NCBI GenBank assembly: GCA_949751835.1
Contig: CATKHK010000029.1
Location: 124,001 to 188,000 of the forward strand
Source of the DNA: Blepharisma japonicum
Taxonomy: Eukaryota > Ciliophora > Heterotrichea > Heterotrichida > Blepharismidae
Length of the DNA: 64,000 nt
Direction: 5' to 3'
The number at the start of each line of letters is the position of its first letter. Within the stretch, counting starts at the first letter, position 1. Below, in pieces: positions 1 through 64,000 of this stretch. Under the pieces are notes generated by a model. The model had not been told where the DNA came from. It worked only from the letters and a program-made list of their open reading frames with translations, and made no database searches. A program made the position numbers and the translations under genes.

Positions 1-2
1 TT

Positions 3-1202
3 AAGCTTAGAAATGCACCTCCAAAAACTGCATACTTATATTGGCCAGAAGGAGAGCAAGCGCTAATTGAGGCAGAAACCTATGTGGAAAGGCTTATTTT
101 TGATAAACAAGAATATAAAGAATGAGAGTTATCTCACCTTGGCCAGCTTGAGAAGCTTCTTCATGATTGCACAGAATTGACCAAAAGTGAACTGCTGAGA
201 TTTCTATATGGGCAAGGCTGGGATTTGAAAAAAACTGTTGAAGCAATTAAAGCTCATTATCAATGGAAATCAGAGTGGCCAAACTATATGAGTGTATATC
301 CATTGGTGCAGAATATTCTGAACTCAGGTGGTGTCTATATACATGGTCGAGATAATTATTATCGGCCTTTAATTATACTTAAACTGTCTAAACTTGCTCA
401 ATTTCCTTATCAAGAGCACATAGCATGTGCTTATTTTTTGCTAGAATTTATAATGGATTCAATGTTTTTACCTGGACAAATAGAAAACTGGGTAATGATT
501 GTAGATTTTGAAGACTTCAATGAAGTAAACCAAAATCATGTAAGAAAATTAATTATGGAATTATACACACATTATCAATGCCGATTGGCGAAGGCATATG
601 TTATCAACCCATCTCGGTTATGGAAATTACTTATTAATTTATTACCAAATAACACATTTAAGAAGTTTGTGGTTGATGATGTAGAAAATAAATTATTGAA
701 GGATTTTAGCCCAAGCCAGCTAGAAATTAAGTATGGAGGGACCGCAAGCAATTTAAAACGATTTTGGCCGCCTAGAAGGCTGAAATACAACCCTTGCGAC
801 GACGTTCTCTCAAGCTGCTCAAGCATTCCTGAATCTCCTATCAAGCACAACCGCGTTTTATCAGAAAACTCAATAAGGTTAGAAGGATGCAGTAGTTTCT
901 TATCAAGCAACATGGACTTTAAAGAAGAAATATGGGAACAATGTGAGCAAGAATCCAACACTTTCAGCTTTCTCCAAGAAAATGAGAAAAATATTGAAGA
1001 AGAGCACCAAGATGTAATCAATTTCGAAAACTTCGCCCAAAGCAATAAAGAAGTAAAGAGCCCTTCAGAAGAGATGACTAGAGCATCATTGAAGGTCCCA
1101 ATACCTCCACGAACTTTTTCTATCGAAAACTATGAAATAGAGCCAGTTTGGTTCTGCAATGCATGTGTGGGAGATAAAAATTCTTCATGCAGCATCATGT
1201 AA
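3..1202 (+). CDS. CRAL-TRIO (Sec14-like) lipid-binding protein with C-terminal CaaX box, 5' partial
   Basis: The frame is open from the left window edge and ends with TAA at 1200-1202; the true start lies outside. One in-frame TGA (codon at 123-125, in KEWELSH) is read as Trp. The N-terminal part resembles the helical CRAL-TRIO-N region, and the middle (about 300-740) carries the Sec14 fold signature: NWVMIVDFEDFN, a helix, then YVINPSRLWKLLINLLPN and the K-F gate-like segment ending LEIKYGG. The roughly 130-residue tail is Ser/Glu-rich and ends in Cys-Ser-Ile-Met, a canonical farnesyl-type CaaX box. Family members move or present phosphoinositides and other lipids between membranes; prenylation would anchor this one, which is inference. 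It converges on the next gene with a 22-bp gap. Family confidence is high, the ligand unknown. Confidence 0.85.
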
Positions 1203-1224
1203 GCAGATATAATTATAACAATTT

Positions 1225-1665
1225 TTAGAAATAACGATTAGCTAATTGCTTTTTGAGTGCTATATTTTCAAGCACGAGTTTGGAATTTTCCAAACTCAAC
1301 TCTTTTAATTTTTCTTGAAAATCAAGCTGTGAGGAAGGAGATTTATCATTTAGTAGTTCATTCATGATTTGCTTATGTGAGTTAAGCAAACCTGAAATCT
1401 ATTTAGAACTTACTTGATCTTTAAGAACATATGAACAAATATTTTCTTCAACTAAACTCGTTGATTTTTTATTTGATCTTTTAGGGCTTTTTTCGCCCGT
1501 TCCATGAAGGTACTGGAAAATTTCTTGTGCAGAACCAGGAGAATTTATTGGATTTTTCTTGATAGGGCTCGGAGTTTTATAGTTTAAATTCAATAGGTCA
1601 GCATTATCATTAAATTTCGTTTTTACTGGTGAAAGTGTAGAACGCCTCATGATCATATTTTCCAT
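1225..1665 (-). CDS. Small protein with C-terminal coiled coil (one 15-nt intron)
   Basis: Exon 1 is 1665-1414 and exon 2 is 1398-1225, joined across a 15-nt intron (1399-1413). Without splicing the frame stops at the intron's own TAG. The 141-aa product has a basic, Ser/Pro-rich N-terminal half with SP/TP motifs (TLSPVK, TPSPIK, NSPGS, KSPKR) that look like proline-directed kinase sites. The C-terminal 40 residues form a leucine-rich heptad-like helix (QEKLKELSLENSKLVLEN). No family was recognised. The splice is well supported because exon 2 reads to its stop as a clean coiled coil. Confidence 0.7.
1399..1413 (-). other. 15-nt spliceosomal intron
   Basis: On the minus strand it reads GTAAGTTCTAAATAG. 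It has a GTAAG donor and TAG acceptor, sits between codons, and removing it bypasses an in-frame TAG. Confidence 0.85.
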
Positions 1666-1684
1666 TGTTAAATTATATCTAATT

Positions 1685-1822
1685 TTATTTTATGGCTCCA
1701 TTTAATCAAAATAATCTGATGATGCTATAATAAGATCTATTTTTCAATGGGGAGGATTGTTCAGCCCATTCCAACCCTGCCAAAATAATTCTTCTTCATT
1801 TATAAGGAAAGATAAAGGACAT
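1685..1822 (-). CDS. Possible micro-ORF, 45 aa (TGA = Trp)
   Basis: This open frame lies between two minus-strand genes: ATG at 1822-1820, TAA at 1687-1685, with two TGA codons read as Trp. It contains a hydrophobic/aromatic stretch (RRIILAGLEWAEQSS) that looks more protein-like than the flanking AT-rich spacer. It has no recognisable domain and could be chance or a relic. It is the only structure seen in the 255-bp spacer 1666-1920. Confidence 0.25.
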
Positions 1823-1920
1823 ATCTTATATACTGCAATTTATTCAACATTTTTGTAAAAAATTATTGCACTGGTTTTAGAATTTTTAACTTAGGGTGGC
1901 GATGCCACATAAATTAAGTT

Positions 1921-2280
1921 TTAGTTAAAGGTTTCGTGGTAAACCTCGGCTTGAAACAATTGGTGCCTAGAAAGTTGTCGACGGTGAAATCCAGGGCTAT
2001 CGTTGGCATCTTCTTCTGGAAAGTGAAAAGCCCTTGTTACTACTTGAGGGGATAACGTATTAAATACCCTATTAAGCAGACTTTGAGAGCTAAGCTTAGT
2101 TGGACTTTCGAAGTCCGATTGTCGGTAAGCTGGTGAAGCTGGCATACTCTGTATATTACCTAAATTTTTTATTGGAGAGTCATACTGACTCTTTATAGTC
2201 AGATCTGTTGACTTCTGCAGAGAGTTGTGCTCATTTCCGTATGAGTATTGGTTTGAAAAATTACTTGTTTTATTTCCCAT
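1921..2280 (-). CDS. Small Ser/Pro-rich protein with N-myristoylation-type start
   Basis: Intronless 119-aa ORF starting MGNKTS, the Gly2/Ser6 pattern of an N-myristoyltransferase substrate. The rest is low-complexity and polar, with SP motifs (DSPIKN, ASPAY, ESPTK, DSPGF) and a basic RRQLSRHQ patch, so it resembles a short membrane-tethered phosphoprotein. No conserved family was recognised. It is divergent from the C2-PX gene, sharing the 141-bp spacer 2281-2421 as a probable two-way promoter. Lipidation is inferred from the motif only. Confidence 0.6.
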   Translation of the reverse strand: MGNKTSNFSNQYSYGNEHNSLQKSTDLTIKSQYDSPIKNLGNIQSMPASPAYRQSDFESPTKLSSQSLLNRVFNTLSPQVVTRAFHFPEEDANDSPGFHRRQLSRHQLFQAEVYHETFN

Positions 2281-2421
2281 TCCTTAAAGATATGGATTTA
2301 TTTTTATTGATCATTGTTAAATCTGTTGATTACTTAAATCTAATGTTGAATATTTTATTTTAAACAGACAAATTGCTAATTTTTAAAATTCTCTTAAAAA
2401 GAGCATTTACAAAAATTAACC

Positions 2422-3306
2422 ATGGTCTCAAGTGTAGCCACGACTGATTTCTCATCTGAAATTGGCTTCAACAAATTTCCTTATTTGGTGGTGAAAATTC
2501 CTGAAGCTAGAAACCTAGCATACTTCTCAGAAAACTGCTCACAATTTACTCCTTATGTCAAAGTCTCAGTTGGATCTCGATCTTATTCTACAAGTGCCCA
2601 AGTCGTCTCAGACGCTGTCTATTGAGATGAATCTTTTGAAATTACTGGAGACAGCCAGAAACCTCTTATTTGTTGTCTTATGGATAGGGATGAATTTGAT
2701 GGCGATATTATGCTCGCTGGCTTGGCGATTCCTAGAGAGCTGATAAAGCAATTTATAGAAGAAACGACCCTGTGAATCAGACTGAGAAATTTTACACAAG
2801 GCCTGAACACTACAGCTTCTTTTGAAGAGTCCCAGGCAATCAGACCTTTTTGTGACGAATTAAAAGTTGCAAACCCTGAGGAGTGCATTGAGCCAATAAT
2901 TTGTTTAAAACTGACTTATTATGGACTTGATTGTCTAAAGGAGTATAATGCTGAAATCACAGACTACGAATCTGCAGTAAAAAGTGGTGAATTATTCACT
3001 CAATACACATTGACTATTACCAGAAGGGACGGGTATGCTTGGAAAATTAAATTTAGATACAGTCAGCTCGACAATATTAGGAAAAGCTTGATTTTGCAGT
3101 TTCCTGAGCTTAAAAAACTGTGCTTCCCTCGGAAGACTTTTTCATTGCTCAGCATCGTTTCGTTGAAGACTCAGTTTGATGAAGGACTCCTTGAGAAAAG
3201 GAAATCAGAGATGGAGAAGTTTTTGAATTATGTTTTGAAGTGCAGATACCATGAAAGAAGCCAAGAGTTCAGCGAGTTCCTTCAAATGCCAGCAGGAGTA
3301 AATTAA
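2422..3306 (+). CDS. C2-PX domain protein
   Basis: One frame of 294 aa with two TGA-Trp codons (2623 and 2773), start ATG at 2422. Residues about 15-110 have a C2-like pattern (YLVVKIPEARNL, then TPYVKVSVGSRSYST). Residues about 190-283 form a PX domain: the RYSQL motif (the Arg contacts the PI3P 3-phosphate in typical PX domains), the FPRKTF loop, and a closing KRKSEMEKFLNYVL helix. The protein is therefore a probable phosphoinositide-binding trafficking or signalling adaptor on endosomal membranes. The C2 assignment is weaker than the PX. It precedes the anoctamin gene by 110 bp. Confidence 0.75.
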
Positions 3307-3416
3307 ATTAAATGCTGATTTTATAGATACGATGATAGTTAATAAACAATAAGCAAGCTTAAAACAGGCATATTTATTATTGAGTTGTTCTAATTTATCA
3401 GCCAATAATAGTAAAT

Positions 3417-5498
3417 ATGTATTTGCTTGTGTTTCACTTTCCCAAGCCGGAAGAAAAGGATAAGGCCACAGTTATTGAGAATATTGAGGAAATTCTTATG
3501 GACGTCTTCCGCAAAAGTGATATCGGGCAGTTCGAGTTTCCAGAGAAAGTACCTTCATTACATAATTTATATCAGAGAAAAAATTGCACAAGATATGAAG
3601 TTTTAGAATGCATCCGCATTGGGGTGGTAGAAATCCTTCACCATTATTGTGGTATGGGGACATACATGTTCCAAAGTAGAGATGATGATGAAATATTTTG
3701 CAAAATTGAATGCACAGATGATATTTTATATGAAGAAGCAGACCTAAGCTGCTATAAGCTTCAAATGAATAGCGATTTAGAAGAAATCCCTCAAGTCAAA
3801 GAAATGATGCCTTATATACCATTTAGCAAAGAAAAATATTCGAAAAATCATAATCTCTATGCCAGATTTGGCGAAGGGCTATTAAGAAATGTGGACAAAA
3901 TCAGGCTTATGGAAAGAATCATAAGGTCTCATTTAAACGTTGAAATGATGATTAAGCACCAGCTTATCATTGATTTCTTCCCGCTTCATGAAGAAAGTGA
4001 GATTTCTTTTTTTAAGTCAACGCTCCTGAAGTATACAGAATTATCAATTGATGTGCCAATTCAGAGGATCAGAGACTATTTTGGAGAAAAAGTGGCGTTT
4101 TATTATCTTTGGCTTCAGTTTTACACAAATAAACTGTTTGTTTTGAGCTTTTTAGGCCTCATTTTGTGGGTGGTAGGATTTTTGAGATTTGGAACAACAG
4201 ATTCAAATTCTATATCGGTATATGAGTGGGGAGAATTGCTTTTTGCAGTTATTGTATGCTTGTGGGCAGCATTTTTCCAAATTTTCTGGGAGAGGTTATC
4301 AAAGTATTATGCATGCAAATTTGGAACACAAGATTCTAAGGAGCAAGAGCAAGAAAGAGAAGATTTTTCAGGGACTTTAGTTAAGAATCAAATCACTGGG
4401 ATGGTTGAAAAAGTTTTTCCTAAAAAGCAAAAGTTGTTAAGACAAGCAATTTCATATTGCTCTACATTATTTATGATCGGATTTGTTATTGCTCTAACTA
4501 TGTCCCTCTTTATCTATAGAGCATTATTATTAGAAGGCGGTTCAAGAGGATACGGACCTATGATTTTAGCAATTGCTAATACCCTTCAAATTGTGATCAT
4601 GAACAAAATATACGACTGGATGGCAGAAAAGCTCAATGACTGGGAAAATCATAAAACCCAATCAGACTACGAAAATGCATTTATTGTCAAAAAAGTTGGC
4701 TATCAATTTGTCAACTACTATATTTCTCTCTTTTACATTGCATTTATTAAAGAACACTTCGAAGGATGCGACAATAAAAATTGTATGGCAGAACTTAACT
4801 ATAACCTATGGGTAATGTTTATCATAAACCTCGTATTTAATGTAATCGAAATCACATCTCCTATACTTTCAGCTCAAGCTAAACTTGGCGAAGAAGAAAA
4901 AAAAGTGCAGTTAATGCATGCACAAGGAAAAGTTGCTAGAATTGAAATGAGTTATGCAGAAGCCCAAGGAAAATTCGATAAAATTGAGCTACTTGGCGAA
5001 TATTTGGAATTGGCAATGAATTATGGCTATATCATTTTCTTCTGTGTTGCATTTCCATTGGGGCCTTTTATTTATTGGCTTTACAATATATTAGAATTGA
5101 GATCAGACTCATATAAGTTTTTGACTCTAAGCAAAAGACCATTCCCTCAGGAAGCCTCAGATATTGGAGTCTGGTCAGATGTCATGAAATTCTTGTCATT
5201 TGTGGCAGTTATTACTAATATTGGATTAATGATTTTCACCAAGAACCTATTCTTGCTACCAGCTGCTGATAGATGGTGGGTGTTCATTATAATCGAGCAT
5301 ACAATTTTGCTGCTCATGATAATGCTTATTAACCATTATCCAAGTGTCAGCGAATTTTTGAAGAACTTAGAAATAAGGCATGATATCTTAACAAAACTTC
5401 ACTTCTATCAAAATTTAACAAAAGAAGGGACCAAAAAGGCCTTTGAGGTCAAGTTTACAGTTAATCCACAAGTTAACTTTAAGGATAATGAAAAGTAA
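3417..5498 (+). CDS. Anoctamin/TMEM16 family channel or lipid scramblase
   Basis: Intronless 693-aa ORF. A cytosolic N-terminal region of about 220 residues is followed by the family signature IRDYFGEKVAFYYLWLQFYTNKL leading into TM1 (about residues 236-255) and a multi-span core. The C-terminal half has the conserved block containing NYGYIIFFCVAFPLGPF, then ILELRSDSYKF, KRPFP and DIGVWSDVMKF, which match the anoctamin TM6-TM8 region. Family members are Ca2+-activated Cl- channels or phospholipid scramblases; sequence alone does not say which. The size is short relative to vertebrate members but normal for protists. Strong family call. Confidence 0.93.
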   Translation: MYLLVFHFPKPEEKDKATVIENIEEILMDVFRKSDIGQFEFPEKVPSLHNLYQRKNCTRYEVLECIRIGVVEILHHYCGMGTYMFQSRDDDEIFCKIECTDDILYEEADLSCYKLQMNSDLEEIPQVKEMMPYIPFSKEKYSKNHNLYARFGEGLLRNVDKIRLMERIIRSHLNVEMMIKHQLIIDFFPLHEESEISFFKSTLLKYTELSIDVPIQRIRDYFGEKVAFYYLWLQFYTNKLFVLSFLGLILWVVGFLRFGTTDSNSISVYEWGELLFAVIVCLWAAFFQIFWERLSKYYACKFGTQDSKEQEQEREDFSGTLVKNQITGMVEKVFPKKQKLLRQAISYCSTLFMIGFVIALTMSLFIYRALLLEGGSRGYGPMILAIANTLQIVIMNKIYDWMAEKLNDWENHKTQSDYENAFIVKKVGYQFVNYYISLFYIAFIKEHFEGCDNKNCMAELNYNLWVMFIINLVFNVIEITSPILSAQAKLGEEEKKVQLMHAQGKVARIEMSYAEAQGKFDKIELLGEYLELAMNYGYIIFFCVAFPLGPFIYWLYNILELRSDSYKFLTLSKRPFPQEASDIGVWSDVMKFLSFVAVITNIGLMIFTKNLFLLPAADRWWVFIIIEHTILLLMIMLINHYPSVSEFLKNLEIRHDILTKLHFYQNLTKEGTKKAFEVKFTVNPQVNFKDNEK

Positions 5499-5584
5499 TT
5501 AGCTAGCATTTAAGATGAGTAATTAAATTTCCAATAATCAGATCCTAAAAAACTTAAAGATCATTAATCTCATTAGTTAGATAA

Positions 5585-6853
5585 TTAATGGTACCTCATT
5601 ATTTCCTGAATGAAGAACTCTCTTAACTGTTGGGCTGTGATGTTTTCAATATGTTCAAATTCAAAATCAGCTGGAACTTCTGCATCAATTTCTTTATTTT
5701 GATCTCTAATATCATCGAAGTAAGGATTCCTCAAGGCTTCAATACAAGATATCCTTCTTCTTGGGTTAAACAAAATCATCTGTTCCATTAGATCGATAAG
5801 GTTTCTATTAGAATGTGGGTAAATCATTTGCAGGCTTTTCTTTTCTCGTTCTCCAAATGAGTTTAAGTATAATAAAGCTTTATCGTCAGTAATAAAGGAA
5901 ATGTCTTCAGCATTTGGTGTTCCAATCACTTCGAATATAACATTTAGCTGATCACTATTACTGCTTGGAAAGCCTGCTCTTCTGTTTTTTGTTTTATGAT
6001 CAGGGCTCAGAGGGAAGCATGAATTTCCTGGGAATAATGGGCTTCTGTCCATAAAGGTTGGAGCGTTTTCTCTTAGCATCCCACATAGCTCAGCAATAAC
6101 GCAGCCTAAACTCCAGACATCAATTGCTTTAGTATATTCTCTTTCCAGCAAAATTAATTCTGGCGCTCTATACCATCTCGTTACAACATGCCCAGTTAAT
6201 TCAGTTTTGGCTTGCAAACCTCCTTTGCTTCTTGCTAGCTTTGGCTTTCCTCCAGCTGGTTTTGGTTCAGGCTGTTTTACATGAATTGGTTCATCAAACT
6301 CATCTTCCATATTCCCCGCTTCTTTTGTTTCTTCAGTCACACTTCTTGCTAGCCCGAAATCACAGATTTTTACCTCGCAATCTTCATTGAGTAAAATATT
6401 GGCTGGTTTCAGATCTCTGTGGAGTATATTTGCACTGTGAATGTACTTTAAGCCACAGATGGTGTTGTAAACAATAAGCTGGATATGGTCTTCCTCAAGA
6501 TTTACTGGACTTTTCACCAGTTTTTTTAAATCTGACTGTGCATGCTCCATCACAATATAAAGCTCGTTGAAATGGTGCAAGTCTTTAGGGAGAAGGATTT
6601 CCCTGAGCTTGACAACATTGGGGTGATTCAGATATTTCAAAATAGCGACTTCTCGTAGCAAGCGCTTGCAATCTATCAAGTCATCAAAAATCTTAGTCAT
6701 TTGTTTGATTGCCACCTTTTCACCTGTTGGCACGTGCCTTCCCTCGCAGACCATACCATAAGAGCCTGATCCTATCTGCTTGATTATTTGATAGCTTGGC
6801 CCTACATCCCAATCGACTGCTTGTTTGGGGATATTGAGCTTTTTTCCAGCCAT
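5585..6853 (-). CDS. Atypical MAP kinase with TGH activation motif
   Basis: 422 aa with a complete kinase domain: GSGSYG loop at 28-33, VAIK Lys50, HRDLKPAN from 145, DFG at 165-167 and TRWYRAPE at 225-232. CMGC/MAPK features are the FDDLIDCKRLLREV helix and a MAPK insert. The activation loop is unusual: about 50 extra residues, acidic then basic, separate DFGLAR from the TRWYRAPE block. The TxY dual-phosphorylation motif is replaced by Thr220-Gly-His222, comparable to the TSH motif known from Plasmodium Map2. Without the Tyr, canonical MAPKK activation is unlikely; that is inference. No intron. Confidence 0.93.
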   Translation of the reverse strand: MAGKKLNIPKQAVDWDVGPSYQIIKQIGSGSYGMVCEGRHVPTGEKVAIKQMTKIFDDLIDCKRLLREVAILKYLNHPNVVKLREILLPKDLHHFNELYIVMEHAQSDLKKLVKSPVNLEEDHIQLIVYNTICGLKYIHSANILHRDLKPANILLNEDCEVKICDFGLARSVTEETKEAGNMEDEFDEPIHVKQPEPKPAGGKPKLARSKGGLQAKTELTGHVVTRWYRAPELILLEREYTKAIDVWSLGCVIAELCGMLRENAPTFMDRSPLFPGNSCFPLSPDHKTKNRRAGFPSSNSDQLNVIFEVIGTPNAEDISFITDDKALLYLNSFGEREKKSLQMIYPHSNRNLIDLMEQMILFNPRRRISCIEALRNPYFDDIRDQNKEIDAEVPADFEFEHIENITAQQLREFFIQEIMRYH

Positions 6854-6909
6854 AATTAAATGAAACCTATAATTTAAAAAGAAAGCTTATATCTCAGTTT
6901 TTATTTAAA

Positions 6910-7593
6910 TTACCGTTTTGGCTTCCTTATAGGCTCAATGTAATCGAACTCTTCTAAGGCTAAAGAATTCACACTTTGGTCATAGCCTAATGATGATGTC
7001 CCGCCAGACTCGATAAGTTCGTCATGTTTATAATCTTCAATTGATTCTCTGGATTCGATATTTTCTTCTATTGAAGACCCTGATTCAAGATGATGGTCAT
7101 TATACATTCGCTGAGATCTTGGAGACATATGGCCTGGAGGCTTTTGTTGGTTTTTATTTGACATATTTGGAAGCTCTGGCTCTTCTTCTTCCTCTTCAGA
7201 GTCCTCGGTTGTCCCTTCAATTTCTTCATCCCCTGGAGGGAAGAGCCCTTCAACAATTGATAGTAAAATAGGCCTATTCGGCGATGATTTTACACCAAAA
7301 ATACGCTCCAGCTGCTCAACACTTTCATTTCCTGCTGGAATTTGACTTTCTTGTAAAAATATATTTAAAGTGTGCTTAATTTTAAAGCATTCTAAAAAAT
7401 TTCGTGCAAGCTCAGAACAAATTTGTCCGATTTCTGTTTCTAAAATCTTTTTGGTTTCTGGGCGCTTAAAGCCTGCTTTGCTTTCATGCATATCAACAGC
7501 TTGGAAAATTTTGGCTCTTAATGCAGCTCTTATATAGTCAAGAACTCCTGTTTGTTCAAGTTCTTGATAAATTGAATTTTGCAATTCTTCCAT
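6910..7593 (-). CDS. FOP/CEP43-like centrosomal protein with LisH-type dimerisation domain
   Basis: 227 aa. The N-terminal 100 residues match the FOP/FOR20 (FGFR1OP) dimerisation region: ELEQTGVLDYIRAALRAKIFQAV, then a LisH-like helix pair (LARNFLECFKIKHTLNIFLQES) and GVKSSPNRPILLSIVEGLF. The remainder is acidic and disordered (EDSEEEEEEPE). Family proteins act at centrosomes and basal bodies in ciliogenesis, which suits a heavily ciliated cell. The gene is divergent from MFS copy 1. Its first codons and upstream region were copied into the tandem duplication (10150-10190). Confidence 0.8.
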   Translation of the reverse strand: MEELQNSIYQELEQTGVLDYIRAALRAKIFQAVDMHESKAGFKRPETKKILETEIGQICSELARNFLECFKIKHTLNIFLQESQIPAGNESVEQLERIFGVKSSPNRPILLSIVEGLFPPGDEEIEGTTEDSEEEEEEPELPNMSNKNQQKPPGHMSPRSQRMYNDHHLESGSSIEENIESRESIEDYKHDELIESGGTSSLGYDQSVNSLALEEFDYIEPIRKPKR

Positions 7594-7826
7594 TTATTTA
7601 AAATAATAATTTTTTGAATTGAATAAATGCAATAACATTTAATCTAAACAGAATGTTAATTATATTTACGAATATTAATTATCTTGGATATTATATTTAT
7701 AATTATTATTAAAAACTATAAGATTCAATTTTAATCGCCCTCTTTTATACTCACGAATCAAATAAAATGATTAACATTAAACAAGAAATAAAAACAAATA
7801 TGAAGTCTGATATAAATGATAAATAG

Positions 7827-9125
7827 ATGGGGAAAATGTTTGACTTAAAAAAGATAACAATTTTATCATCAAATTTTTTAACATTTGTTGCCTATGGAGT
7901 TCTTGGCCCATTCTTCCCAAAAGTAGCTGACAGCAAAGGTGTTTCTCAGTGAACAATTGGAATTATATTCAGTATAGTCCCAATTGTATCAATCCCTACA
8001 ATGGCATTTGTTAACGCTTATATGTACAAAATGGGCCGACGGTTCACATATTTGACGTCCTTATTTTTGCAAGGAGTCTCAATGATTCTTTTATGTTTTT
8101 TGGAGAGCTTAGACGAAACTGATTTAATTATTGTTAGCGTAATTTCACGGTTCATATTAGGAGTTGGAACTGGATTTATATGAGTCTCCACATTTGCTAT
8201 AGCGACAACAGAATTTAAAGATCACATTATAGAAGCAATCGGGCATATGGAATCAGCTGTAGGGCTAGGGCTAGTTGGAGGTCCACTAATTGGCACAGCT
8301 TTGTACGTTATTGGAGGATTCTCTACTATTTTTATTACAATTGGGATTATTTTTATGGTGTTTATACCAATTGCTTTCTTTAGTCTAAACAACTTAGAGC
8401 AATATTTGCCAAACCAAGTAAAAGTTGATACAATTAGATTATTTTGAAAACCTGTAAAATTTATATAGCAAATTCGATTGGCTTCTTATATGCCTTTTAT
8501 TGTGACAATCACAATGGGATTTATGATTAGCTCAATGGCTCTCCATTTAAAAGATTTTGGGGTTGGACAAGAGATGATTGGAGTTCTGTTTGCAGTCGAT
8601 GCAGTTAGCTACGGTGTTGGAGGAATTATTTTTTCAAAATTATCAGTAAAGATCGACAAAAGAATTATGATGATTGTAGGGTTGCTTGGAATGACTTTAA
8701 CTATGATATGTATGGGACCTGCTCCATTTTTACCGAGCAAACTTGGAATTGTGATTGCCTCTTTACCTCTCTTAGGGAGTACAAATTCATTGGCATATGG
8801 TAAGCTATATTTAGTTCCTTCGCTTCCTTATATGATTGAGAAATCTATTACAAAATACAATTATGAAGAAACTCCTCATTTGAGTGATGCATTATCATCA
8901 ATTGTTAATATATCGTTCTCTATAGGCGAAGCTTTAGGCAATATAGGTGCTGGAATAATGGTTGATTTTATTGGTTTCGAGTATAGTACATTTATTATTG
9001 CGATATTGATATTCGTTTTGGCTATAATATTTTTGTTGTCATCAGAAATCCTTTTATCATCACTGGAGACTAAGAAAGTTTATGAAGATGATGAATTAAT
9101 GAAACCATTGGACACTGTTGGTTAA
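7827..9125 (+). CDS. SLC18B1-like MFS transporter, copy 1 (two 15-nt introns)
   Basis: Exons are 7827-8453, 8469-8799 and 8815-9125, giving 422 aa with TGA read as Trp at several sites. The start MGKMFDLKK precedes TM1 and fits the long hydrophobic N-terminus. About 12 membrane segments are visible, with GRR after TM2 as a remnant of MFS motif A and, in the second half, a GPAPFLP segment and (after splicing) VPSLPYMIE, as in SLC18B1-type vesicular polyamine transporters. Substrate is unproven. Intron 2 lacks a stop in this copy, so an unspliced reading would insert five residues (KLYLV). Copy 2 is nearly identical. Confidence 0.85.
8454..8468 (+). other. 15-nt intron 1 of MFS copy 1
   Basis: GTAAAATTTATATAG, between the Pro codon CCT and Gln codon CAA. 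It contains an in-frame TAG, so splicing is needed to keep the frame. Confidence 0.9.
8800..8814 (+). other. 15-nt intron 2 of MFS copy 1, stop-free and in frame
   Basis: GTAAGCTATATTTAG, phase 1. It is a multiple of three and has no in-frame stop, so it is invisible to simple ORF calling. It is recognised because the paralogue has TAA at the same place. Confidence 0.8.
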
Positions 9126-9334
9126 TTTGAGCGAATTATTATTAGATTATGAATATATATACACAAATATAATTTAATTACAATTCGACATCATATTGTT
9201 TAATCTATTTTAAATTTGTGTTTATAACTATTTGACTATATTGATTATGTTTTATTTTTAAACATTAAATAATTATGACTTTATATAATATAAATTTTTC
9301 AAAATCATAAATTAATTATTCAACAATAAGCAAA

Positions 9335-9766
9335 TTAAAGTTTGCTTCTTTTTCTTCGACTTTTCAGTATTTTCGCTCAGCTTTCTCTTTTTTCTAATTT
9401 TTAAAATCGAATTCGCAGGCATTTTATTGCTTTCATCTAAATTATTTTCTTTTGATTTAATATAACTTCTCTCTTTTTGTCAGCTTTCTTTTTATCGTTT
9501 GTTTTAGCTTTTGCAACTTTTTCATTTGTCTCATCTACCTCAGGTGTTTAAGTATCCTTATGATTTTCCATTTTCTTAGCCTTTTCAATGTTTCCCTATT
9601 TTCTTCTAATCAATGCTGGGCATTTTTAATGAATCAAATGACGATCTAGAAGTATATTTTTATAATAGCTAAATATTCTAACATTTCAAAGAGTAAAACA
9701 TTTTTCCTAAATATTATATTAAAAGCAGCCCAAAAACTAACAAATATCTATATTTTTGGTGCTTAG
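9335..9766 (-). pseudogene. Truncated, decayed copy of the 3' end of the membrane-protein gene at 11896-13398
   Basis: The segment aligns with 11896-12398: the poly-Lys tail region (rc of tttgcttctttttcttcg), the KKRR-like segment, the acidic stretch and the last membrane segments. It carries frame-breaking indels, stops and a missing block. Homology ends abruptly near 9766, where the functional gene continues. It is a by-product of the tandem duplication and not expected to make protein. Confidence 0.8.
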
Positions 9767-10149
9767 CAAATTATGAATAAAGGACTTTAAAGGAATCATT
9801 TACAAAGAACTTAAAAAATTATGGACGATAGCCTTTATTAGAATTGTATGTATCAATGCCGAAAAACGATTTTCTGTTAAAACAATTCAGCTGAAGGACA
9901 TTGGTCATTAGATTAATTCACTAAAAGAAGCATTTTGCAAAAATCGGTAGCGAGGCCTAAGCAAAATTAGTCAGGTAAAAAATAAAACGAATTATAAAGT
10001 ATAAAATATTGGATAAAATGATCTGGTGCATTTATACAAACTGTAGGTCAGAATACTTTTGAATACTAGGGTCGGCCGTTTACCGAATTTTAAAAATTTT
10101 TGACTATTTTTGCTTTTTATATTAAAATATATGACCTCAAAAGACTTCT
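9767..10149. other. Inter-copy segment with possible gene relic
   Basis: Lies between the two duplication units and has no counterpart in the window. A plus-strand reading around 9808-9985 gives a protein-like stretch (LKKLWTIAFIRIVCINAEKR, then FSVKTIQLKDIGH) broken by two TAG codons, so it may be a decayed gene or mobile-element remnant. No terminal inverted repeats or transposase motif was found. The rest is AT-rich. Confidence 0.3.
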
Positions 10150-10346
10150 TACTCCAGTTCTCGATAAATTGAATTGTGCAATTCTTCCATTTATTTAAAA
10201 TAATTACCTTGGATTATACTTATAATTATTACTAAAATCTATGAGTGTCAATTTAATCGCCCTCTTTTGTACTCACGAATCAAATAAAATGATTAACATT
10301 AAATAACCAAATAAAAATAATATGAAGTCGAATATAATGAAAATAG

Positions 10347-11645
10347 ATGGGGAAAATGTTTAACTTAAAAAAGATAACAATTTTATCCTCAAATTTTTTA
10401 ACATTTGTGGCCTATGGAGTTCTTGGCCCATTCTTCCCAAAAGTAGCTGACAGCAAAGGTGTTTCTCAGTGAACAATTGGAATTATATTCAGTATAGTCC
10501 CAATTGTATCAATCCCTACAATGGCATTTGTTAACGCTTATATGTACAAAATGGGCCGACGATTCACATATTTGACGTCCTTATTTTTGCAAGGAGTCTC
10601 AATGATTCTATTATGTTTTTTGGAGAGCTTAGACGAAACTGATTTAATTATTGTAAGCGTAATTTCACGATTGATATTAGGAGTTGCAACTGGGTTTATA
10701 TGAGTTTCCACATTTGCTATAGTGACAACAGAATTTAAAGATCACCTTATAGAAGCAATAGGACATATGGAGTCAGCTGTAGGGCTAGGGCTAGTTGGAG
10801 GTCCACTAATTGGCACAGCTTTGTACGTTATTGGAGGATTCTCTACTATTTTTATTACAATTGGGGCTGTTTTTATTATATTTGTACCAATTGCATTCTT
10901 TAGTCTAAACAACTTAGAGCAATATTTGCCAAGCCAAGAAAAAGTTGATACAATTAAATTATTTTGAAAACCTGTAAAATTTATATAGCAAATTCGATTG
11001 ACTTCTTATATACCTTTAATTGTGACAATTACACTGGGATTTATGATTAGCTCAATGGCTCTCCATTTAAAAGATTTTGGGGTTGGACAGGAAATAATTG
11101 GAGTTCTTTTTTCAGTCGATGCAGTTAGCTACGGTGTTGGAGGAATTATTTTTTCAAAATTATCAGTAAAGATCGACAAAAGAATTATGATGATTGTAGG
11201 GTTGCTTGGAATGACTTTAACTATGATATGTATGGGACCTGCTCCATTTTTACCGAGCAAGCTTGGAATTGTGATTGCCTCTTTACCTCTCTTAGGGTTT
11301 ACAAATGCGTTGACTTATAGTAAGCTATAATTAGTTCCTTCGCTTCCTTATATGATTGAGAAATCTATTACAAAATACAATTATGAAGAAACTCCTCATT
11401 TGAGTGATGCATTATCATCCATTGTTAATATATCATTCTCTATAGGCGAAGCTTTAGGCAATATAGGTGCTGGAATAATGGTTGATTTTATTGGTTTCGA
11501 GTATAGTACATTTATTATTTCGATATTGGTATTTGTTTTGGCTATAATATTTTTGTTGTCATCAGAAATCCTTTTATCATCACGGGAGACTAAGAAAGTC
11601 GATCAAGATGATGAATTAATGAAACCATTGGATACTGTTGGCTAA
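10347..11645 (+). CDS. SLC18B1-like MFS transporter, copy 2 (two 15-nt introns)
   Basis: Exons are 10347-10973, 10989-11319 and 11335-11645; 422 aa, same length and intron positions as copy 1. By eye there are about 30 substitutions, mostly conservative and in membrane segments (e.g. F to L after VISR, FAVD to FSVD, MPF to IPL). No frame damage is seen once both introns are removed, so it is probably functional. Intron 2 here contains an in-frame TAA, which proves that splicing is required. Substrate unknown; a polyamine/amine-type substrate is suggested by the family only. Confidence 0.85.
10974..10988 (+). other. 15-nt intron 1 of MFS copy 2
   Basis: GTAAAATTTATATAG, identical in sequence and position to intron 1 of copy 1. 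Confidence 0.9.
11320..11334 (+). other. 15-nt intron 2 of MFS copy 2
   Basis: GTAAGCTATAATTAG; it differs from copy 1 by one base, which creates an in-frame TAA. Splicing restores the TTG ACT TAT ATT CCT reading, matching copy 1. Confidence 0.9.
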
Positions 11646-11895
11646 TTTGAGCCGAATTCTTATTAGATTATCTATATATTTATACAAAATATAATTTAAT
11701 CACAATTCAACATCAATATATTGTTTTAATCTATTCTAAATTCGTATTTATAACTATTAAATAAGAGAAATTTAATCAAAAATTCATGGATTTAATTAGT
11801 TTTCCGAGTATGATTTTATATAATAAATAATAGGCTTTTTCTATATAAATTATCTATAAAAATCATAAATTCATTAATTCAAAAATAAAGCAAAT

Positions 11896-13398
11896 TTAAG
11901 TTTGCTTCTTTTTCTTCGATTTTTCAGTATTTTTGCTAAGTCTTCTCTTTTTCCTGATTTTTAACTTTGAGTTCACCGGAATTTTATTGCTTTCATCTAA
12001 GTCATTTTCTTTTGATTTAATAACCTCTTTCCTTTTTTCAACTTTCTTTTTATCAGCTGCTTTAGCTTTTACAACTTTTTCATTTATCTCATCTGCTTCA
12101 GGTGTGTCAGGATCCTCATGATGCTCAATTTTCTCAGCCTTTTCAATGTTTTCCGCTATTTTCTTCTCATCAATGCTGGGCGATATTGATGGAGTTTCAA
12201 CAATAGTTGAAGGTTCAATATCATTCTTAGGCTTATAATTTGTCTGTATTTTCAATGAGCCAAATGATGATCTAGTAAGTATATGTTTTACATCAGCTAA
12301 ATATTTTCTAACATTTCAAAGAGTAAAAAACATTTTTCCTAGATATCATATTAAAAGCAGCCCAAAAACTAACAAATTTCTATATTCTGGGTACTTAGTG
12401 GAAGAGATTCCAATGATAGAACATAAAATAGATAATCTCAAAAGTCTTTGAAAAATTTCTTCAAAGTTGAAGAGCTTTGAACTATACGGTAGGTAAATTA
12501 TTGTATAAGATGTTATAAATACGCTTACAGCTATTATAGCGAACAGCTGGATACTTTTGTAATCTGAGATAAAACATATCACACATGCTATTACAGCCAA
12601 TTCTAACTGTAAAACCAATATATGAAATTCCCTTAGGCATGGTTTATAAACTCTGTAGTCAGATCCACATTTTATTCTGATATTTGGCTCGTCAAGCCTA
12701 TTACGAAACTTGCACCGTAGTAGAATTATTTTCACAAACGGATAACAGATAAATACAAAAAACGATATAAGAACACATAATGCGCTATTTCAATCAGGCT
12801 TTGCTCCATCGGTAATAAATTTTAATTCAACAAACAAATTAAAAGCAAGCTTGAAGTACATAACTTTCAGCAACTGCTGTCCGATCTCAAATTCTAAAAT
12901 TTCTTTGAGAAATAAATTTTTAAATTTTGTGAGGCATGCTACAATTTTTACAAATAAATATACGGTAATGTAAAGAATCATTACTAAAGTGCAAGTAAAA
13001 GAATTGTTGAAATAATATGGAGTCCATTCTCCACTTGCTGTAAAATCTGAAGTAAAGTTCCTAGGGGTTTGAGTAATAAACTGTTCTGCTTTTGAATCTA
13101 AATAATTGAAATAGATCCAGCATTTATTAGCACTGAGCATATTGTAGCTACCATTAGGGAAATCCATACTTAAATAAGCAATAGAATTTAGAGCTTGCAG
13201 CTGCATTATAGTGTAAGCAATATGGTCACATAGCTCTTCAATATTACTCCTAATTTTTGGAGTACCGGCCATATATAGGAAAAACAAATTTCATAAATAG
13301 ATTGAAATCATCAATATTCCTAAAGTCAAAAAGCACATCTCTGCCCTCTCTTCATCCAAATTTATAGTAGTTGCAGACATTCTTCGAATATTCTCCAT
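11896..13398 (-). CDS. Multi-pass membrane protein with lysine-rich cytosolic tail
   Basis: One 500-aa frame from ATG at 13398 to TAA, with five TGA-Trp codons. After TM1 (about residues 20-43) comes a roughly 100-residue loop with N-glycosylation sites (NGS, NFT, NNS), then about six more hydrophobic segments (CTLVMILYITVYLFVKIVACL, SALCVLISFFVFICYPFV, and others up to LLVFGLLLIWYLGKMFF). The last 130 residues are charged, ending in a strongly basic KIRKKRRLSKNTEKSKKKK stretch. Seven TMs with a luminal loop recall receptor-like proteins, but no family was recognised. A truncated duplicate sits at 9335-9766. Confidence 0.75.
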
Positions 13399-13545
13399 TT
13401 ACAGATAAAGAATTAATTTTTAATGCTAATGTTAATGCGATCAGATGTCCATGCATTAATTTAAGAAATATGAGTAAAAGGCTAATTAAAAATATTTATT
13501 TATAATTATCATATTAAATTTCAAATGAAAATTAATCACATATAT

Positions 13546-13677
13546 TTAATTATTTTTCGCTCGTCTAAAGTGCACATCATCAGAGATCAACCTTGATTCC
13601 ATTTTTATCACCCTGGATACTCAAGAAATCTCTAATCCAATTTTTCTAGATCGATCCATTCAATGATTCTTAAACAT
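13546..13677 (-). CDS. Possible small basic protein, 43 aa (TGA = Trp)
   Basis: ATG at 13677-13675, TAA at 13548-13546, with TGA read as Trp twice (KNHWMDRSRK and EISWVSRV). The composition is mixed and protein-like (RLISDDVHFRRAKNN) and contrasts with the AT-rich flanks. No family was recognised. The remainder of the 13399-13902 spacer holds nothing I can support. Confidence 0.4.
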
Positions 13678-13902
13678 TAATAGATTTTACTTTATTTCTA
13701 TTCTATAAAATATTATTTTATGATCCTGATAATTAATTTTATTCTAATAACCAAAGGCCTATTAATTTATTTTAATTTTCATGGGCAATATCGTTTATAA
13801 AATTAAAAGATAAGATGATTTTAAAACTGTTATTAAATTTTAAGAAACTTATAAAGTCTAAATTTTGTAAAATTCTAGGCCTAAATTTGAAGAAAAAGAA
13901 TT

Positions 13903-15165
13903 ATGGCTATAATGAAGGATAAACTGGAGTCTAAAGAATCAGATGAAAATTTTTCTCTCCTTGCCAAATCTTTCACAAAGCATCTCGTGGCAGATGCAGA
14001 GAAAAAGTTAAAAGACACAGCCACACGACCTTTAACTAGAGAAATTACTGAAATATCACCATTCGAACAAATAGAGGCTAAAGCAGAATCTACATATTCC
14101 ACTAATAATGACTCAAAACCTTATCCAAAAATTGCGTCAACTCTTGAAAATGAAAGATCACTGTCTACTATTCCACAGCTTATTCGTGATGGCTGATCAA
14201 AATTTCAAGATTCTCAATTTTCTCAAGGTGCAGAAATTCTGGACCTGGCTTTGAAAAAATCGGAACCTGGGAGCCTGATATATTTTGACATTTTATATTT
14301 GATTGGGAGGTGCAATTTGAATTTTAATTTAGATTCGGCATTAAACATTTTCCAGCGTCTTCTTGAAAGGAACACTGAGGAGCCAATTTATTGAAATGGC
14401 TTTGGGGCAACATTAGGGAAGTTAAAAAACTATTATGAAGCATTTCAGTGCTTTTTGAAAGCAACAACACTGCATAAAAGCTTTATTGAAGCATGGATTA
14501 ATATCGGAATTACTTATGATTTGTGTCAGCAAAAACAAAATGCTGATAAATCATATCAGATAGCTTTAAAAATTAAATCCAAAAATAAGAAAATTAGATG
14601 GAATGTGGAGAAAATGATGAAAAATCGACATGTTAAACAGGATTTCGTACAGCCTGAAATTGATCCTAGAAAAATTCCTTTTACCAAGCCCCCAACTAAT
14701 CCTGCTTATGCTACTTTGTTAACAGAAACCCAGCAAGATATAGGAAATAAGCAGAAAAGAATAAGCAACGATAAGCCAAATGAGCAAGTTAAACCTGAAG
14801 ATATTCGTAGCATATCATCAGAATCTAGTAAAATGGAGGATTCTAAAAATATCATAAGACCTCAGCTATCTAGAACTTCAATCGAAAATAAAAGCCAAAT
14901 CCCAATAGTAGACCAACCCTCACAGCCCAGAATTCCAATGCCTTCAATTGCCCAATTTCACGCAAGTTTTCTTTCATTTTTGCACTGGTATAAATCCGAA
15001 ATTCAACGCAACACCCAGAATAATAAAGATTCTCCAAAACAATCAGATGAAGAAATTAAAAATGAAGAGCCTGCAAGCATGCTTCTTAATCTTGTGCCAG
15101 CCAAAAAGCAAAAAAACACCAAAGACGATGCCAAAGGCGATGCCAAAAAGAAACGAAAAATATAA
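13903..15165 (+). CDS. TPR protein with C-terminal nuclear localisation-type signal
   Basis: 420 aa in one frame with two TGA-Trp codons. At least two TPR units lie at about residues 150-230: EEPIYWNGFGATLGKLKNYY followed by EAF, then SFIEAWINIGITYDLCQQK with YQIALKIKSK. The arrangement resembles the TPR array of Cyc8/Ssn6-type corepressors. The C-terminal half is polar and disordered, ending KKKRKI, an SV40-like NLS. A nuclear scaffold role is inference. It ends 19 bp before the next same-strand gene. Confidence 0.65.
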
Positions 15166-15184
15166 TAAATTGTTAATTTAAAAT

Positions 15185-17587
15185 ATGGAGTCAAAACTCA
15201 AAAAAATAGCTCCAGCTGTTGGGGCATTTTCTGTGTTTATTTATATCTACCCAGAGAAGCTCTACACTATATTTTTGTTTTGTGGTGGAGTTATATTTAC
15301 GATTTTATTACAACTGGCTGTTTATTACTTATTTTTATTGAAAGAGCCTAGAGAAAAGATAGTAGAGCCGAAAATTGATAGGAAAATTAATTTGAGAAAA
15401 GATTCAGCAGAAAGAATTGAAATGAGAAGAGAGCAGCATGATGCAACTCCAAGGAGAAGCTTAAAAAGAAGAGAAACAATGGTCCCTTGCCTATGCAAAG
15501 GCCCTGAATTTAATTCTCTTGCAAGTGGGTCTGATTCTACTATTACTGAGCTTGTTTCATATATGAAAGATTTGGTCCAAATTGAAAAAGCTTATGGCCA
15601 ATCTCTATCAAAAATAGGAGAAACTTCATTCCTCACAAAAGTTATCAGCAAACAAAATAAATCAGAATTGTTTGGAAATTTAAAAATCACTTTGAATCAA
15701 ATTGGAATCAACCATACAGATGAAGCTAAATATTTGTCAGATAGTTTGATTGAACATTTATTAGTTGTAGAGAAAGAAATGAAATCTAAGCATAAAGAGC
15801 TTGCACAAAAACTCAAAAATTTCTATGGGAATGTTGAAGCTGCAGCAAATGATCTCCAAAAAATTCAGACAAAACTTTCTGAAACTCAAAATGCCCAACT
15901 TAAAGCACAGGGTGATTATAAGGATACAAAAAATATAGGATTTGAAGTAATAGCTAAAAGAGAAATGAAATTAAAACTAATAAGTAGCGAGTTATCCACT
16001 CTTCAGCACACACTCCAACAAATGAGAGACAAGCTGAATGAAGAAATCTATAAATATCTTCCCAAAGCTAAAGAAATTTTCGAAGAGTTTAAAGTGCTCC
16101 GACATCAAAAAGCTTCTCAATATATTTCATGTGTAAAAAGCTGAATAAATAGCCTAGAAAGCTGCATGAGCAATAATTTGCAGGTTTGGCATAAAACTAA
16201 TGATGAGTCAATGTATACAGAAGGTGATGAAATCCTTGATATCGACGAAGAAGTCAAAGCTAATGAAAGCTCACTCAATTGAAACAAAAGACAGAAATCA
16301 TTAGAACTGAAAGAAGAAAAATTCGGAATCAAAGACATAAAAGACATCTGGAATAAAGCTGTCAATAGAATTACAGCAGTAAACCAGCAACAAATAGAAG
16401 ATTTAGATAAGAAAGCAAAAGAAGTCAAACACTATTTTGAAAATATAACCACCTTTATCAAAAACTTGATAAGTGCAGAAAGAAATTATGCCAGTGAATT
16501 AAATCTCATTATTGAGGCATGGCATAATTTAGATGAGCTAGGAATTGGTGATGAGTGAAGAAGCACTGCGAAGGACTTTGAGTTTGTGACTGAAGCTATT
16601 GAAAGGCATTCAGAAGAAGTTGAAGGGGTAAGGGAAGAGCTTAATAACTTTGAAGTCTATTTGTCTGATTTTTATGAGCTATTAGACAAAGCCAAAGGAA
16701 CTCCAGAGCTTTTGCAGAAGGTTAAGGAAAAGCTAACAGATTTGATAATACTCAAAGATAGGCTAGATGAAACTTGTAAAGCCAAGCTTACAATTGCGCT
16801 TGGCAATAAACTTAAAGAATGCCACAAATTTTTGTCTTCTTTGCATCACATGGATGATGCTGAAGATGCTGAAGTGTTTGGAGAATTTTCTGATAAATCC
16901 AAAAATCATAGAGAGCAGTGCCCATATTTTATTCAGGAAATTGTGCCAGAGTCTGGAAGTGAAAATACAACAGTAACTCGTATCCAAACTGGTTCAGCAG
17001 AATCTGCTGTGTGGCTTAACGAGCTGCTTTCTACCTATATATCAGAGTGAATTGACGCTCCCAGGTTTCAAAAGTGAATTTGTCGAAGACTTAAAAAGGT
17101 CTACAATAAAGATAGGCCTGAGATCATCAGTGAAATAAACGTCAGAAATGTTGAATTAGGAGGTCAAGCACCTATTGTCAGCGAGTTTACCCCATTATCA
17201 AAGGACTCTGAGCTAGACTTTTACTATGAGTTTGACTTGGTCTTTGAAGGCCAAGTTATTATTAACATAGATTTTCAAGTTCTTTTGGGTCCCGCCAAAA
17301 TCCCGATTTATGTGAGAATAATTTTGCATTCTTTCATTGGAAGGGTAATGCTATTTTATACTCCTTCAGACAAGGGTATGTCATGATACTCTTTGACTGC
17401 GAAGCCTGATCTTAAAATTACTCTGGAGCCGGTGCTTGGAAAAGCAAATAAAGTGGAACTGAAAAAATTCCCACAATTAATTGCATTTTTGATGAAAGGA
17501 GTTGACAAAAAGCTTGAAAAGTTTATTTTCCCCAATACAAGGTCTATTAAAATTCCTAAAGGGAAAAAGCCTATATTTAGACTATAA
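15185..17587 (+). CDS. ER-anchored protein with two F-BAR-like coiled-coil regions and an SMP lipid-transfer domain
   Basis: 800 aa in one frame; TGA read as Trp repeatedly. Residues about 9-52 are hydrophobic (hairpin or TM anchor). Residues about 110-340 and 370-580 are long helical regions that each begin like an F-BAR/FCH module (LVSYMKDLVQIEKAYGQSLS; FIKNLISAERNYASELNLI). Residues about 603-800 look like an SMP domain: ESAVWLNELLSTYISEWI, then mixed strands (VELGGQAPIVS, ELDFYYEFDLVF, IIINIDFQVL-like) ending at the C-terminus. SMP domains transfer lipids at ER contact sites; BAR modules sense curvature. The combination is not one I know. SMP call is good, F-BAR moderate. Confidence 0.65.
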
Positions 17588-17769
17588 ATTAAGACATGTT
17601 AGAATTAGAGCTGAAAAATTAAAACCAGTTTAAATATAGAAATTTTACTTTTCTCAGGATCATAATTTTCATGCTTTTAATCCTTGGATTTCATAGGAAT
17701 TGAAGTAGCCAAGCTTCCATATAAGCATTGATTTTTTGAGCATTTTTAAAACTCATAACAATATCTAAT

Positions 17770-19299
17770 ATGGAAAATAGGCAAACTCTTAGGATCAACA
17801 TAAAAACTATTGCGGGCCAAATCAAAGCTTTGGAAGTCGCCAACGATGTATTTTCTAATTAGATCTTAGTCTCAGACTTAAAAGCCGAAATATCCAAGCA
17901 TTTTGAAGCTCCCATCCCTAGACAAAGATTGATATATCAAGCCAGACTTCTAAAAGATACCCAAAGTCTTAGCCACTATGTAAAAGAGAGTGGCATTACA
18001 ATTCATATGCTCCTTCAATCTCTGGACAGTTCAAGCTCACAAGATAATTCTGCCCAGGCTCCTCCAACTTATCCCAACCAGTCTAATGAAAGTCAATTTC
18101 GGTCTTCTAATCCTTTTGAGTCACTTGGAGCTTCAAATTTTATTCCAAACTTCCAATATTCAAGCCCTATGGTTTTTGGCTTCTTGAACTTAAACGTCCC
18201 AAACTTAATAAATAGGGCAAGAGAAAATGGCATTAACCCGCTTGAAGAGAACACCACCTTACTTACAGAAATTCTTCAGTATTACAATTTGCTGCTTTTC
18301 CACATTTCAGCTTTAAGTAGAATTGTCCCAATATTACAAAATTTAATCACTTATCAGTACTCAGTCACCTTTCTAGGCGCACCGCAGCTGAGCAGCATAA
18401 ATCCTCCAGCAATATTTACCAACTTAGCACATTCAGCAATGATCATGATAGATGGTCTCAGCGTTATATTACGCCGTGTTGAAAACAGAGAAGCTGGCTC
18501 TTTTCTAGACTCATTCAATGGTTTTCAAATATTTGCAAATTCGCTATCAATTGTTTTTTCTGCAGTCGACAATTTTTCGAATCCAGTAGATATGCATGAA
18601 ATACTTGGGCCGAACTATGATATTAAATTAGACTCAATCATATCAGTTTTTGAAGGGTTTACTGGAGAAAGCAGACCGGAATGGCTAAGGACTCTTTCGA
18701 ATCTCAGTATTGGTGAAGCATTTGAAAGCTTTTTCGGTGATTGAAGTGCTTTTAATTGCATATTTCCAGTGCTGAAGTCTTGGCTATCTAGTTTGGTTTC
18801 AGCAGGCGAGATAAATCTTAGTGAAGAATTCTTTGAAGAACATGACCATTTTCCTCCTATCCCAGAAAGATTTAATCCTAAAATGAAGTCAGGGATTAAT
18901 TTAGACCAAGAATTAAAGAATTCTACTAACTTTTGGATTAAAAAGATATTGAATCACATTCTTAACTACCAAGGATTAAATGGAATTACTGATGTGAAAA
19001 GAAATATATGCTGCTATTGTGGCAACTTAGTGGATATTGCAGTTGAAGCTTTAAATGGAAATGTGTCAGAAGGAAAAGATTTGATGGTAAGCACAATATT
19101 GGAGATCGTTGTGGATATATTTCCAGGAGCTGTGGCAAGTCAAGTAAGAAATTCATTGGCGAATGTGCTGAATATTTCATTTACAAACTTCCATGACTGC
19201 TATTTGAATTATAAAAATGAAAACAGTAGCAATTTCAGTAGTAGGCAACCTGCTCCAGAAAACTTTTCTATAGGTAGTGAAATTTCTGACGAAGAGTAA
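17770..19299 (+). CDS. Ubiquitin-like-domain protein, possibly BAG6-like (one 15-nt intron)
   Basis: Exons 17770-17847 and 17863-19299; 504 aa, one TGA-Trp. Removing the intron restores an N-terminal ubiquitin fold (about residues 5-77): LRINIKTIAGQIKALEVAND, then LKAEISKHF, PRQRLIYQARLLKDTQSLSHY and ITIHMLL, aligning along all of ubiquitin but lacking its C-terminal Gly-Gly. A Ser/Asn/Pro linker is followed by a largely helical body of about 350 residues. The layout (N-terminal UBL, long helical body) recalls BAG6/Scythe chaperones for membrane-protein quality control; that identity is tentative. Confidence 0.75.
17848..17862 (+). other. 15-nt intron in the ubiquitin-like gene
   Basis: GTATTTTCTAATTAG, phase 0, with an in-frame TAG. 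Splicing joins the two halves of a ubiquitin fold, which is strong evidence. The donor is GTATT rather than GTAAG. Confidence 0.9.
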
Positions 19300-19561
19300 A
19301 TGGTAATTAATAACCTATCAGGTTGATATAAATTAAATGTCATATGCTTCCTTAATACATTAAGTATAAAATGCTTTTAAAATGTTTTGCAAGCCTATAA
19401 AAGGGAGATTTCATTTAAAAATTATTAAGTTCTAAAACTGAGACAAATATGAGCTTAATTTTATCTCTAAAGCTGATAATGAGAGTTTAGTTAAAGAAAT
19501 TATTCTACTTTATGATATGAATTTATAATGAATCGTAAAGATTTATAATAAATATAATTAA

Positions 19562-19807
19562 ATGGATTACTGGACTATCGGCCATATGGCTGCTTCTAGA
19601 TACGGGCACAACTGTCGAGAATGCCATCGAGCAATCGATAAAGGTGAAAGAATCATCTATCGTGATGGACGAAAAATTAGACTGATGTATCACGAAAAAT
19701 GTTTTTCAGGAACTGCAGACCCGAGAACTCAAGTTGGGAGTTCCTTTAATCAAGGAAGAATGCCTAAATCTTGTTTTCAATCAAAAGCTCCTCCTTCAAA
19801 ATTTTAA
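19562..19807 (+). CDS. Small zinc-binding-type protein (CxxC...HxxC)
   Basis: 81 aa. Residues 18-47 carry Cys18-x2-Cys21 and His44-x2-Cys47 flanking a short RIIYRDGRKIRLMYH strand pair, a half-LIM/PARP-finger-like zinc ribbon. It begins with the conserved-looking ASRYGHNCRECHRAIDKGER segment, and the C-terminal 30 residues are polar. It resembles a small conserved eukaryotic module found alone in protists and plants, but I cannot name its function. The spacer 19300-19561 before it is AT-rich with nothing recognised. Confidence 0.7.
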   Translation: MDYWTIGHMAASRYGHNCRECHRAIDKGERIIYRDGRKIRLMYHEKCFSGTADPRTQVGSSFNQGRMPKSCFQSKAPPSKF

Positions 19808-19911
19808 GCTTTAAATGTATAAGTATCGAAATTTAATTGAAATAAAAATGCAAGTATAATTAGCTCATTAATATCTGAATATTATACCCTGATTAAATTT
19901 TTTATAACTAA

Positions 19912-20763
19912 ATGAGTGAAAATGCTACAGAATTAGAAGCTACTGTTCTTAACTGTAACAGACTTGCAATGGACTATCTGAAACTTGAAGATTTCAAGCA
20001 AAGCCTGACTCTTCTGAAACGTGCAGAAACAATTTTAAACAACGAAGAAGACACCTTTAGCTCAATTCCAAATAGACTAAAACTAATGGGAATAACTCTC
20101 AACAACTTAGGCTGTTACTATAAAAAGAGAAAACAAATCAAAGTCGCTCTCAACTACCTGCGTCAAGCTCTCCAAGTCGAGCTCCAAACACAATCAGATA
20201 ACGTAAATATAGCAGGAACTCATTTAAACATCTGTGCAATTTTATCATCTCTCTCAAAACATGAGCAGTCTTTCCAGCATGCTAGGCAAGCTATGGCTTT
20301 ACTTGAAGAAGCAAGATCTCAAGAAGCTTTATCACAAGAAAAAGGCCTAAATTTGGCAACAAGTCTAGTGATTTCTTATCACAATGCTGGAGCTGAATTG
20401 GAGCATATGAGCAAGAACTCTGAAGCTTTGCAATATTATGAAAGTGCATGAAAAATATCCAAGAAAGAATTAGGAGGAAAAAACCCACTCACAGTTAATA
20501 TGCTGGAAGCTTTTAATAATTTATCGATGAAATTCAACAACAGCTTTTCTGCGCTGAGATCTGAAAGAAATAGAATTACTCCTCTAAGGACGAGAGGGAG
20601 CGCTTCTGATGTGCCGAATACAGTTAGAGATAGATTGCCATCTATTACTCCTCCAAGGCTGAGAAATGGGAGAAACAATGGAAATTCAATTTCGCCTGGA
20701 AGGGATTTCAGAATCCCTGAAACTATTGACAAAATTAGGTCTATGGTATCAAGGGCTCATTAA
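19912..20763 (+). CDS. TPR protein, kinesin-light-chain-like repeats
   Basis: 283 aa in one frame with one TGA-Trp (20449). Residues about 10-195 form four or so 42-residue KLC-type TPRs (GITLNNLGCYYKKRKQIKVA; AGTHLNICAILSSLSKHEQS; TSLVISYHNAGAELEHMSKN), each with the A-x-x-Y/Q-A pattern. The tail is Arg/Ser/Pro-rich (ITPLRTRG, SITPPRLRNGR, ISPGRD) with possible phosphosites. Likely a protein-interaction adaptor. The stop lies 7 bp from the stop of the convergent gene. Confidence 0.75.
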
Positions 20764-20770
20764 TGAAATA

Positions 20771-21916
20771 TTATATATGTTTAACTATTTCTTGTGTTAA
20801 CTTGGAGAACTCTTCTTTATCTTTCAGCTTCCTTCTATTGAAATTGGTAACCAAGTAGCTCTTTAAATCTTCTTGCTGCTCAATGAAATTTAGTCTGCAC
20901 AAACTCCATAGTGAATGCACAATGGAAATATCAGAAAGTTTTTCTCCTTGATTTATAAAGGCTTTTATCATTCCAATTGTCCACTCCACAAATTCACGCC
21001 TTTTAACGTTGCCTTTTACAGCTAATGGCAAATATCTTGCATATGCAAATAATAGTCCAACGGCATCTCCAATTTCCATTTGTTTCCCATGAGGATTTTC
21101 AATGATTTCTTTTTCAACGTCATCATATAAATCAACAGTCCCTTGCCCAACCTTTATAAAGCTTGCTAAGCAATGTGCTAAACTTCTTGTTTCCATTATA
21201 TGTTTATTTTCTCTTATTTGTCTATTAAACAATCCAAAGAGTTCTTCATTTCCTAAGTTTTTAAGTCCAAACATATAAATGATAATACTCAAATCTTCAC
21301 CGTACAGATCTTTCGATATTCTAAATACTTGTCCTTCTAAAGCCACTAGAAATTTATCGTCAATTAAATTCTTTTTTCCATACACTTTTACAATAGTGGC
21401 CACACATTTCGCATTCATTTTGTTTTCTTTGCAAATTTTATTTTTGATAATATCTCTCAGTTTTACCCAAAATTCCTCTGAGCCTTTATCTACTTGGTCA
21501 AATGATCTAACGATGCATTGTATATTTTCATAGTTGATAGAGTCAACAAGGCCTTTTATTATACGTTTTTCGATGCTTGACCACAAGATATCATCATCAA
21601 TATCTAAATTGACGAGATGTACCAGCAAAGTTTGGATTGTATTCATTCCATAGTCATCGGTAAGTGCGGGAATTTCTTTAACAGCTTTTTGCACGGCAGG
21701 TAGGCTGGTTCATGTTATGGATTCTGAGTTAACAAGTCTTTGGGCTGCTCTGTATAGTGCAGCTAAGGCTTTAACCGGCTTTTCTCGAATTCAAGGCTTG
21801 TAGTTATTAGAATTGTTTAAACAATCAAGATGTGTTTGCAGCTCATTTGGAAGTTTTCCAATTTCATCAATACTAGCAAATCGATTAAGATTTCTAATGC
21901 ATCGAAAAATGATCAT
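20771..21916 (-). CDS. Helical-repeat (HPR/RAP-type) protein, probably mitochondrial
   Basis: 381 aa, two TGA-Trp codons near the N-terminus. The start MIIFRCIRNLNRFAS is basic and amphipathic, like a mitochondrial presequence. The body is an array of two-helix units of about 37 residues (INYENIQCIVRSFDQVDKGS; MNAKCVATIVKVYGKKNLID; GEDLSIIIYMFGLKNLGNEE), the pattern of heptatricopeptide/octotricopeptide organellar RNA-binding proteins of alveolates. No RAP domain was seen at the C-terminus. A role in mitochondrial RNA or ribosome biology is inference. It is tail-to-tail with the TPR gene. Confidence 0.6.
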
Positions 21917-22225
21917 TTTATTGATAAAATATTTACCATTTTTAAAGCATTTCTATAGAGACACAATACTTTAAAAATTAATTGGCATCATTCAGGCCTA
22001 TTTATGCAGTTTTAATAGTAATTTATTTCCCAAGCTCAATAATTTTAGAAATTGCAGCTCTGGATTTTTAATTTTTAATAAAAATCTGATATACTTTTTG
22101 GGTTTTCTTTCTTTATTTTAGCTTTAAGAAAAAATAACTAAATTTTTCTTTATTTGAAACTCTAATTAATTCCTATTTCTGAATTTTTATTTGACGAAAA
22201 CCCATTTTGGTTCACCATTCAAAAA

Positions 22226-22330
22226 ATGGTGCAAGGCCAGGATCTGAACCAGCATCAAAATGTCTGAGGACAGGAAACAAAGAAGATCGAAAATCCTAGA
22301 CCACTGCCTTTGAAGCACGTGGGCTGACTT
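22226..22330 (-). other. tRNA-like / pol III-like element, uncertain
   Basis: On the minus strand the stretch contains an A-box-like TGGTCTAGGAT and, about 53 nt later, a B-box-like GGTTCAGATCC (one mismatch), then CTTGCACCA and a T6 run. Spacing suits a tRNA with a long variable arm or intron, and TGTC-CTCA-GACA forms a hairpin. I could not fold convincing acceptor and T stems, so it may be a degenerate tRNA or another small RNA. The rest of the spacer 21917-22415 shows nothing recognisable. Confidence 0.25.
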
Positions 22331-22415
22331 CCGGTTCTTCTAATTTTTTATAATTAAGCAAAAAAATTGAGTTAAGCTATATATAGTTTCTATGTAAGAC
22401 CATACATATATTAAT

Positions 22416-22754
22416 ATGGCAAAACAAGGAGGTAAGGCTAAACCTGCTAAGAAGCAAAAAAGAGTGAAGAAAGATAAGTCTGGACCAAAAAAACCTAAGT
22501 CAGCTTTCATGTTCTTCTCTCAAGATAGAAGACAGACACTTAAAACTGAGCAGCCTGATCTCAAAATTACCGAACAATCGAAAGTAATTGGTAAGGAATG
22601 GGGTGAATTAACTGATGCCGAAAAAGCCCCTTATCAAGAAAAAGCAAGTCAAGATAGAGAAAGATATAATAAGGAGAAGGCCTCAAGTCCTAAGGAAGAA
22701 GAAAAGAAGGAAGAGCCTGAAGGTGACGAAGAGGATGAGGAGTCAGAAGATTAA
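22416..22754 (+). CDS. HMG-box chromatin protein (HMGB/Nhp6-like)
   Basis: 112 aa. A Lys-rich N-terminus is followed by one HMG box at about residues 25-95 (GPKKPKSAFMFFSQDRRQTL, then KVIGKEWGELTDAEKAPYQE and ERYNKEK), and an acidic tail (EEEKKEEPEGDEEDEE). This is the usual single-box architecture that bends DNA in chromatin. Short, intronless and complete, with a high Lys content typical of an abundant nuclear protein. Confidence 0.95.
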   Translation: MAKQGGKAKPAKKQKRVKKDKSGPKKPKSAFMFFSQDRRQTLKTEQPDLKITEQSKVIGKEWGELTDAEKAPYQEKASQDRERYNKEKASSPKEEEKKEEPEGDEEDEESED

Positions 22755-23093
22755 ATATTTTCTAATAAAATAAATCAAAAAATTCAAAATCATTTTAATT
22801 ATTTTTTGACTGTTTATATCTTTTTGAGGTCATTGTCGAGGAATTAGCCTCAATTTTGTAAGAACGGAATAAATAAGCAATCGGAAGGAGTTGAATAAAT
22901 TTATTGGCGAGATAAATCTTCTTAAAAATAGATGACAATAGGAGCGAATTGTATATAACTCCATTTACTGATAGTGAATAAATTTTAAATCGAATTAAAA
23001 TGAAAAATCAGCGGCAAAAGCAATTCTCCAACTTTTTTCATTGCTCTATAAAATATCCCTATATATTCCATATAAATAATTTCTAAAATAATT

Positions 23094-23234
23094 ATGAATA
23101 AGCATCGCTTGGGGCATATTCGCTCGAGAAAAGTTTTAAAAGAAACATATTTAGATGTAAACAAGCATCAAGGATATTGATGCCTAAAATCAAAAATTCG
23201 TTTTTTTATTTCCATAATTGCGTGTATCAAATAA
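23094..23234 (+). CDS. Possible small protein, 46 aa (TGA = Trp)
   Basis: ATG at 23094, TAA at 23232-23234, one TGA read as Trp. The N-terminal 28 residues are basic (NKHRLGHIRSRKVLKETYLD), followed by Cys/Trp and a short hydrophobic end (RFFISIIACIK). It looks more coding than its AT-rich surroundings and converges on the EGF-like gene with 30 bp between. No family recognised. Spacer 22755-23093 shows nothing else. Confidence 0.35.
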
Positions 23235-23264
23235 TATTAAATCTTACAATTATAACCGCTTTAC

Positions 23265-24143
23265 TTATTCAGATTTTAACTTCCTTTTTTGATAATAACT
23301 ATAAATTATATAGCAAAATACAATAATGCCAAACACTCCCAGACAAATTCATGCTATAAAGAGAATAGAAAAAGGGTGGTCCATAGATGGATTAATTCAA
23401 CTGGCATCATCAATTACACTTCTAATTGTGTTTCCTTGAATTGGCTTATCAATAAAGATTTCATAATATCACCTTCCACTCACTTTAGAATTTGCAGGAA
23501 TTGTATCTATATTTACAGAAAAATTTATTTGGACTCCTTCGAAATTATATTCATTTATAGAATATTTGTAATAGCCATATTGGCTAGATGGGCGATTATA
23601 ATCTATAAAATTCAATATTAAATATCCATTCATTAAATTCGATGTAATAAAATTTCCATCATTATAAACATAAATGAATTCAGTATTATCAAGAATGGTG
23701 ATATTACTCGTATCATTGAAATCTTGTAAATAATAATTATCGATATACGTACCATTCGTAATGGTTTTGCATTGCGGTTTAACTGTCCAGAGTAAATTTG
23801 TTTGGTTTGATACCCTTAAGCAATTTGAAAATCCAGGTATAGATGGGTTATATTTGGAATTGAAAATGCAAGAATCCATAATAGGAAATATCAAGGTTAA
23901 ATCACAATTTATATCACGCTTTTTTTCACAATATAGTCCATAATAGTCCTCAGGGCATAAGCACCCATCTGAAATAAAGGTAGATTGCTCGCATTGATTG
24001 CTATCGACATTTAAATAATAATCATCCCGAGACACTTGGATTCCATTGCAATAATAATTATCACCCATTATACGAACTAGATGACCATATTCAGAGCAGT
24101 ATAGAGTGTTCACAGTAATTATGATAATATAAATTAATATCAT
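23265..24143 (-). CDS. Type I membrane protein with EGF-like extracellular domain
   Basis: 292 aa when three TGA codons near the 3' end are read as Trp; a standard-code reading stops early at 23469 and loses the membrane anchor. Residues 1-16 are a signal peptide (MILIYIIIITVNTLYC). The ectodomain has an EGF-like Cys cluster (CEQSTFISDGCLCPEDYYGL, then YC and C) and many N-x-S/T sites. A single TM (FSILFIAWICLGVFGIIVFCYIIY) precedes a short basic tail YQKRKLKSE. Probably a surface receptor or adhesion protein; ligand unknown. Confidence 0.7.
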
Positions 24144-24293
24144 TTTTAACTAAATTTAGATTTATTTATAAATATGGATCAGATAAGATACAAATTAATT
24201 TTATGAGCATTTATTTTATGATTAAAAAATATTTGTATATAAGTTTCATAATTTTTTCATGGTATTTAAAGAAATCTTGTTCTTGATAATTAA

Positions 24294-24366
24294 TCCGAGA
24301 TAGTATAGTGGTCAAGTATCCCTGCCTGTCACGCAGGGGACCCGGGTTCAATTCCCGGTCTCGGAG
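24294..24366 (+). tRNA. tRNA-Asp (anticodon GTC)
   Basis: 73-nt cloverleaf: acceptor TCCGAGA pairs with TCTCGGA, discriminator G, A-box TAGTATAGTGG, anticodon loop CTGTCAC within a perfect CCTGC/GCAGG stem, and B-box GGTTCAATTCC in a CCGGG/CCCGG stem. A T6 run (24367-24372) follows immediately as pol III terminator. No intron. The surrounding spacers (24144-24293 and 24373-24755) are AT-rich with no supported gene. Confidence 0.97.
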
Positions 24367-24755
24367 TTTTTTATCTCATTTTTCTCTATTTTTATAAGAT
24401 AAACACAACACAATTATACTTATTTTATTTGCACGGTATATTGATTAATAATTACACTATAGTGGATTATTAAGTTACAGTTTATAATTAAAAATTTGCC
24501 ATGAGCTGAAGAATTAAATAAAAATAAGGAAGTCGCTTGAAGCACTCTCAAACGATAAAACAGTAAATTAAAGCTTAATGCTAAAAATTGAAATTGGCAT
24601 AATAATTTGATTTAGTAAAATGAGCAATAGTACAATATAACCATCAACAATAATGCCATAATAAATTTTGCCACGCTTGGCTTATTTTATTTTCAGACTG
24701 TTCTTAAATGAAGCCAAATCAAATGAAAATCGTTTTTTAAAATTTTATTAATAAC

Positions 24756-25586
24756 TTAACTTTTCGTTCTGTTCTTAAAATGTGTATCCAATCTATCTAA
24801 CAAAGAAACTGTAAGACATGCGTCAATAATATACTGCACTATTCTAAACTGCCATCCAGAGCACACAATTCTCATTTTTCCCATTCTGCTTTTCTCATTT
24901 TCTACACATTTCTTCAAAACTCCCCAAGTAGACTTCCCTTCCATTTCTCCATATTTTTGCAACTGAGTTTTTGCAAAATCTAAAGGCATGACCGCCGCAG
25001 TATTAATAATTCCAACTATAACTCCTATATATAAAAGTTCTGAATATAACAGTTCTTCTTTATGTGTATATTTTTTTGTAATTTCTTTAAAGAACGAAGT
25101 GCAGCCTAAAAATGTGACTCAAGAAACAGTTTGCTTGAATAATAATGGCTGAATACCTCTGAAGGCTTCATGTTTTAGGTTCTTTTCACGAAAAAATTGT
25201 CTAATCGTTGCTTTCGGTGATGTCATAATCCAGGTCTTTAGTCTTTCTAAAGGACAGATTATATAGGCTTCTATAGCAGCAATAGAAAGACCAGTCAATG
25301 TTTGTACAGCATTTTCGTTTCTTATAAAAGTTCTAAAAAATCTTGGAAAATGAACCATCATTGGAAATCGGTATGCCTGCTTAAAAGAATTTCTTATAGC
25401 ATTAGGGATTAATCCTGTGTATAGTTTTAGAACCCCATTGCTTTTGATATCATTTATTATAAATTTATAAGGATCAACATGCGGATTTGCTTGGGCTTGT
25501 GTTTTTACATATTCAAAAGGATGCTCAAAAGGTAATGCAGCTATTGTCCTTGAAATTCCTATTAAGCTGGCATAAAAAATGTCCAT
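24756..25586 (-). CDS. Mitochondrial carrier family protein (SLC25)
   Basis: 276 aa in one frame with one TGA-Trp between repeats 2 and 3. Three tandem units of about 95 residues are seen, each with the carrier signature P-x-D/E-x-x-K: PFEYVK (first), PLERLK (second) and PLDFAK (third). Length and tripartite structure are typical of inner-membrane metabolite carriers. The matching [YF][DE]xx[KR] motifs are weak and the substrate-contact residues do not identify a subfamily, so the substrate is open. Confidence 0.85.
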
Positions 25587-25614
25587 TTTATCATTAACTT
25601 AAAAATGAAAAATT

Positions 25615-28383
25615 TTAATAGTCAAGCGGAGGAGGAGATAAATCTCCATTTTGAGAATTGATTGATAAGCAGCTTGGCTTTCTAAATCGGCTATGCAACG
25701 GGGAATTTTCCAAACTTAGTTTTGATGGTCTTACAATAGCCATCTGAGTATCTTTCCACAGTTTCTCAAGCTTAATAATGAATTCTTTTGTCAGCTCGAA
25801 GTTATGAGCTTTCATTTGTGGAATTGCCACATTTTCTTGGATTTCCATATATTTTTTAATCCATTCCCCTAATACTTCATGTAATTTATTGATTTCCAAT
25901 TGCTTTCTCATTAATTCTTTATCGCATATATTTTTGAGTCCTTCCAAGTATATTTTCCATCTTGATTTTTCTTTCATATAAATTTCAAGATTCTGCTTCT
26001 GGTAAGTTTCAAGGAGAGACTTAAAAACATTGCATTCATTTTTTACTTGCTCATAGCCATTTTTCATATTACGGCTGAACATTGTTTGAAGCTGCAGGTT
26101 GGTTTCTAAACTCCTGAACTTGAACCCATCTTCATGTTCCGTAAATGAAGATTTTTGATGCGAAAAGTCTTCGAAATGGTGCTTGATGACTGATATTGAT
26201 GTTTTCATTCTGGAACCTTTCCTCACGATAGCTGGAGTCTCCATAGTGACATGAGGGACCTGCTTAATAGGCCTGATAATCTTCCCTTTTAAATTGTTGC
26301 TGCTCTCAATCACATGCTCTTTATTTCAGTGTTCAGTTTCAAGTTTTTCTATAATACTTATCAGTTTATTATAAGATTCATTTAAATGATTTATCATTAG
26401 TTCGTATTCAGAAATTCTTTTTTCTTGGTTTCTCACAAGCAGCACTTTCAAGTTAAATTTTTCTTTGAGCAAATTATATTTCCATTGAGTATCATAATAG
26501 CACCTCAAAAGTTCACTATTAGCAATCCCAGATTGTATTATTTGTTTTTTCAATTGGAAAATGATAATTTCGTTACTCAGCTTAGTTTCGCTTTCTAATG
26601 CTGAGCACAATTCTTGAGTGTATTGGTCTTGTGACTGTATATATTCTTCATCTAGAGGAATGTCAATTCCAATTTCTGACTGCTTAAATGCTTTCAAGTA
26701 TGACTCTTCAGTATAAACTCTTTGCTCTGTTGTTAAAAGCATATCTGTTTTTGGGTCTACGAATTCCCACTCTGCCACGCTTTCTCCTGAATTTAATTTT
26801 CCTAAAGTGATACTAAACCTCTCGCTCATTTGACTTAGATGGTGTTTCAAAATTTCAACTTGGCGATGCAAGATTTCATTTTCCTTAACCAATAACCGAA
26901 CAGAATCTTCATCACTTGACTTAATTACAGAAACTTTTTTGTACATTTCAAAATATTCCAGCGCTGAAGCTTCAGCTTTCAGTCTCTTTTTCCTTTCGCT
27001 ATTCAATTCTTTTTCGAGTTCTGCAATTCTTTCGCTTGAGGCTTCTTTTTCTTGCCTCAAGCTTGCTAATTCTTCAACATATTGGTCATAATGAAGTAAA
27101 TCTTCAAGACCTTTGGATTTATCTTGGTTAAAAGAAGGTCCAAAATCTTCAATAGAAGTTGGAGAAAAAAGATCATCAGTTGGAGCAGTCGATATATTTG
27201 TTAAACTTCTAGCTATCATTATAGGAGAAGTGATTTCACTTGAGTAGTGCCCTTTTAATCTGGAAATTTCATCTTTTGCCTCAGTTAATTGCTGCTTCAG
27301 CTGGTTAATCATTCGAATATACTCTTCTGGAGACCTTTTAATATTCATCTTCGCTTGGTTTTTTATAGTTTTTGCTCTTTGAGCAAATTTAAGAGTATTC
27401 AGTGTGTCATCAAAATTCCTAGGATGAGGCGAGCAGCAGACAATTAAAGTGGTTTTGTAGTTCCCACCTAATGATTCCTGCAGTAGCCTTGTTAATTTTG
27501 AATCTCTGTATGGAATATGGTCAGACCCATTTGTGAGTGCATGAATTACATTTCCAAGAGCACTTAATGATAAATTAATTTTTTTAGCCTCTTCTAGTTT
27601 ATTGCCTGTAACGCCAGTTTGGTTAATTTTTTCACATCCTGCTAAATCAACTAAATTTAATATCCCTCGCTTTTCAGAGTCGTTCGAGAGCTTCTGGTTT
27701 ATCTCTAGCATAAATAATTGATGGCTCCTTGAGCTTACACTATTCATTTTTGTAGATGCCACTGTACGATTGCTTTCTCCTAATGACAAAACGTCCATTA
27801 TTTCTTCTTCACATACCACATACATTTCAGTCAGCCCGTGCACATAAATTCCTTTTCTTGGATCTTCTTTAATTTTTAAATTTGCACTATTATTTCCTAA
27901 TAAATCTTTAAGTTTTTCTTTATAAATTTCCAGCATAGAGCATTTTAATGTAATTTCTGCTTCATTCTTAATATTTGCTAATGACTCAAAAACCAATCCA
28001 CTGGCTCTTGGAATAATGCCTTGAGATTCTTTATCATAAATATCAAGACCCATCATTGTAAAAGATTTTCCTGAACCAGTTTGTCCATAAGCAAAGACGG
28101 TGCCATTATAGCCACTCAGGACATCTTCTATAATTGGTTTGCCAATAAATTCAAAAATATCGCTTTGAGATGTTTCTGGTGAAAAAACTTTATCATAAAC
28201 GAATGGGTCTGAGTCCAATCCTTGCTTTACTAATACACTGGTTTCATTCGGAAAAGAATAAAGATCGAGTTTTGTTTCTGGAAGTTGAAGTTCTATATCA
28301 ATTAGGGGTCTAAACCTTGCAATAACTTTTATATTCTTACCAGTTTCCTCTCTTTCTCTGATAGAAGTTTTGCTTCTTCTCAT
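25615..28383 (-). CDS. Kinesin with N-terminal motor and coiled-coil tail
   Basis: 922 aa; one TGA read as Trp joins the motor-bearing part to a 230-residue tail that a standard-code reading would drop. The motor (about residues 15-350) has P-loop GQTGSGKS, switch I NSVSSRSH, switch II LVDLAGCE and the YRDSKLTRLLQESLGG motif, closest in style to kinesin-1-like N-kinesins. A neck and interrupted coiled coil follow (EELASLRQEKEASSERIAEL and more), and the C-terminus is a short basic/Pro segment. Plus-end transport on microtubules is expected. Cargo-binding region unrecognised. Confidence 0.93.
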
Positions 28384-29137
28384 ATTATTTTGAGATGGAT
28401 ATTACATAGAATGAAATAAAAATAAAATCTTTAAGATTAATTTTTTAAAAAATTAGTTCTTGAGGTATTTTACTGGGTCAGCATAATCCTAAAGATGTAA
28501 ACTATTGTATAAGCAATTTTTATAATAGATAGTATTATATTAAATCTTTAACTTTGATGAATAGAAAATTTTTGCACCTCTTGAAATTAAAATATTGACA
28601 ATTTATGCCTAAAGTTATATTTATATGATGCCAAAGTGAAAACTAAATTTTTTTTAATTGGAGCGTTAAAAGTAAATTACAAAATTTTCAAGTTTACTGG
28701 ATCATTTTTGAATAGGATCAAGTTCTTGAGTGAGGCAATTAATTCACCAGTAGCTTTATACAGCAAATTCAAAAGCGTTAAAATTAATGTTAAAATAGGA
28801 AATCTCAAAGCAATCATCTATAATTTGCATTTTACATTTCTCCTTATAATTAATTCTTATCACTTCAAATTGTCTGACCCTCAAAGAAATGTCTAATTAA
28901 TCAAAATCTCAATCGTTTGTTTAGAAACTTTTTGTGGATTTTTAATTTAATATTTATGAGATTGAACAGCATAATCCCCTGGAAAGCTTCTTGATTTTTT
29001 TAGTTTTCTTTTCCTAATTAAAATAAAAATATTTTAATCCATTTCCTTAGTAAACTCAGTCCATGAAATTCATATAATTTTAAAATGTAACCCGCCCATA
29101 TTTATCTTAACTAAATTAAAGTTCAAACCTTTGCTAT
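28384..29137. other. Intergenic, 754 bp
   Basis: Divergent spacer between kinesin and the GSK3-like kinase, strongly AT-rich. A plus-strand frame of 86 codons (28636-28896) is open but starts at GTG, has no upstream ATG in frame and no recognisable domain; I do not call it a gene. No RNA gene seen. Confidence 0.5.
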
Positions 29138-30070
29138 ATGGAAACATTTCATCCTTTAGATCAGCATTGCTTCAATGGTAGGCCGGATTACCGCTTCGAA
29201 AAACTTATAGGTTCTGGGAGTTTTGGATCAGTGTACAAAGCTTACAGCATACAAAACAATCTTGCAGTCGCTATAAAAAGATCTGCTAAATCTGGAAGTC
29301 TAGTTTCCCGAGAATATAAGATCCTGAAAGAGACCGCTTCATCAGAAAACTGCGTTAGGCTCCTTGATATATTTTATTCGATAACAGATGATGGTAAATA
29401 TATACAGCACCTCGTATTTGAATATTTACCTGAAAATCTCTCACGATTTATAAGGAATCGTAAAAGAGCGCACCACCCTTTAAATCACGTTGAAATCTGT
29501 TCAATTTTCAAGCAAATTTTGCAAGGGCTGCAGTTCATTCATAGCAAAAATATTCTTCATAGAGATCTTAAGCCTGAAAATGTTTTAATTGATCCTATTA
29601 CGATGAGAGTCAAATTATGCGATTTTGGTAGCGCAAAAATTCAAACTGATAAAAACACGCCTTTTATTGTTTCAAGGTACTATAGAGCCCCAGAGCTAAT
29701 ATTTTGTAATTGCAAATACGGAAGTGAAATCGATATATGAGCAGCAGGATGCATTTTTCTTGAACTGTTTTTGGGCTCACCTGTCTTTTTAGGAAAAAAT
29801 GAAGGAAATCAATTTATACAGCAAGCTAATATTCTGGGACCCCCATCACTAAGTGACATAATAAGACTCACTGAAAACACACAAATAAAGCCAAAGATTG
29901 CAGCAAAGGCAATAAAAATCGGCAAAAAACAAAACATTTTGGAGTTCTTAAGAAGAAGTCCAAAAGCTAATGAAGCCTTGGATCTTATACAAAATATGCT
30001 ATCATGAGATCCCACTAAGCGTCCAAGCGCCACTGAGTGCTTAAATCATCCTTTTTTCGATGTATGCTAA
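29138..30070 (+). CDS. GSK3/shaggy-like protein kinase
   Basis: 310 aa, two TGA-Trp codons (29738 and 30005). Kinase motifs: GSGSFG at 25-30, VAIKR Lys47, HRDLKPEN from 141, DFGSAK at 162-167, and SRYYRAPELIF at 179-189, the GSK3 hallmark. The activating tyrosine position of GSK3 (Tyr in SYICSRYYRAPE) is Phe176 here (PFIVSRYYRAPE), so activity should not depend on that phosphotyrosine. The protein is almost only catalytic domain, short in both tails. GSK3 family is clear; the specific role is unknown. Confidence 0.9.
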
Positions 30071-30118
30071 TAATCTTAACTGCAAAAATAATTAAAAAGT
30101 ATTACGAATTAATAAAAA

Positions 30119-30433
30119 ATGAGCGGGACTGAAATTTCAGATGATCTAAGCGCTACATCAACACCGATCATGTTTATGAGCCCAGAAAGCTCGGTTAAAA
30201 AAATTAAAATTGTGGTAAGAACTATTTAGTCTGCTGAACTTCTTAAAAGATTAGGGATTGAAGGCAAAAAACGATTTACAAAGACTCCAATACGATGCGA
30301 TTCGACCCGAAAAAGATTTATTAGGATTCCTCGAATATTAAGCCCGAGAAAGCCCGCAACTCCAAGCATTTTTAGAGCTATGAGAGGGCCTCCAAAATTA
30401 ATAGTCACTTATAAAGAAAGCACAAATAAATAA
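30119..30433 (+). CDS. Small basic protein, 99 aa (one 15-nt intron)
   Basis: Exons 30119-30214 and 30230-30433. The intron removes an in-frame TAG, after which the frame runs to TAA. The first third is acidic/Ser-Thr (SGTEISDDLSATSTPIMFMS); the rest is very basic with SP/TP sites (RFTKTPIRCDSTRKRFIRIP; LSPRKPATPS). Composition suggests a nucleic-acid- or cytoskeleton-associated regulator phosphorylated by proline-directed kinases, but no family is recognised. It lies between the GSK3-like kinase and Tfb5 genes, same strand. Confidence 0.6.
30215..30229 (+). other. 15-nt intron
   Basis: GTAAGAACTATTTAG, phase 0, with an in-frame TAG; classic donor GTAAG and acceptor TAG. Confidence 0.85.
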
Positions 30434-30497
30434 TTGATATTATATATGCGTAATAGATTGCTGTTTTATTTACAAAGTTTTTTATAATTTTAAAGAA

Positions 30498-30720
30498 ATG
30501 GTGAGAACTACTGAAGGGACCTTTATTTCTTGGTATTCCTTATGATAGTGATGAGCCTATTAAACAGTTTTTGAGGAATCTGGATCAGACTCATAAATTC
30601 ATACTGAGAGATTTAGGAGAAGGCCAATTGTTCATTAAATCAGATAAGAGGAATTTCGTAAAAGAAGAAGTTGAAAAATTTTTAGATCAGCATACTTTTA
30701 AAAGGCCAGAGCTTGCTTAG
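30498..30720 (+). CDS. GTF2H5: TFIIH subunit Tfb5/TTDA (GTF2H5), start region irregular
   Basis: From 30514 a 68-codon frame reads KGPLFLGIPYDSDEPIKQFL, then HKFILRDLGEGQLFI and VKEEVEKFLDQHTF, matching the whole Tfb5 fold (usual length about 70 aa). The ATG at 30498 is one base out of that frame. Two readings reconcile them: a 16-nt intron GTGAGAACTACTGAAG (30501-30516), giving MGPLFL; or one extra base at 30513, since skipping it gives MVRTTKGPLF, which fits the conserved M-V-x-x-x-K-G start better. Tfb5 stabilises the TFIIH helicase core in transcription and nucleotide excision repair. Confidence 0.8.
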
Positions 30721-31040
30721 TTTTAATATGCCCAGTAATAAATTATAAGTTCATGAGTTTATTCATATCGAATTCATTTGAATGAATTAAAATAATTCAA
30801 TGTGCTGTGATTTAAAGAGACAAATTAAAAAGATTTCTAATAGTAAATATTTGCAAGTATAAAAATTATCAATTTTGAATTTTTAAATAAGTTATTAAAT
30901 AATTAATTTTATTATAACAAATCTAGAATTAATAGTAAAGAGTGCTACAATTTTTAATAGCTCTATGAAATCATTTTAGACTCAATAGAATTATAGCATT
31001 AATTTAATATTAAAAAATCTCTTTATATACATTTCTCACC

Positions 31041-32768
31041 ATGGCCAACATCACTTACAGTGACATTATTCAATTTATCCACCTTTCGCTTATTCCACAA
31101 GTTGGTCAAACGAAATCAGAAATTCTCAATAAGCTGATAACTTACAACTATACCTTGAGTTTAAAAGATTTGCAGGAAATGGAGCAAGAAATTACTAATC
31201 TTTTTTCTACAAATACTCAGATCGCCCAGGCTGCCCAAAACCTTTACTATGCTTGCTATTTTCAAGCGGTTTTGGACACCTATCCATTTGATACAACATA
31301 TTTAGCTTTTACAATTGATGTCATTTCCTATCTCCGTGAGCATTGTCCAGAATTAGACGTAAAAGAGTCTGTTTATTCAATTCTCTGCAAAGTTGTCATA
31401 GCCCTAATTTCATGCAAAGATATAAACGAAGTTTTTAATTGGGCTGATAAAATAAAGCAAATTAAAGAGCAGCTTCAGTATAATGAGACTGAAGCTGAAG
31501 AAGCATGGGTGACCACAAAAATAAAGACGATTTTGCTAGAAAGAGTGTGTGATCCTAACAAAGAAACGATAAAATGGTGTATTCAAGCCATAAAGATGAT
31601 TGAAAGCTCAGGATTCAATATAACCTACATAAAACAAATTGCTATAAAAAATGCATTGGATTGGATAGAGACAACCAACGATACCTTAAATATAGCAGAA
31701 ATTACTGGAGAACCAGTCCAAAAAGATGAAGATGGGGCTAGAGAAATTTTGGAACTTTTAAAAGAGCTGCAGATTGGTGATGAAGAAGTCAGTTCTGCAA
31801 TAAATACTTTAAGTGATAAATTTGGAGTAAAACTAAGCACTGATGCACAGACTAAAACGGTAATATCAAAAGAAAGGATCAAGTTTTTGTATCCTCCTTT
31901 ATACTCAAATACAAATGAACTTACCAAGCTGAATATCACTGTGTGGAAAGGAGTTCTAGATGGCTCAAAAGAAATTGCTATAAAATCTTATAGTCACTGG
32001 AAACTTGAATTACTGAACCAATACCAAAAAGAAAGAGAAATTCTTGAAGGGATTTCAGGCCAACATGCTACCTTTTTGGAATATTATGGGTCATATACAG
32101 AAGAAGTGATTGAAAGAGGAAACAGAATGTATTCGTTTGCTATGGCAATGGAACTCTGTGAGACCACCTTAATTGTTGATATAACAAGAAGATCCCGAGA
32201 AATGAGGCCATATAATATATCAGAATATCAAACCTTAGTTTCAAGCCTTTTGGAAGGCTTCAGCTATCTTGAAGCAAGGAAAATTTATCATCAAGATATT
32301 AAGCCTCACAATATATTTTTAACGAGAGATGGAAAGCCGAAAATTGCTGATTTCAGTGTTTCCATGACGACAGAAGTAAGGCTGACTTCTTTTATGACAA
32401 CTGGATTGAATTTGATTCAAGGAACAGAAGGATATATGTCTCCCGAACTCCATAAAGCTTACAAAGAACTTAAAACCAGCCCTAATGCACCTAAAAAGAT
32501 CAAGTACAAGCCAAGCAAATCTGATGTCTACTCTTTAGGGTTGGTGTTCTTACAACTGTATACCTTAGCTCCTGTAGAAGGATACAATGAAGAAGAATTT
32601 CAGCCTCATTTACAAGAATACGTGTCACAATTCCAGCCAGAATGGGTTGCAAATATGCTAAAAAAGATGCTCAATCCAGATGCAAGAAAAAGAATAAGCT
32701 TTGTAAAAATGTACTCACAAATCAATGGCGATCCAACTTTTACAGCTACTTTTCAGCAGCCCCAATAA
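31041..32768 (+). CDS. Protein kinase with helical N-terminal region and divergent HQD/DFS motifs
   Basis: 575 aa. Residues 1-270 are helical with no recognised domain. The kinase domain occupies about 295-570: no proper glycine-rich loop (TVWKGVLDGSKEIAIKSY), the VAIK-type Lys is kept, the catalytic loop is YHQDIKPHN (HRD changed to HQD, Asp kept), the metal loop is ADFSVS (DFG changed to DFS, Asp kept), then TEGYMSPEL and DVYSLGLV. With Lys and both Asp present, catalysis is possible but activation would be non-standard. The subfamily was not placed. Spacer 30721-31040 shows nothing. Confidence 0.85.
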   Translation: MANITYSDIIQFIHLSLIPQVGQTKSEILNKLITYNYTLSLKDLQEMEQEITNLFSTNTQIAQAAQNLYYACYFQAVLDTYPFDTTYLAFTIDVISYLREHCPELDVKESVYSILCKVVIALISCKDINEVFNWADKIKQIKEQLQYNETEAEEAWVTTKIKTILLERVCDPNKETIKWCIQAIKMIESSGFNITYIKQIAIKNALDWIETTNDTLNIAEITGEPVQKDEDGAREILELLKELQIGDEEVSSAINTLSDKFGVKLSTDAQTKTVISKERIKFLYPPLYSNTNELTKLNITVWKGVLDGSKEIAIKSYSHWKLELLNQYQKEREILEGISGQHATFLEYYGSYTEEVIERGNRMYSFAMAMELCETTLIVDITRRSREMRPYNISEYQTLVSSLLEGFSYLEARKIYHQDIKPHNIFLTRDGKPKIADFSVSMTTEVRLTSFMTTGLNLIQGTEGYMSPELHKAYKELKTSPNAPKKIKYKPSKSDVYSLGLVFLQLYTLAPVEGYNEEEFQPHLQEYVSQFQPEWVANMLKKMLNPDARKRISFVKMYSQINGDPTFTATFQQPQ

Positions 32769-32893
32769 TTAAATAAATAATCTTCAAAAATTTTATTACT
32801 AAAAAAATGAAAATGCTTAAATTTTTAAATTAAATATTTGTTCTATAAATTATTGCAAATGCTTATAAACAATATATTATGTAAAGTTTTTTT

Positions 32894-33679
32894 CTAGCTG
32901 TTACCCACAAAAAACGTAATAAAAATTATCACCATAACTGGTAAGGATAAAATTAAACCAATTTTCGTTCCAAATGCTTGGAATTTACTTAATTTGACAA
33001 ACTTCAATATAAGTAAGCTTAAAAAGCTTAGAGCAAGTCCAGTAAGAAGTCCTAAAATAAAATTCAATCCATCCCCTTTTTCATGCAATTTGCTGAGCAT
33101 GATTCTGCTTCGGTCATCTGGATTAGCATTAATTATTGGAAGCTTCCCTTCAAGCCATTTTTCTTCCAAAACAATTTTTTCTTCTTCGCTGTCTTTATTA
33201 ATGCCACTATAAACACACATAGCATGGAAATGAAACTTCATTCCATGAATATCGTCAGCGCTATACCCAGACTCTTCTAGCTTATCCAAGCCTCTAGCCT
33301 GTGATCTTCTCAGCATTGTTCTTGATGAGCCGGGCTGCTCATCAACCGGATCAGTAACAAACCCGTGGATCACACACTTATCATGCAGTTTATAAACAGA
33401 AATAAGATGGGAATCCACCATAACTCTACCTCCATAAATAAGCCTGATGCATTTGCTTTCTTCGATTTCTTTAGTGAAGAGCCGAGTCTTCACATTTCCA
33501 ACTAATTCTGTGAGTGGGTCAAGTGAAATAGTACGGACATCGGTATCAGTGACTTTTACAAAAATTGTGATGTTGTTTGGGTTAGCTGTGGGATCGCTTG
33601 ATTCTTCGGGGCCTGAAAACAAGTGCATAGGCTGCTGGCTCTCAAGTGACTCTTCCACGATTTCATCATATTTTCCCAT
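32894..33679 (-). CDS. Ubiquitin-like membrane protein, Dsc3/TMUB-like
   Basis: 261 aa. A ubiquitin-like fold spans about residues 38-112 (NITIFVKVTDTDVRTISLDP, VKTRLF, CIRLIYGGRVMVD, CVIHGFV). A DUF2407-like segment follows (GLDKLEESGYSADDIHGMKF with HFHAM), as in Dsc3 of the Golgi/ER Dsc E3 complex, and two TM helices close the protein (ILGLLTGLALSFLSLLILKF; IGLILSLPVMVIIFITFFV). Dsc3/TMUB proteins act in membrane-protein ubiquitination and ERAD. The architecture matches well; which of the two families is not settled. Confidence 0.75.
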   Translation of the reverse strand: MGKYDEIVEESLESQQPMHLFSGPEESSDPTANPNNITIFVKVTDTDVRTISLDPLTELVGNVKTRLFTKEIEESKCIRLIYGGRVMVDSHLISVYKLHDKCVIHGFVTDPVDEQPGSSRTMLRRSQARGLDKLEESGYSADDIHGMKFHFHAMCVYSGINKDSEEEKIVLEEKWLEGKLPIINANPDDRSRIMLSKLHEKGDGLNFILGLLTGLALSFLSLLILKFVKLSKFQAFGTKIGLILSLPVMVIIFITFFVGNS

Positions 33680-33720
33680 TTGATTATTTAAATATCCATT
33701 TATATGATGGTTTTTACTAA

Positions 33721-35444
33721 CTATCTTAAAGCTTGCTGCGCGTAATACTTGACATCTTTGTCAGGGTCTCTTGATAAGTCTTGCAGCAGGTTCCTAAACT
33801 GGGAGACGTCGATTTTTGCGGAAAGTTTTTTGATCGTTTTGCATAGGACTAATCTGACATTGGCTACCTTATCCCTTGCAGCTTCGTTGAAAATGGGCAC
33901 ATATTGATCTGGGTTCACATAGATGCTTCCCATGGCTTTGATTATAGTGACTCTTGCTATGCAATTGGCCTGGTTGTGGTATATTTCTTCTAGCTTTGTT
34001 AAAAACTCAGCAACTGTCCACTCGGGGGTCATAATAGTTGTCAAAACATTCAATTCTTCAATCCCTGCTTCTCTCACATCATTTACAGGGTCTGTTAAAA
34101 ATGAAACATAAATTGGTTGTAGATGTCTTATAAAGGCTTCTTCTCCCAGATGTCTTGTGATGTCAACACAACTTTTTATGACTGCTTGTCTTAATCTTCA
34201 CTGAGCCGATTCTCTAACTAGAGTCGTCATTTGGTTAATAATTGGTGGCGAAAGCAGCTCAATTCCTATGGCTGAAGCTAAATTTCCTAAGCCTTCTACC
34301 ATCTTCATCTTAACTTCAAAACTTTCATCATTCAGTAGCACAAGAACAATAGGAGTGATTTTAGCAGATGCAAACTCTCTGCCTACGTATTGGACCATTT
34401 CTGAAATCACTTCAGCACAGTTTTTTCTTACTTTCGGATTTAGTGATAAATCTGAAGATATAGCTTCGACTGTCGGAAACACCAAATTTTGTATTTTTTC
34501 TCTGTTGATAGAGTTCATTGTGCCTTTCAGTGAATGCAAAGCTATAGATTTCACATCTGCTTCTACATCTCTTAAAAGCTGCACAAAGGTTTGGATCAGT
34601 GAATTTTCAGTGATTTCTTTTCCTAGTGATTCAGCCAATTGTGGGAATTTCTGGGCAAAATGATACCTTACTCTCCAGGATTTGTCTTCCCCTACAAGAA
34701 GGATGATTGGAAGTGCATGCAATTTGTTTTCTTCTTTGCTTAGAAGTTTAGCAACCTCAATCATTGAATCCACACACAAAGTTCTGACCTGATCCTGCTC
34801 ATCCTGTGCTAGCTGTCTCAAGTCAGGAATTAATTCAGAAATCAAAAAAGGTTTTTCAATGACTTTTGCAAAAATTCCCATTTCAATCACTGCCGCTCTT
34901 CTTACCATTGGAGTGTCTTCATGACTTAGTTCTAAGAATTTTTGCCTTAATTTTTCTTTGAAATTTCCACTTCTTGGATAAGCCGCCCCAAAAAGAGTGA
35001 CAGCTGAAATCCTTGATGAGAAGTTCTCAGCAGCTGAAAGTTTGAGCACAGAAGGAACAAGTAAATTGATTATATCACTGTCTGGGAGGACCTCTGCTAT
35101 TGTTTTTATCGATCTCACAGCTTGTTCTCTCACAACAGTCTCATCCATCATAGCAAGTGTTTCTAGCAGCGGGAGCAAAACACTTGGGTTTGGCAAAAAT
35201 GATGACAAATTACCGAGTTCTTGGGCTAACGCAAAGAGAACTTCATCTTCTTCGTTTGTAAAAGCTGTGTAAAGCATTACTTGATAAATAAGGCAGTAAT
35301 TGGCTCTGGACTTTTTCTGGGCCTAAAATAGTCGCTATAATTTGTATGCGATGAATTGCATTGACTTTGACATAAACTTCATCAGTGTTCATTTCTTCGC
35401 GAAGCAATTCTAAGGGATTCGGCTCTACATTAAAAAATACCCAT
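33721..35444 (-). CDS. PPP2R1A: PP2A scaffold subunit A (PR65), HEAT repeats (two 16-nt introns)
   Basis: Exons on the minus strand: 35444-35441 (only ATGG), 35424-35281 and 35264-33721; 563 aa, one TGA-Trp. Splicing gives MEPNPLELLREEMNTDEVYV, then QSQLLPYLS joined to TFTNEEDEVLFALAQELGNL. The array continues through signature blocks TSR-like FSSRISAVTLFGAAYP, DDTPMVRR-like EDTPMVRRAA, DEQDQVRTLCVDS and EDKSWRVRYHFAQKF, as in PR65 HEAT repeats. It holds catalytic and B subunits of PP2A. The N-terminal HEAT 1 is slightly shorter than in animals. Very strong call. Confidence 0.93.
35265..35280 (-). other. 16-nt intron 2 of the PP2A-A gene
   Basis: On the minus strand GTAATGCTTTACACAG, with CAG acceptor. 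Removing it changes frame so that LLPYLS continues into TFTNEEDEV as in PR65 of other eukaryotes. Confidence 0.8.
35425..35440 (-). other. 16-nt intron 1 of the PP2A-A gene
   Basis: On the minus strand GTATTTTTTAATGTAG, four bases after the start of the ATG. It removes an in-frame TAA and leaves a 4-nt first coding exon. Confidence 0.75.
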
Positions 35445-35466
35445 TGCGCTCTTTTATAATATTAAA

Positions 35467-38348
35467 TTAATTAGAGATAAATGCTTCAGAAAGCTTATGC
35501 AGATGAAGTCTTGGGACTTCGGCTGGGATTTGGCTGAGATATTGCTCTTTTAATGTAACGTTTTGAAGGTTTAGTAGGATTTCACTGTATTCAATAAGAC
35601 CGTTCTGATTTATATCTGCGAATCCGCTTAACTTGAGGGCTAATGCATGATCAATCGGCATTTCAAGCCAAAGCAGCATGTTTTCGAATTCTTGAAAAGT
35701 AAGAGAAGTGTCCTGGTCTGCATCCATCTTTTCAAATAGCTCATTGACAGAAGTTTTCTTTTCAATCAACTTTTGTTTCATCATAAGCCAATACTTCTCT
35801 GCTTCTTCTCTAAAATCTTCTCTAAACTTTTGAGTTGAATATTTATTAACCTTTTTTGGACTGCTGGTAAATGATTTATTTTTGAAATCTTTTTTCAATT
35901 CATTATAGTAATTTTCCAGCTCATCTTTTGTATAAGTATTTTCAGTCAGATTTGTTTCTCCTTTTAGAAGCCTTATGACAACTTTTTCATAAATTAAATC
36001 CATCATATCAATAACTATATCTAAAGCCGTTTTTCCAGTAGCCGTCAAAAGTGAAATGTTGGCGCCCATTTGAATTAACGTTCGAATAGCCATAAGTTGC
36101 CGATTTTCCACAGCTACATGTAATGCAGACAGTTTCTTCTTAGGAGTTTGATCATTCACAGAGAATTTTTTGGACTCAATGCATTGCCTTATTTTTTCAG
36201 CATTCCCATCTTTTGCATAATCCCAGATGTGGTAGAATGAATCTGCAAGCTTACTTGAGGAATCCAAATCTTTTGGTTTTCGCTGTCTGATATCACTTTG
36301 CCCTCTCAAAATATTTTTATCACTGTCTAGCTTTATGAGAAATTCAATCATTTCTGGATGAGATTGAAGCGTAGATATATGCAAAGCATTCTGTAATTTT
36401 TCATTTTTAGCGTATATACTTGAACCATGCTCTATTAATAACTGGGCAAGATCTAGACGTTTATTTTGGACTGCTAGTAAGAAGGGAGTAGCTTTTCGAG
36501 AGCAAGGAATTTCTAGAACTTTTGATAGAGAGGAAATTCCTGCTTTTTGAAGCTCAGCAGGGGCTTCTGGATCAATGCCAATATTTTCTCTAATTTTGAA
36601 TATTTTTAAAAGGTATTGTACAATATTTATAGGAGCAAAAATGCAAGCAACATGTAAAGCGTTCCAGCCTTCTTGAGTTTGCTCATCTGAAGCTTTCCAG
36701 CTTTGAGAAACCCATGATTTCACCCCAAAATGCATATCAACGTCCCCATCAACAGATCCTTCAAGCAGAAGTTTCAGAGTTTTTATATATCCTGCAGCAA
36801 CAGCAAAATGCAAAGCATTTCACCCTCGTTTATTAGCATGCAATGGATTTGCTTTTTTTTCTAATAAAATGCTTACGGCTTCTATATTTTTTTTCTTGAT
36901 GGCTGAAATAAGATAATTTTCACTCAAATCTCCGTGGATATGCTGCAAAACTTCTTTTTCATCCAGAGCTTGTAAATCTCGATTATCAAGTCTAAATATA
37001 TTACTTACATTTCAGAAGGCTTGAGAATTTTTATTTTTCCTACTGAAACAGAATGTCTAATCATGCTAACAAGCAGTGATGTGATTTTTTTGTCGTTTGA
37101 TAGCTCGATTGGTCTTTTTTGAAAGAGATCTTCTTGCCTTGGATTTGCACCTTCTTCAAGCAAAAATCTTACAATTTGATACTCATTATTCATAACTGCA
37201 AAATGAAGAGCTGATCTACCACACTCATCAACCCAGTTGATATATTTTTGTTTTTCAATTTTATTTTGAGAAACTGACATTTCTTCGGATTGATCCATTT
37301 TCCGAATCATTTGTTGGATACCTTCATGGAAACAGGATAAATCTAAACTCTGGAAAAATCGTTCTCTGGACTTTTCATGACTAATTGGTAATGGTTCAGA
37401 CTTTTCACTTACGATTGGCTTGTATTTTCTGTATTTTATAAGCCTTGCAATTGTGAAATGGTTTTCTTTTGTTTTCATCAAGTTTATAGTTTTACAAGCA
37501 TTTTTAGCACCCCTTAGCAAATATTCAACTAATTTGGCATTATCTTGAAAAGATGAGTAGTGCAAAGGAGTTCTGCCTTTTTCGTCTATAAGCCTGGGAT
37601 CTCCTCCAACTTCTAATAGCATTATCAAGGCTTTTTCAAACCCCATTGCGGCTGCGTAATGAAGTGGAGTTCTATTATATTGATCCCTTACATTGGCTCT
37701 TAGCATTCTTTCATAATCATCATTTGCTGAGTCTAAAATTGCCTCAACAGCCCTTAAATTTTCACTTAAAACTGCATGCAAAGTCGACAATATAAAGCTT
37801 TGATTATATTTCAATCCTTTTTTAACAATAGCCTTGCTTGCTCTTATTCTTTTGTCAAGTTTAATTTCGTATTGATCGTTAAGATCATGTGAAATTTTTT
37901 TCTTCCTTCTTTCCTCTGCTCTTTCCAGAACATTTTCTATGCTAAGTTCTCTATTAATTGTTTTGACGTCAGCTACAGTAAATGAATGATTCATTTTTGG
38001 CTGAATTTGCTCCTTTATGATTCTTTCTTTAAGTTTTTGCTTAATCATATTAAATCTAAGTTCTTTGAGCTTTAAAATCTTTTCTGAGTTTTTAAGTTCT
38101 TCGTTAGAATAGTCAAAAAATCTTCTGGGTTTAAATTTATCTTTTTTCGATATTTCTGATTTTTTGAGATTCTCACAAATATTGATCGGTGGTAAAGTTA
38201 GGGTTTCTCCTAAATTTGGAGATTTTTCTTCAATTGCTGACACATTCAAGTCTGGCACAAAATTAGGTCGGATGTGCATCGTATTATTTAACTGGTGTAA
38301 GGTAATGTTATCAAGATCACCAAAATAGTCTAAATCGTTTTCTTCCAT
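35467..38348 (-). CDS. Ankyrin-repeat protein with C-terminal EF-hands (one 17-nt intron)
   Basis: ATG at 38348-38346 (a TTG-started frame begins 27 bp upstream, but ATG is preferred). Exons 38348-37009 and 36991-35467; 954 aa with one TGA-Trp. Several ankyrin repeats are visible (NRTPLHYAAAMGFEKALIML; KGRTPLHYSS; GRSALHFAVMNNEYQIVRFL; WNALHFAVAAGYIKTLKLLL; LQNALHISTLQSHPEMIEFL; LSALHVAVENRQLMAIRTLI). Near the C-terminus are two canonical EF-hand loops, DADQDTSLTFQE and DINQNGLIEYSE. The combination suggests a Ca2+-regulated scaffold. The intron is needed to bypass TAA within an ankyrin array. Confidence 0.8.
36992..37008 (-). other. 17-nt intron
   Basis: On the minus strand GTAAGTAATATATTTAG, phase 2, with good GTAAG donor and TAG acceptor. 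Removing exactly 17 nt restores the ankyrin frame (GAA AT joined to A CTT GAT). It is longer than the other introns here. Confidence 0.7.
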
Positions 38349-38500
38349 TTTGAACTTTTTATTAAAGATATTCAACTAATGAGGATATTTTATATTTTAG
38401 AAAAAATAAATAGAGTATTTGAGTACTGAACTTATTCTTTTGAAAAATTATTGATTTAATCTACAAGCTGCAGACTATAGGTAATTTGAATGAAATAATT

Positions 38501-40435
38501 TTACTTATTTTTATTGCTTGAGTTGGATGGTGAGCTCTTTTTTCTTTTAAAACTAGAAACATTTAAAATTCTAGGATTTTTATTTGCATCAATCTTGGAT
38601 GCATTTACATTTTGACTAGATTTAATTGTTGGTGCAGAGCTTGATCTCTTAATATGTGAGTGATTTTCTGATTTGTTGGTATTATGATTTGATCTTGGTG
38701 ATGATCTTTCATTTGATTTTTTGTTATCATTTATTGCTCTTGGTATTGATTTTGGCCTTTCTTCATGCTTTATTTGGCTTTGTATTGGCTTTTTATTTTC
38801 ATCTGTACGCTTATTTTCATCTGTGCGTTTTTTATCCTGGGTTGCTCTTGGAGCTGATTTAGGTCTTTCAGCTGATTTTATTTTGTCTTTAGTTGCATTT
38901 TGTGTTGATTTCGATCTTCTATACACAGGCTTTTTATTTCTACTTGCATCATTCTCTTTTTTACTATTCCGACTCTCAACATTTTTGCCTTTATGGTGTA
39001 ATTTTTCATCTTGAAGTTTATGCAAGACATTAGCTTCATTTCCTCTCATGCGTTTCTTTTTGCTAGGCTTGATTGATTTCCTAATTTCATTGATGCTAGT
39101 TCTGAAAGCTGTAGTTTCCCATTTATACATTTTTTGTCCTTCCTTATCTGTTTCAGTAGGTCTATATTCACGCTTTGCTTTAACTTTTGGATCTTCTTTC
39201 GTCTTCTTTTTCTTCTGATCATCTACGTATTTTTGCAATTTTGCTGGGATTTGAAGCTTACGTTCTTTAAATATGCTAATCATAAATTCTGCACGAGTCT
39301 TATCTTCAGGAGTAAAAAAAGAAATAGCAGACCCTTGCAGTCCAGCTCTTGCTGTCCTACCTACTCTATGAACATAGTCCCTAGCACTTTCTGGCATATC
39401 AAAGTTTATAACTGTCTTTATTTCTTTCACATCAAGCCCTCTAGCAGCTAGATCTGTTGCTATTAAAATTCTGCTAAAGCCTAATGAAAATTGCTGTAAG
39501 GCAGTTGTCCTCTCTGACTGTGTTTTATCGCTATGAATTGAAGAAACCTTGTAGCCTTCAAAAGACAAATGCGCAGCCAACCTATCACAAGCTTTTTTTG
39601 TTTCAACAAATATTAAGACTCTTGACTTAATAGGATTTAGCCTCAGAATTTCCAGAAGCTTTTGGAGCTTTTCTACTTCTTCAACCATCTCAATTTTGTG
39701 TAAAATATCAGGATTAATGGTTAGCTCCCCTGATCCAATTCTGACTTCTTCTGGGTCTTTCATGAATTCTTTTGATATTTTTTGAATAGAGTCTGGGAAA
39801 GTTGCAGAAAACATTAAAGTCTGCCGATTACCTTTGATTTCTTGGACAATTTTTTTAATAGAATTTTCAAATCCCATATCAAGCATTTTATCGACTTCAT
39901 CAATGACAAAATAGCTGACTTTGCTAAGTTTAGCAGCTCCTTCTATGATGTAGTCTATAAGCCTCCCTGGAGTTGCAATAAGCATGGGCTTCCCTTTGAA
40001 TAAACTTGATCTCTGCTCTTCTTTATCCACTCCTCCAAATACGCATGATCCTTTAATGTCGAGAGGACGTCCATAGTGATTAAACTCCTTAGAAGTTTGT
40101 ATAGCAAGCTCTCTTGTGGGAGAAAGCACAAGCGCTATTGGACCATCACCTCTCTATATAGATTTTACTTCTATTTTTTCCTTGCTATTTATGTGCACTA
40201 TTGCAGGTGCAACAAATGCAAGAGTCTTTCCCGAGCCTGTTTTTGCGATCCCAATCAAGTCTTTCCCTTTCAAAATCGGTTCCCAGCATTTATCTTGAAT
40301 CTCTGTTGGCTTTGTAAACCCTGCCTCTGAGAAGCTTTTAAGAATCTCTGGTGGAAAGTTGAATTTTTCAAATGCTCCTGTAGCAGTGGTTGGCTTAGAA
40401 AATCTTGCAAAAAGACGATGGACCCTAAAAAGCAT
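38501..40435 (-). CDS. DEAD-box-type RNA helicase with DEVD motif II (one 15-nt intron)
   Basis: Exons 40435-40169 and 40153-38501; 639 aa. The start [14 protein letters not shown] is basic and could be a mitochondrial presequence. Motifs: Q-region [17 protein letters not shown] (64-71), Ia PTRELA, Ib TPGR, II DEVD (174-177), III SAT (205-207), [19 protein letters not shown]. Motif II Ala is replaced by Val, unusual for the family. The last 220 residues are Lys/Ser/Asn-rich low complexity with repeated RPKSxPRA and KRTDEN units. RNA unwinding is expected; substrate unknown. Confidence 0.9.
40154..40168 (-). other. 15-nt intron of the helicase gene
   Basis: On the minus strand GTAAAATCTATATAG, phase 0, in-frame TAG. 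It lies between motif I and motif Ia; splicing joins KEKIE to [16 protein letters not shown]. Confidence 0.9.
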
Positions 40436-40490
40436 TGTAAAAATCCATATTTTAATGATGCGATAAAAATAAACTATTACAATTTATAGT

Positions 40491-43400
40491 TTAAGCGCTC
40501 TGGTCTTCATTAGCTTTCAGCAAATAAGTTTTGATAACTCTATTCACTGACGGTATATCTACTTCTTGATGAAAACTGAACTTAAATGCCCCCGGCTTGT
40601 AATTATCAATAACCATCATAGTATCTTCGCTTATACAGATTGCTCCAGGAACTCCATTGCTCTCCATCTTATTAGCAATCAAGACATCAGATCCAAAAAT
40701 ATCGTATCTTATAATATTAGCTCCTGCGATTCCTCCAATGATACTGCCTGTATGGATCCCTACTCTCATCTTTAAGTTCAAAATTAAGCCATCATTGACA
40801 ATATCAATAGTCTGAAGAAGCGCTTGTGCAAAATTTATTATGTTGAGACACTCTTGTGACGGATTTCTTTCATAATCAGTGCCATTGAGTCCCATCGCAA
40901 CATAGCAATCGCCAATTGTGTGGACTTTATATACATTGAACTCAACACACAATTTATCAAATCTAGTGAAAAATTCAGAAAGCATGCCAACTACTTCTTT
41001 TGCTTCTTTATTGGAAGACCATAGTGTAAATCCTGCTATATCTGCATATAGCATTGTAACGTTGGCAAAAGTATCAGCGATTGCTATTTCTTCTCTTAAA
41101 TTATGAAATACATGTGGAGGCATCATTTGGGTTAATAAAGCTTCTATTTTTTCAATTTCTCTATTTGATGCATTTTCGATTGCTAGGAATCTTCTGAGAT
41201 TTTTTTCTCTATAGAATGTGACGAACTGTACAATTGTGGTATATCCCAGGACCATTATTGCTTCCTGGACTGCAAACATATGGTTTGAGAAAAATAATGA
41301 AATAATCCAAAAAATAGCTAATGACAACGATACCACAAACAAATTTTTAAAAAATAACCCTGTGCATTGGAGAAGAATGAAATACATAAGAAATACACTT
41401 GAAATCGCTGAAAATTCTTCTGATGTTTCAGTTTGCCAAAATTCAATAATTATCTTAGTAATTATTGACAGAGTGTAGAATATTTCAAGGATAATAGAAA
41501 AGAGTTTTTTTTTATGCATTTTTTTTATTACAGTAATAATCACTGCATAAATGATAGTTTCAGTGCTAAAAAAGCAGAGATCAGCTATTTTATATGACTT
41601 TGGTTCTTCGTTAATTGCGTCTGCTAAATTTGTAATAGTTAAAACAAAACAACTTACAAGTCCAACATAGTTGCCAAAAATTAGAGCTGAAGAATAATTT
41701 TCCAGCATTTGATGCCTGACTATCCTATCTTCATGAGTTTCGTTTATGTTGAATGGACAAAAATCTTCGATATTGAAATCTTCTTTAGGTATTTTTATAT
41801 TTGAAGTTGATAAATCAGACGATTTACGTTCAGACATGATAGTTGAATGGTTGCTAAAAACAATTGAATCAAACCTGATAGGGCTTTGTAAGCTAGCCAT
41901 CATTAGTGGGCTATTATTTCCTCATTGAACTGTTGGCAATAGAGGTATCATATCTTTAAAATCATCCTCAGGCGACTGATTTAGACTTACAAGGACTGTG
42001 CTCATTTGCCCTTTACCTTTTACACTAACTGATTTTTTGATAAAAGAAAGTCCTGAGTGGTCTCCGAGATGGCTATAAGTATTTTCTGAAATTTGAATTT
42101 TCGAGGAGTCAGTAAGCGTAGAAGCCATCCTACTTGCAGTATTTACAGTATCTCCAACCAGTGAAAATTGAGGCTTATGATATCCTACAACTCCTGCAGT
42201 TACTGGACCTGTATGAATCCCAATTTTTACCTTCAAAGGCTCTCCTTTACTTAAAAAAATCTTTTCAACTGTGCTTAGAATTTTTAAGCCCATTTCAACA
42301 CATCTTCTTGAATGAGGAATTGATCTGAAATAAGGTGATAATTCTAGCTCACTGTCTTTAAGGCCTGCACAAGCCATGTATACATTTCCAACAGTTTCTA
42401 TTTTAGTGACTCCTGTATTGTCACAAATATTATCAAATTTCCTATAAATTTCATCTAAAAATTGAATAATTTCGCTACTGGGATAATTTGAGATAATTTC
42501 TTCAAAATCATCAATATCACAGAAAAGAACAGAAACAACTCCTTGATCTTCTGCAATATATCTTATTCCATCTTTTACTCTTTTCCTCACAAACGCAGGC
42601 AACACGAAATTCAGCACCTGCTCTGATTTTTCCATTTCACTATCTACTTTCTTCAAGAACGTTCATCTTATTCGTTTCGTTTTAGAAGCAATATATACTC
42701 TTGCTGAGGAAATTGAAGAAACAGCTATATAAAGAGTTATCACTTCTGTTATATAAACTGGGTCCACTTGTGAATGTATAATAATGCATCCGCCATATAG
42801 AAAAATTGTAATAAATGTTACGAAATTCATTTCTATTCATATACCACTGACACCCAATAGGAAAAGAGGAGATCAATATAAATAAAGCTGCGTTGCTTGA
42901 AGTTTATACTCAAATATATTGATACAATAAATGATCATGTTAAAAATCACTGCTAAGATTACCATCTCTTTATGATATATTTGAAATAAAGATGTAAGTG
43001 AAAGTACTAATAATATGAAATAAATGAAGAAAGTAACAATAGTAAATATGCCAAAGGATTCAGGAGTGTCTGAATTACTTATTTCATAAACTTCAAGTCC
43101 TAAAAATGATAAATATGAACATCATAAAAATATTCGAAAATTATTGGAATTGTGGTTTGAATAAATTTGAAAATCGCTCTCAACCATTTTTGATCTGAAT
43201 TTCAAGGTCCAGGGATTTATTGCATAGGAATCGTGGTTGTGTTGAAATGAGTTCGATTTTTTATAGACAGACTCCATTTTATCTTTAAATTCCTCTAATC
43301 TTGAAGACACTTTTAAAGAAAAAATGTTTTTGCCTTTGACTTTTATCAAATCTACAAGCCTTGGATGAAAAAGTATTAAATAGAATTTGAAGAGAAAACT

Positions 43401-46400
43401 GATCGTTAAACACATTAATGGAAGAATGATGAAATAAATTCACAGAAGCGGACTTTCATATAATACATCTAAAATTCCATACTCTTCTACTTCGGGATTA
43501 CCAGATTTTACATTTAAAAATATTATCAGGCTTGCGATAGAGACCAGATATGAGAATACTGTTCACGTATTAAAAGCATTGACTTCAACTATAATATAGA
43601 CCATCGAAGCCCCATAAAGTGTGAGAAAAATTATTATTTCCATTGTGTAAATATCGAGCGTAAACCCTTTATCATTTATCAAATTTTGTATAAGATAAAT
43701 CGGTCAGTATATAATTATAGCATATAAAAAGGCTGCAGCAATTAGCATTATAAACTTTTTAGTCCCAAGTAAAACATAGTGGTTGCACGTAGTATACACC
43801 TGAGGAAATTTATATATCTGTCTACTGCTTAAATCTTCATCAAAGAGCTCACTTCCTACAATTGGAATTAATATCAAGAAAAATAAATAGAAAACTATTA
43901 AGTCTTGGTCTAGCATTGAGTCACAGTTGGAGTATGAAGAATTGCAATAAAAGAGCATAATAAAAGTTATCAAATAATTTACAAAAAATGACATCATAAT
44001 AACTTTTGATAAAATAATAAATTTGGTGTGTCCATGATACAGAAGAAGTTCTTTTAATTGAGAAAATCTTTGTGCTGCAGCATGCCCAACATGTTCAGTG
44101 CTTGATCTTACAATTCCAACACCAAGATGGGCAGTTTTTATCATTTCAATATCGCTAGATTCATCTCCAATAGCAAGTGTTGTTGGATCATAAGAAAATC
44201 CTGTTCTTAAAAATCTCACAATTTTTGCCTTGTCGTTAGGAAGTAAAGAATGAAAACATACACTTTCCGCTGAGCACAGTAACGCTGCTAAATATTTCCT
44301 ATTTTCTTCAGACTTCAAGCCATATTCAACAATGCTCCTATCAATTGATAGCACAAAGCTAACACTGCCTGGATCGACTGGATCTGAAAGAGGAGATCTT
44401 AATCTTCCTTCTTTAGAGATATTTGATATTAAAAATGGATTCACTGATCTTCTGCGTGCCTTACTTTTGCGCCGAACTCTATAAGGTGTACTTGACACAT
44501 AACGGCTAGGCGAATATGCTGGGTGTTGAATACTATTTTGATAAAGCATTTCAAAATTGGACATGACTCTATGAGGATTATTATCAAATGATGATTCATC
44601 TTTTAACAGCGTCGAAGCACCTATATTAGTATTTGTGTTAAAATGAAAAAGATTGATTTTTATTTGATCGATTAATTCCACGGTGCAGTCTCAGAGAGAA
44701 ATTACAGGGGTCATTTTCGAAATATTTGCACTTGATTTGAGCAAGCCTGATGTAACTCCAACGCTTAAAGTATTTTCTTCATTATCTCCACTTAGAATCC
44801 AAATTTTTATTCCCGCTCTAGTCAAAGTCTCAATAGTTTCTTTTGTTTCATCCAAGACTGTTTCTTCAAGACCTATTGCTCCCAAAAATTTCACTTCTTT
44901 TTCAAGTCTTGTGAACAAATCTTCAATTTTTTTATCGCTTATTGCAGGAAGAAGCTTAAAGTTATGATAGTCAATTTCAAATTCCTCAATTTCCTTTTTA
45001 CTTAGTTTTCTAAACCCGAAGACAATAATTTTTTTATCAACCATTTCAGAATGAGTTAATAAATCATCAATATATGCCATATCTTCAGAAGTATCATAAA
45101 ATAGTTTCATCATCGCTTCACTTGATCCGCTTACATATAAAATTGATGATTCAGTTTGAGGATTACTGATGATAATTCGTGATTTTTTGATATTGGGAGA
45201 TTTTCTTTGATGACCAATTATTTTTAACTTAAGTTCTTCATCTAATACGGTGATATCACAATCAAAGCTTGACTTTTTCTTAAATTTTATCCCCAAATCT
45301 TTGCTTGTCTCAATCATAGCTTTTTCCTCATTTGAAATTGGGCTCGAAATTTTGTCAGATCTCATAAATGTACTATTGCATACAGCCATACATATAAGGA
45401 AATGGTAAAAAACTGAGTCTGATTCAGAATTAATAAAATCTGCCTTTAAATCGGCAAACGACTTGAAATTTTTAGAATTAGTCCTAAGTAGCTCAGGAAT
45501 AATCAATGGAACCCTTGTGTCTGATTTATCATGATGATAAAAGCTTTCACAAGGAGATTGGGAAAAATCAGAGTTGTCTCTTATATAAATGTCACCAGCT
45601 ACAATGCATGTTTGTAATTTAATATCGCCATTGGTTAAAGTCCCAGTCTTATCTGCTAGAATATATTCAACCTGTCCTGCATCTTGCAAAGAGGAAAGAG
45701 AATTAATGTGAATATCATGAAACTTTTTGAGACTAAATGAAAAAATTAGCTTTACTGTTCTGAATGTAATAAATAAAGATATGGGAATAAGATAGCTGTA
45801 TAAAATTATAATACTTGCAATAAAATCAACGGTATCTTCATCTTTTCAATAGTTACTGCTGAAGATGTTATAAATAACAGTTATTAATATCAAAATTCCT
45901 GCAAAGCACATCATCACAAAAACTATTTTATTCATTCTTTTGTTAAAGGCTGAAAATTGTTCTCTAAATTTCAGTTTGTTGCCAGTATTTTCATGTGTGT
46001 ATATTACAACTCCTAAAATTCATTCTGAGTCTATTGGTTTAGCTCCACGAGGGATATAGTTTGAAGCAGAGAGCGCACTAGATTTTGGGTTCGATTCAAG
46101 CCTTATTGACCCTTTGAATTCCCCAGAAGTCCTATTGAGCGGGATTTTTATTATTGCTTTTATGCGGCTAATTAAAGTTACGGCTTCAAATTCATTAGCT
46201 TCCACTGCAAACTCCATTGTTTCTTTGATAGGCTTTTTTGATTCAAAGCTTGATTCCCCAATAACTCCTAGCATGTCCACGTAAATTTCAGATTCTCCGC
46301 GTTTTACACATAACAATAAAATATCTGCTGGGCACGCTTCTTTTTCTCTAATTTGAATAACGTCCCCAATCTTGATGTCTTTGCTCTTTTTCGCGACAAA

Positions 46401-46775
46401 ATTAAATCCATCACAAACCAGATATTCTTTATTGTTTATGTAGTTGTCATGCCGATGATTGGGTATGTCATGATAAGCATCTGAAATTAAAGTAATAAAA
46501 AGCAAAACCATAAAAGGAATAATTACAGCCGAAGAGTATATATTTGAGGTCGATAAGTGCAGCTGCAAAATAGATATAAGGAGAAATCAAAAATATCATA
46601 AATCTGAAAACTGGATAAATATATTTTTTGGAATAAGGTTCAATAATGTGTACTTGGCTGATTTTACTTCATTACTGATTGACTTAAAAACATCCTCGCT
46701 GTGACTTAATAGGTAAATTACTCGCCAATTTTCAGGTTTTAGTTTGTCTTTTGATTGCTGAAAAGGAAAATTCAT
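40491..46775 (-). CDS. P4-ATPase/guanylyl cyclase fusion (bifunctional, 2,094 aa)
   Basis: One uninterrupted frame when the many TGA codons are Trp; start ATG at 46775. N-terminal half, P4-ATPase: KYTLLNLIPKNIFIQF, GQVEYILADKTGTLT (Asp375), and a hinge AIGDESSDIEMIKTAHLGVG (GDGxND changed to GDESSD at 870-875). The A-domain DGET is degenerate (VIGESSF). C-terminal half: TM segments, cyclase domain at about 1410-1560 with Glu1460, Asn1545 and Arg1549, six more TM, then cyclase at about 1905-2075 with metal Asp1912 and Asp1956. The order of substrate and metal halves is inverted relative to mammalian adenylyl cyclase, as known for ciliate/apicomplexan guanylyl cyclases. Makes cGMP from GTP. Confidence 0.93.
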
Positions 46776-47535
46776 TGTTTTTATTATATAGCGTTTTGCT
46801 TATTTTTGCCTTAATAATTTTTAATTAATATCAATTCTAAGGACTAATTATTAAACAGACCATAATAGTAGTTTCTTGTATTAATTTTGATTTATCTATT
46901 CTATTATAATAGAAAATTAAGATTATTTTTAAAAAGAACTGATAAATAACCAAAAAACCTTATATTTTATTCAATTTATCTAAGATTATAGCCAGCATTT
47001 GTAAATAGATAGAAACTTTTTAATTTTTCATATTAAAAATTTGTAATCTAATTAATAAAACACATAAGAGTATTTCTTCATTTTTATCAACGATAAATCA
47101 GCGTAAGTCATAATTAAATTGGCATAGTACAAAGATAAAATTCAAAATGAATGAAAAATTTTACTCAATATGCCTCCTAAGCATTTTTTCACTGCACACA
47201 TTTGAGCTTCTGCTATTTATCACTATATATAATACTCAATAAAAATTTGGGATAAGTATGATTCGATTGTACATTTCAAAAATATTTAATCGTTCATAAC
47301 TTCTAAATTTATTTGGACCTATAATCAGTTTTAGTTATTCATTTATCCCTAAATAAACTTGAATTTATTTTTGTAGCAAGAACAATTTTTAGCTAAATGA
47401 TTTAGGATCTTATTTTCTATATTAGTTTTAATTTTTTTAAAAAATATTATTACCTAGTTAAAAAGTTAATTTGATGAATTTCAAATGAAGATAGCAATTT
47501 TATAATACTGCACTTAACTGTTGTAGCTAAAATGC
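46776..47535. other. Intergenic, 760 bp
   Basis: Strongly AT-rich promoter side of the cyclase gene. The only ORF of note is a 31-codon hydrophobic one (47147-47242, MNEKFYSICLLSIF...) resembling a signal/TM segment; too short to support. No RNA gene or repeat recognised. Confidence 0.5.
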
Positions 47536-48891
47536 TTAATGTATAAACGACGGATTGGCATCATTTGGAGTTGGAGCTCCTGGAACTTCAGGCTCACTAA
47601 AGCTTCACAAGGTTTGGACTGATTGTTCTCCGCTTTTTGGCTTTTGATCTAACTTTTCCGCTAATTCTAACACTCTTGATATGCTTTGAAGAGTAGATAT
47701 TTGTTTAAGCTGCTCGATTTCACTTTCCGAAATATAGTTATTTAACCCTTTAAGCATTCTTTTCATTGAATTAATGGTTTTTCCTTTGTTTTCAAATTCA
47801 ATAAGTTCAGTTAGCTGGATTTCTTTTTCTATTAAAGCATTATCAACTCTAGCATAGTCTTGATGCAGCTTGTTAAGCTGCCCAGTCAAAGTTTTTATTT
47901 CATCTTTTAGCTTTTCTTCCCTTTCTTCTGATTTTCTTTCCAGCTTTTTAATTTCTTCTCTCTGTGAATCAATTTCTTGTCTTATTTTCATTTTTACTCC
48001 TTCAGCAGCATCATTTATTGTATAATCATGAACTATCATTGCTTGATCAAAGAGTTTGGTTATAAGTCTTCACATCATTTCAATCATAATTGCTTCATTA
48101 TCATTTCCCTTTTGCTTTTCGCTTCGTATCAGCTCTCTTATGAGTGTTGTATAAGCTGTTAATTTTGCTTGAAAATCAGTTCTTGTTATTTTCAATAAAT
48201 CTTTCGGGTGGTCATTTACTGAGCTTTTTAGAGCTTCCTCAAGTTGATAAAAGAGACCAATCCCTGGGGCAGGAGAAATGATTTCTTCACTCCTGGCGAC
48301 TTCATAGTTCATCTGCAAATCCATTTTCAAGCTTTGGAGGAATCGAAAGGAATCTAAAAAGGCATCTAAAGCTTTTTGTTCCTGAGCTACAGAGGCTGAA
48401 TTTATTACTTTATACTTTTCTTCATCTTCAAGATGTTCTATTCTATATATGGGATTTTTGTTGCTGCGATATTTTCTATCAGCTCTTGCTCCGCGATAAA
48501 GCCTTTCACTGCTGAATTCTTGGACTACTGTACGCTCACGTAGAGAGTCTGGCTGCTTCAGCTCATTTTCTCTTGCCGAACAAAGGAAATTTGAAGTTCT
48601 TGTTTTAACAGGGCTTATTAAAGGTTGATTTTCAAATACATCTATTGGTGGATTTGTGATTTGGGAGCTAGAAATATGACTATTTCTTACAGGAATTGGG
48701 GATGAAAATATATTTGTAGAAGAAGATTTTGAAAGATTGATTAATCTCTTATTCATCATTCTGTAATCAGATAAAATATCAGATCTATCTTGTGAGTCTG
48801 GAACTGGGATAGGGGATGTATTATAGACAATCCTATCAACATTCTTCATGAAGTTTTTTTGCTTTTGACGAACTCTGAAATTTGTGCTCAT
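47536..48891 (-). CDS. Coiled-coil protein of unknown family
   Basis: 451 aa with two TGA-Trp codons (codons at 48067-48069 and 47602-47604); the second adds a short C-terminal tail ending PSFIH. The N-terminal 150 residues are disordered with SP/TP sites (SPIPVPDS, SSPIPVRN, ISPVKT). Residues about 160-275 are helical, then a long charged coiled coil (EIDSQREEIKKLERKSEERE and onward) and a leucine-rich helix. This layout is common in cytoskeletal and ciliary scaffolds, but no specific family was recognised. Confidence 0.65.
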
Positions 48892-49200
48892 TTTGTTTAG
48901 GCTTCAGTTATATATATTAATATTATATCTGTATTTTAAATTTGATAAGTTTTTGGATTTTAAAAAAAGTTATATATTTTGACTTTTATATAATTTTACT
49001 TATAGATCCTTTTAAAGTTGATATACTTTTCTTGACAAAAACCAATGAGCCAAATAATTTAATCTCTTTTCATTAAAATATTATCAGAATTAACGCAAAA
49101 ATTAATAATCTCAGTTTCTCAATCAAAATCGATTTTTCCTTAGCTAGAAAGATCTATCCTGATATATATTAACAATTTTAATACCACTCCCATAATTATA
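48892..49200. other. Intergenic, 309 bp
   Basis: Divergent, AT-rich spacer between the coiled-coil gene and PRP16; presumably both promoters. No RNA gene or repeat seen. Confidence 0.5.
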
Positions 49201-52137
49201 ATGGATTTCAAAAAACCACACTCTGTCAGATCACACAAGAATTCTCACTCCAGAAGTCCCCGAAGGCATTCCTCATCTTCGACTTCATTTTCCAACTCTC
49301 GTAATGCAAGACTAGGCTCAACTCCTTTATATTTTAAAGGCACTCCAGGAATAAAATTAGGAGATCGAACTCCTACAAGAGAAACTCCAAGACGAGATGA
49401 GCCTCACTCCGACTATGGTCCTGAATACCGTGCTTTAGAATGGGAAAGTCGTCAAGTGGTAGACTATGAATGATATGACTGTGACGAAGGCGGATTTCTG
49501 ATGAAAGGTGAAGACGAATTCGCATATCGTGAAGACTTTTATCAAGCTCCCACTAAAAAAGGAATGAATTTAGGATCGCTAAAAAAGCTTGAAAGAAGCC
49601 AAGATAACGATAAATGGGAACTTAACAGAATGGTTAGTTCTGGGACTATTAGATTGAACCACGCAGAAGAAGATAATGAAGATGAAGAAGAAAACCGTGT
49701 AATTCTTATGGTCCACAACACCAAGCCACCTTTTCTTGATGGCAGAATTGTGTTTACAACTCAAATGGAGCCAATCCAAGTTGTAAAAAATCCCCAATCT
49801 GATATTGCAATTTTGGCAAGGAAAGGATCGGCTGTTGTAAGAGTTGTCAGAGAGAGAAATGAAAGAAACAAAATGAGAGACAAATTTTGGGACATCTCTG
49901 GGACAAGTCTTGGAAATTTGTTGGGAGTTCAAAAAGAAGAAGAAATTGATACAACTCGGTATGATGATGAAGGGAATTTCGACTATAAAGCAGACTCACA
50001 GTACGCAAAATCAATGAAAAACTTCGAAGCGATCAGTGATTTCGCAAGAAGCAAAACTGTTAAGCAGCAGCGAGAATATTTACCCATTTTTTCTGTAAGA
50101 GATGAGCTGCTTAATGTGATTAGAGAAAATAGAATTGTTATTATTGTTGGGGAAACTGGATCAGGAAAAACAACACAGCTTACACAATACTTGTATGAAG
50201 AAGGATACACGAAATATGGAGTCATTGGCTGCACACAGCCAAGAAGAGTAGCAGCCGTATCAGTAGCTAAAAGAGTAAGCGAAGAAATGGCATGCAAGCT
50301 TGGTGAAATTGTAGGATATGCTATTAGATTTGAAGATTGCACAAGTGAAAACACGGTGCTTAAGTATATGACTGATGGAGTGCTGCTGAGAGAGTCTCTT
50401 AATGAAGCTGATCTGGATCAGTATTCGGCAATTATTATGGATGAAGCCCATGAAAGGTCACTTCATACTGATGTTCTATTTGGGATATTGAAAAAAATTG
50501 TAGCAAGAAGACGTGATTTAAGACTTATCATTACTTCGGCTACTATGAATGCTCAGAAGTTTTCTGAATTTTTTGGTGGAGCACCAATATACTCAATCCC
50601 TGGTAGGACTTTTCCAGTTGATACTATTTTTTCGAAAACCCCTGTTGACGACTATGTAGATATGGCAGTCAAACAAGCGATTGCAATCCACTTGCAGCAG
50701 CCTCCAGGTGATATTTTAATTTTTATGACTGGGCAAGAAGATATTATGGCAACTTGTGTTCTTCTCAATGAAAGAATTGCTGAGCTTGGCACTGCAGCTC
50801 CAAAAATTAAAGTTCTTCCAATTTATTCACAACTTCCATCAGAAAATCAAGCAAAAATTTTTGAAAAATCAGATATAAGGAAATGTGTGGTAGCAACAAA
50901 TATAGCAGAGACCTCACTTACAGTAGATGGGGTGAAGTATGTAATTGATACAGGATTTTGCAAGCTCAAAGTATTTAATCCAAAAATTGGTATGGATGCT
51001 TTACAAATTACACCGATTTCTCAAGCTAATGCTAACCAAAGGCAAGGCAGGGCTGGAAGAACTGGGCCAGGAATTTGCTATAGGCTTTATACTGATACTA
51101 TTTATAGAGAAGACTTGCTGGAGAACAACATCCCAGAAATCCAAAGAACAAATTTAGCAAATGTTGTGCTTTTATTGAAGAGTCTGAATATTGACAACTT
51201 GTTGCAGTTCGATTTTATGGATCCTCCTCCTCAAGACAATATTTTAAATTCTATGTATCAATTGTGAATATTAGGAGCTTTAAATGATACAGGAGGCCTC
51301 ACTGATCTGGGCAAGAAAATGGTTGAATTTCCTTTGGATCCGCCACTTTCGAAGATGCTTTTGGAATCAGAAAAATATCGCTGCACTTCAGAGTTGCTAA
51401 CAATTGTGTCTATGCTATCTGTTCCAAGTGTATTTTATAGACCAAAAGACAGAGAAACAGATGCTGATTCAGCTCGAGAAAAATTTTTTGTCCCTGAAAG
51501 TGACCATTTAACACTTCTAAATGTTTATAATCAATGAAAAAATAATGGCTATCGATCAGATTGGGCAAATGAGCATTTTATTCATGTTAAAGCACTAAGA
51601 AAGGTAAGAGAAGTCCGAGCCCAGCTATTAGATATAATGAACTCATTAAGGATTGAAGAAGTGTCATGTGGGAATAACTGAGATATGGTGAGAAAAGTAA
51701 TTGCCTCAGGCTACTTCCATAACTCAGCCAAAATCAAAGGAATTGGAGAATACGTCAATATGAGAACAGGGATTCCTTGCATTTTGCATCCATCAAGTGC
51801 TTTATTCAGCCTTGGATACACTCCAGATTACATCGTTTATCATGAGCTTACAATGACAAGCAGAGAATATATGCAATACGTTACTGCAGTCGACCCATAC
51901 TGGCTTGCTGAGCTTGGGCCAATGTTTTTCAGCACCAAAGATACTTTCAGAGAAATCGATAGAAAGAGAAGAAATGAAAAGAAAATGCAGGCTGAAGAAG
52001 AAATGAAAAGGATCCAATCCACAATTCTCAATCAAGCCCAAAATGTCGAGCCACAAAGGAGGATCCATTCAGAAATTATCATGCCAGGCCGCGAAAAGAC
52101 ACCAAAACGCACACCAAGGATCCACCCTGGTATTTAA
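49201..52137 (+). CDS. DHX38: Pre-mRNA splicing DEAH-box ATPase PRP16 (DHX38)
   Basis: 978 aa in one frame with at least four TGA codons that fall on conserved Trp (e.g. MYQL-W-ILGAL, NVYNQ-W-KNNGY, SCGNN-W-DMVRK). N-terminal RS/P-rich region, then the PRP16-specific block [16 protein letters not shown] and [16 protein letters not shown]. Helicase motifs: [52 protein letters not shown]; then winged helix, HA2 and OB-fold (IYCI-like [20 protein letters not shown]). PRP16 remodels the spliceosome after branching. In a genome with 15-nt introns its function is of special interest. Confidence 0.97.
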
Positions 52138-52157
52138 ATAATGGTATTTTAAAAATA

Positions 52158-52721
52158 ATGCATAAATTCGCTAAAACAATTTTTGTGTTAGGCGGACCTG
52201 CATGTGGCAAAGGCACAGCCTGCAAATCTGCTGAAAAAACTAACAAATATTACCACATTTCAGCAGGAGAATTGTTAAGAGAGCAACTAAATTCCGAGTT
52301 ATCAGCAATAATAAACCAGCACTTATTAGAAGGAAAAATTGTGCCAGCCAAAATTACTGTTAAATTGCTAGAGCTTAAGATGAAAACTTTAGGTTGAAAC
52401 CAGAGGACATTCTTAATAGATGGATTTCCAAGAAACAGAGACAATTATGAGACTTGGGTAAGTGAAATGAAAGAAGCAGAAATAGAAAAAGTGATTTATA
52501 TGAATTGCGATTACAAAACAACCATGGAAAGGATGATAAGCAGGAATGAAGGAAGAGAAGATGACAGCTTTCAAATTTTAGAAAAGAGATACAACACCTT
52601 CCTCACTCAGACCCTACCACTTATTGAAGAATTTAGGACGAAAAGTATATTAAGAGAAATTGATTGCTCAAAAACAAAGGAAGAGACGTATAATAACTTT
52701 ATTAATGCCCTTAATAACTAA
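52158..52721 (+). CDS. UMP-CMP/adenylate-type nucleoside monophosphate kinase
   Basis: 187 aa, one TGA-Trp at 52395. P-loop GGPACGKGT near residue 12, NMP-binding helix region HISAGELLREQ, and GFPRNRDN near 89-96 identify the adenylate kinase/UMP-CMP kinase superfamily. The LID is short (SRNEGREDDSFQILEKRYNT), as in the short-form UMP-CMP kinases. It transfers phosphate from ATP to a pyrimidine NMP, probably. Length is typical. It follows PRP16 by 20 bp. Confidence 0.88.
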
Positions 52722-52747
52722 GTTCTCATGAGAATTCTTAAGTAGAC

Positions 52748-52987
52748 TTAACTGGATAGAGCTTTCGCAGTTTCTCTTGATAGGTGCCTTTCATATCTGA
52801 AATGAGCTTGCTGAGCTCGGATATCTGATGGACACCATCTTCTATAGGCTTGTAAAGTATCAGGACAGAGGTAATCATTCTCACTTTTCATCTCGGAGAG
52901 GCATTGCTGATGGAGATTGTCTGCAATTATGCATTGCTTGTGACTAATTGAGCCAAATGGACTCCCTGAAAAATTAACATGTGCCAT
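52748..52987 (-). CDS. Twin CX9C-type (CHCH-like) small mitochondrial protein
   Basis: 79 aa. Cys19-x9-Cys29 and Cys41-x10-Cys52 form a near-canonical twin-CX9C helical hairpin (QCIIADNLHQQC; LCPDTLQAYRRWC), the fold of MIA40-imported intermembrane-space proteins such as small complex I/IV subunits and assembly factors. The second spacing is one residue longer than usual. The particular complex cannot be told. It is convergent with the kinase gene, 26 bp apart. Spacer 52988-53295 shows nothing recognisable. Confidence 0.7.
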   Translation of the reverse strand: MAHVNFSGSPFGSISHKQCIIADNLHQQCLSEMKSENDYLCPDTLQAYRRWCPSDIRAQQAHFRYERHLSRETAKALSS

Positions 52988-53295
52988 GATGATAACTATT
53001 ATAATTTATTTAAATTGCTTTGCATGTCTTCAATTGGAGCATCATCTTAAAGATACTGGCATCACCATTAGGCTAAATAATTCTATCAAATAAGTGTTTT
53101 GATATAAAATTTTTATTTATCAGCTAACAAAATCTTGGATTATATAAGTATTAATAATTTTACAGTAAACCCTTCTGAATCTTCACTATAACATCATTAT
53201 TTCTATAAACTGTAACTATTTCACTAGATTTTACTTATGATATCCTTATCTATATTATTAAAAATTTGAGTAGAATGAGTAGTTAAGCACTAAAA

Positions 53296-53622
53296 TTATT
53301 CTATTTTTCTGGTGGTCTTATTGCTTTCAAAATCTGCATAAGCCTTTTCAAAAGATGCTGCTTTGTTCAAGACAATGATGATTTTCGCTCTGCTTCTGCT
53401 TACACCACCATGATCTTCTTCAGACACACTCACAGTCTCAAACTTGGCGAGAGTGGCATATCCTAATGAGCATAACATTTCAGCAGCCCTCACAGTGTTC
53501 GCAGTGGCCTCGCCTAAGCCATGGAGCTCAACTTGTTCATGCTCTTTCAAGATTTCCTTGGCTTGGTATACGAAAGATGTATATTTCCTTTTGAGGCTGA
53601 CTTTGATCAACTTGTCTTCCAT
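53296..53622 (-). CDS. Alba-domain nucleic-acid-binding protein
   Basis: 108 aa consisting of one Alba fold: IKVSLKRKYTSFVYQAKEIL, then EVQ-like EQVELHGLGEATANTVRAAE and MLCSLGYATL followed by KIIIVLNKA. The GLGEATANTVRAAE helix is the family hallmark (Rpp25/Alba). Such proteins bind RNA/DNA; in eukaryotes they act in RNase P/MRP or mRNA regulation. Divergent from PEX10 over 96 bp. Confidence 0.85.
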   Translation of the reverse strand: MEDKLIKVSLKRKYTSFVYQAKEILKEHEQVELHGLGEATANTVRAAEMLCSLGYATLAKFETVSVSEEDHGGVSRSRAKIIIVLNKAASFEKAYADFESNKTTRKIE

Positions 53623-53718
53623 CTTCCTAATTTATGCCATTCACTTAAATTCCACCTTAAATTTAACTATGGTTTACTATTCCATTCAGGCAAAATACTT
53701 ACCAAATAATCCATTTAA

Positions 53719-54615
53719 ATGAACATCGTATCTCCGCAACCTGAGTATGTTCGCTCACAGCATAAAGACACAGAAATTATGAGTTACTTCAAAACCTCGA
53801 TGCTGGAGATCATTGATGCTTGATTCGGGTCTAGGATTAACTTGAAATATGCAGCTGAAATATCAGTGCTTATTGAAATTTTATATTATGCGTCTGGGTT
53901 GATTTTTTCAAATACAAATGTGAAACAGACTTTGGGGCAAGAGTATGTGAGCAGCTCTATAGCTGATTTAGGAAAAGTTGCAAAAATTAAAAGAGTTTTG
54001 GTAAGCACGAATTACCCAAAAGCTGCACAACTTTTTAAGCCTGGAATGGTAAAGATGTGCTTGTATATTTTGGTTAAGACTGCTTTTCCATATGCAATTA
54101 AGAAATGAAGCAGGAGAAGTGAGGCGAAGTCAAGGAATACAGAAAATAAATCATGATATGACTGTCTTCCAAGTGCTGAAGAGATTTGAGATGAAGTTTT
54201 ATCAAAAGCACATTTAGCTTTGTTTCTATTGACTGGAGTGTATGATGAGATTGCTAAAAGAATCCTCAATTTAGTTTTTGTAAAGACCATTAGACCAAGA
54301 AATCCTTACTTTTTGTATAAAAGATTAGGATACCTCGTTTTAATACAAATATTTATAAGCACATATAAACTTACAAAAAGATTCTTGCTAAAAATGCGAG
54401 CGCTGAATGTTACAGAAACCCAGCAACTGGAAGAGATATTTGATAGTAAGGAATGCCCTTTGTGCATGTCTCCTTTAAGAAATCCTTCAGCAACTCCATG
54501 CGGACACATCTTCTGCTGGAGCTGCATCATGAGGGCTTCTCAAATCAACCCTATTTGCCCAAATTGCAGACAGCAATGCTTACCACAATCAATATTACAG
54601 CTGAGAAATCTTTAA
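53719..54615 (+). CDS. PEX10: Peroxisome biogenesis factor 10 (RING E3)
   Basis: 298 aa in one frame; four TGA read as Trp, so a standard-code ORF call splits it. The start MNIVSPQPEYVRSQHKD fits the PEX10 N-terminus, followed by membrane helices. C-terminal RING (about residues 250-290): CPLCMSPLRNPSATPCGHIF, CWSC and CPNC, the C3HC4 pattern with the PEX10-like ATPCGHxFCW core. PEX2/10/12 form the ubiquitin ligase that recycles PEX5. PEX10 is favoured over PEX12 (which has a degenerate RING). An acyl-CoA oxidase gene lies downstream at 63126. Confidence 0.88.
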
Positions 54616-54687
54616 AATTTAAATGTATTTCATATAATTAATTGTGAATGTCTTATATTAATAAGAAAATTAAAAATTAATTTAAGA

Positions 54688-57600
54688 ATGAAAGAAGAGA
54701 ATAAGTATCAATTGGATACAAATGATAAAGAAATTGTTGAGTTTTCAGGAATCACTGATTCAAGCCAAATCTATGAAGAGAAGCGTACAAAGGTTAATTT
54801 TGCAACAAAGATTGCAGAGGAATTAAATGAAATTCAAAAGGAGGAGAAAAGCGAAGAAATTAAACTTGACCAAAACGCTTTAGATGAAATTGAAAATATT
54901 ATTGCAAAAGCAGAAAAAGGACTCGAAAAAAGCTTGGAACAAAAAAAAGTTAATGAGCGGGGAGTTTATATTTCAGTTATTGCCTCAACTATTTTTGTAG
55001 TTATGTGTATGTTTGTTAACCGTGCTGAAAAAACAGCAGATCTTACTCAGCTAATCGAAAATATTTTATTAAAAAAGCCATGGCAAGTTGATCCAAATTT
55101 ATATTTTAAGGATATTGACCAAGTTCATCACATTGATAAATATTTGAGAATGGTACTTCTTCCAGGAATTTTGGAGGATAATTTTGTGGAAAATTATAAT
55201 TATGTTGTGGGTATCAGGCTTTCAATAAAATTGGCGGCGATGGAAGACAATCCATTCAGCGAGTATGAAGAAGCGGTTCAGAAAGTAAGATCGAATCCTG
55301 AAATGAGTCCATCTCATTCAAACTCAAACGAAATAACACACCCTCTTTTTGGGTTTAATTATGATCATGGAGGGGGATTTAGGCATTCTGGAGGCTATGT
55401 TCTCTGCTTCTTCAATAATTCATTAGAGGAGGCACTTTTAAAATGAAGGGAGTATAGGAATCTGATGATTAATTATGAGTTTGACAGCTTGGCTATTGAA
55501 ACAATACTCCATAATTCAAATATGGCTGTTACTTTGTACTATTACCAAACAATCGTCCTTGAAAGTACTGGGGAAATGAACAAGAAATTTGGAAATTCTG
55601 GAATTTTCCCTGAAACATTTGAAACTTTTAGCTCTGGTGGTACAATTCTACTCGCTTTTGGCTCAATTTACTTAATAGGCTTTTTAATACAAGTCTATAA
55701 TATGTTGCAAACTCTTATCCAAACCTTCAAAACATTATGGATGAAACTCAAATTTGAATTTGCATGACATGAATGGCTGGAGCTAATATCAATCATTTTT
55801 GTTTTAGCTTCATTTGGGTTATTTGGAAGCTTGATCTTAGGAAATATTGGAAAATATAAACTACCAATCACAGAGGAAAAGGATTTCACTGGATTAGCAG
55901 ATTATGCACAGTCATTTCGAGTATTAGTGAGATTAACAGCTCTAGCTGCTCTGATGACTTCATTTAAGATAATTGTTATGCTGAAAAATAAATTTCCTTC
56001 ATTTGGAGTACTATTTGATACAATTGATCTAGCAAAAACTTACATCATCAACTTTACCTTAATAATTATTTTTATCTTTATTTCCTTTTCCCTATTTGGG
56101 ATTTTTGGTTTTGGGCTAACATATGGCAAATATTCTAATTTTGGAGGATCATTGCTTTCGATCACAAGAGTTGCTTATGGAGAATTTGATGTAAAAAGTT
56201 TGGAAATTGCTAATGAAGCACTTGCAAAAATTTTTCTTATTGTTTTCGGTATGTGGGTGTTTTTTATTCTCAAGAGTACCCTAATTGCGATTGTTATTGG
56301 CAGTTACAATGAAGTAAAAAATCGTGATGAGTTGCTGCTTCAAGCGAAAGCTGATATGATTAAAGAAAAAAGTGACAATATTTTAAGAGCAATTGTAAAC
56401 TTAATATTTTGTAGAGCGAAAACAACATTAAATGAAGATGCATTGGAGTATCAGCAATTATCAACACTTGAAACAATGGTCCCTGAAAAACAAAATGAAA
56501 TTAATGAAAGGCTTAGAAAACTTGAAATCTCCATTCGTAATCAGAATCGTCTAAGCGTTTTTGAAGCAGTGAAATATAATATTGGACAGATATCTCAACT
56601 TGCTAAGTTTGGTGGAGGATTGATTACTCGTGAACAATTTTTACAGAAAATTAAAGACTGCATTAGAAAAATACTAAAAAAAAGAAAAATAGAAGAAATT
56701 TTGAGAAAGCAAAGAGGAAATGATGTGAATTATAATTTTAAAGTTCTTGTTGAGTTATTCATTTTCATTATCTTTTGATCCTTATTCATTACTCTTGTAG
56801 TAACTAGGCTTGAAGTTTCTTATGTTTATACTATATCCACCGAAACAAAAGATTCAATAATAGTTCCAAAATTCTATAGTGGTTGACACAATATAACTTT
56901 TCAAGAAATAGCAACAGACAAAGATGCCTACAATTTTATGAGCAAAGTTTTCAAAAATTATCTTCAAAAAGAAACTATTAATACCCAAAATCATTGAATA
57001 AGCCGGATTAAAGCAAGAATCACATTTACAAGATATCGGATGAGCAAAAATAAAAGCTCATTTTCTGATGGAGTCATTCCATATGTAATTCCAGATACAA
57101 GCACTCAAAACACAACTGACTTCCATGGTCTAATAAGTTTTGCTAAATATATTTATAATCCATCAGGAACGCTGAAGACTTACAAGTCTAAAGGAGGATA
57201 TGTAATAGAGTTAAATAACAAACAAAATATCTCAGATATAATTCAACAAATCGAGCTTGATGACATTTTTAATCGCAATCTCAAAGATTTTTATTTAGAA
57301 TGAGTCCTTTACAATCCCAATGTAAATATGTTTTCTTATAGTGTAATGCATTTCGATAAGCTCATTTCAGGCATTATTAAACCAGAAATTTATTCTGGAG
57401 TTATAGATCTTGATATATACAACTCAGGCTCTCCAATGATTACTATAAGTATCTTGTTCTTTATTTTTACTATTTTTTATTTAATCAAATTTTGTTATTC
57501 ATGATATTTGGTCTGGAAAAAAGTGAATAAGCAAAGGAAGGAAAAAAACCTTATTTGAAAAATAGCAGGATATGTGATTGATAAAATTGAAGAGAATGAA

Positions 57601-59505
57601 ATTAGTTTAAGAGAGCATTGCTTTAGATTTCTTAAAAAAACTTTAGCCTGATGCTGATACACCATAATAGATCTATTATATTCAGCATGATTATTAATTA
57701 AAGGAGATATTTTTCAATTATTCAGCATTGTTTCAACAATAATGTCGCTGATGATGATTTATTATGAAATAATACTTGTTAAGAGTAGTTTTTATCAAAA
57801 TTTTAAACTAGATTCTGCTTTTGTGACCTGAGAGAACTGTATAGGTGAATTTTCCAAAATAAATGATATTTTGTATATATCTGGGACAATAGCTATGTTT
57901 ACATGCTTAATTTTATTTTTGAGGCTAATTCAATATTTTGAATTCAGTGATCATTTATCAAACCTTGCAGATGTTATTAAATCTGCATCATTTGACTTAG
58001 CATTCTTCACAATTGTTTTTATGATTATTCTAACTGCGTATGCAATTTCTAACTATCTAGTTTTAGGTCACCATGATCTAAGTTTCAAATTCATGGAATA
58101 TTCTTTATTGTCTACTTATTCAATGCTATTGTGCTATTATGACATTGGCTCAATATTGCAAGCTGACAATTTGTTAGGTGGGATACTGTTTATAAGCTAT
58201 ATGGTGATCTTCAATTTTATGATGCTAAACTTATTTATAGCTATCATTTTTGCTCATTATACAGCACTTAAATCAACCCGTCCTAAGAATAGACTTGGAT
58301 TTTTTGAAAAACTTTGAAAAGTCATTAAATATAAATTCAAAAACAGAAAATTAATCATCGATCCAAATAAAATCAAAAAAACTGAAGATATCCCTGATAA
58401 TAACATGTTTGTAAATTATAGCCCAACCATATCTGAAGATGCGTATATAATTGATGATAAAGCTCACATAGATGCCTCCTTAAATAAATGGCTCAAACGT
58501 TTAGAAGATTTTGTTGCTGATCATTCAGGGAATGAGATAAATTTTGGTGGATTAAAGGCAGATTTCAATAAATATTGTGAGATTGTGAATACTGATTTAG
58601 TTCAGCCAGTTCATTTAAGTGAGGTTTGCTTCATGAACCCAGAAATATGAAAAAATGAAAATATCGAGCAGAAAATAAGGATTTGAAGAAAACTAACAAA
58701 TATATATGCAGAAGAGTATAGGTTGGGAATAGAAAAATCTATAAGTGAAGGGAAAGATCCAAGAGAGCATGGATTATCTCCTTTGCAGAAGCAACTATGA
58801 GAAGCTACACCTATGCCCGAAAAATTTGAAATGTGGAGTGGAAAATTTCATTTTTCTGAGGAAGAAAGGATTAGAATATGAAACTCAACGAGCTATAGCA
58901 AAGAATTTATGGAAAAGGACACAAATATAGAAGAGCAGAAGAGTTATTGACTTTCGTTAACTATTATGCAAAAAGATGATTTGGTTTCTAAAATTCTAGG
59001 CCCTTTTAAAAATATTAAGAAAAAAATTAAAAACGAGGAAACTTTCCTTGATTTTTATATCAAAAATGAGCTATTATTTACTAATAATACAAAGATGCTC
59101 TTATGAGCCTGCTTATACGAGCATGAAATTAGCAAATTTTTGCTTTTTATGAATCAAAATGATAAAGTTGAGGCTGAAATTATGGCTTACATGATTATGG
59201 ATGACAAAAAACACAATTTATTTGCAATGGACCATGCGGATCTTAACATGGAAGCAATTTTCGATGCCAAAATATTTGATAAATATACAGAAATGGCCAC
59301 TTTTCAATCAGAAAATGATTGCAAAAAATCATGCGATGAAAGAATCTTTGAAACAAATACAGAGCACAGAAATCTGATAAACTATAGCCACAGTCTTCAA
59401 GAGGATGCAAAAAAATACACTAGAGAAAATAAGAAACTAAAAAATAGAATTAAAGAACTTAGGTCCAAACTCCAAAATAGATACGATATTTCCAGTCTAT
59501 TATAA
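54688..59505 (+). CDS. Tandem polycystin (TRPP-like) channel: two full 6-TM modules in one chain
   Basis: 1,605 aa in one frame; about a dozen TGA codons read as Trp. Module 1: S1 92-110, large extracellular TOP-like domain, S2-S5 (about 317, 364, 411, 452), pore TRVAYGEFD (near 497) and S6 514-541 with the polycystin-like FILKSTLIAIVIGSYNEVKN. A basic, coiled linker (541-686) leads to module 2: S1 687-710, a second TOP-like domain with YVIPD/SYSVMHF segments, S2 918-942, S3-S5, pore region 1131-1158, and S6 FNFMMLNLFIAIIFAHYTAL. The second pore lacks the G-D/E-F selectivity-type residues. The 410-residue tail is charged and ends in a coiled coil. Probably a ciliary or ER cation channel. Confidence 0.85.
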
Positions 59506-59769
59506 AACTAAACCATTATCTTTCAAAATTAGCAAAATAATTTATTATTACATAAATTAACCATATCTTTAAGCTTAAAAAGAAGAAATTTTCAAAAAAT
59601 TTTGAAAATCGTTAAAGTGTTATCTTGAGAGGGAAAAAAAAATTAATTGAATATTTTACTTATCATGACTTAATATGCTCAGAAGAGCGAGAATAAGTTT
59701 AATAAGATATCTATAAGCTTAAGAAATTGTATAATACTATTCATATTTTAATGATTCTTATTAATCAAT

Positions 59770-60480
59770 ATGTGTTTGCTATTTTCTAATAGTTCGCCCT
59801 GCCCGCATCCAGAATGCTACCTTTACAATACTTGGCAGTCTCTAAATTACGCCTCATCTATCGATTTGCAACTTTCAGAGGCCATCTTAAACCAGAGTAA
59901 TGCCTTCCTTACCCAATTGCTTTGAAATTACCAAAAGGTTCAGAAGGACATTGACTCGGTTTCTGCACTGGCCAAGACAATTTCAACTAACGATAAGAAC
60001 CAATACCTCTCAGACGACGATAAGGGCTTAGTTTTCGAATCCTTGACCAGGGTATGGAAAGCTGAACCTTTTCCATTCAGCTTGCAGATGGAAAAGGCCT
60101 TCCCAGCGCGAGTTTACAAAGAAAGAGGATTTCAGCTGAAGTTTTCTGTCAAAACCATTGAAGGCTGTACAGCCAAACTGGAAGGAAATCAGGTTTTTAG
60201 AATCATTTTGACCAGCACTGACGATACACCGAACATATTATACTCAAACATTTCAGGAAAAAAGATAATCAGAGGGACGACAGAATCAAGGCAAAATGAA
60301 GAAGGAGTCATTGAGTTTAATAATGTTGTGATCAATGAGGTTTCCTCGCACTATACGAATGGCTGCTTTTCATTGATCGTAATGTGTTTAGAAAATTTAG
60401 ACATTAAGCCATTTGTGAGGGATAAAATATATGTAAGAGCTCGAAAAGCATTAAAACATCGGAAAACGATAGCTAAATAA
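59770..60480 (+). CDS. Uncharacterised 236-aa protein, beta-rich C-terminal half
   Basis: ATG at 59770 (MCLLFSNSSPCPHP) is the first in frame; one TGA read as Trp. The first 100 residues are helical (SIDLQLSEAILNQSNAFLTQ; VSALAKTIST); residues about 110-230 look like a beta-sandwich (FPARVYKERGFQLKFSVKTI; VFRIILTSTDDTPN; GVIEFNNVVINEVSSHYTNG; FSLIVMCLEN). The tail is basic. No family is recognised; an Ig-like or transcription-factor-type sandwich is possible. Codons end in C/G more often near the 5' end than in neighbouring genes. Confidence 0.65.
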
Positions 60481-61018
60481 TTTTATGATTTAATATAAAG
60501 CATCGGGATATATAAAAAAAAATTAAAAATTTTATATTTTTTAGTGATAAAATGCTTAGTTTAATAAATTCAATTACAATATCATTGAGCTAATATGGTA
60601 GTGCGTAAGAGATAATAATAAAAAAGGAATAGATAAATGAAATCAAGACTTATTTACTGGATCACATTAACTAAATCTAAGTAGCATTCTCCTTGATTTT
60701 ATTTGGTATTAGATTTTTATGATGAAAATAATAAATAATTTAAATAAATATCTTTAAAGAAACAATTTCGGCATTTTTTAAATGTATAAATAATAACACC
60801 CGCATTACTAGATAACAGAATTAAACTAAAAAGCCCATCATTTCATTTAAATTTCAAATTCAAGAATTTTAAAATAAATATTTGTTTAATTTTAAATAAA
60901 TGGTTTTATTTTGTAAAGTAAATTAACGCATCAATGCATTTTTATAAAAATTAATTTAATTCCTTATACATTGATATTAATGCATTTTTATAATTAGATA
61001 AACATTGTTGACAATAAA
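60481..61018. other. Intergenic, 538 bp
   Basis: Very AT-rich. A short motif tgcatttttataa recurs just upstream of the Ras-like gene (near 60935 and 60980), perhaps part of its promoter. Nothing else recognised. Confidence 0.4.
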
Positions 61019-61852
61019 ATGGAGGCCACCAAAGTTCGTGCAGTTCTCTTCAAAAATGAGCAGCATCCAAGCGATGGAAAGCAAGTTCTTATCAGTCCTC
61101 ACATATCTAAAGAAGAACTATTATCATTAGCTTCTCAGGAGCTTGGGATCTCTGCAAAAAAAATATTTTCAGATACAGGCTTACTTTTAAACAACATATC
61201 AACTATCGCAGACGGCGTGACATTCTATGTTTCACAAGGTGAAAATTTTCAAGTAAAATCAAGTGGCGCTCCACAAAAAACCAGCAAAAAATACGTAATT
61301 GCTGTGCTTGGGGCTGCTGCCGTAGGAAAATCTGCAATAACCTTAAGATATGTCAACAACAAATTTGTTAGAGACTATGATCCAACTATTGAAGATTATT
61401 ATACAAAAAATGCGATTATTGATGGTGAGCCGACGGTTTTATCAATTTTAGACACAGCAGGGATGGAGGACTATTTCCCATTAATTGATGATTGGATTGA
61501 CAATAAGGATGGGTTCATTTTAGTCTTCTCAGTGGAGCTCCCTGATTCTTTGCAAAGATTGAGATATTTCCAAGACAAAATATTGCATAGATATAGTCAG
61601 CAAGGGAACAAAGGGCCAGTAACCATTATGGCTGCTAATAAAGTCGATTTGCCTAATAGAAATGTGTCAAGCGAAGAAGGGAGAAAAGTAGCTGAAAGCA
61701 TGGGCTTAAAGTATATGGAAGTGTCAGCTGCTACAGCTTCTGGAGTTGATGATCTCTTTGCTGAAATCATCAGAGTGCTTAGATCTAGAAGGGCAACAAA
61801 TAAACCTGTAAACAAAGAGCCATGGTACAAAAAAATGTGCTCTCTTCTATAA
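61019..61852 (+). CDS. Doublecortin-like/Ras GTPase fusion, geranylgeranyl-type CaaX
   Basis: 277 aa. Residues about 5-78 resemble a doublecortin/ubiquitin-type fold (VRAVLFKNEQHPSDGKQVLI; ISAKKIFSDTG, then IADGVTFYVSQGENF). Residues 91-260 are a Ras G-domain: P-loop GAAAVGKS (98-105), switch I YDPTIEDYY, DTAGME (145-150), NKVD, SAAT, and a polybasic region before the C-terminal Cys-Ser-Leu-Leu. Ras G12, G13 and Q61 correspond to Ala100, Ala101 and Met149; each is a change that lowers GTP hydrolysis in Ras. It may therefore stay GTP-bound (inference). CSLL predicts geranylgeranylation and a membrane location. Confidence 0.85.
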   Translation: MEATKVRAVLFKNEQHPSDGKQVLISPHISKEELLSLASQELGISAKKIFSDTGLLLNNISTIADGVTFYVSQGENFQVKSSGAPQKTSKKYVIAVLGAAAVGKSAITLRYVNNKFVRDYDPTIEDYYTKNAIIDGEPTVLSILDTAGMEDYFPLIDDWIDNKDGFILVFSVELPDSLQRLRYFQDKILHRYSQQGNKGPVTIMAANKVDLPNRNVSSEEGRKVAESMGLKYMEVSAATASGVDDLFAEIIRVLRSRRATNKPVNKEPWYKKMCSLL

Positions 61853-62241
61853 GATATTTCCTATCAAGTTATCTTTTAAGAGGTTTATTTAGATTATGTT
61901 TAATTTCAATAAAATTTATAAACTTTATAGATAAAAGTAAAATAGATTTTTATAGCATAGCATAATTATTAAATCAAAAGAGTAAATCATTAAGGAATAA
62001 TTTCGATTGCAATTAAGTGCCGATAATTATTGTGAATTCCTTTCAGAGATTAAGTCTACTTTAGTTATTTTTAGATTTAATATTTAATTTGTAAGGATTT
62101 TCATTATTTTAATTGACCATGGAATAGAGAATAGTTATAGGTTGCCAATATTGAAAAATTCAGTCAAACTTGAAGCCTTCAAATTATAAAGGCTACTTAT
62201 TAGAAACCATTTTGGTAATTCCAATGCTTTTGCAATTAAAA
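61853..62241. other. Intergenic, 389 bp
   Basis: AT-rich 3' flank of the Ras-like gene. No ORF, RNA gene or repeat that I can support. Confidence 0.5.
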
Positions 62242-62505
62242 TTAGCAGGATCAAAGAAGTACCTGTTCACTTATGATATTGAATGCATGTAAGACTTTAA
62301 ACTCTTTGGACTCAATATCAGTTAAATAGATTTTTAGAAGCCTAAAATTTAAAAATAAAGATTTTTCGATTATTTTTATCTCATGCGTTGCTTTATATGT
62401 TTTTATTCTCTTTTTTGCATTATAATTGTAGCTGGAGTATTTTAGCTTGATCTCAGCAAAGACTTTGGTTTCAGTTTTTTTTCTGGCAATTTTATTATAA
62501 TACAT
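62242..62505 (-). CDS. Possible small basic protein, 87 aa (TGA = Trp)
   Basis: ATG at 62505, then RKKTETKVFAEIKLKYSSYN and a basic helical continuation; one TGA near the end is read as Trp and TAA follows at 62244-62242. No domain is recognised, and its high Lys/Ile content can arise from AT-rich DNA, so the call is weak. It lies in an unusually long 1.27-kb gap, which slightly raises the odds that something is encoded. Confidence 0.3.
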
Positions 62506-62667
62506 ATTCTGTTGTTTATATTTTATTTATGAATATTCTATTGCTTCTTGGTGTTTGAAAATACTTTATAATTATTCATTGACTATATTACAGAAAGCTG
62601 AATGACGTAACATTCCATTTTCATTGTTTTACCTAATTTTGTCAATAAAATGGTCGAATAAAATAAA

Positions 62668-62823
62668 ATGGCTTTCTTTTCTAATTTTAGCAAAGAGATC
62701 GACGTTACAGTTCTCACATATAAGTTTCTAGAATCATTGACCTTCAAGGAAATACTTCAAAACACCAAAAGTAAGCTTGGATCAAAATTAAAATTTAAAA
62801 ACCTCAAACAAAAAATATTTTAG
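62668..62823 (+). CDS. Possible small protein, 51 aa
   Basis: ATG at 62668, TAG at 62821. The N-terminal 35 residues (AFFSNFSKEIDVTVLTYKFL, ESLTFKEILQNTKSK) have mixed, protein-like composition; the last 15 are Lys-rich. A GTAAG sits at 62772, so it might be a longer gene whose splicing I cannot resolve. Flanks 62506-62667 and 62824-63125 show nothing. Confidence 0.35.
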   Translation: MAFFSNFSKEIDVTVLTYKFLESLTFKEILQNTKSKLGSKLKFKNLKQKIF

Positions 62824-63125
62824 AAAATTATATAAAATTCACAGCAAATCAACTTTTTGAAGTAAATATACATAAATTTGTTCTAAGTTCTCGTAAAAAG
62901 TCTATTAGTTGTAAAAAGATTTTATTCTTTATTCTACTTTAAGGTGACTTTTACTAATATTAGAAAATAGTAAGTCTAAATGACTTCTTTTAAATCCAAA
63001 ATACTATCTTTTTATTCTTTTCTCATATCAAGCTATTTATAGTGATAAAACCCTCGTAACTTCTGAAATAATTTTATGTTCAGCTTATGGTTAAGTTTTA
63101 ATATGGCATTATATTTAGTGACATC

Positions 63126-64000
63126 ATGTCAAATTTACGTCGATTAGACCTCTTAAAAACTCATCTTCTTTCCAAATTTCCAACTTCTTCTTTAGACCGT
63201 TCTCTTGACGAATACAGAGGGCGTGGAGAAAAGATCAATAGTTCACTTTTATCTCAGCTTTATTTCGACGATAGCTACGATACTTTGATGAAAATGCGCA
63301 AAGCCATGACTAAAAATCCACTTTTTAATCATTTTGAAGAAGTAGAAATGCCCCGTGAGAAATTACGGGAAAGAGTTGTCCAGCAAATTGCTTCACTTTA
63401 TTTTTCATTCAATCTAAGTTATGAACTTGACAAAAAATGGCCGCTTGAGAAGTGCCATTTTTGCTTTGGGCTAGCTGAGCATGATTTAGGACTTACAACA
63501 AGATTTTGTGTTCATATCATTTTGTATACAGATACTTTGCAAAATGTAGGGACCAAAAAGCATTTGGAGTTAATTAATAGGGCTTATCAGCTGCTTGATT
63601 ATGGGTCTTTTGGAATGACTGAGCTTGGCCATGGATCAAACGTAGCAAAAGTTGAAACTATAGCCACTTATGACCATACTTCAAGAGAATTTATTATTAA
63701 TTCCCCTACTCCAACATCAGCAAAATGGTGGATTGGTGCTGCTGGAAAAACTGCTAATATGTCTGTGATTTTTGCCCAAATGATTGTTGATGGGGTTGGA
63801 AGAGGAGTCCATGCTTTTGTAGTTCCAGTGCGAGATTATACAACCCATGAAACTTTGCCTGGCGTCATTCTAGGTGATTGCGGAAAAAAACTTAGTAACG
63901 ATGGGATTGATAATGGATTTATGCTCTTTAAAAATTATAGGGTGCCCTATGATACTTTACTTGATAAATACAGTTGGATTTCCCCAGATGGAAAATTTAA
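63126..64000 (+). CDS. Acyl-CoA oxidase, 3' partial, with PTS2-like N-terminus
   Basis: 291 complete codons before the right edge. Starts MSNLRRLDLLKTHLLS; Arg6-Leu7-x5-His13-Leu14 fits the peroxisomal PTS2 pattern. Acyl-CoA oxidase hallmarks follow in order: GLAEHDLGLTTRF, YGSFGMTELGHGSNVAKVET (FAD/substrate site), then FIINSPTPTSAKWWIGAAGK, HAFVVPVRDYTTHETLPGVI, GDCGKKLSNDGIDNGF and YRVPYDTLLDKY. The enzyme does the first, H2O2-forming step of peroxisomal beta-oxidation. The catalytic Glu region and C-terminus are outside the window. No intron seen so far. Confidence 0.95.
   Translation, partial: MSNLRRLDLLKTHLLSKFPTSSLDRSLDEYRGRGEKINSSLLSQLYFDDSYDTLMKMRKAMTKNPLFNHFEEVEMPREKLRERVVQQIASLYFSFNLSYELDKKWPLEKCHFCFGLAEHDLGLTTRFCVHIILYTDTLQNVGTKKHLELINRAYQLLDYGSFGMTELGHGSNVAKVETIATYDHTSREFIINSPTPTSAKWWIGAAGKTANMSVIFAQMIVDGVGRGVHAFVVPVRDYTTHETLPGVILGDCGKKLSNDGIDNGFMLFKNYRVPYDTLLDKYSWISPDGKF

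Follow-up and report, generated by a model that had tools for sequence, protein, structure and literature searches.

To our knowledge, TRP channels carry one six-TM module per chain. Two-pore channels (TPCs) are assembled from two chains that together form one pore, with the halves alternating around it; as far as we know, they have no polycystin loop. For Paramecium, two close PKD2 genes and a more distant one have been described, and a two-channel form goes unmentioned in the available excerpt of that source (PMC6627415). Among the apicomplexan TRPP or TRPML/TRPP homologues, some have 12–19 predicted TM segments and others 6–8 (PMC3194816, Table 2, in excerpt), and TgTRPPL-2, a protein of 2191 residues, has 14 predicted TM segments with a large loop after TM1 (PMC8216714, in excerpt). 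Here, we describe a gene from the ciliate Blepharisma japonicum that encodes two polycystin channel modules in a single frame. It lies in a 64,000-nucleotide stretch of DNA ("the window," i.e., the whole stretch that was analyzed; C29:124001-188000) and was compared with the genome as a whole (45 Mb in 224 contigs).

The gene (positions 54688–59505 of the window, plus strand, stop codon included) runs from ATG to TAA as one 1605-residue frame under translation table 4, that is, with TGA read as Trp, and can be read without introns. Trp is encoded by 19 TGA and 7 TGG codons, and the calculated mass of the product is ∼188 kDa. TAA and TAG are absent from all 1605 codons, as compared with 44–99 occurrences in each of the five other frames, and the open frame is thus no chance product; read with table 11, the same stretch is split into short ORFs. 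The use of TGA for Trp fits the known Blepharisma code: Blepharisma stoltei has UGA as a Trp codon, CCCTAACA as its telomere repeat, introns of mostly 15–16 nt, and a genome of 41 Mbp (PMC9942806, in excerpt). In the present assembly, contig C4 carries 13 copies of TGTTAGGG in its last 400 bases and one CCCTAACA in its first 400, and no telomere repeats were seen at eight other contig ends examined. Frames elsewhere in the genome use TGA as well. In one single-channel gene (L017), two 15-nt GTA..TAG stretches, taken as introns, coincide with the stops of the frame, and with both stretches removed the gene is open over 715 residues.

Several other genes were recognized in the window. A Pex2/Pex12-like protein with a RING finger is encoded at 53719–54615 (plus strand), and 72 bases separate it from the polycystin gene that follows. 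A Ras-family GTPase at 61019–61852 (plus strand) has an N-terminal extension of ∼90 residues with a weak likeness to the KHA domain (26.6 bits, under the cut-off of 29.6). An Anoctamin-family protein of 693 residues lies at 3417–5498 (plus strand), and two near-identical, tandem transporter-like frames of 213 residues each, at 7827–8468 and 10347–10988 (plus strand), point to a recent duplication. The 2094-residue frame at 40491–46775 (minus strand) combines a phospholipid-translocating P-type ATPase with two guanylate cyclase domains, a layout that occurs in ciliates and apicomplexans.

Each half of the polycystin protein has the layout of a complete channel. Hydropathy, averaged over the five full-length paralogues introduced below and given in the numbering of the window protein, resolves six main peaks in either half and, behind the first of them, a loop of ∼200 residues. 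In half 1, S1 (residues 92–110; 54961–55017) is followed by the predicted extracellular loop (residues 111–318; 55018–55641) and by S2–S6 (residues 319–536; 55642–56295), with peaks at residues 319–337 (S2), 366–384 (S3), 412–430 (S4), 453–471 (S5), and 518–536 (S6). In half 2, S1' (residues 686–704; 56743–56799) is followed by a second such loop (residues 705–917; 56800–57438) and by S2'–S6' (residues 918–1187; 57439–58248), with peaks at residues 918–936 (S2'), 1012–1030 (S3'), 1066–1084 (S4'), 1108–1126 (S5'), and 1169–1187 (S6'). An additional, weaker hydrophobic stretch precedes S3' (residues 986–1004), and there are minor shoulders. The predicted cytosolic tail (residues 1199–1605; 58282–59502) is conserved across the five paralogues and matches nothing in the PDB at E < 0.1 and nothing in Pfam above cut-off. 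All of these features lie on the plus strand.

Pfam finds two PKD_channel matches and one Polycystin_dom match in the whole window protein. When each half is searched alone, PKD_channel is matched in the S2–S6 region by both (44.4 bits for half 1 and 51.2 bits for half 2; cut-off 22.4). In the whole protein, Polycystin_dom is matched only in the loop of half 2 (residues 823–900, 26.1 bits; cut-off 23.6). The loop of half 1 falls under that threshold in the window copy, though it aligns by profile with the loop of half 2. Ion_trans is below cut-off in the window copy and above it in the two copies on C4, the copy on C143, and the protein from C65 (see below). No Pfam match to EF-hand, PLAT, or GPS/GAIN domains was found among the two-channel proteins. 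An earlier sequence-only reading of this DNA had proposed two polycystin channels in one polypeptide, each half with S1, a large extracellular domain, and S2–S6 including a pore; the single frame, the PKD_channel match in each half, the hydropathy, the loop lengths, and the profile matches bear out the two channels in one polypeptide and the six segments, loop, and pore stretch of each half.

The window gene belongs to a family. Searching the genome with its protein returned four more full-length matches (35–38% identity), two on C4 and one each on C143 and C10. Together with the window gene, the four paralogues are single frames of 1561–1610 residues, and they align with the window protein from end to end, including linker and tail, at 34–37% identity. 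A sixth, divergent gene (L009:3078-7073, minus strand, on C65) encodes 1332 residues with two PKD_channel and two Polycystin_dom matches and follows the five-member profile in collinear order (99.9%, 22% identity). Six genes thus have two channel modules per chain, in place of the one module per chain that is the polycystin trait, and a single-frame architecture with two polycystin modules is well supported by these predicted proteins. An assembly join, named in the sequence-only reading as one of the findings that could overturn it, is excluded, because five additional genes, located on four other contigs, also encode two channels per frame.

Across the genome there are 35 PKD_channel matches, this and the following channel counts being lower bounds. 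The six two-channel genes account for 12 of them and the single polycystins for 5. Another 13 belong to four-domain genes of the Cav type, 11 in number, each with four Ion_trans stretches. The remainder are 3 matches in mucolipin-like genes (C11, C49, and C78) and 2 in TRP-like genes whose N termini are long (C12 and C48), these last two labels having been assigned by inspection. With a sixth single polycystin, on C43, that is matched by PF20519 alone, 12 polycystin genes were recognized, and half of these (6/12) have the two-channel layout. One of the single polycystins (L012:3938-6619, minus strand, on C66; 894 residues) has a long N-terminal extension, its Polycystin_dom starting at residue 391. 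Four-domain channel genes number at least 11 in this ciliate (on contigs C6, C16, C26, C51, C71, C95, and C159); two loci on C6 and C26 that the spacing of matches had brought up as further two-channel genes proved to be four-domain channels and were rejected. A search with the five-member alignment confirmed no relatives among 58 pattern matches in a viral-contig collection and 27 in a genome-contig collection. Similar sequences may well exist unannotated elsewhere.

Both halves are polycystins in their own right. Profiles built from the five N halves and from the five C halves, when compared with the PDB, each place PKD2L1/PKD2 chains first (E = 1.4e-12 and 1.4e-32, respectively), and the two profiles match each other over 462 columns that include the extracellular loop (99.2%, 17% identity). 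As single sequences, the halves are barely alike (23% identity over 104 residues, E = 0.016). Likeness by profile that has nearly vanished between single sequences indicates that the doubling is old. In a tree of 20 rows, obtained after two long-branched single channels (L034 and L015) had been dropped from a first, less resolved tree of 22 rows, the five N halves form one clade (100/100) and the five C halves another (100/99), and L010, L011, and L013 group together in both clades, with L010 nearest to L011. The joining of the halves is older than the spread of the five-member family, and the two halves have evolved as one chain. The halves of the C65 protein pair with each other, with support of only 70/77, and may be each other's nearest kin, so that the two-channel layout may have arisen twice in this lineage, in the five-member family and in the C65 gene. 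AU tests reject none of the groupings tried: monophyly of the six N halves (p = 0.224), of the six C halves (p = 0.237), of all 12 halves (p = 0.416), or of the 10 halves that make up the five-member family (p = 0.394). The trees do not discriminate between duplication and the fusion of two channels as the origin of the layout.

The linker between the halves (residues 546–682, 137 residues; 56323–56733, plus strand) contains 27 Lys and Arg versus 19 Asp and Glu and no stop codons. It had been described in the sequence-only reading as basic and free of both stops and ATG; the first two properties are as stated, but there are Met residues at 557 and 597, and the third holds just for residues 598–682. 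Among five regions of the chain, the linker has the lowest pN/pS in all five paralogue pairs examined, out of 10 possible pairs. Over the whole chain, dS is 0.493 and dN is 0.083 for the closest pair; the wider pairs are saturated at synonymous sites, and for them the ranking alone is informative. In the closest pair, pS is low in the linker (0.137 versus 0.361 overall), and part of its likeness may therefore be due to gene conversion. Invariant columns make up 36/135 of the linker (0.27), a share similar to that in the loop of half 1 (59/208, 0.28) and higher than in the channel segments (0.23 and 0.16). The pN/pS values show a linker under selection, and, because it is both open and conserved, expression of the halves from two separate transcripts is very unlikely.

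The selectivity filters distinguish both the two pores and the family members. In PKD2L1, D523 forms the inner and D525 the outer filter site, and the D523N mutation abolishes Ca2+ block and reduces Ca2+ selectivity (PMC4922860, in excerpt). With the register taken from the PDB profile alignments of the N and C halves, these sites are E and D in pore 1 of the window protein (GEFD, residues 498–501; 56179–56190, plus strand) and Y and D in its pore 2 (CYYD, residues 1149–1152; 58132–58143, plus strand), in agreement with the earlier remark that pore 2 lacks the typical G-D/E-F residues. The inner site of pore 1 is occupied by L, I, I, and K in L010, L011, L013, and L016, respectively, the acid being displaced one place further in the first three and two places in L016. 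In pore 2 of the same four proteins, the inner site is K, N, Q, and Q, and the outer site is S, S, N, and N. An acid at the D523 site is thus present in one of five N halves (the Glu of the window protein) and in none of the five C halves (Y, K, N, Q, and Q). The C65 protein has FDNID in pore 1 and GEFN in pore 2, such that the canonical G-E-F filter is found in opposite halves of the two proteins. The halves are specialized, since the filter residues differ between pores and between members.

We propose, with a probability of roughly two in three, that these proteins are natural tandem-dimer TRPP channels, in which two chains with two unlike modules each would form a pseudo-tetramer with a 2+2 filter. 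Each chain comprises two unlike six-TM polycystin modules, with a separate predicted extracellular domain after S1 in each, connected by the conserved, putatively cytosolic linker and followed by the ∼400-residue tail. Two chains would pair, perhaps via a C-terminal coiled coil, and enclose one central cation pore with the halves alternating N-C-N-C, on the pattern of the TPCs, from which analogy we infer the two-chain stoichiometry. In the window copy, the inner site of the filter ring would then be lined by two Glu and two Tyr and the outer site by four Asp, and the fusion itself would set the 2:2 ratio of module types. Family membership makes a role in Ca2+/cation conduction across the ciliary or surface membrane likely. 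Single-sequence AlphaFold runs on each half alone gave mean pLDDT values of 40.5 and 42.3, and the models were unusable and were set aside.

The putative coiled coil, close to the C-terminal end (residues 1567–1601 of the window protein; 59386–59490, plus strand), is formed by a heptad repeat in which most d positions are Leu and an a position is occupied by Asn; Asn at this position favors two-stranded coils. Four full-length members share the register; in the fifth, L016, the best-scoring window lies elsewhere. The C65 protein has a heptad repeat of its own with Asn at a, and such a repeat is thus present in five of the six two-channel proteins. Out of 500 shuffled sequences, 54 scored as well for the window protein (P0001), in which the repeat is weak, 17 for L010, 37 for L011, 9 for L013, 36 for L016, and 1 for the C65 protein (L009). 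Among six single-channel tails, five had repeats no better than shuffles, and the sixth was too short. Because the score relative to shuffles is uneven, we take the repeat as a hint of two chains per channel.

Four other readings of the same data are less probable. Were the linker cut, the two subunits could form an ordinary heteromer, and the fusion would merely secure their equal supply. Cleavage of the chain is possible by analogy: TgTRPPL-2, a TRPP-like protein from another alveolate, gives bands of ∼115–150 kDa rather than the 237 kDa of the full chain and was judged to be cleaved (PMC8216714, in excerpt), and Chlamydomonas PKD2 is reportedly cleaved from a 210-kD protein (PMC6627415, in excerpt). 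However, a conserved linker with the strongest constraint by pN/pS exceeds what a mere cut site would need, and we consider a precursor unlikely. That the chain itself is an artefact, with neighboring genes joined by misassembly or by readthrough of a true stop, is barely conceivable. The in-frame TGA codons do break the frame under the standard code, and an in-frame, AT-rich GT..AG stretch of 15 nt occurs near residue 1240; yet 1.6-kaa frames with the linker included are found in five genes spread over four contigs, and the reading of TGA as Trp agrees with the Blepharisma code (PMC9942806, in excerpt).

Alternatively, only one half might line the working pore, with the other as its non-conducting regulator, as for PKD2 with a PKD1-type partner, and the sequence-only reading had likewise suggested that pore 2 may be regulatory. 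The window protein, which keeps G-E-F in pore 1 and not in pore 2, fits this suggestion, as do the missing inner acid of pore 2 in all five family members and the 3:1 mixing of unlike subunits in animal polycystins (PMC6627415, in excerpt). Against it, the inner acid is also missing from four of the five N halves, S5, the pore stretch, and S6 are kept in both halves of all five proteins, and in the C65 protein it is pore 2 that carries the canonical G-E-F. A regulatory pore 2 thus finds only partial support; a conducting pore 1 with a regulatory pore 2 is too simple a description and does not hold across the family, and we regard a division into sensor and channel as distinctly improbable; being compatible with a 2+2 ring, it is a rival only in part. 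Finally, four chains per channel could place the N halves and the C halves in separate tetramers with two pores, for which the six segments and the pore stretch kept in both halves could speak. Two-domain channels of this superfamily are established to form one pore from two chains, and we know of no precedent for a four-chain, two-pore arrangement, which seems very improbable. The tandem dimer remains our preferred reading.

The two-channel architecture is real, conserved among paralogues, and undescribed within the open-licence literature searched, which gave no account of a two-channel TRPP layout. Within the same literature, the claim of the sequence-only reading that this is not a described TRPP layout stands, with the many-TM apicomplexan homologues as a caveat (PMC3194816, in excerpt). 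More tentatively, and with the balance somewhat against it, these genes might define a separate class of TRP channels, tandem dimers with an obligate 2:2 pore, whose two-domain stage would be independent of TPC and Cav/Nav ancestry. The layout would force channels to assemble from fixed pairs of unlike halves; if the proposal is correct, mixed filters become open to study without co-expression, and the family offers a parallel, outside the Ca2+ and Na+ channels, to the two-domain step thought to have preceded their four-domain forms.

The closest known systems each share part of this design. Like polycystin-2 and PKD2L1, the best PDB matches of both halves, the modules have six TM segments, a large post-S1 loop, and a PKD_channel match; unlike them, two unlike modules are present per chain rather than one, the filters mostly lack the inner acid, and there is no EF-hand match in Pfam. 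The PKD1 family, with PLAT and GPS/GAIN domains and 11 TM segments, is not matched, as no such domains are found by Pfam and the TM count here is 6+6. The apicomplexan TRPP-like proteins, such as TgTRPPL-2, are likewise large alveolate proteins with many predicted TM segments; in the available excerpts they are not presented as two fused channels. TPCs have two six-TM modules per chain and form dimers, as we propose here, but they are not close kin: the PDB sequences listed for halves 1 and 2 (31 and 51, respectively) include no TPC. In the PKD1-PKD2 and PKD1L3-PKD2L1 heteromers, unlike polycystin modules meet in one channel, as we infer for the present family, but they do so as separate chains in a 3:1 ratio (PMC6627415; PMC4377555, both in excerpt). 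Animal polycystins arrive at 3:1 by combining separate subunits; the Blepharisma genes, if the tandem-dimer reading is correct, would constitute a natural, genetically fixed 2:2 polycystin family.
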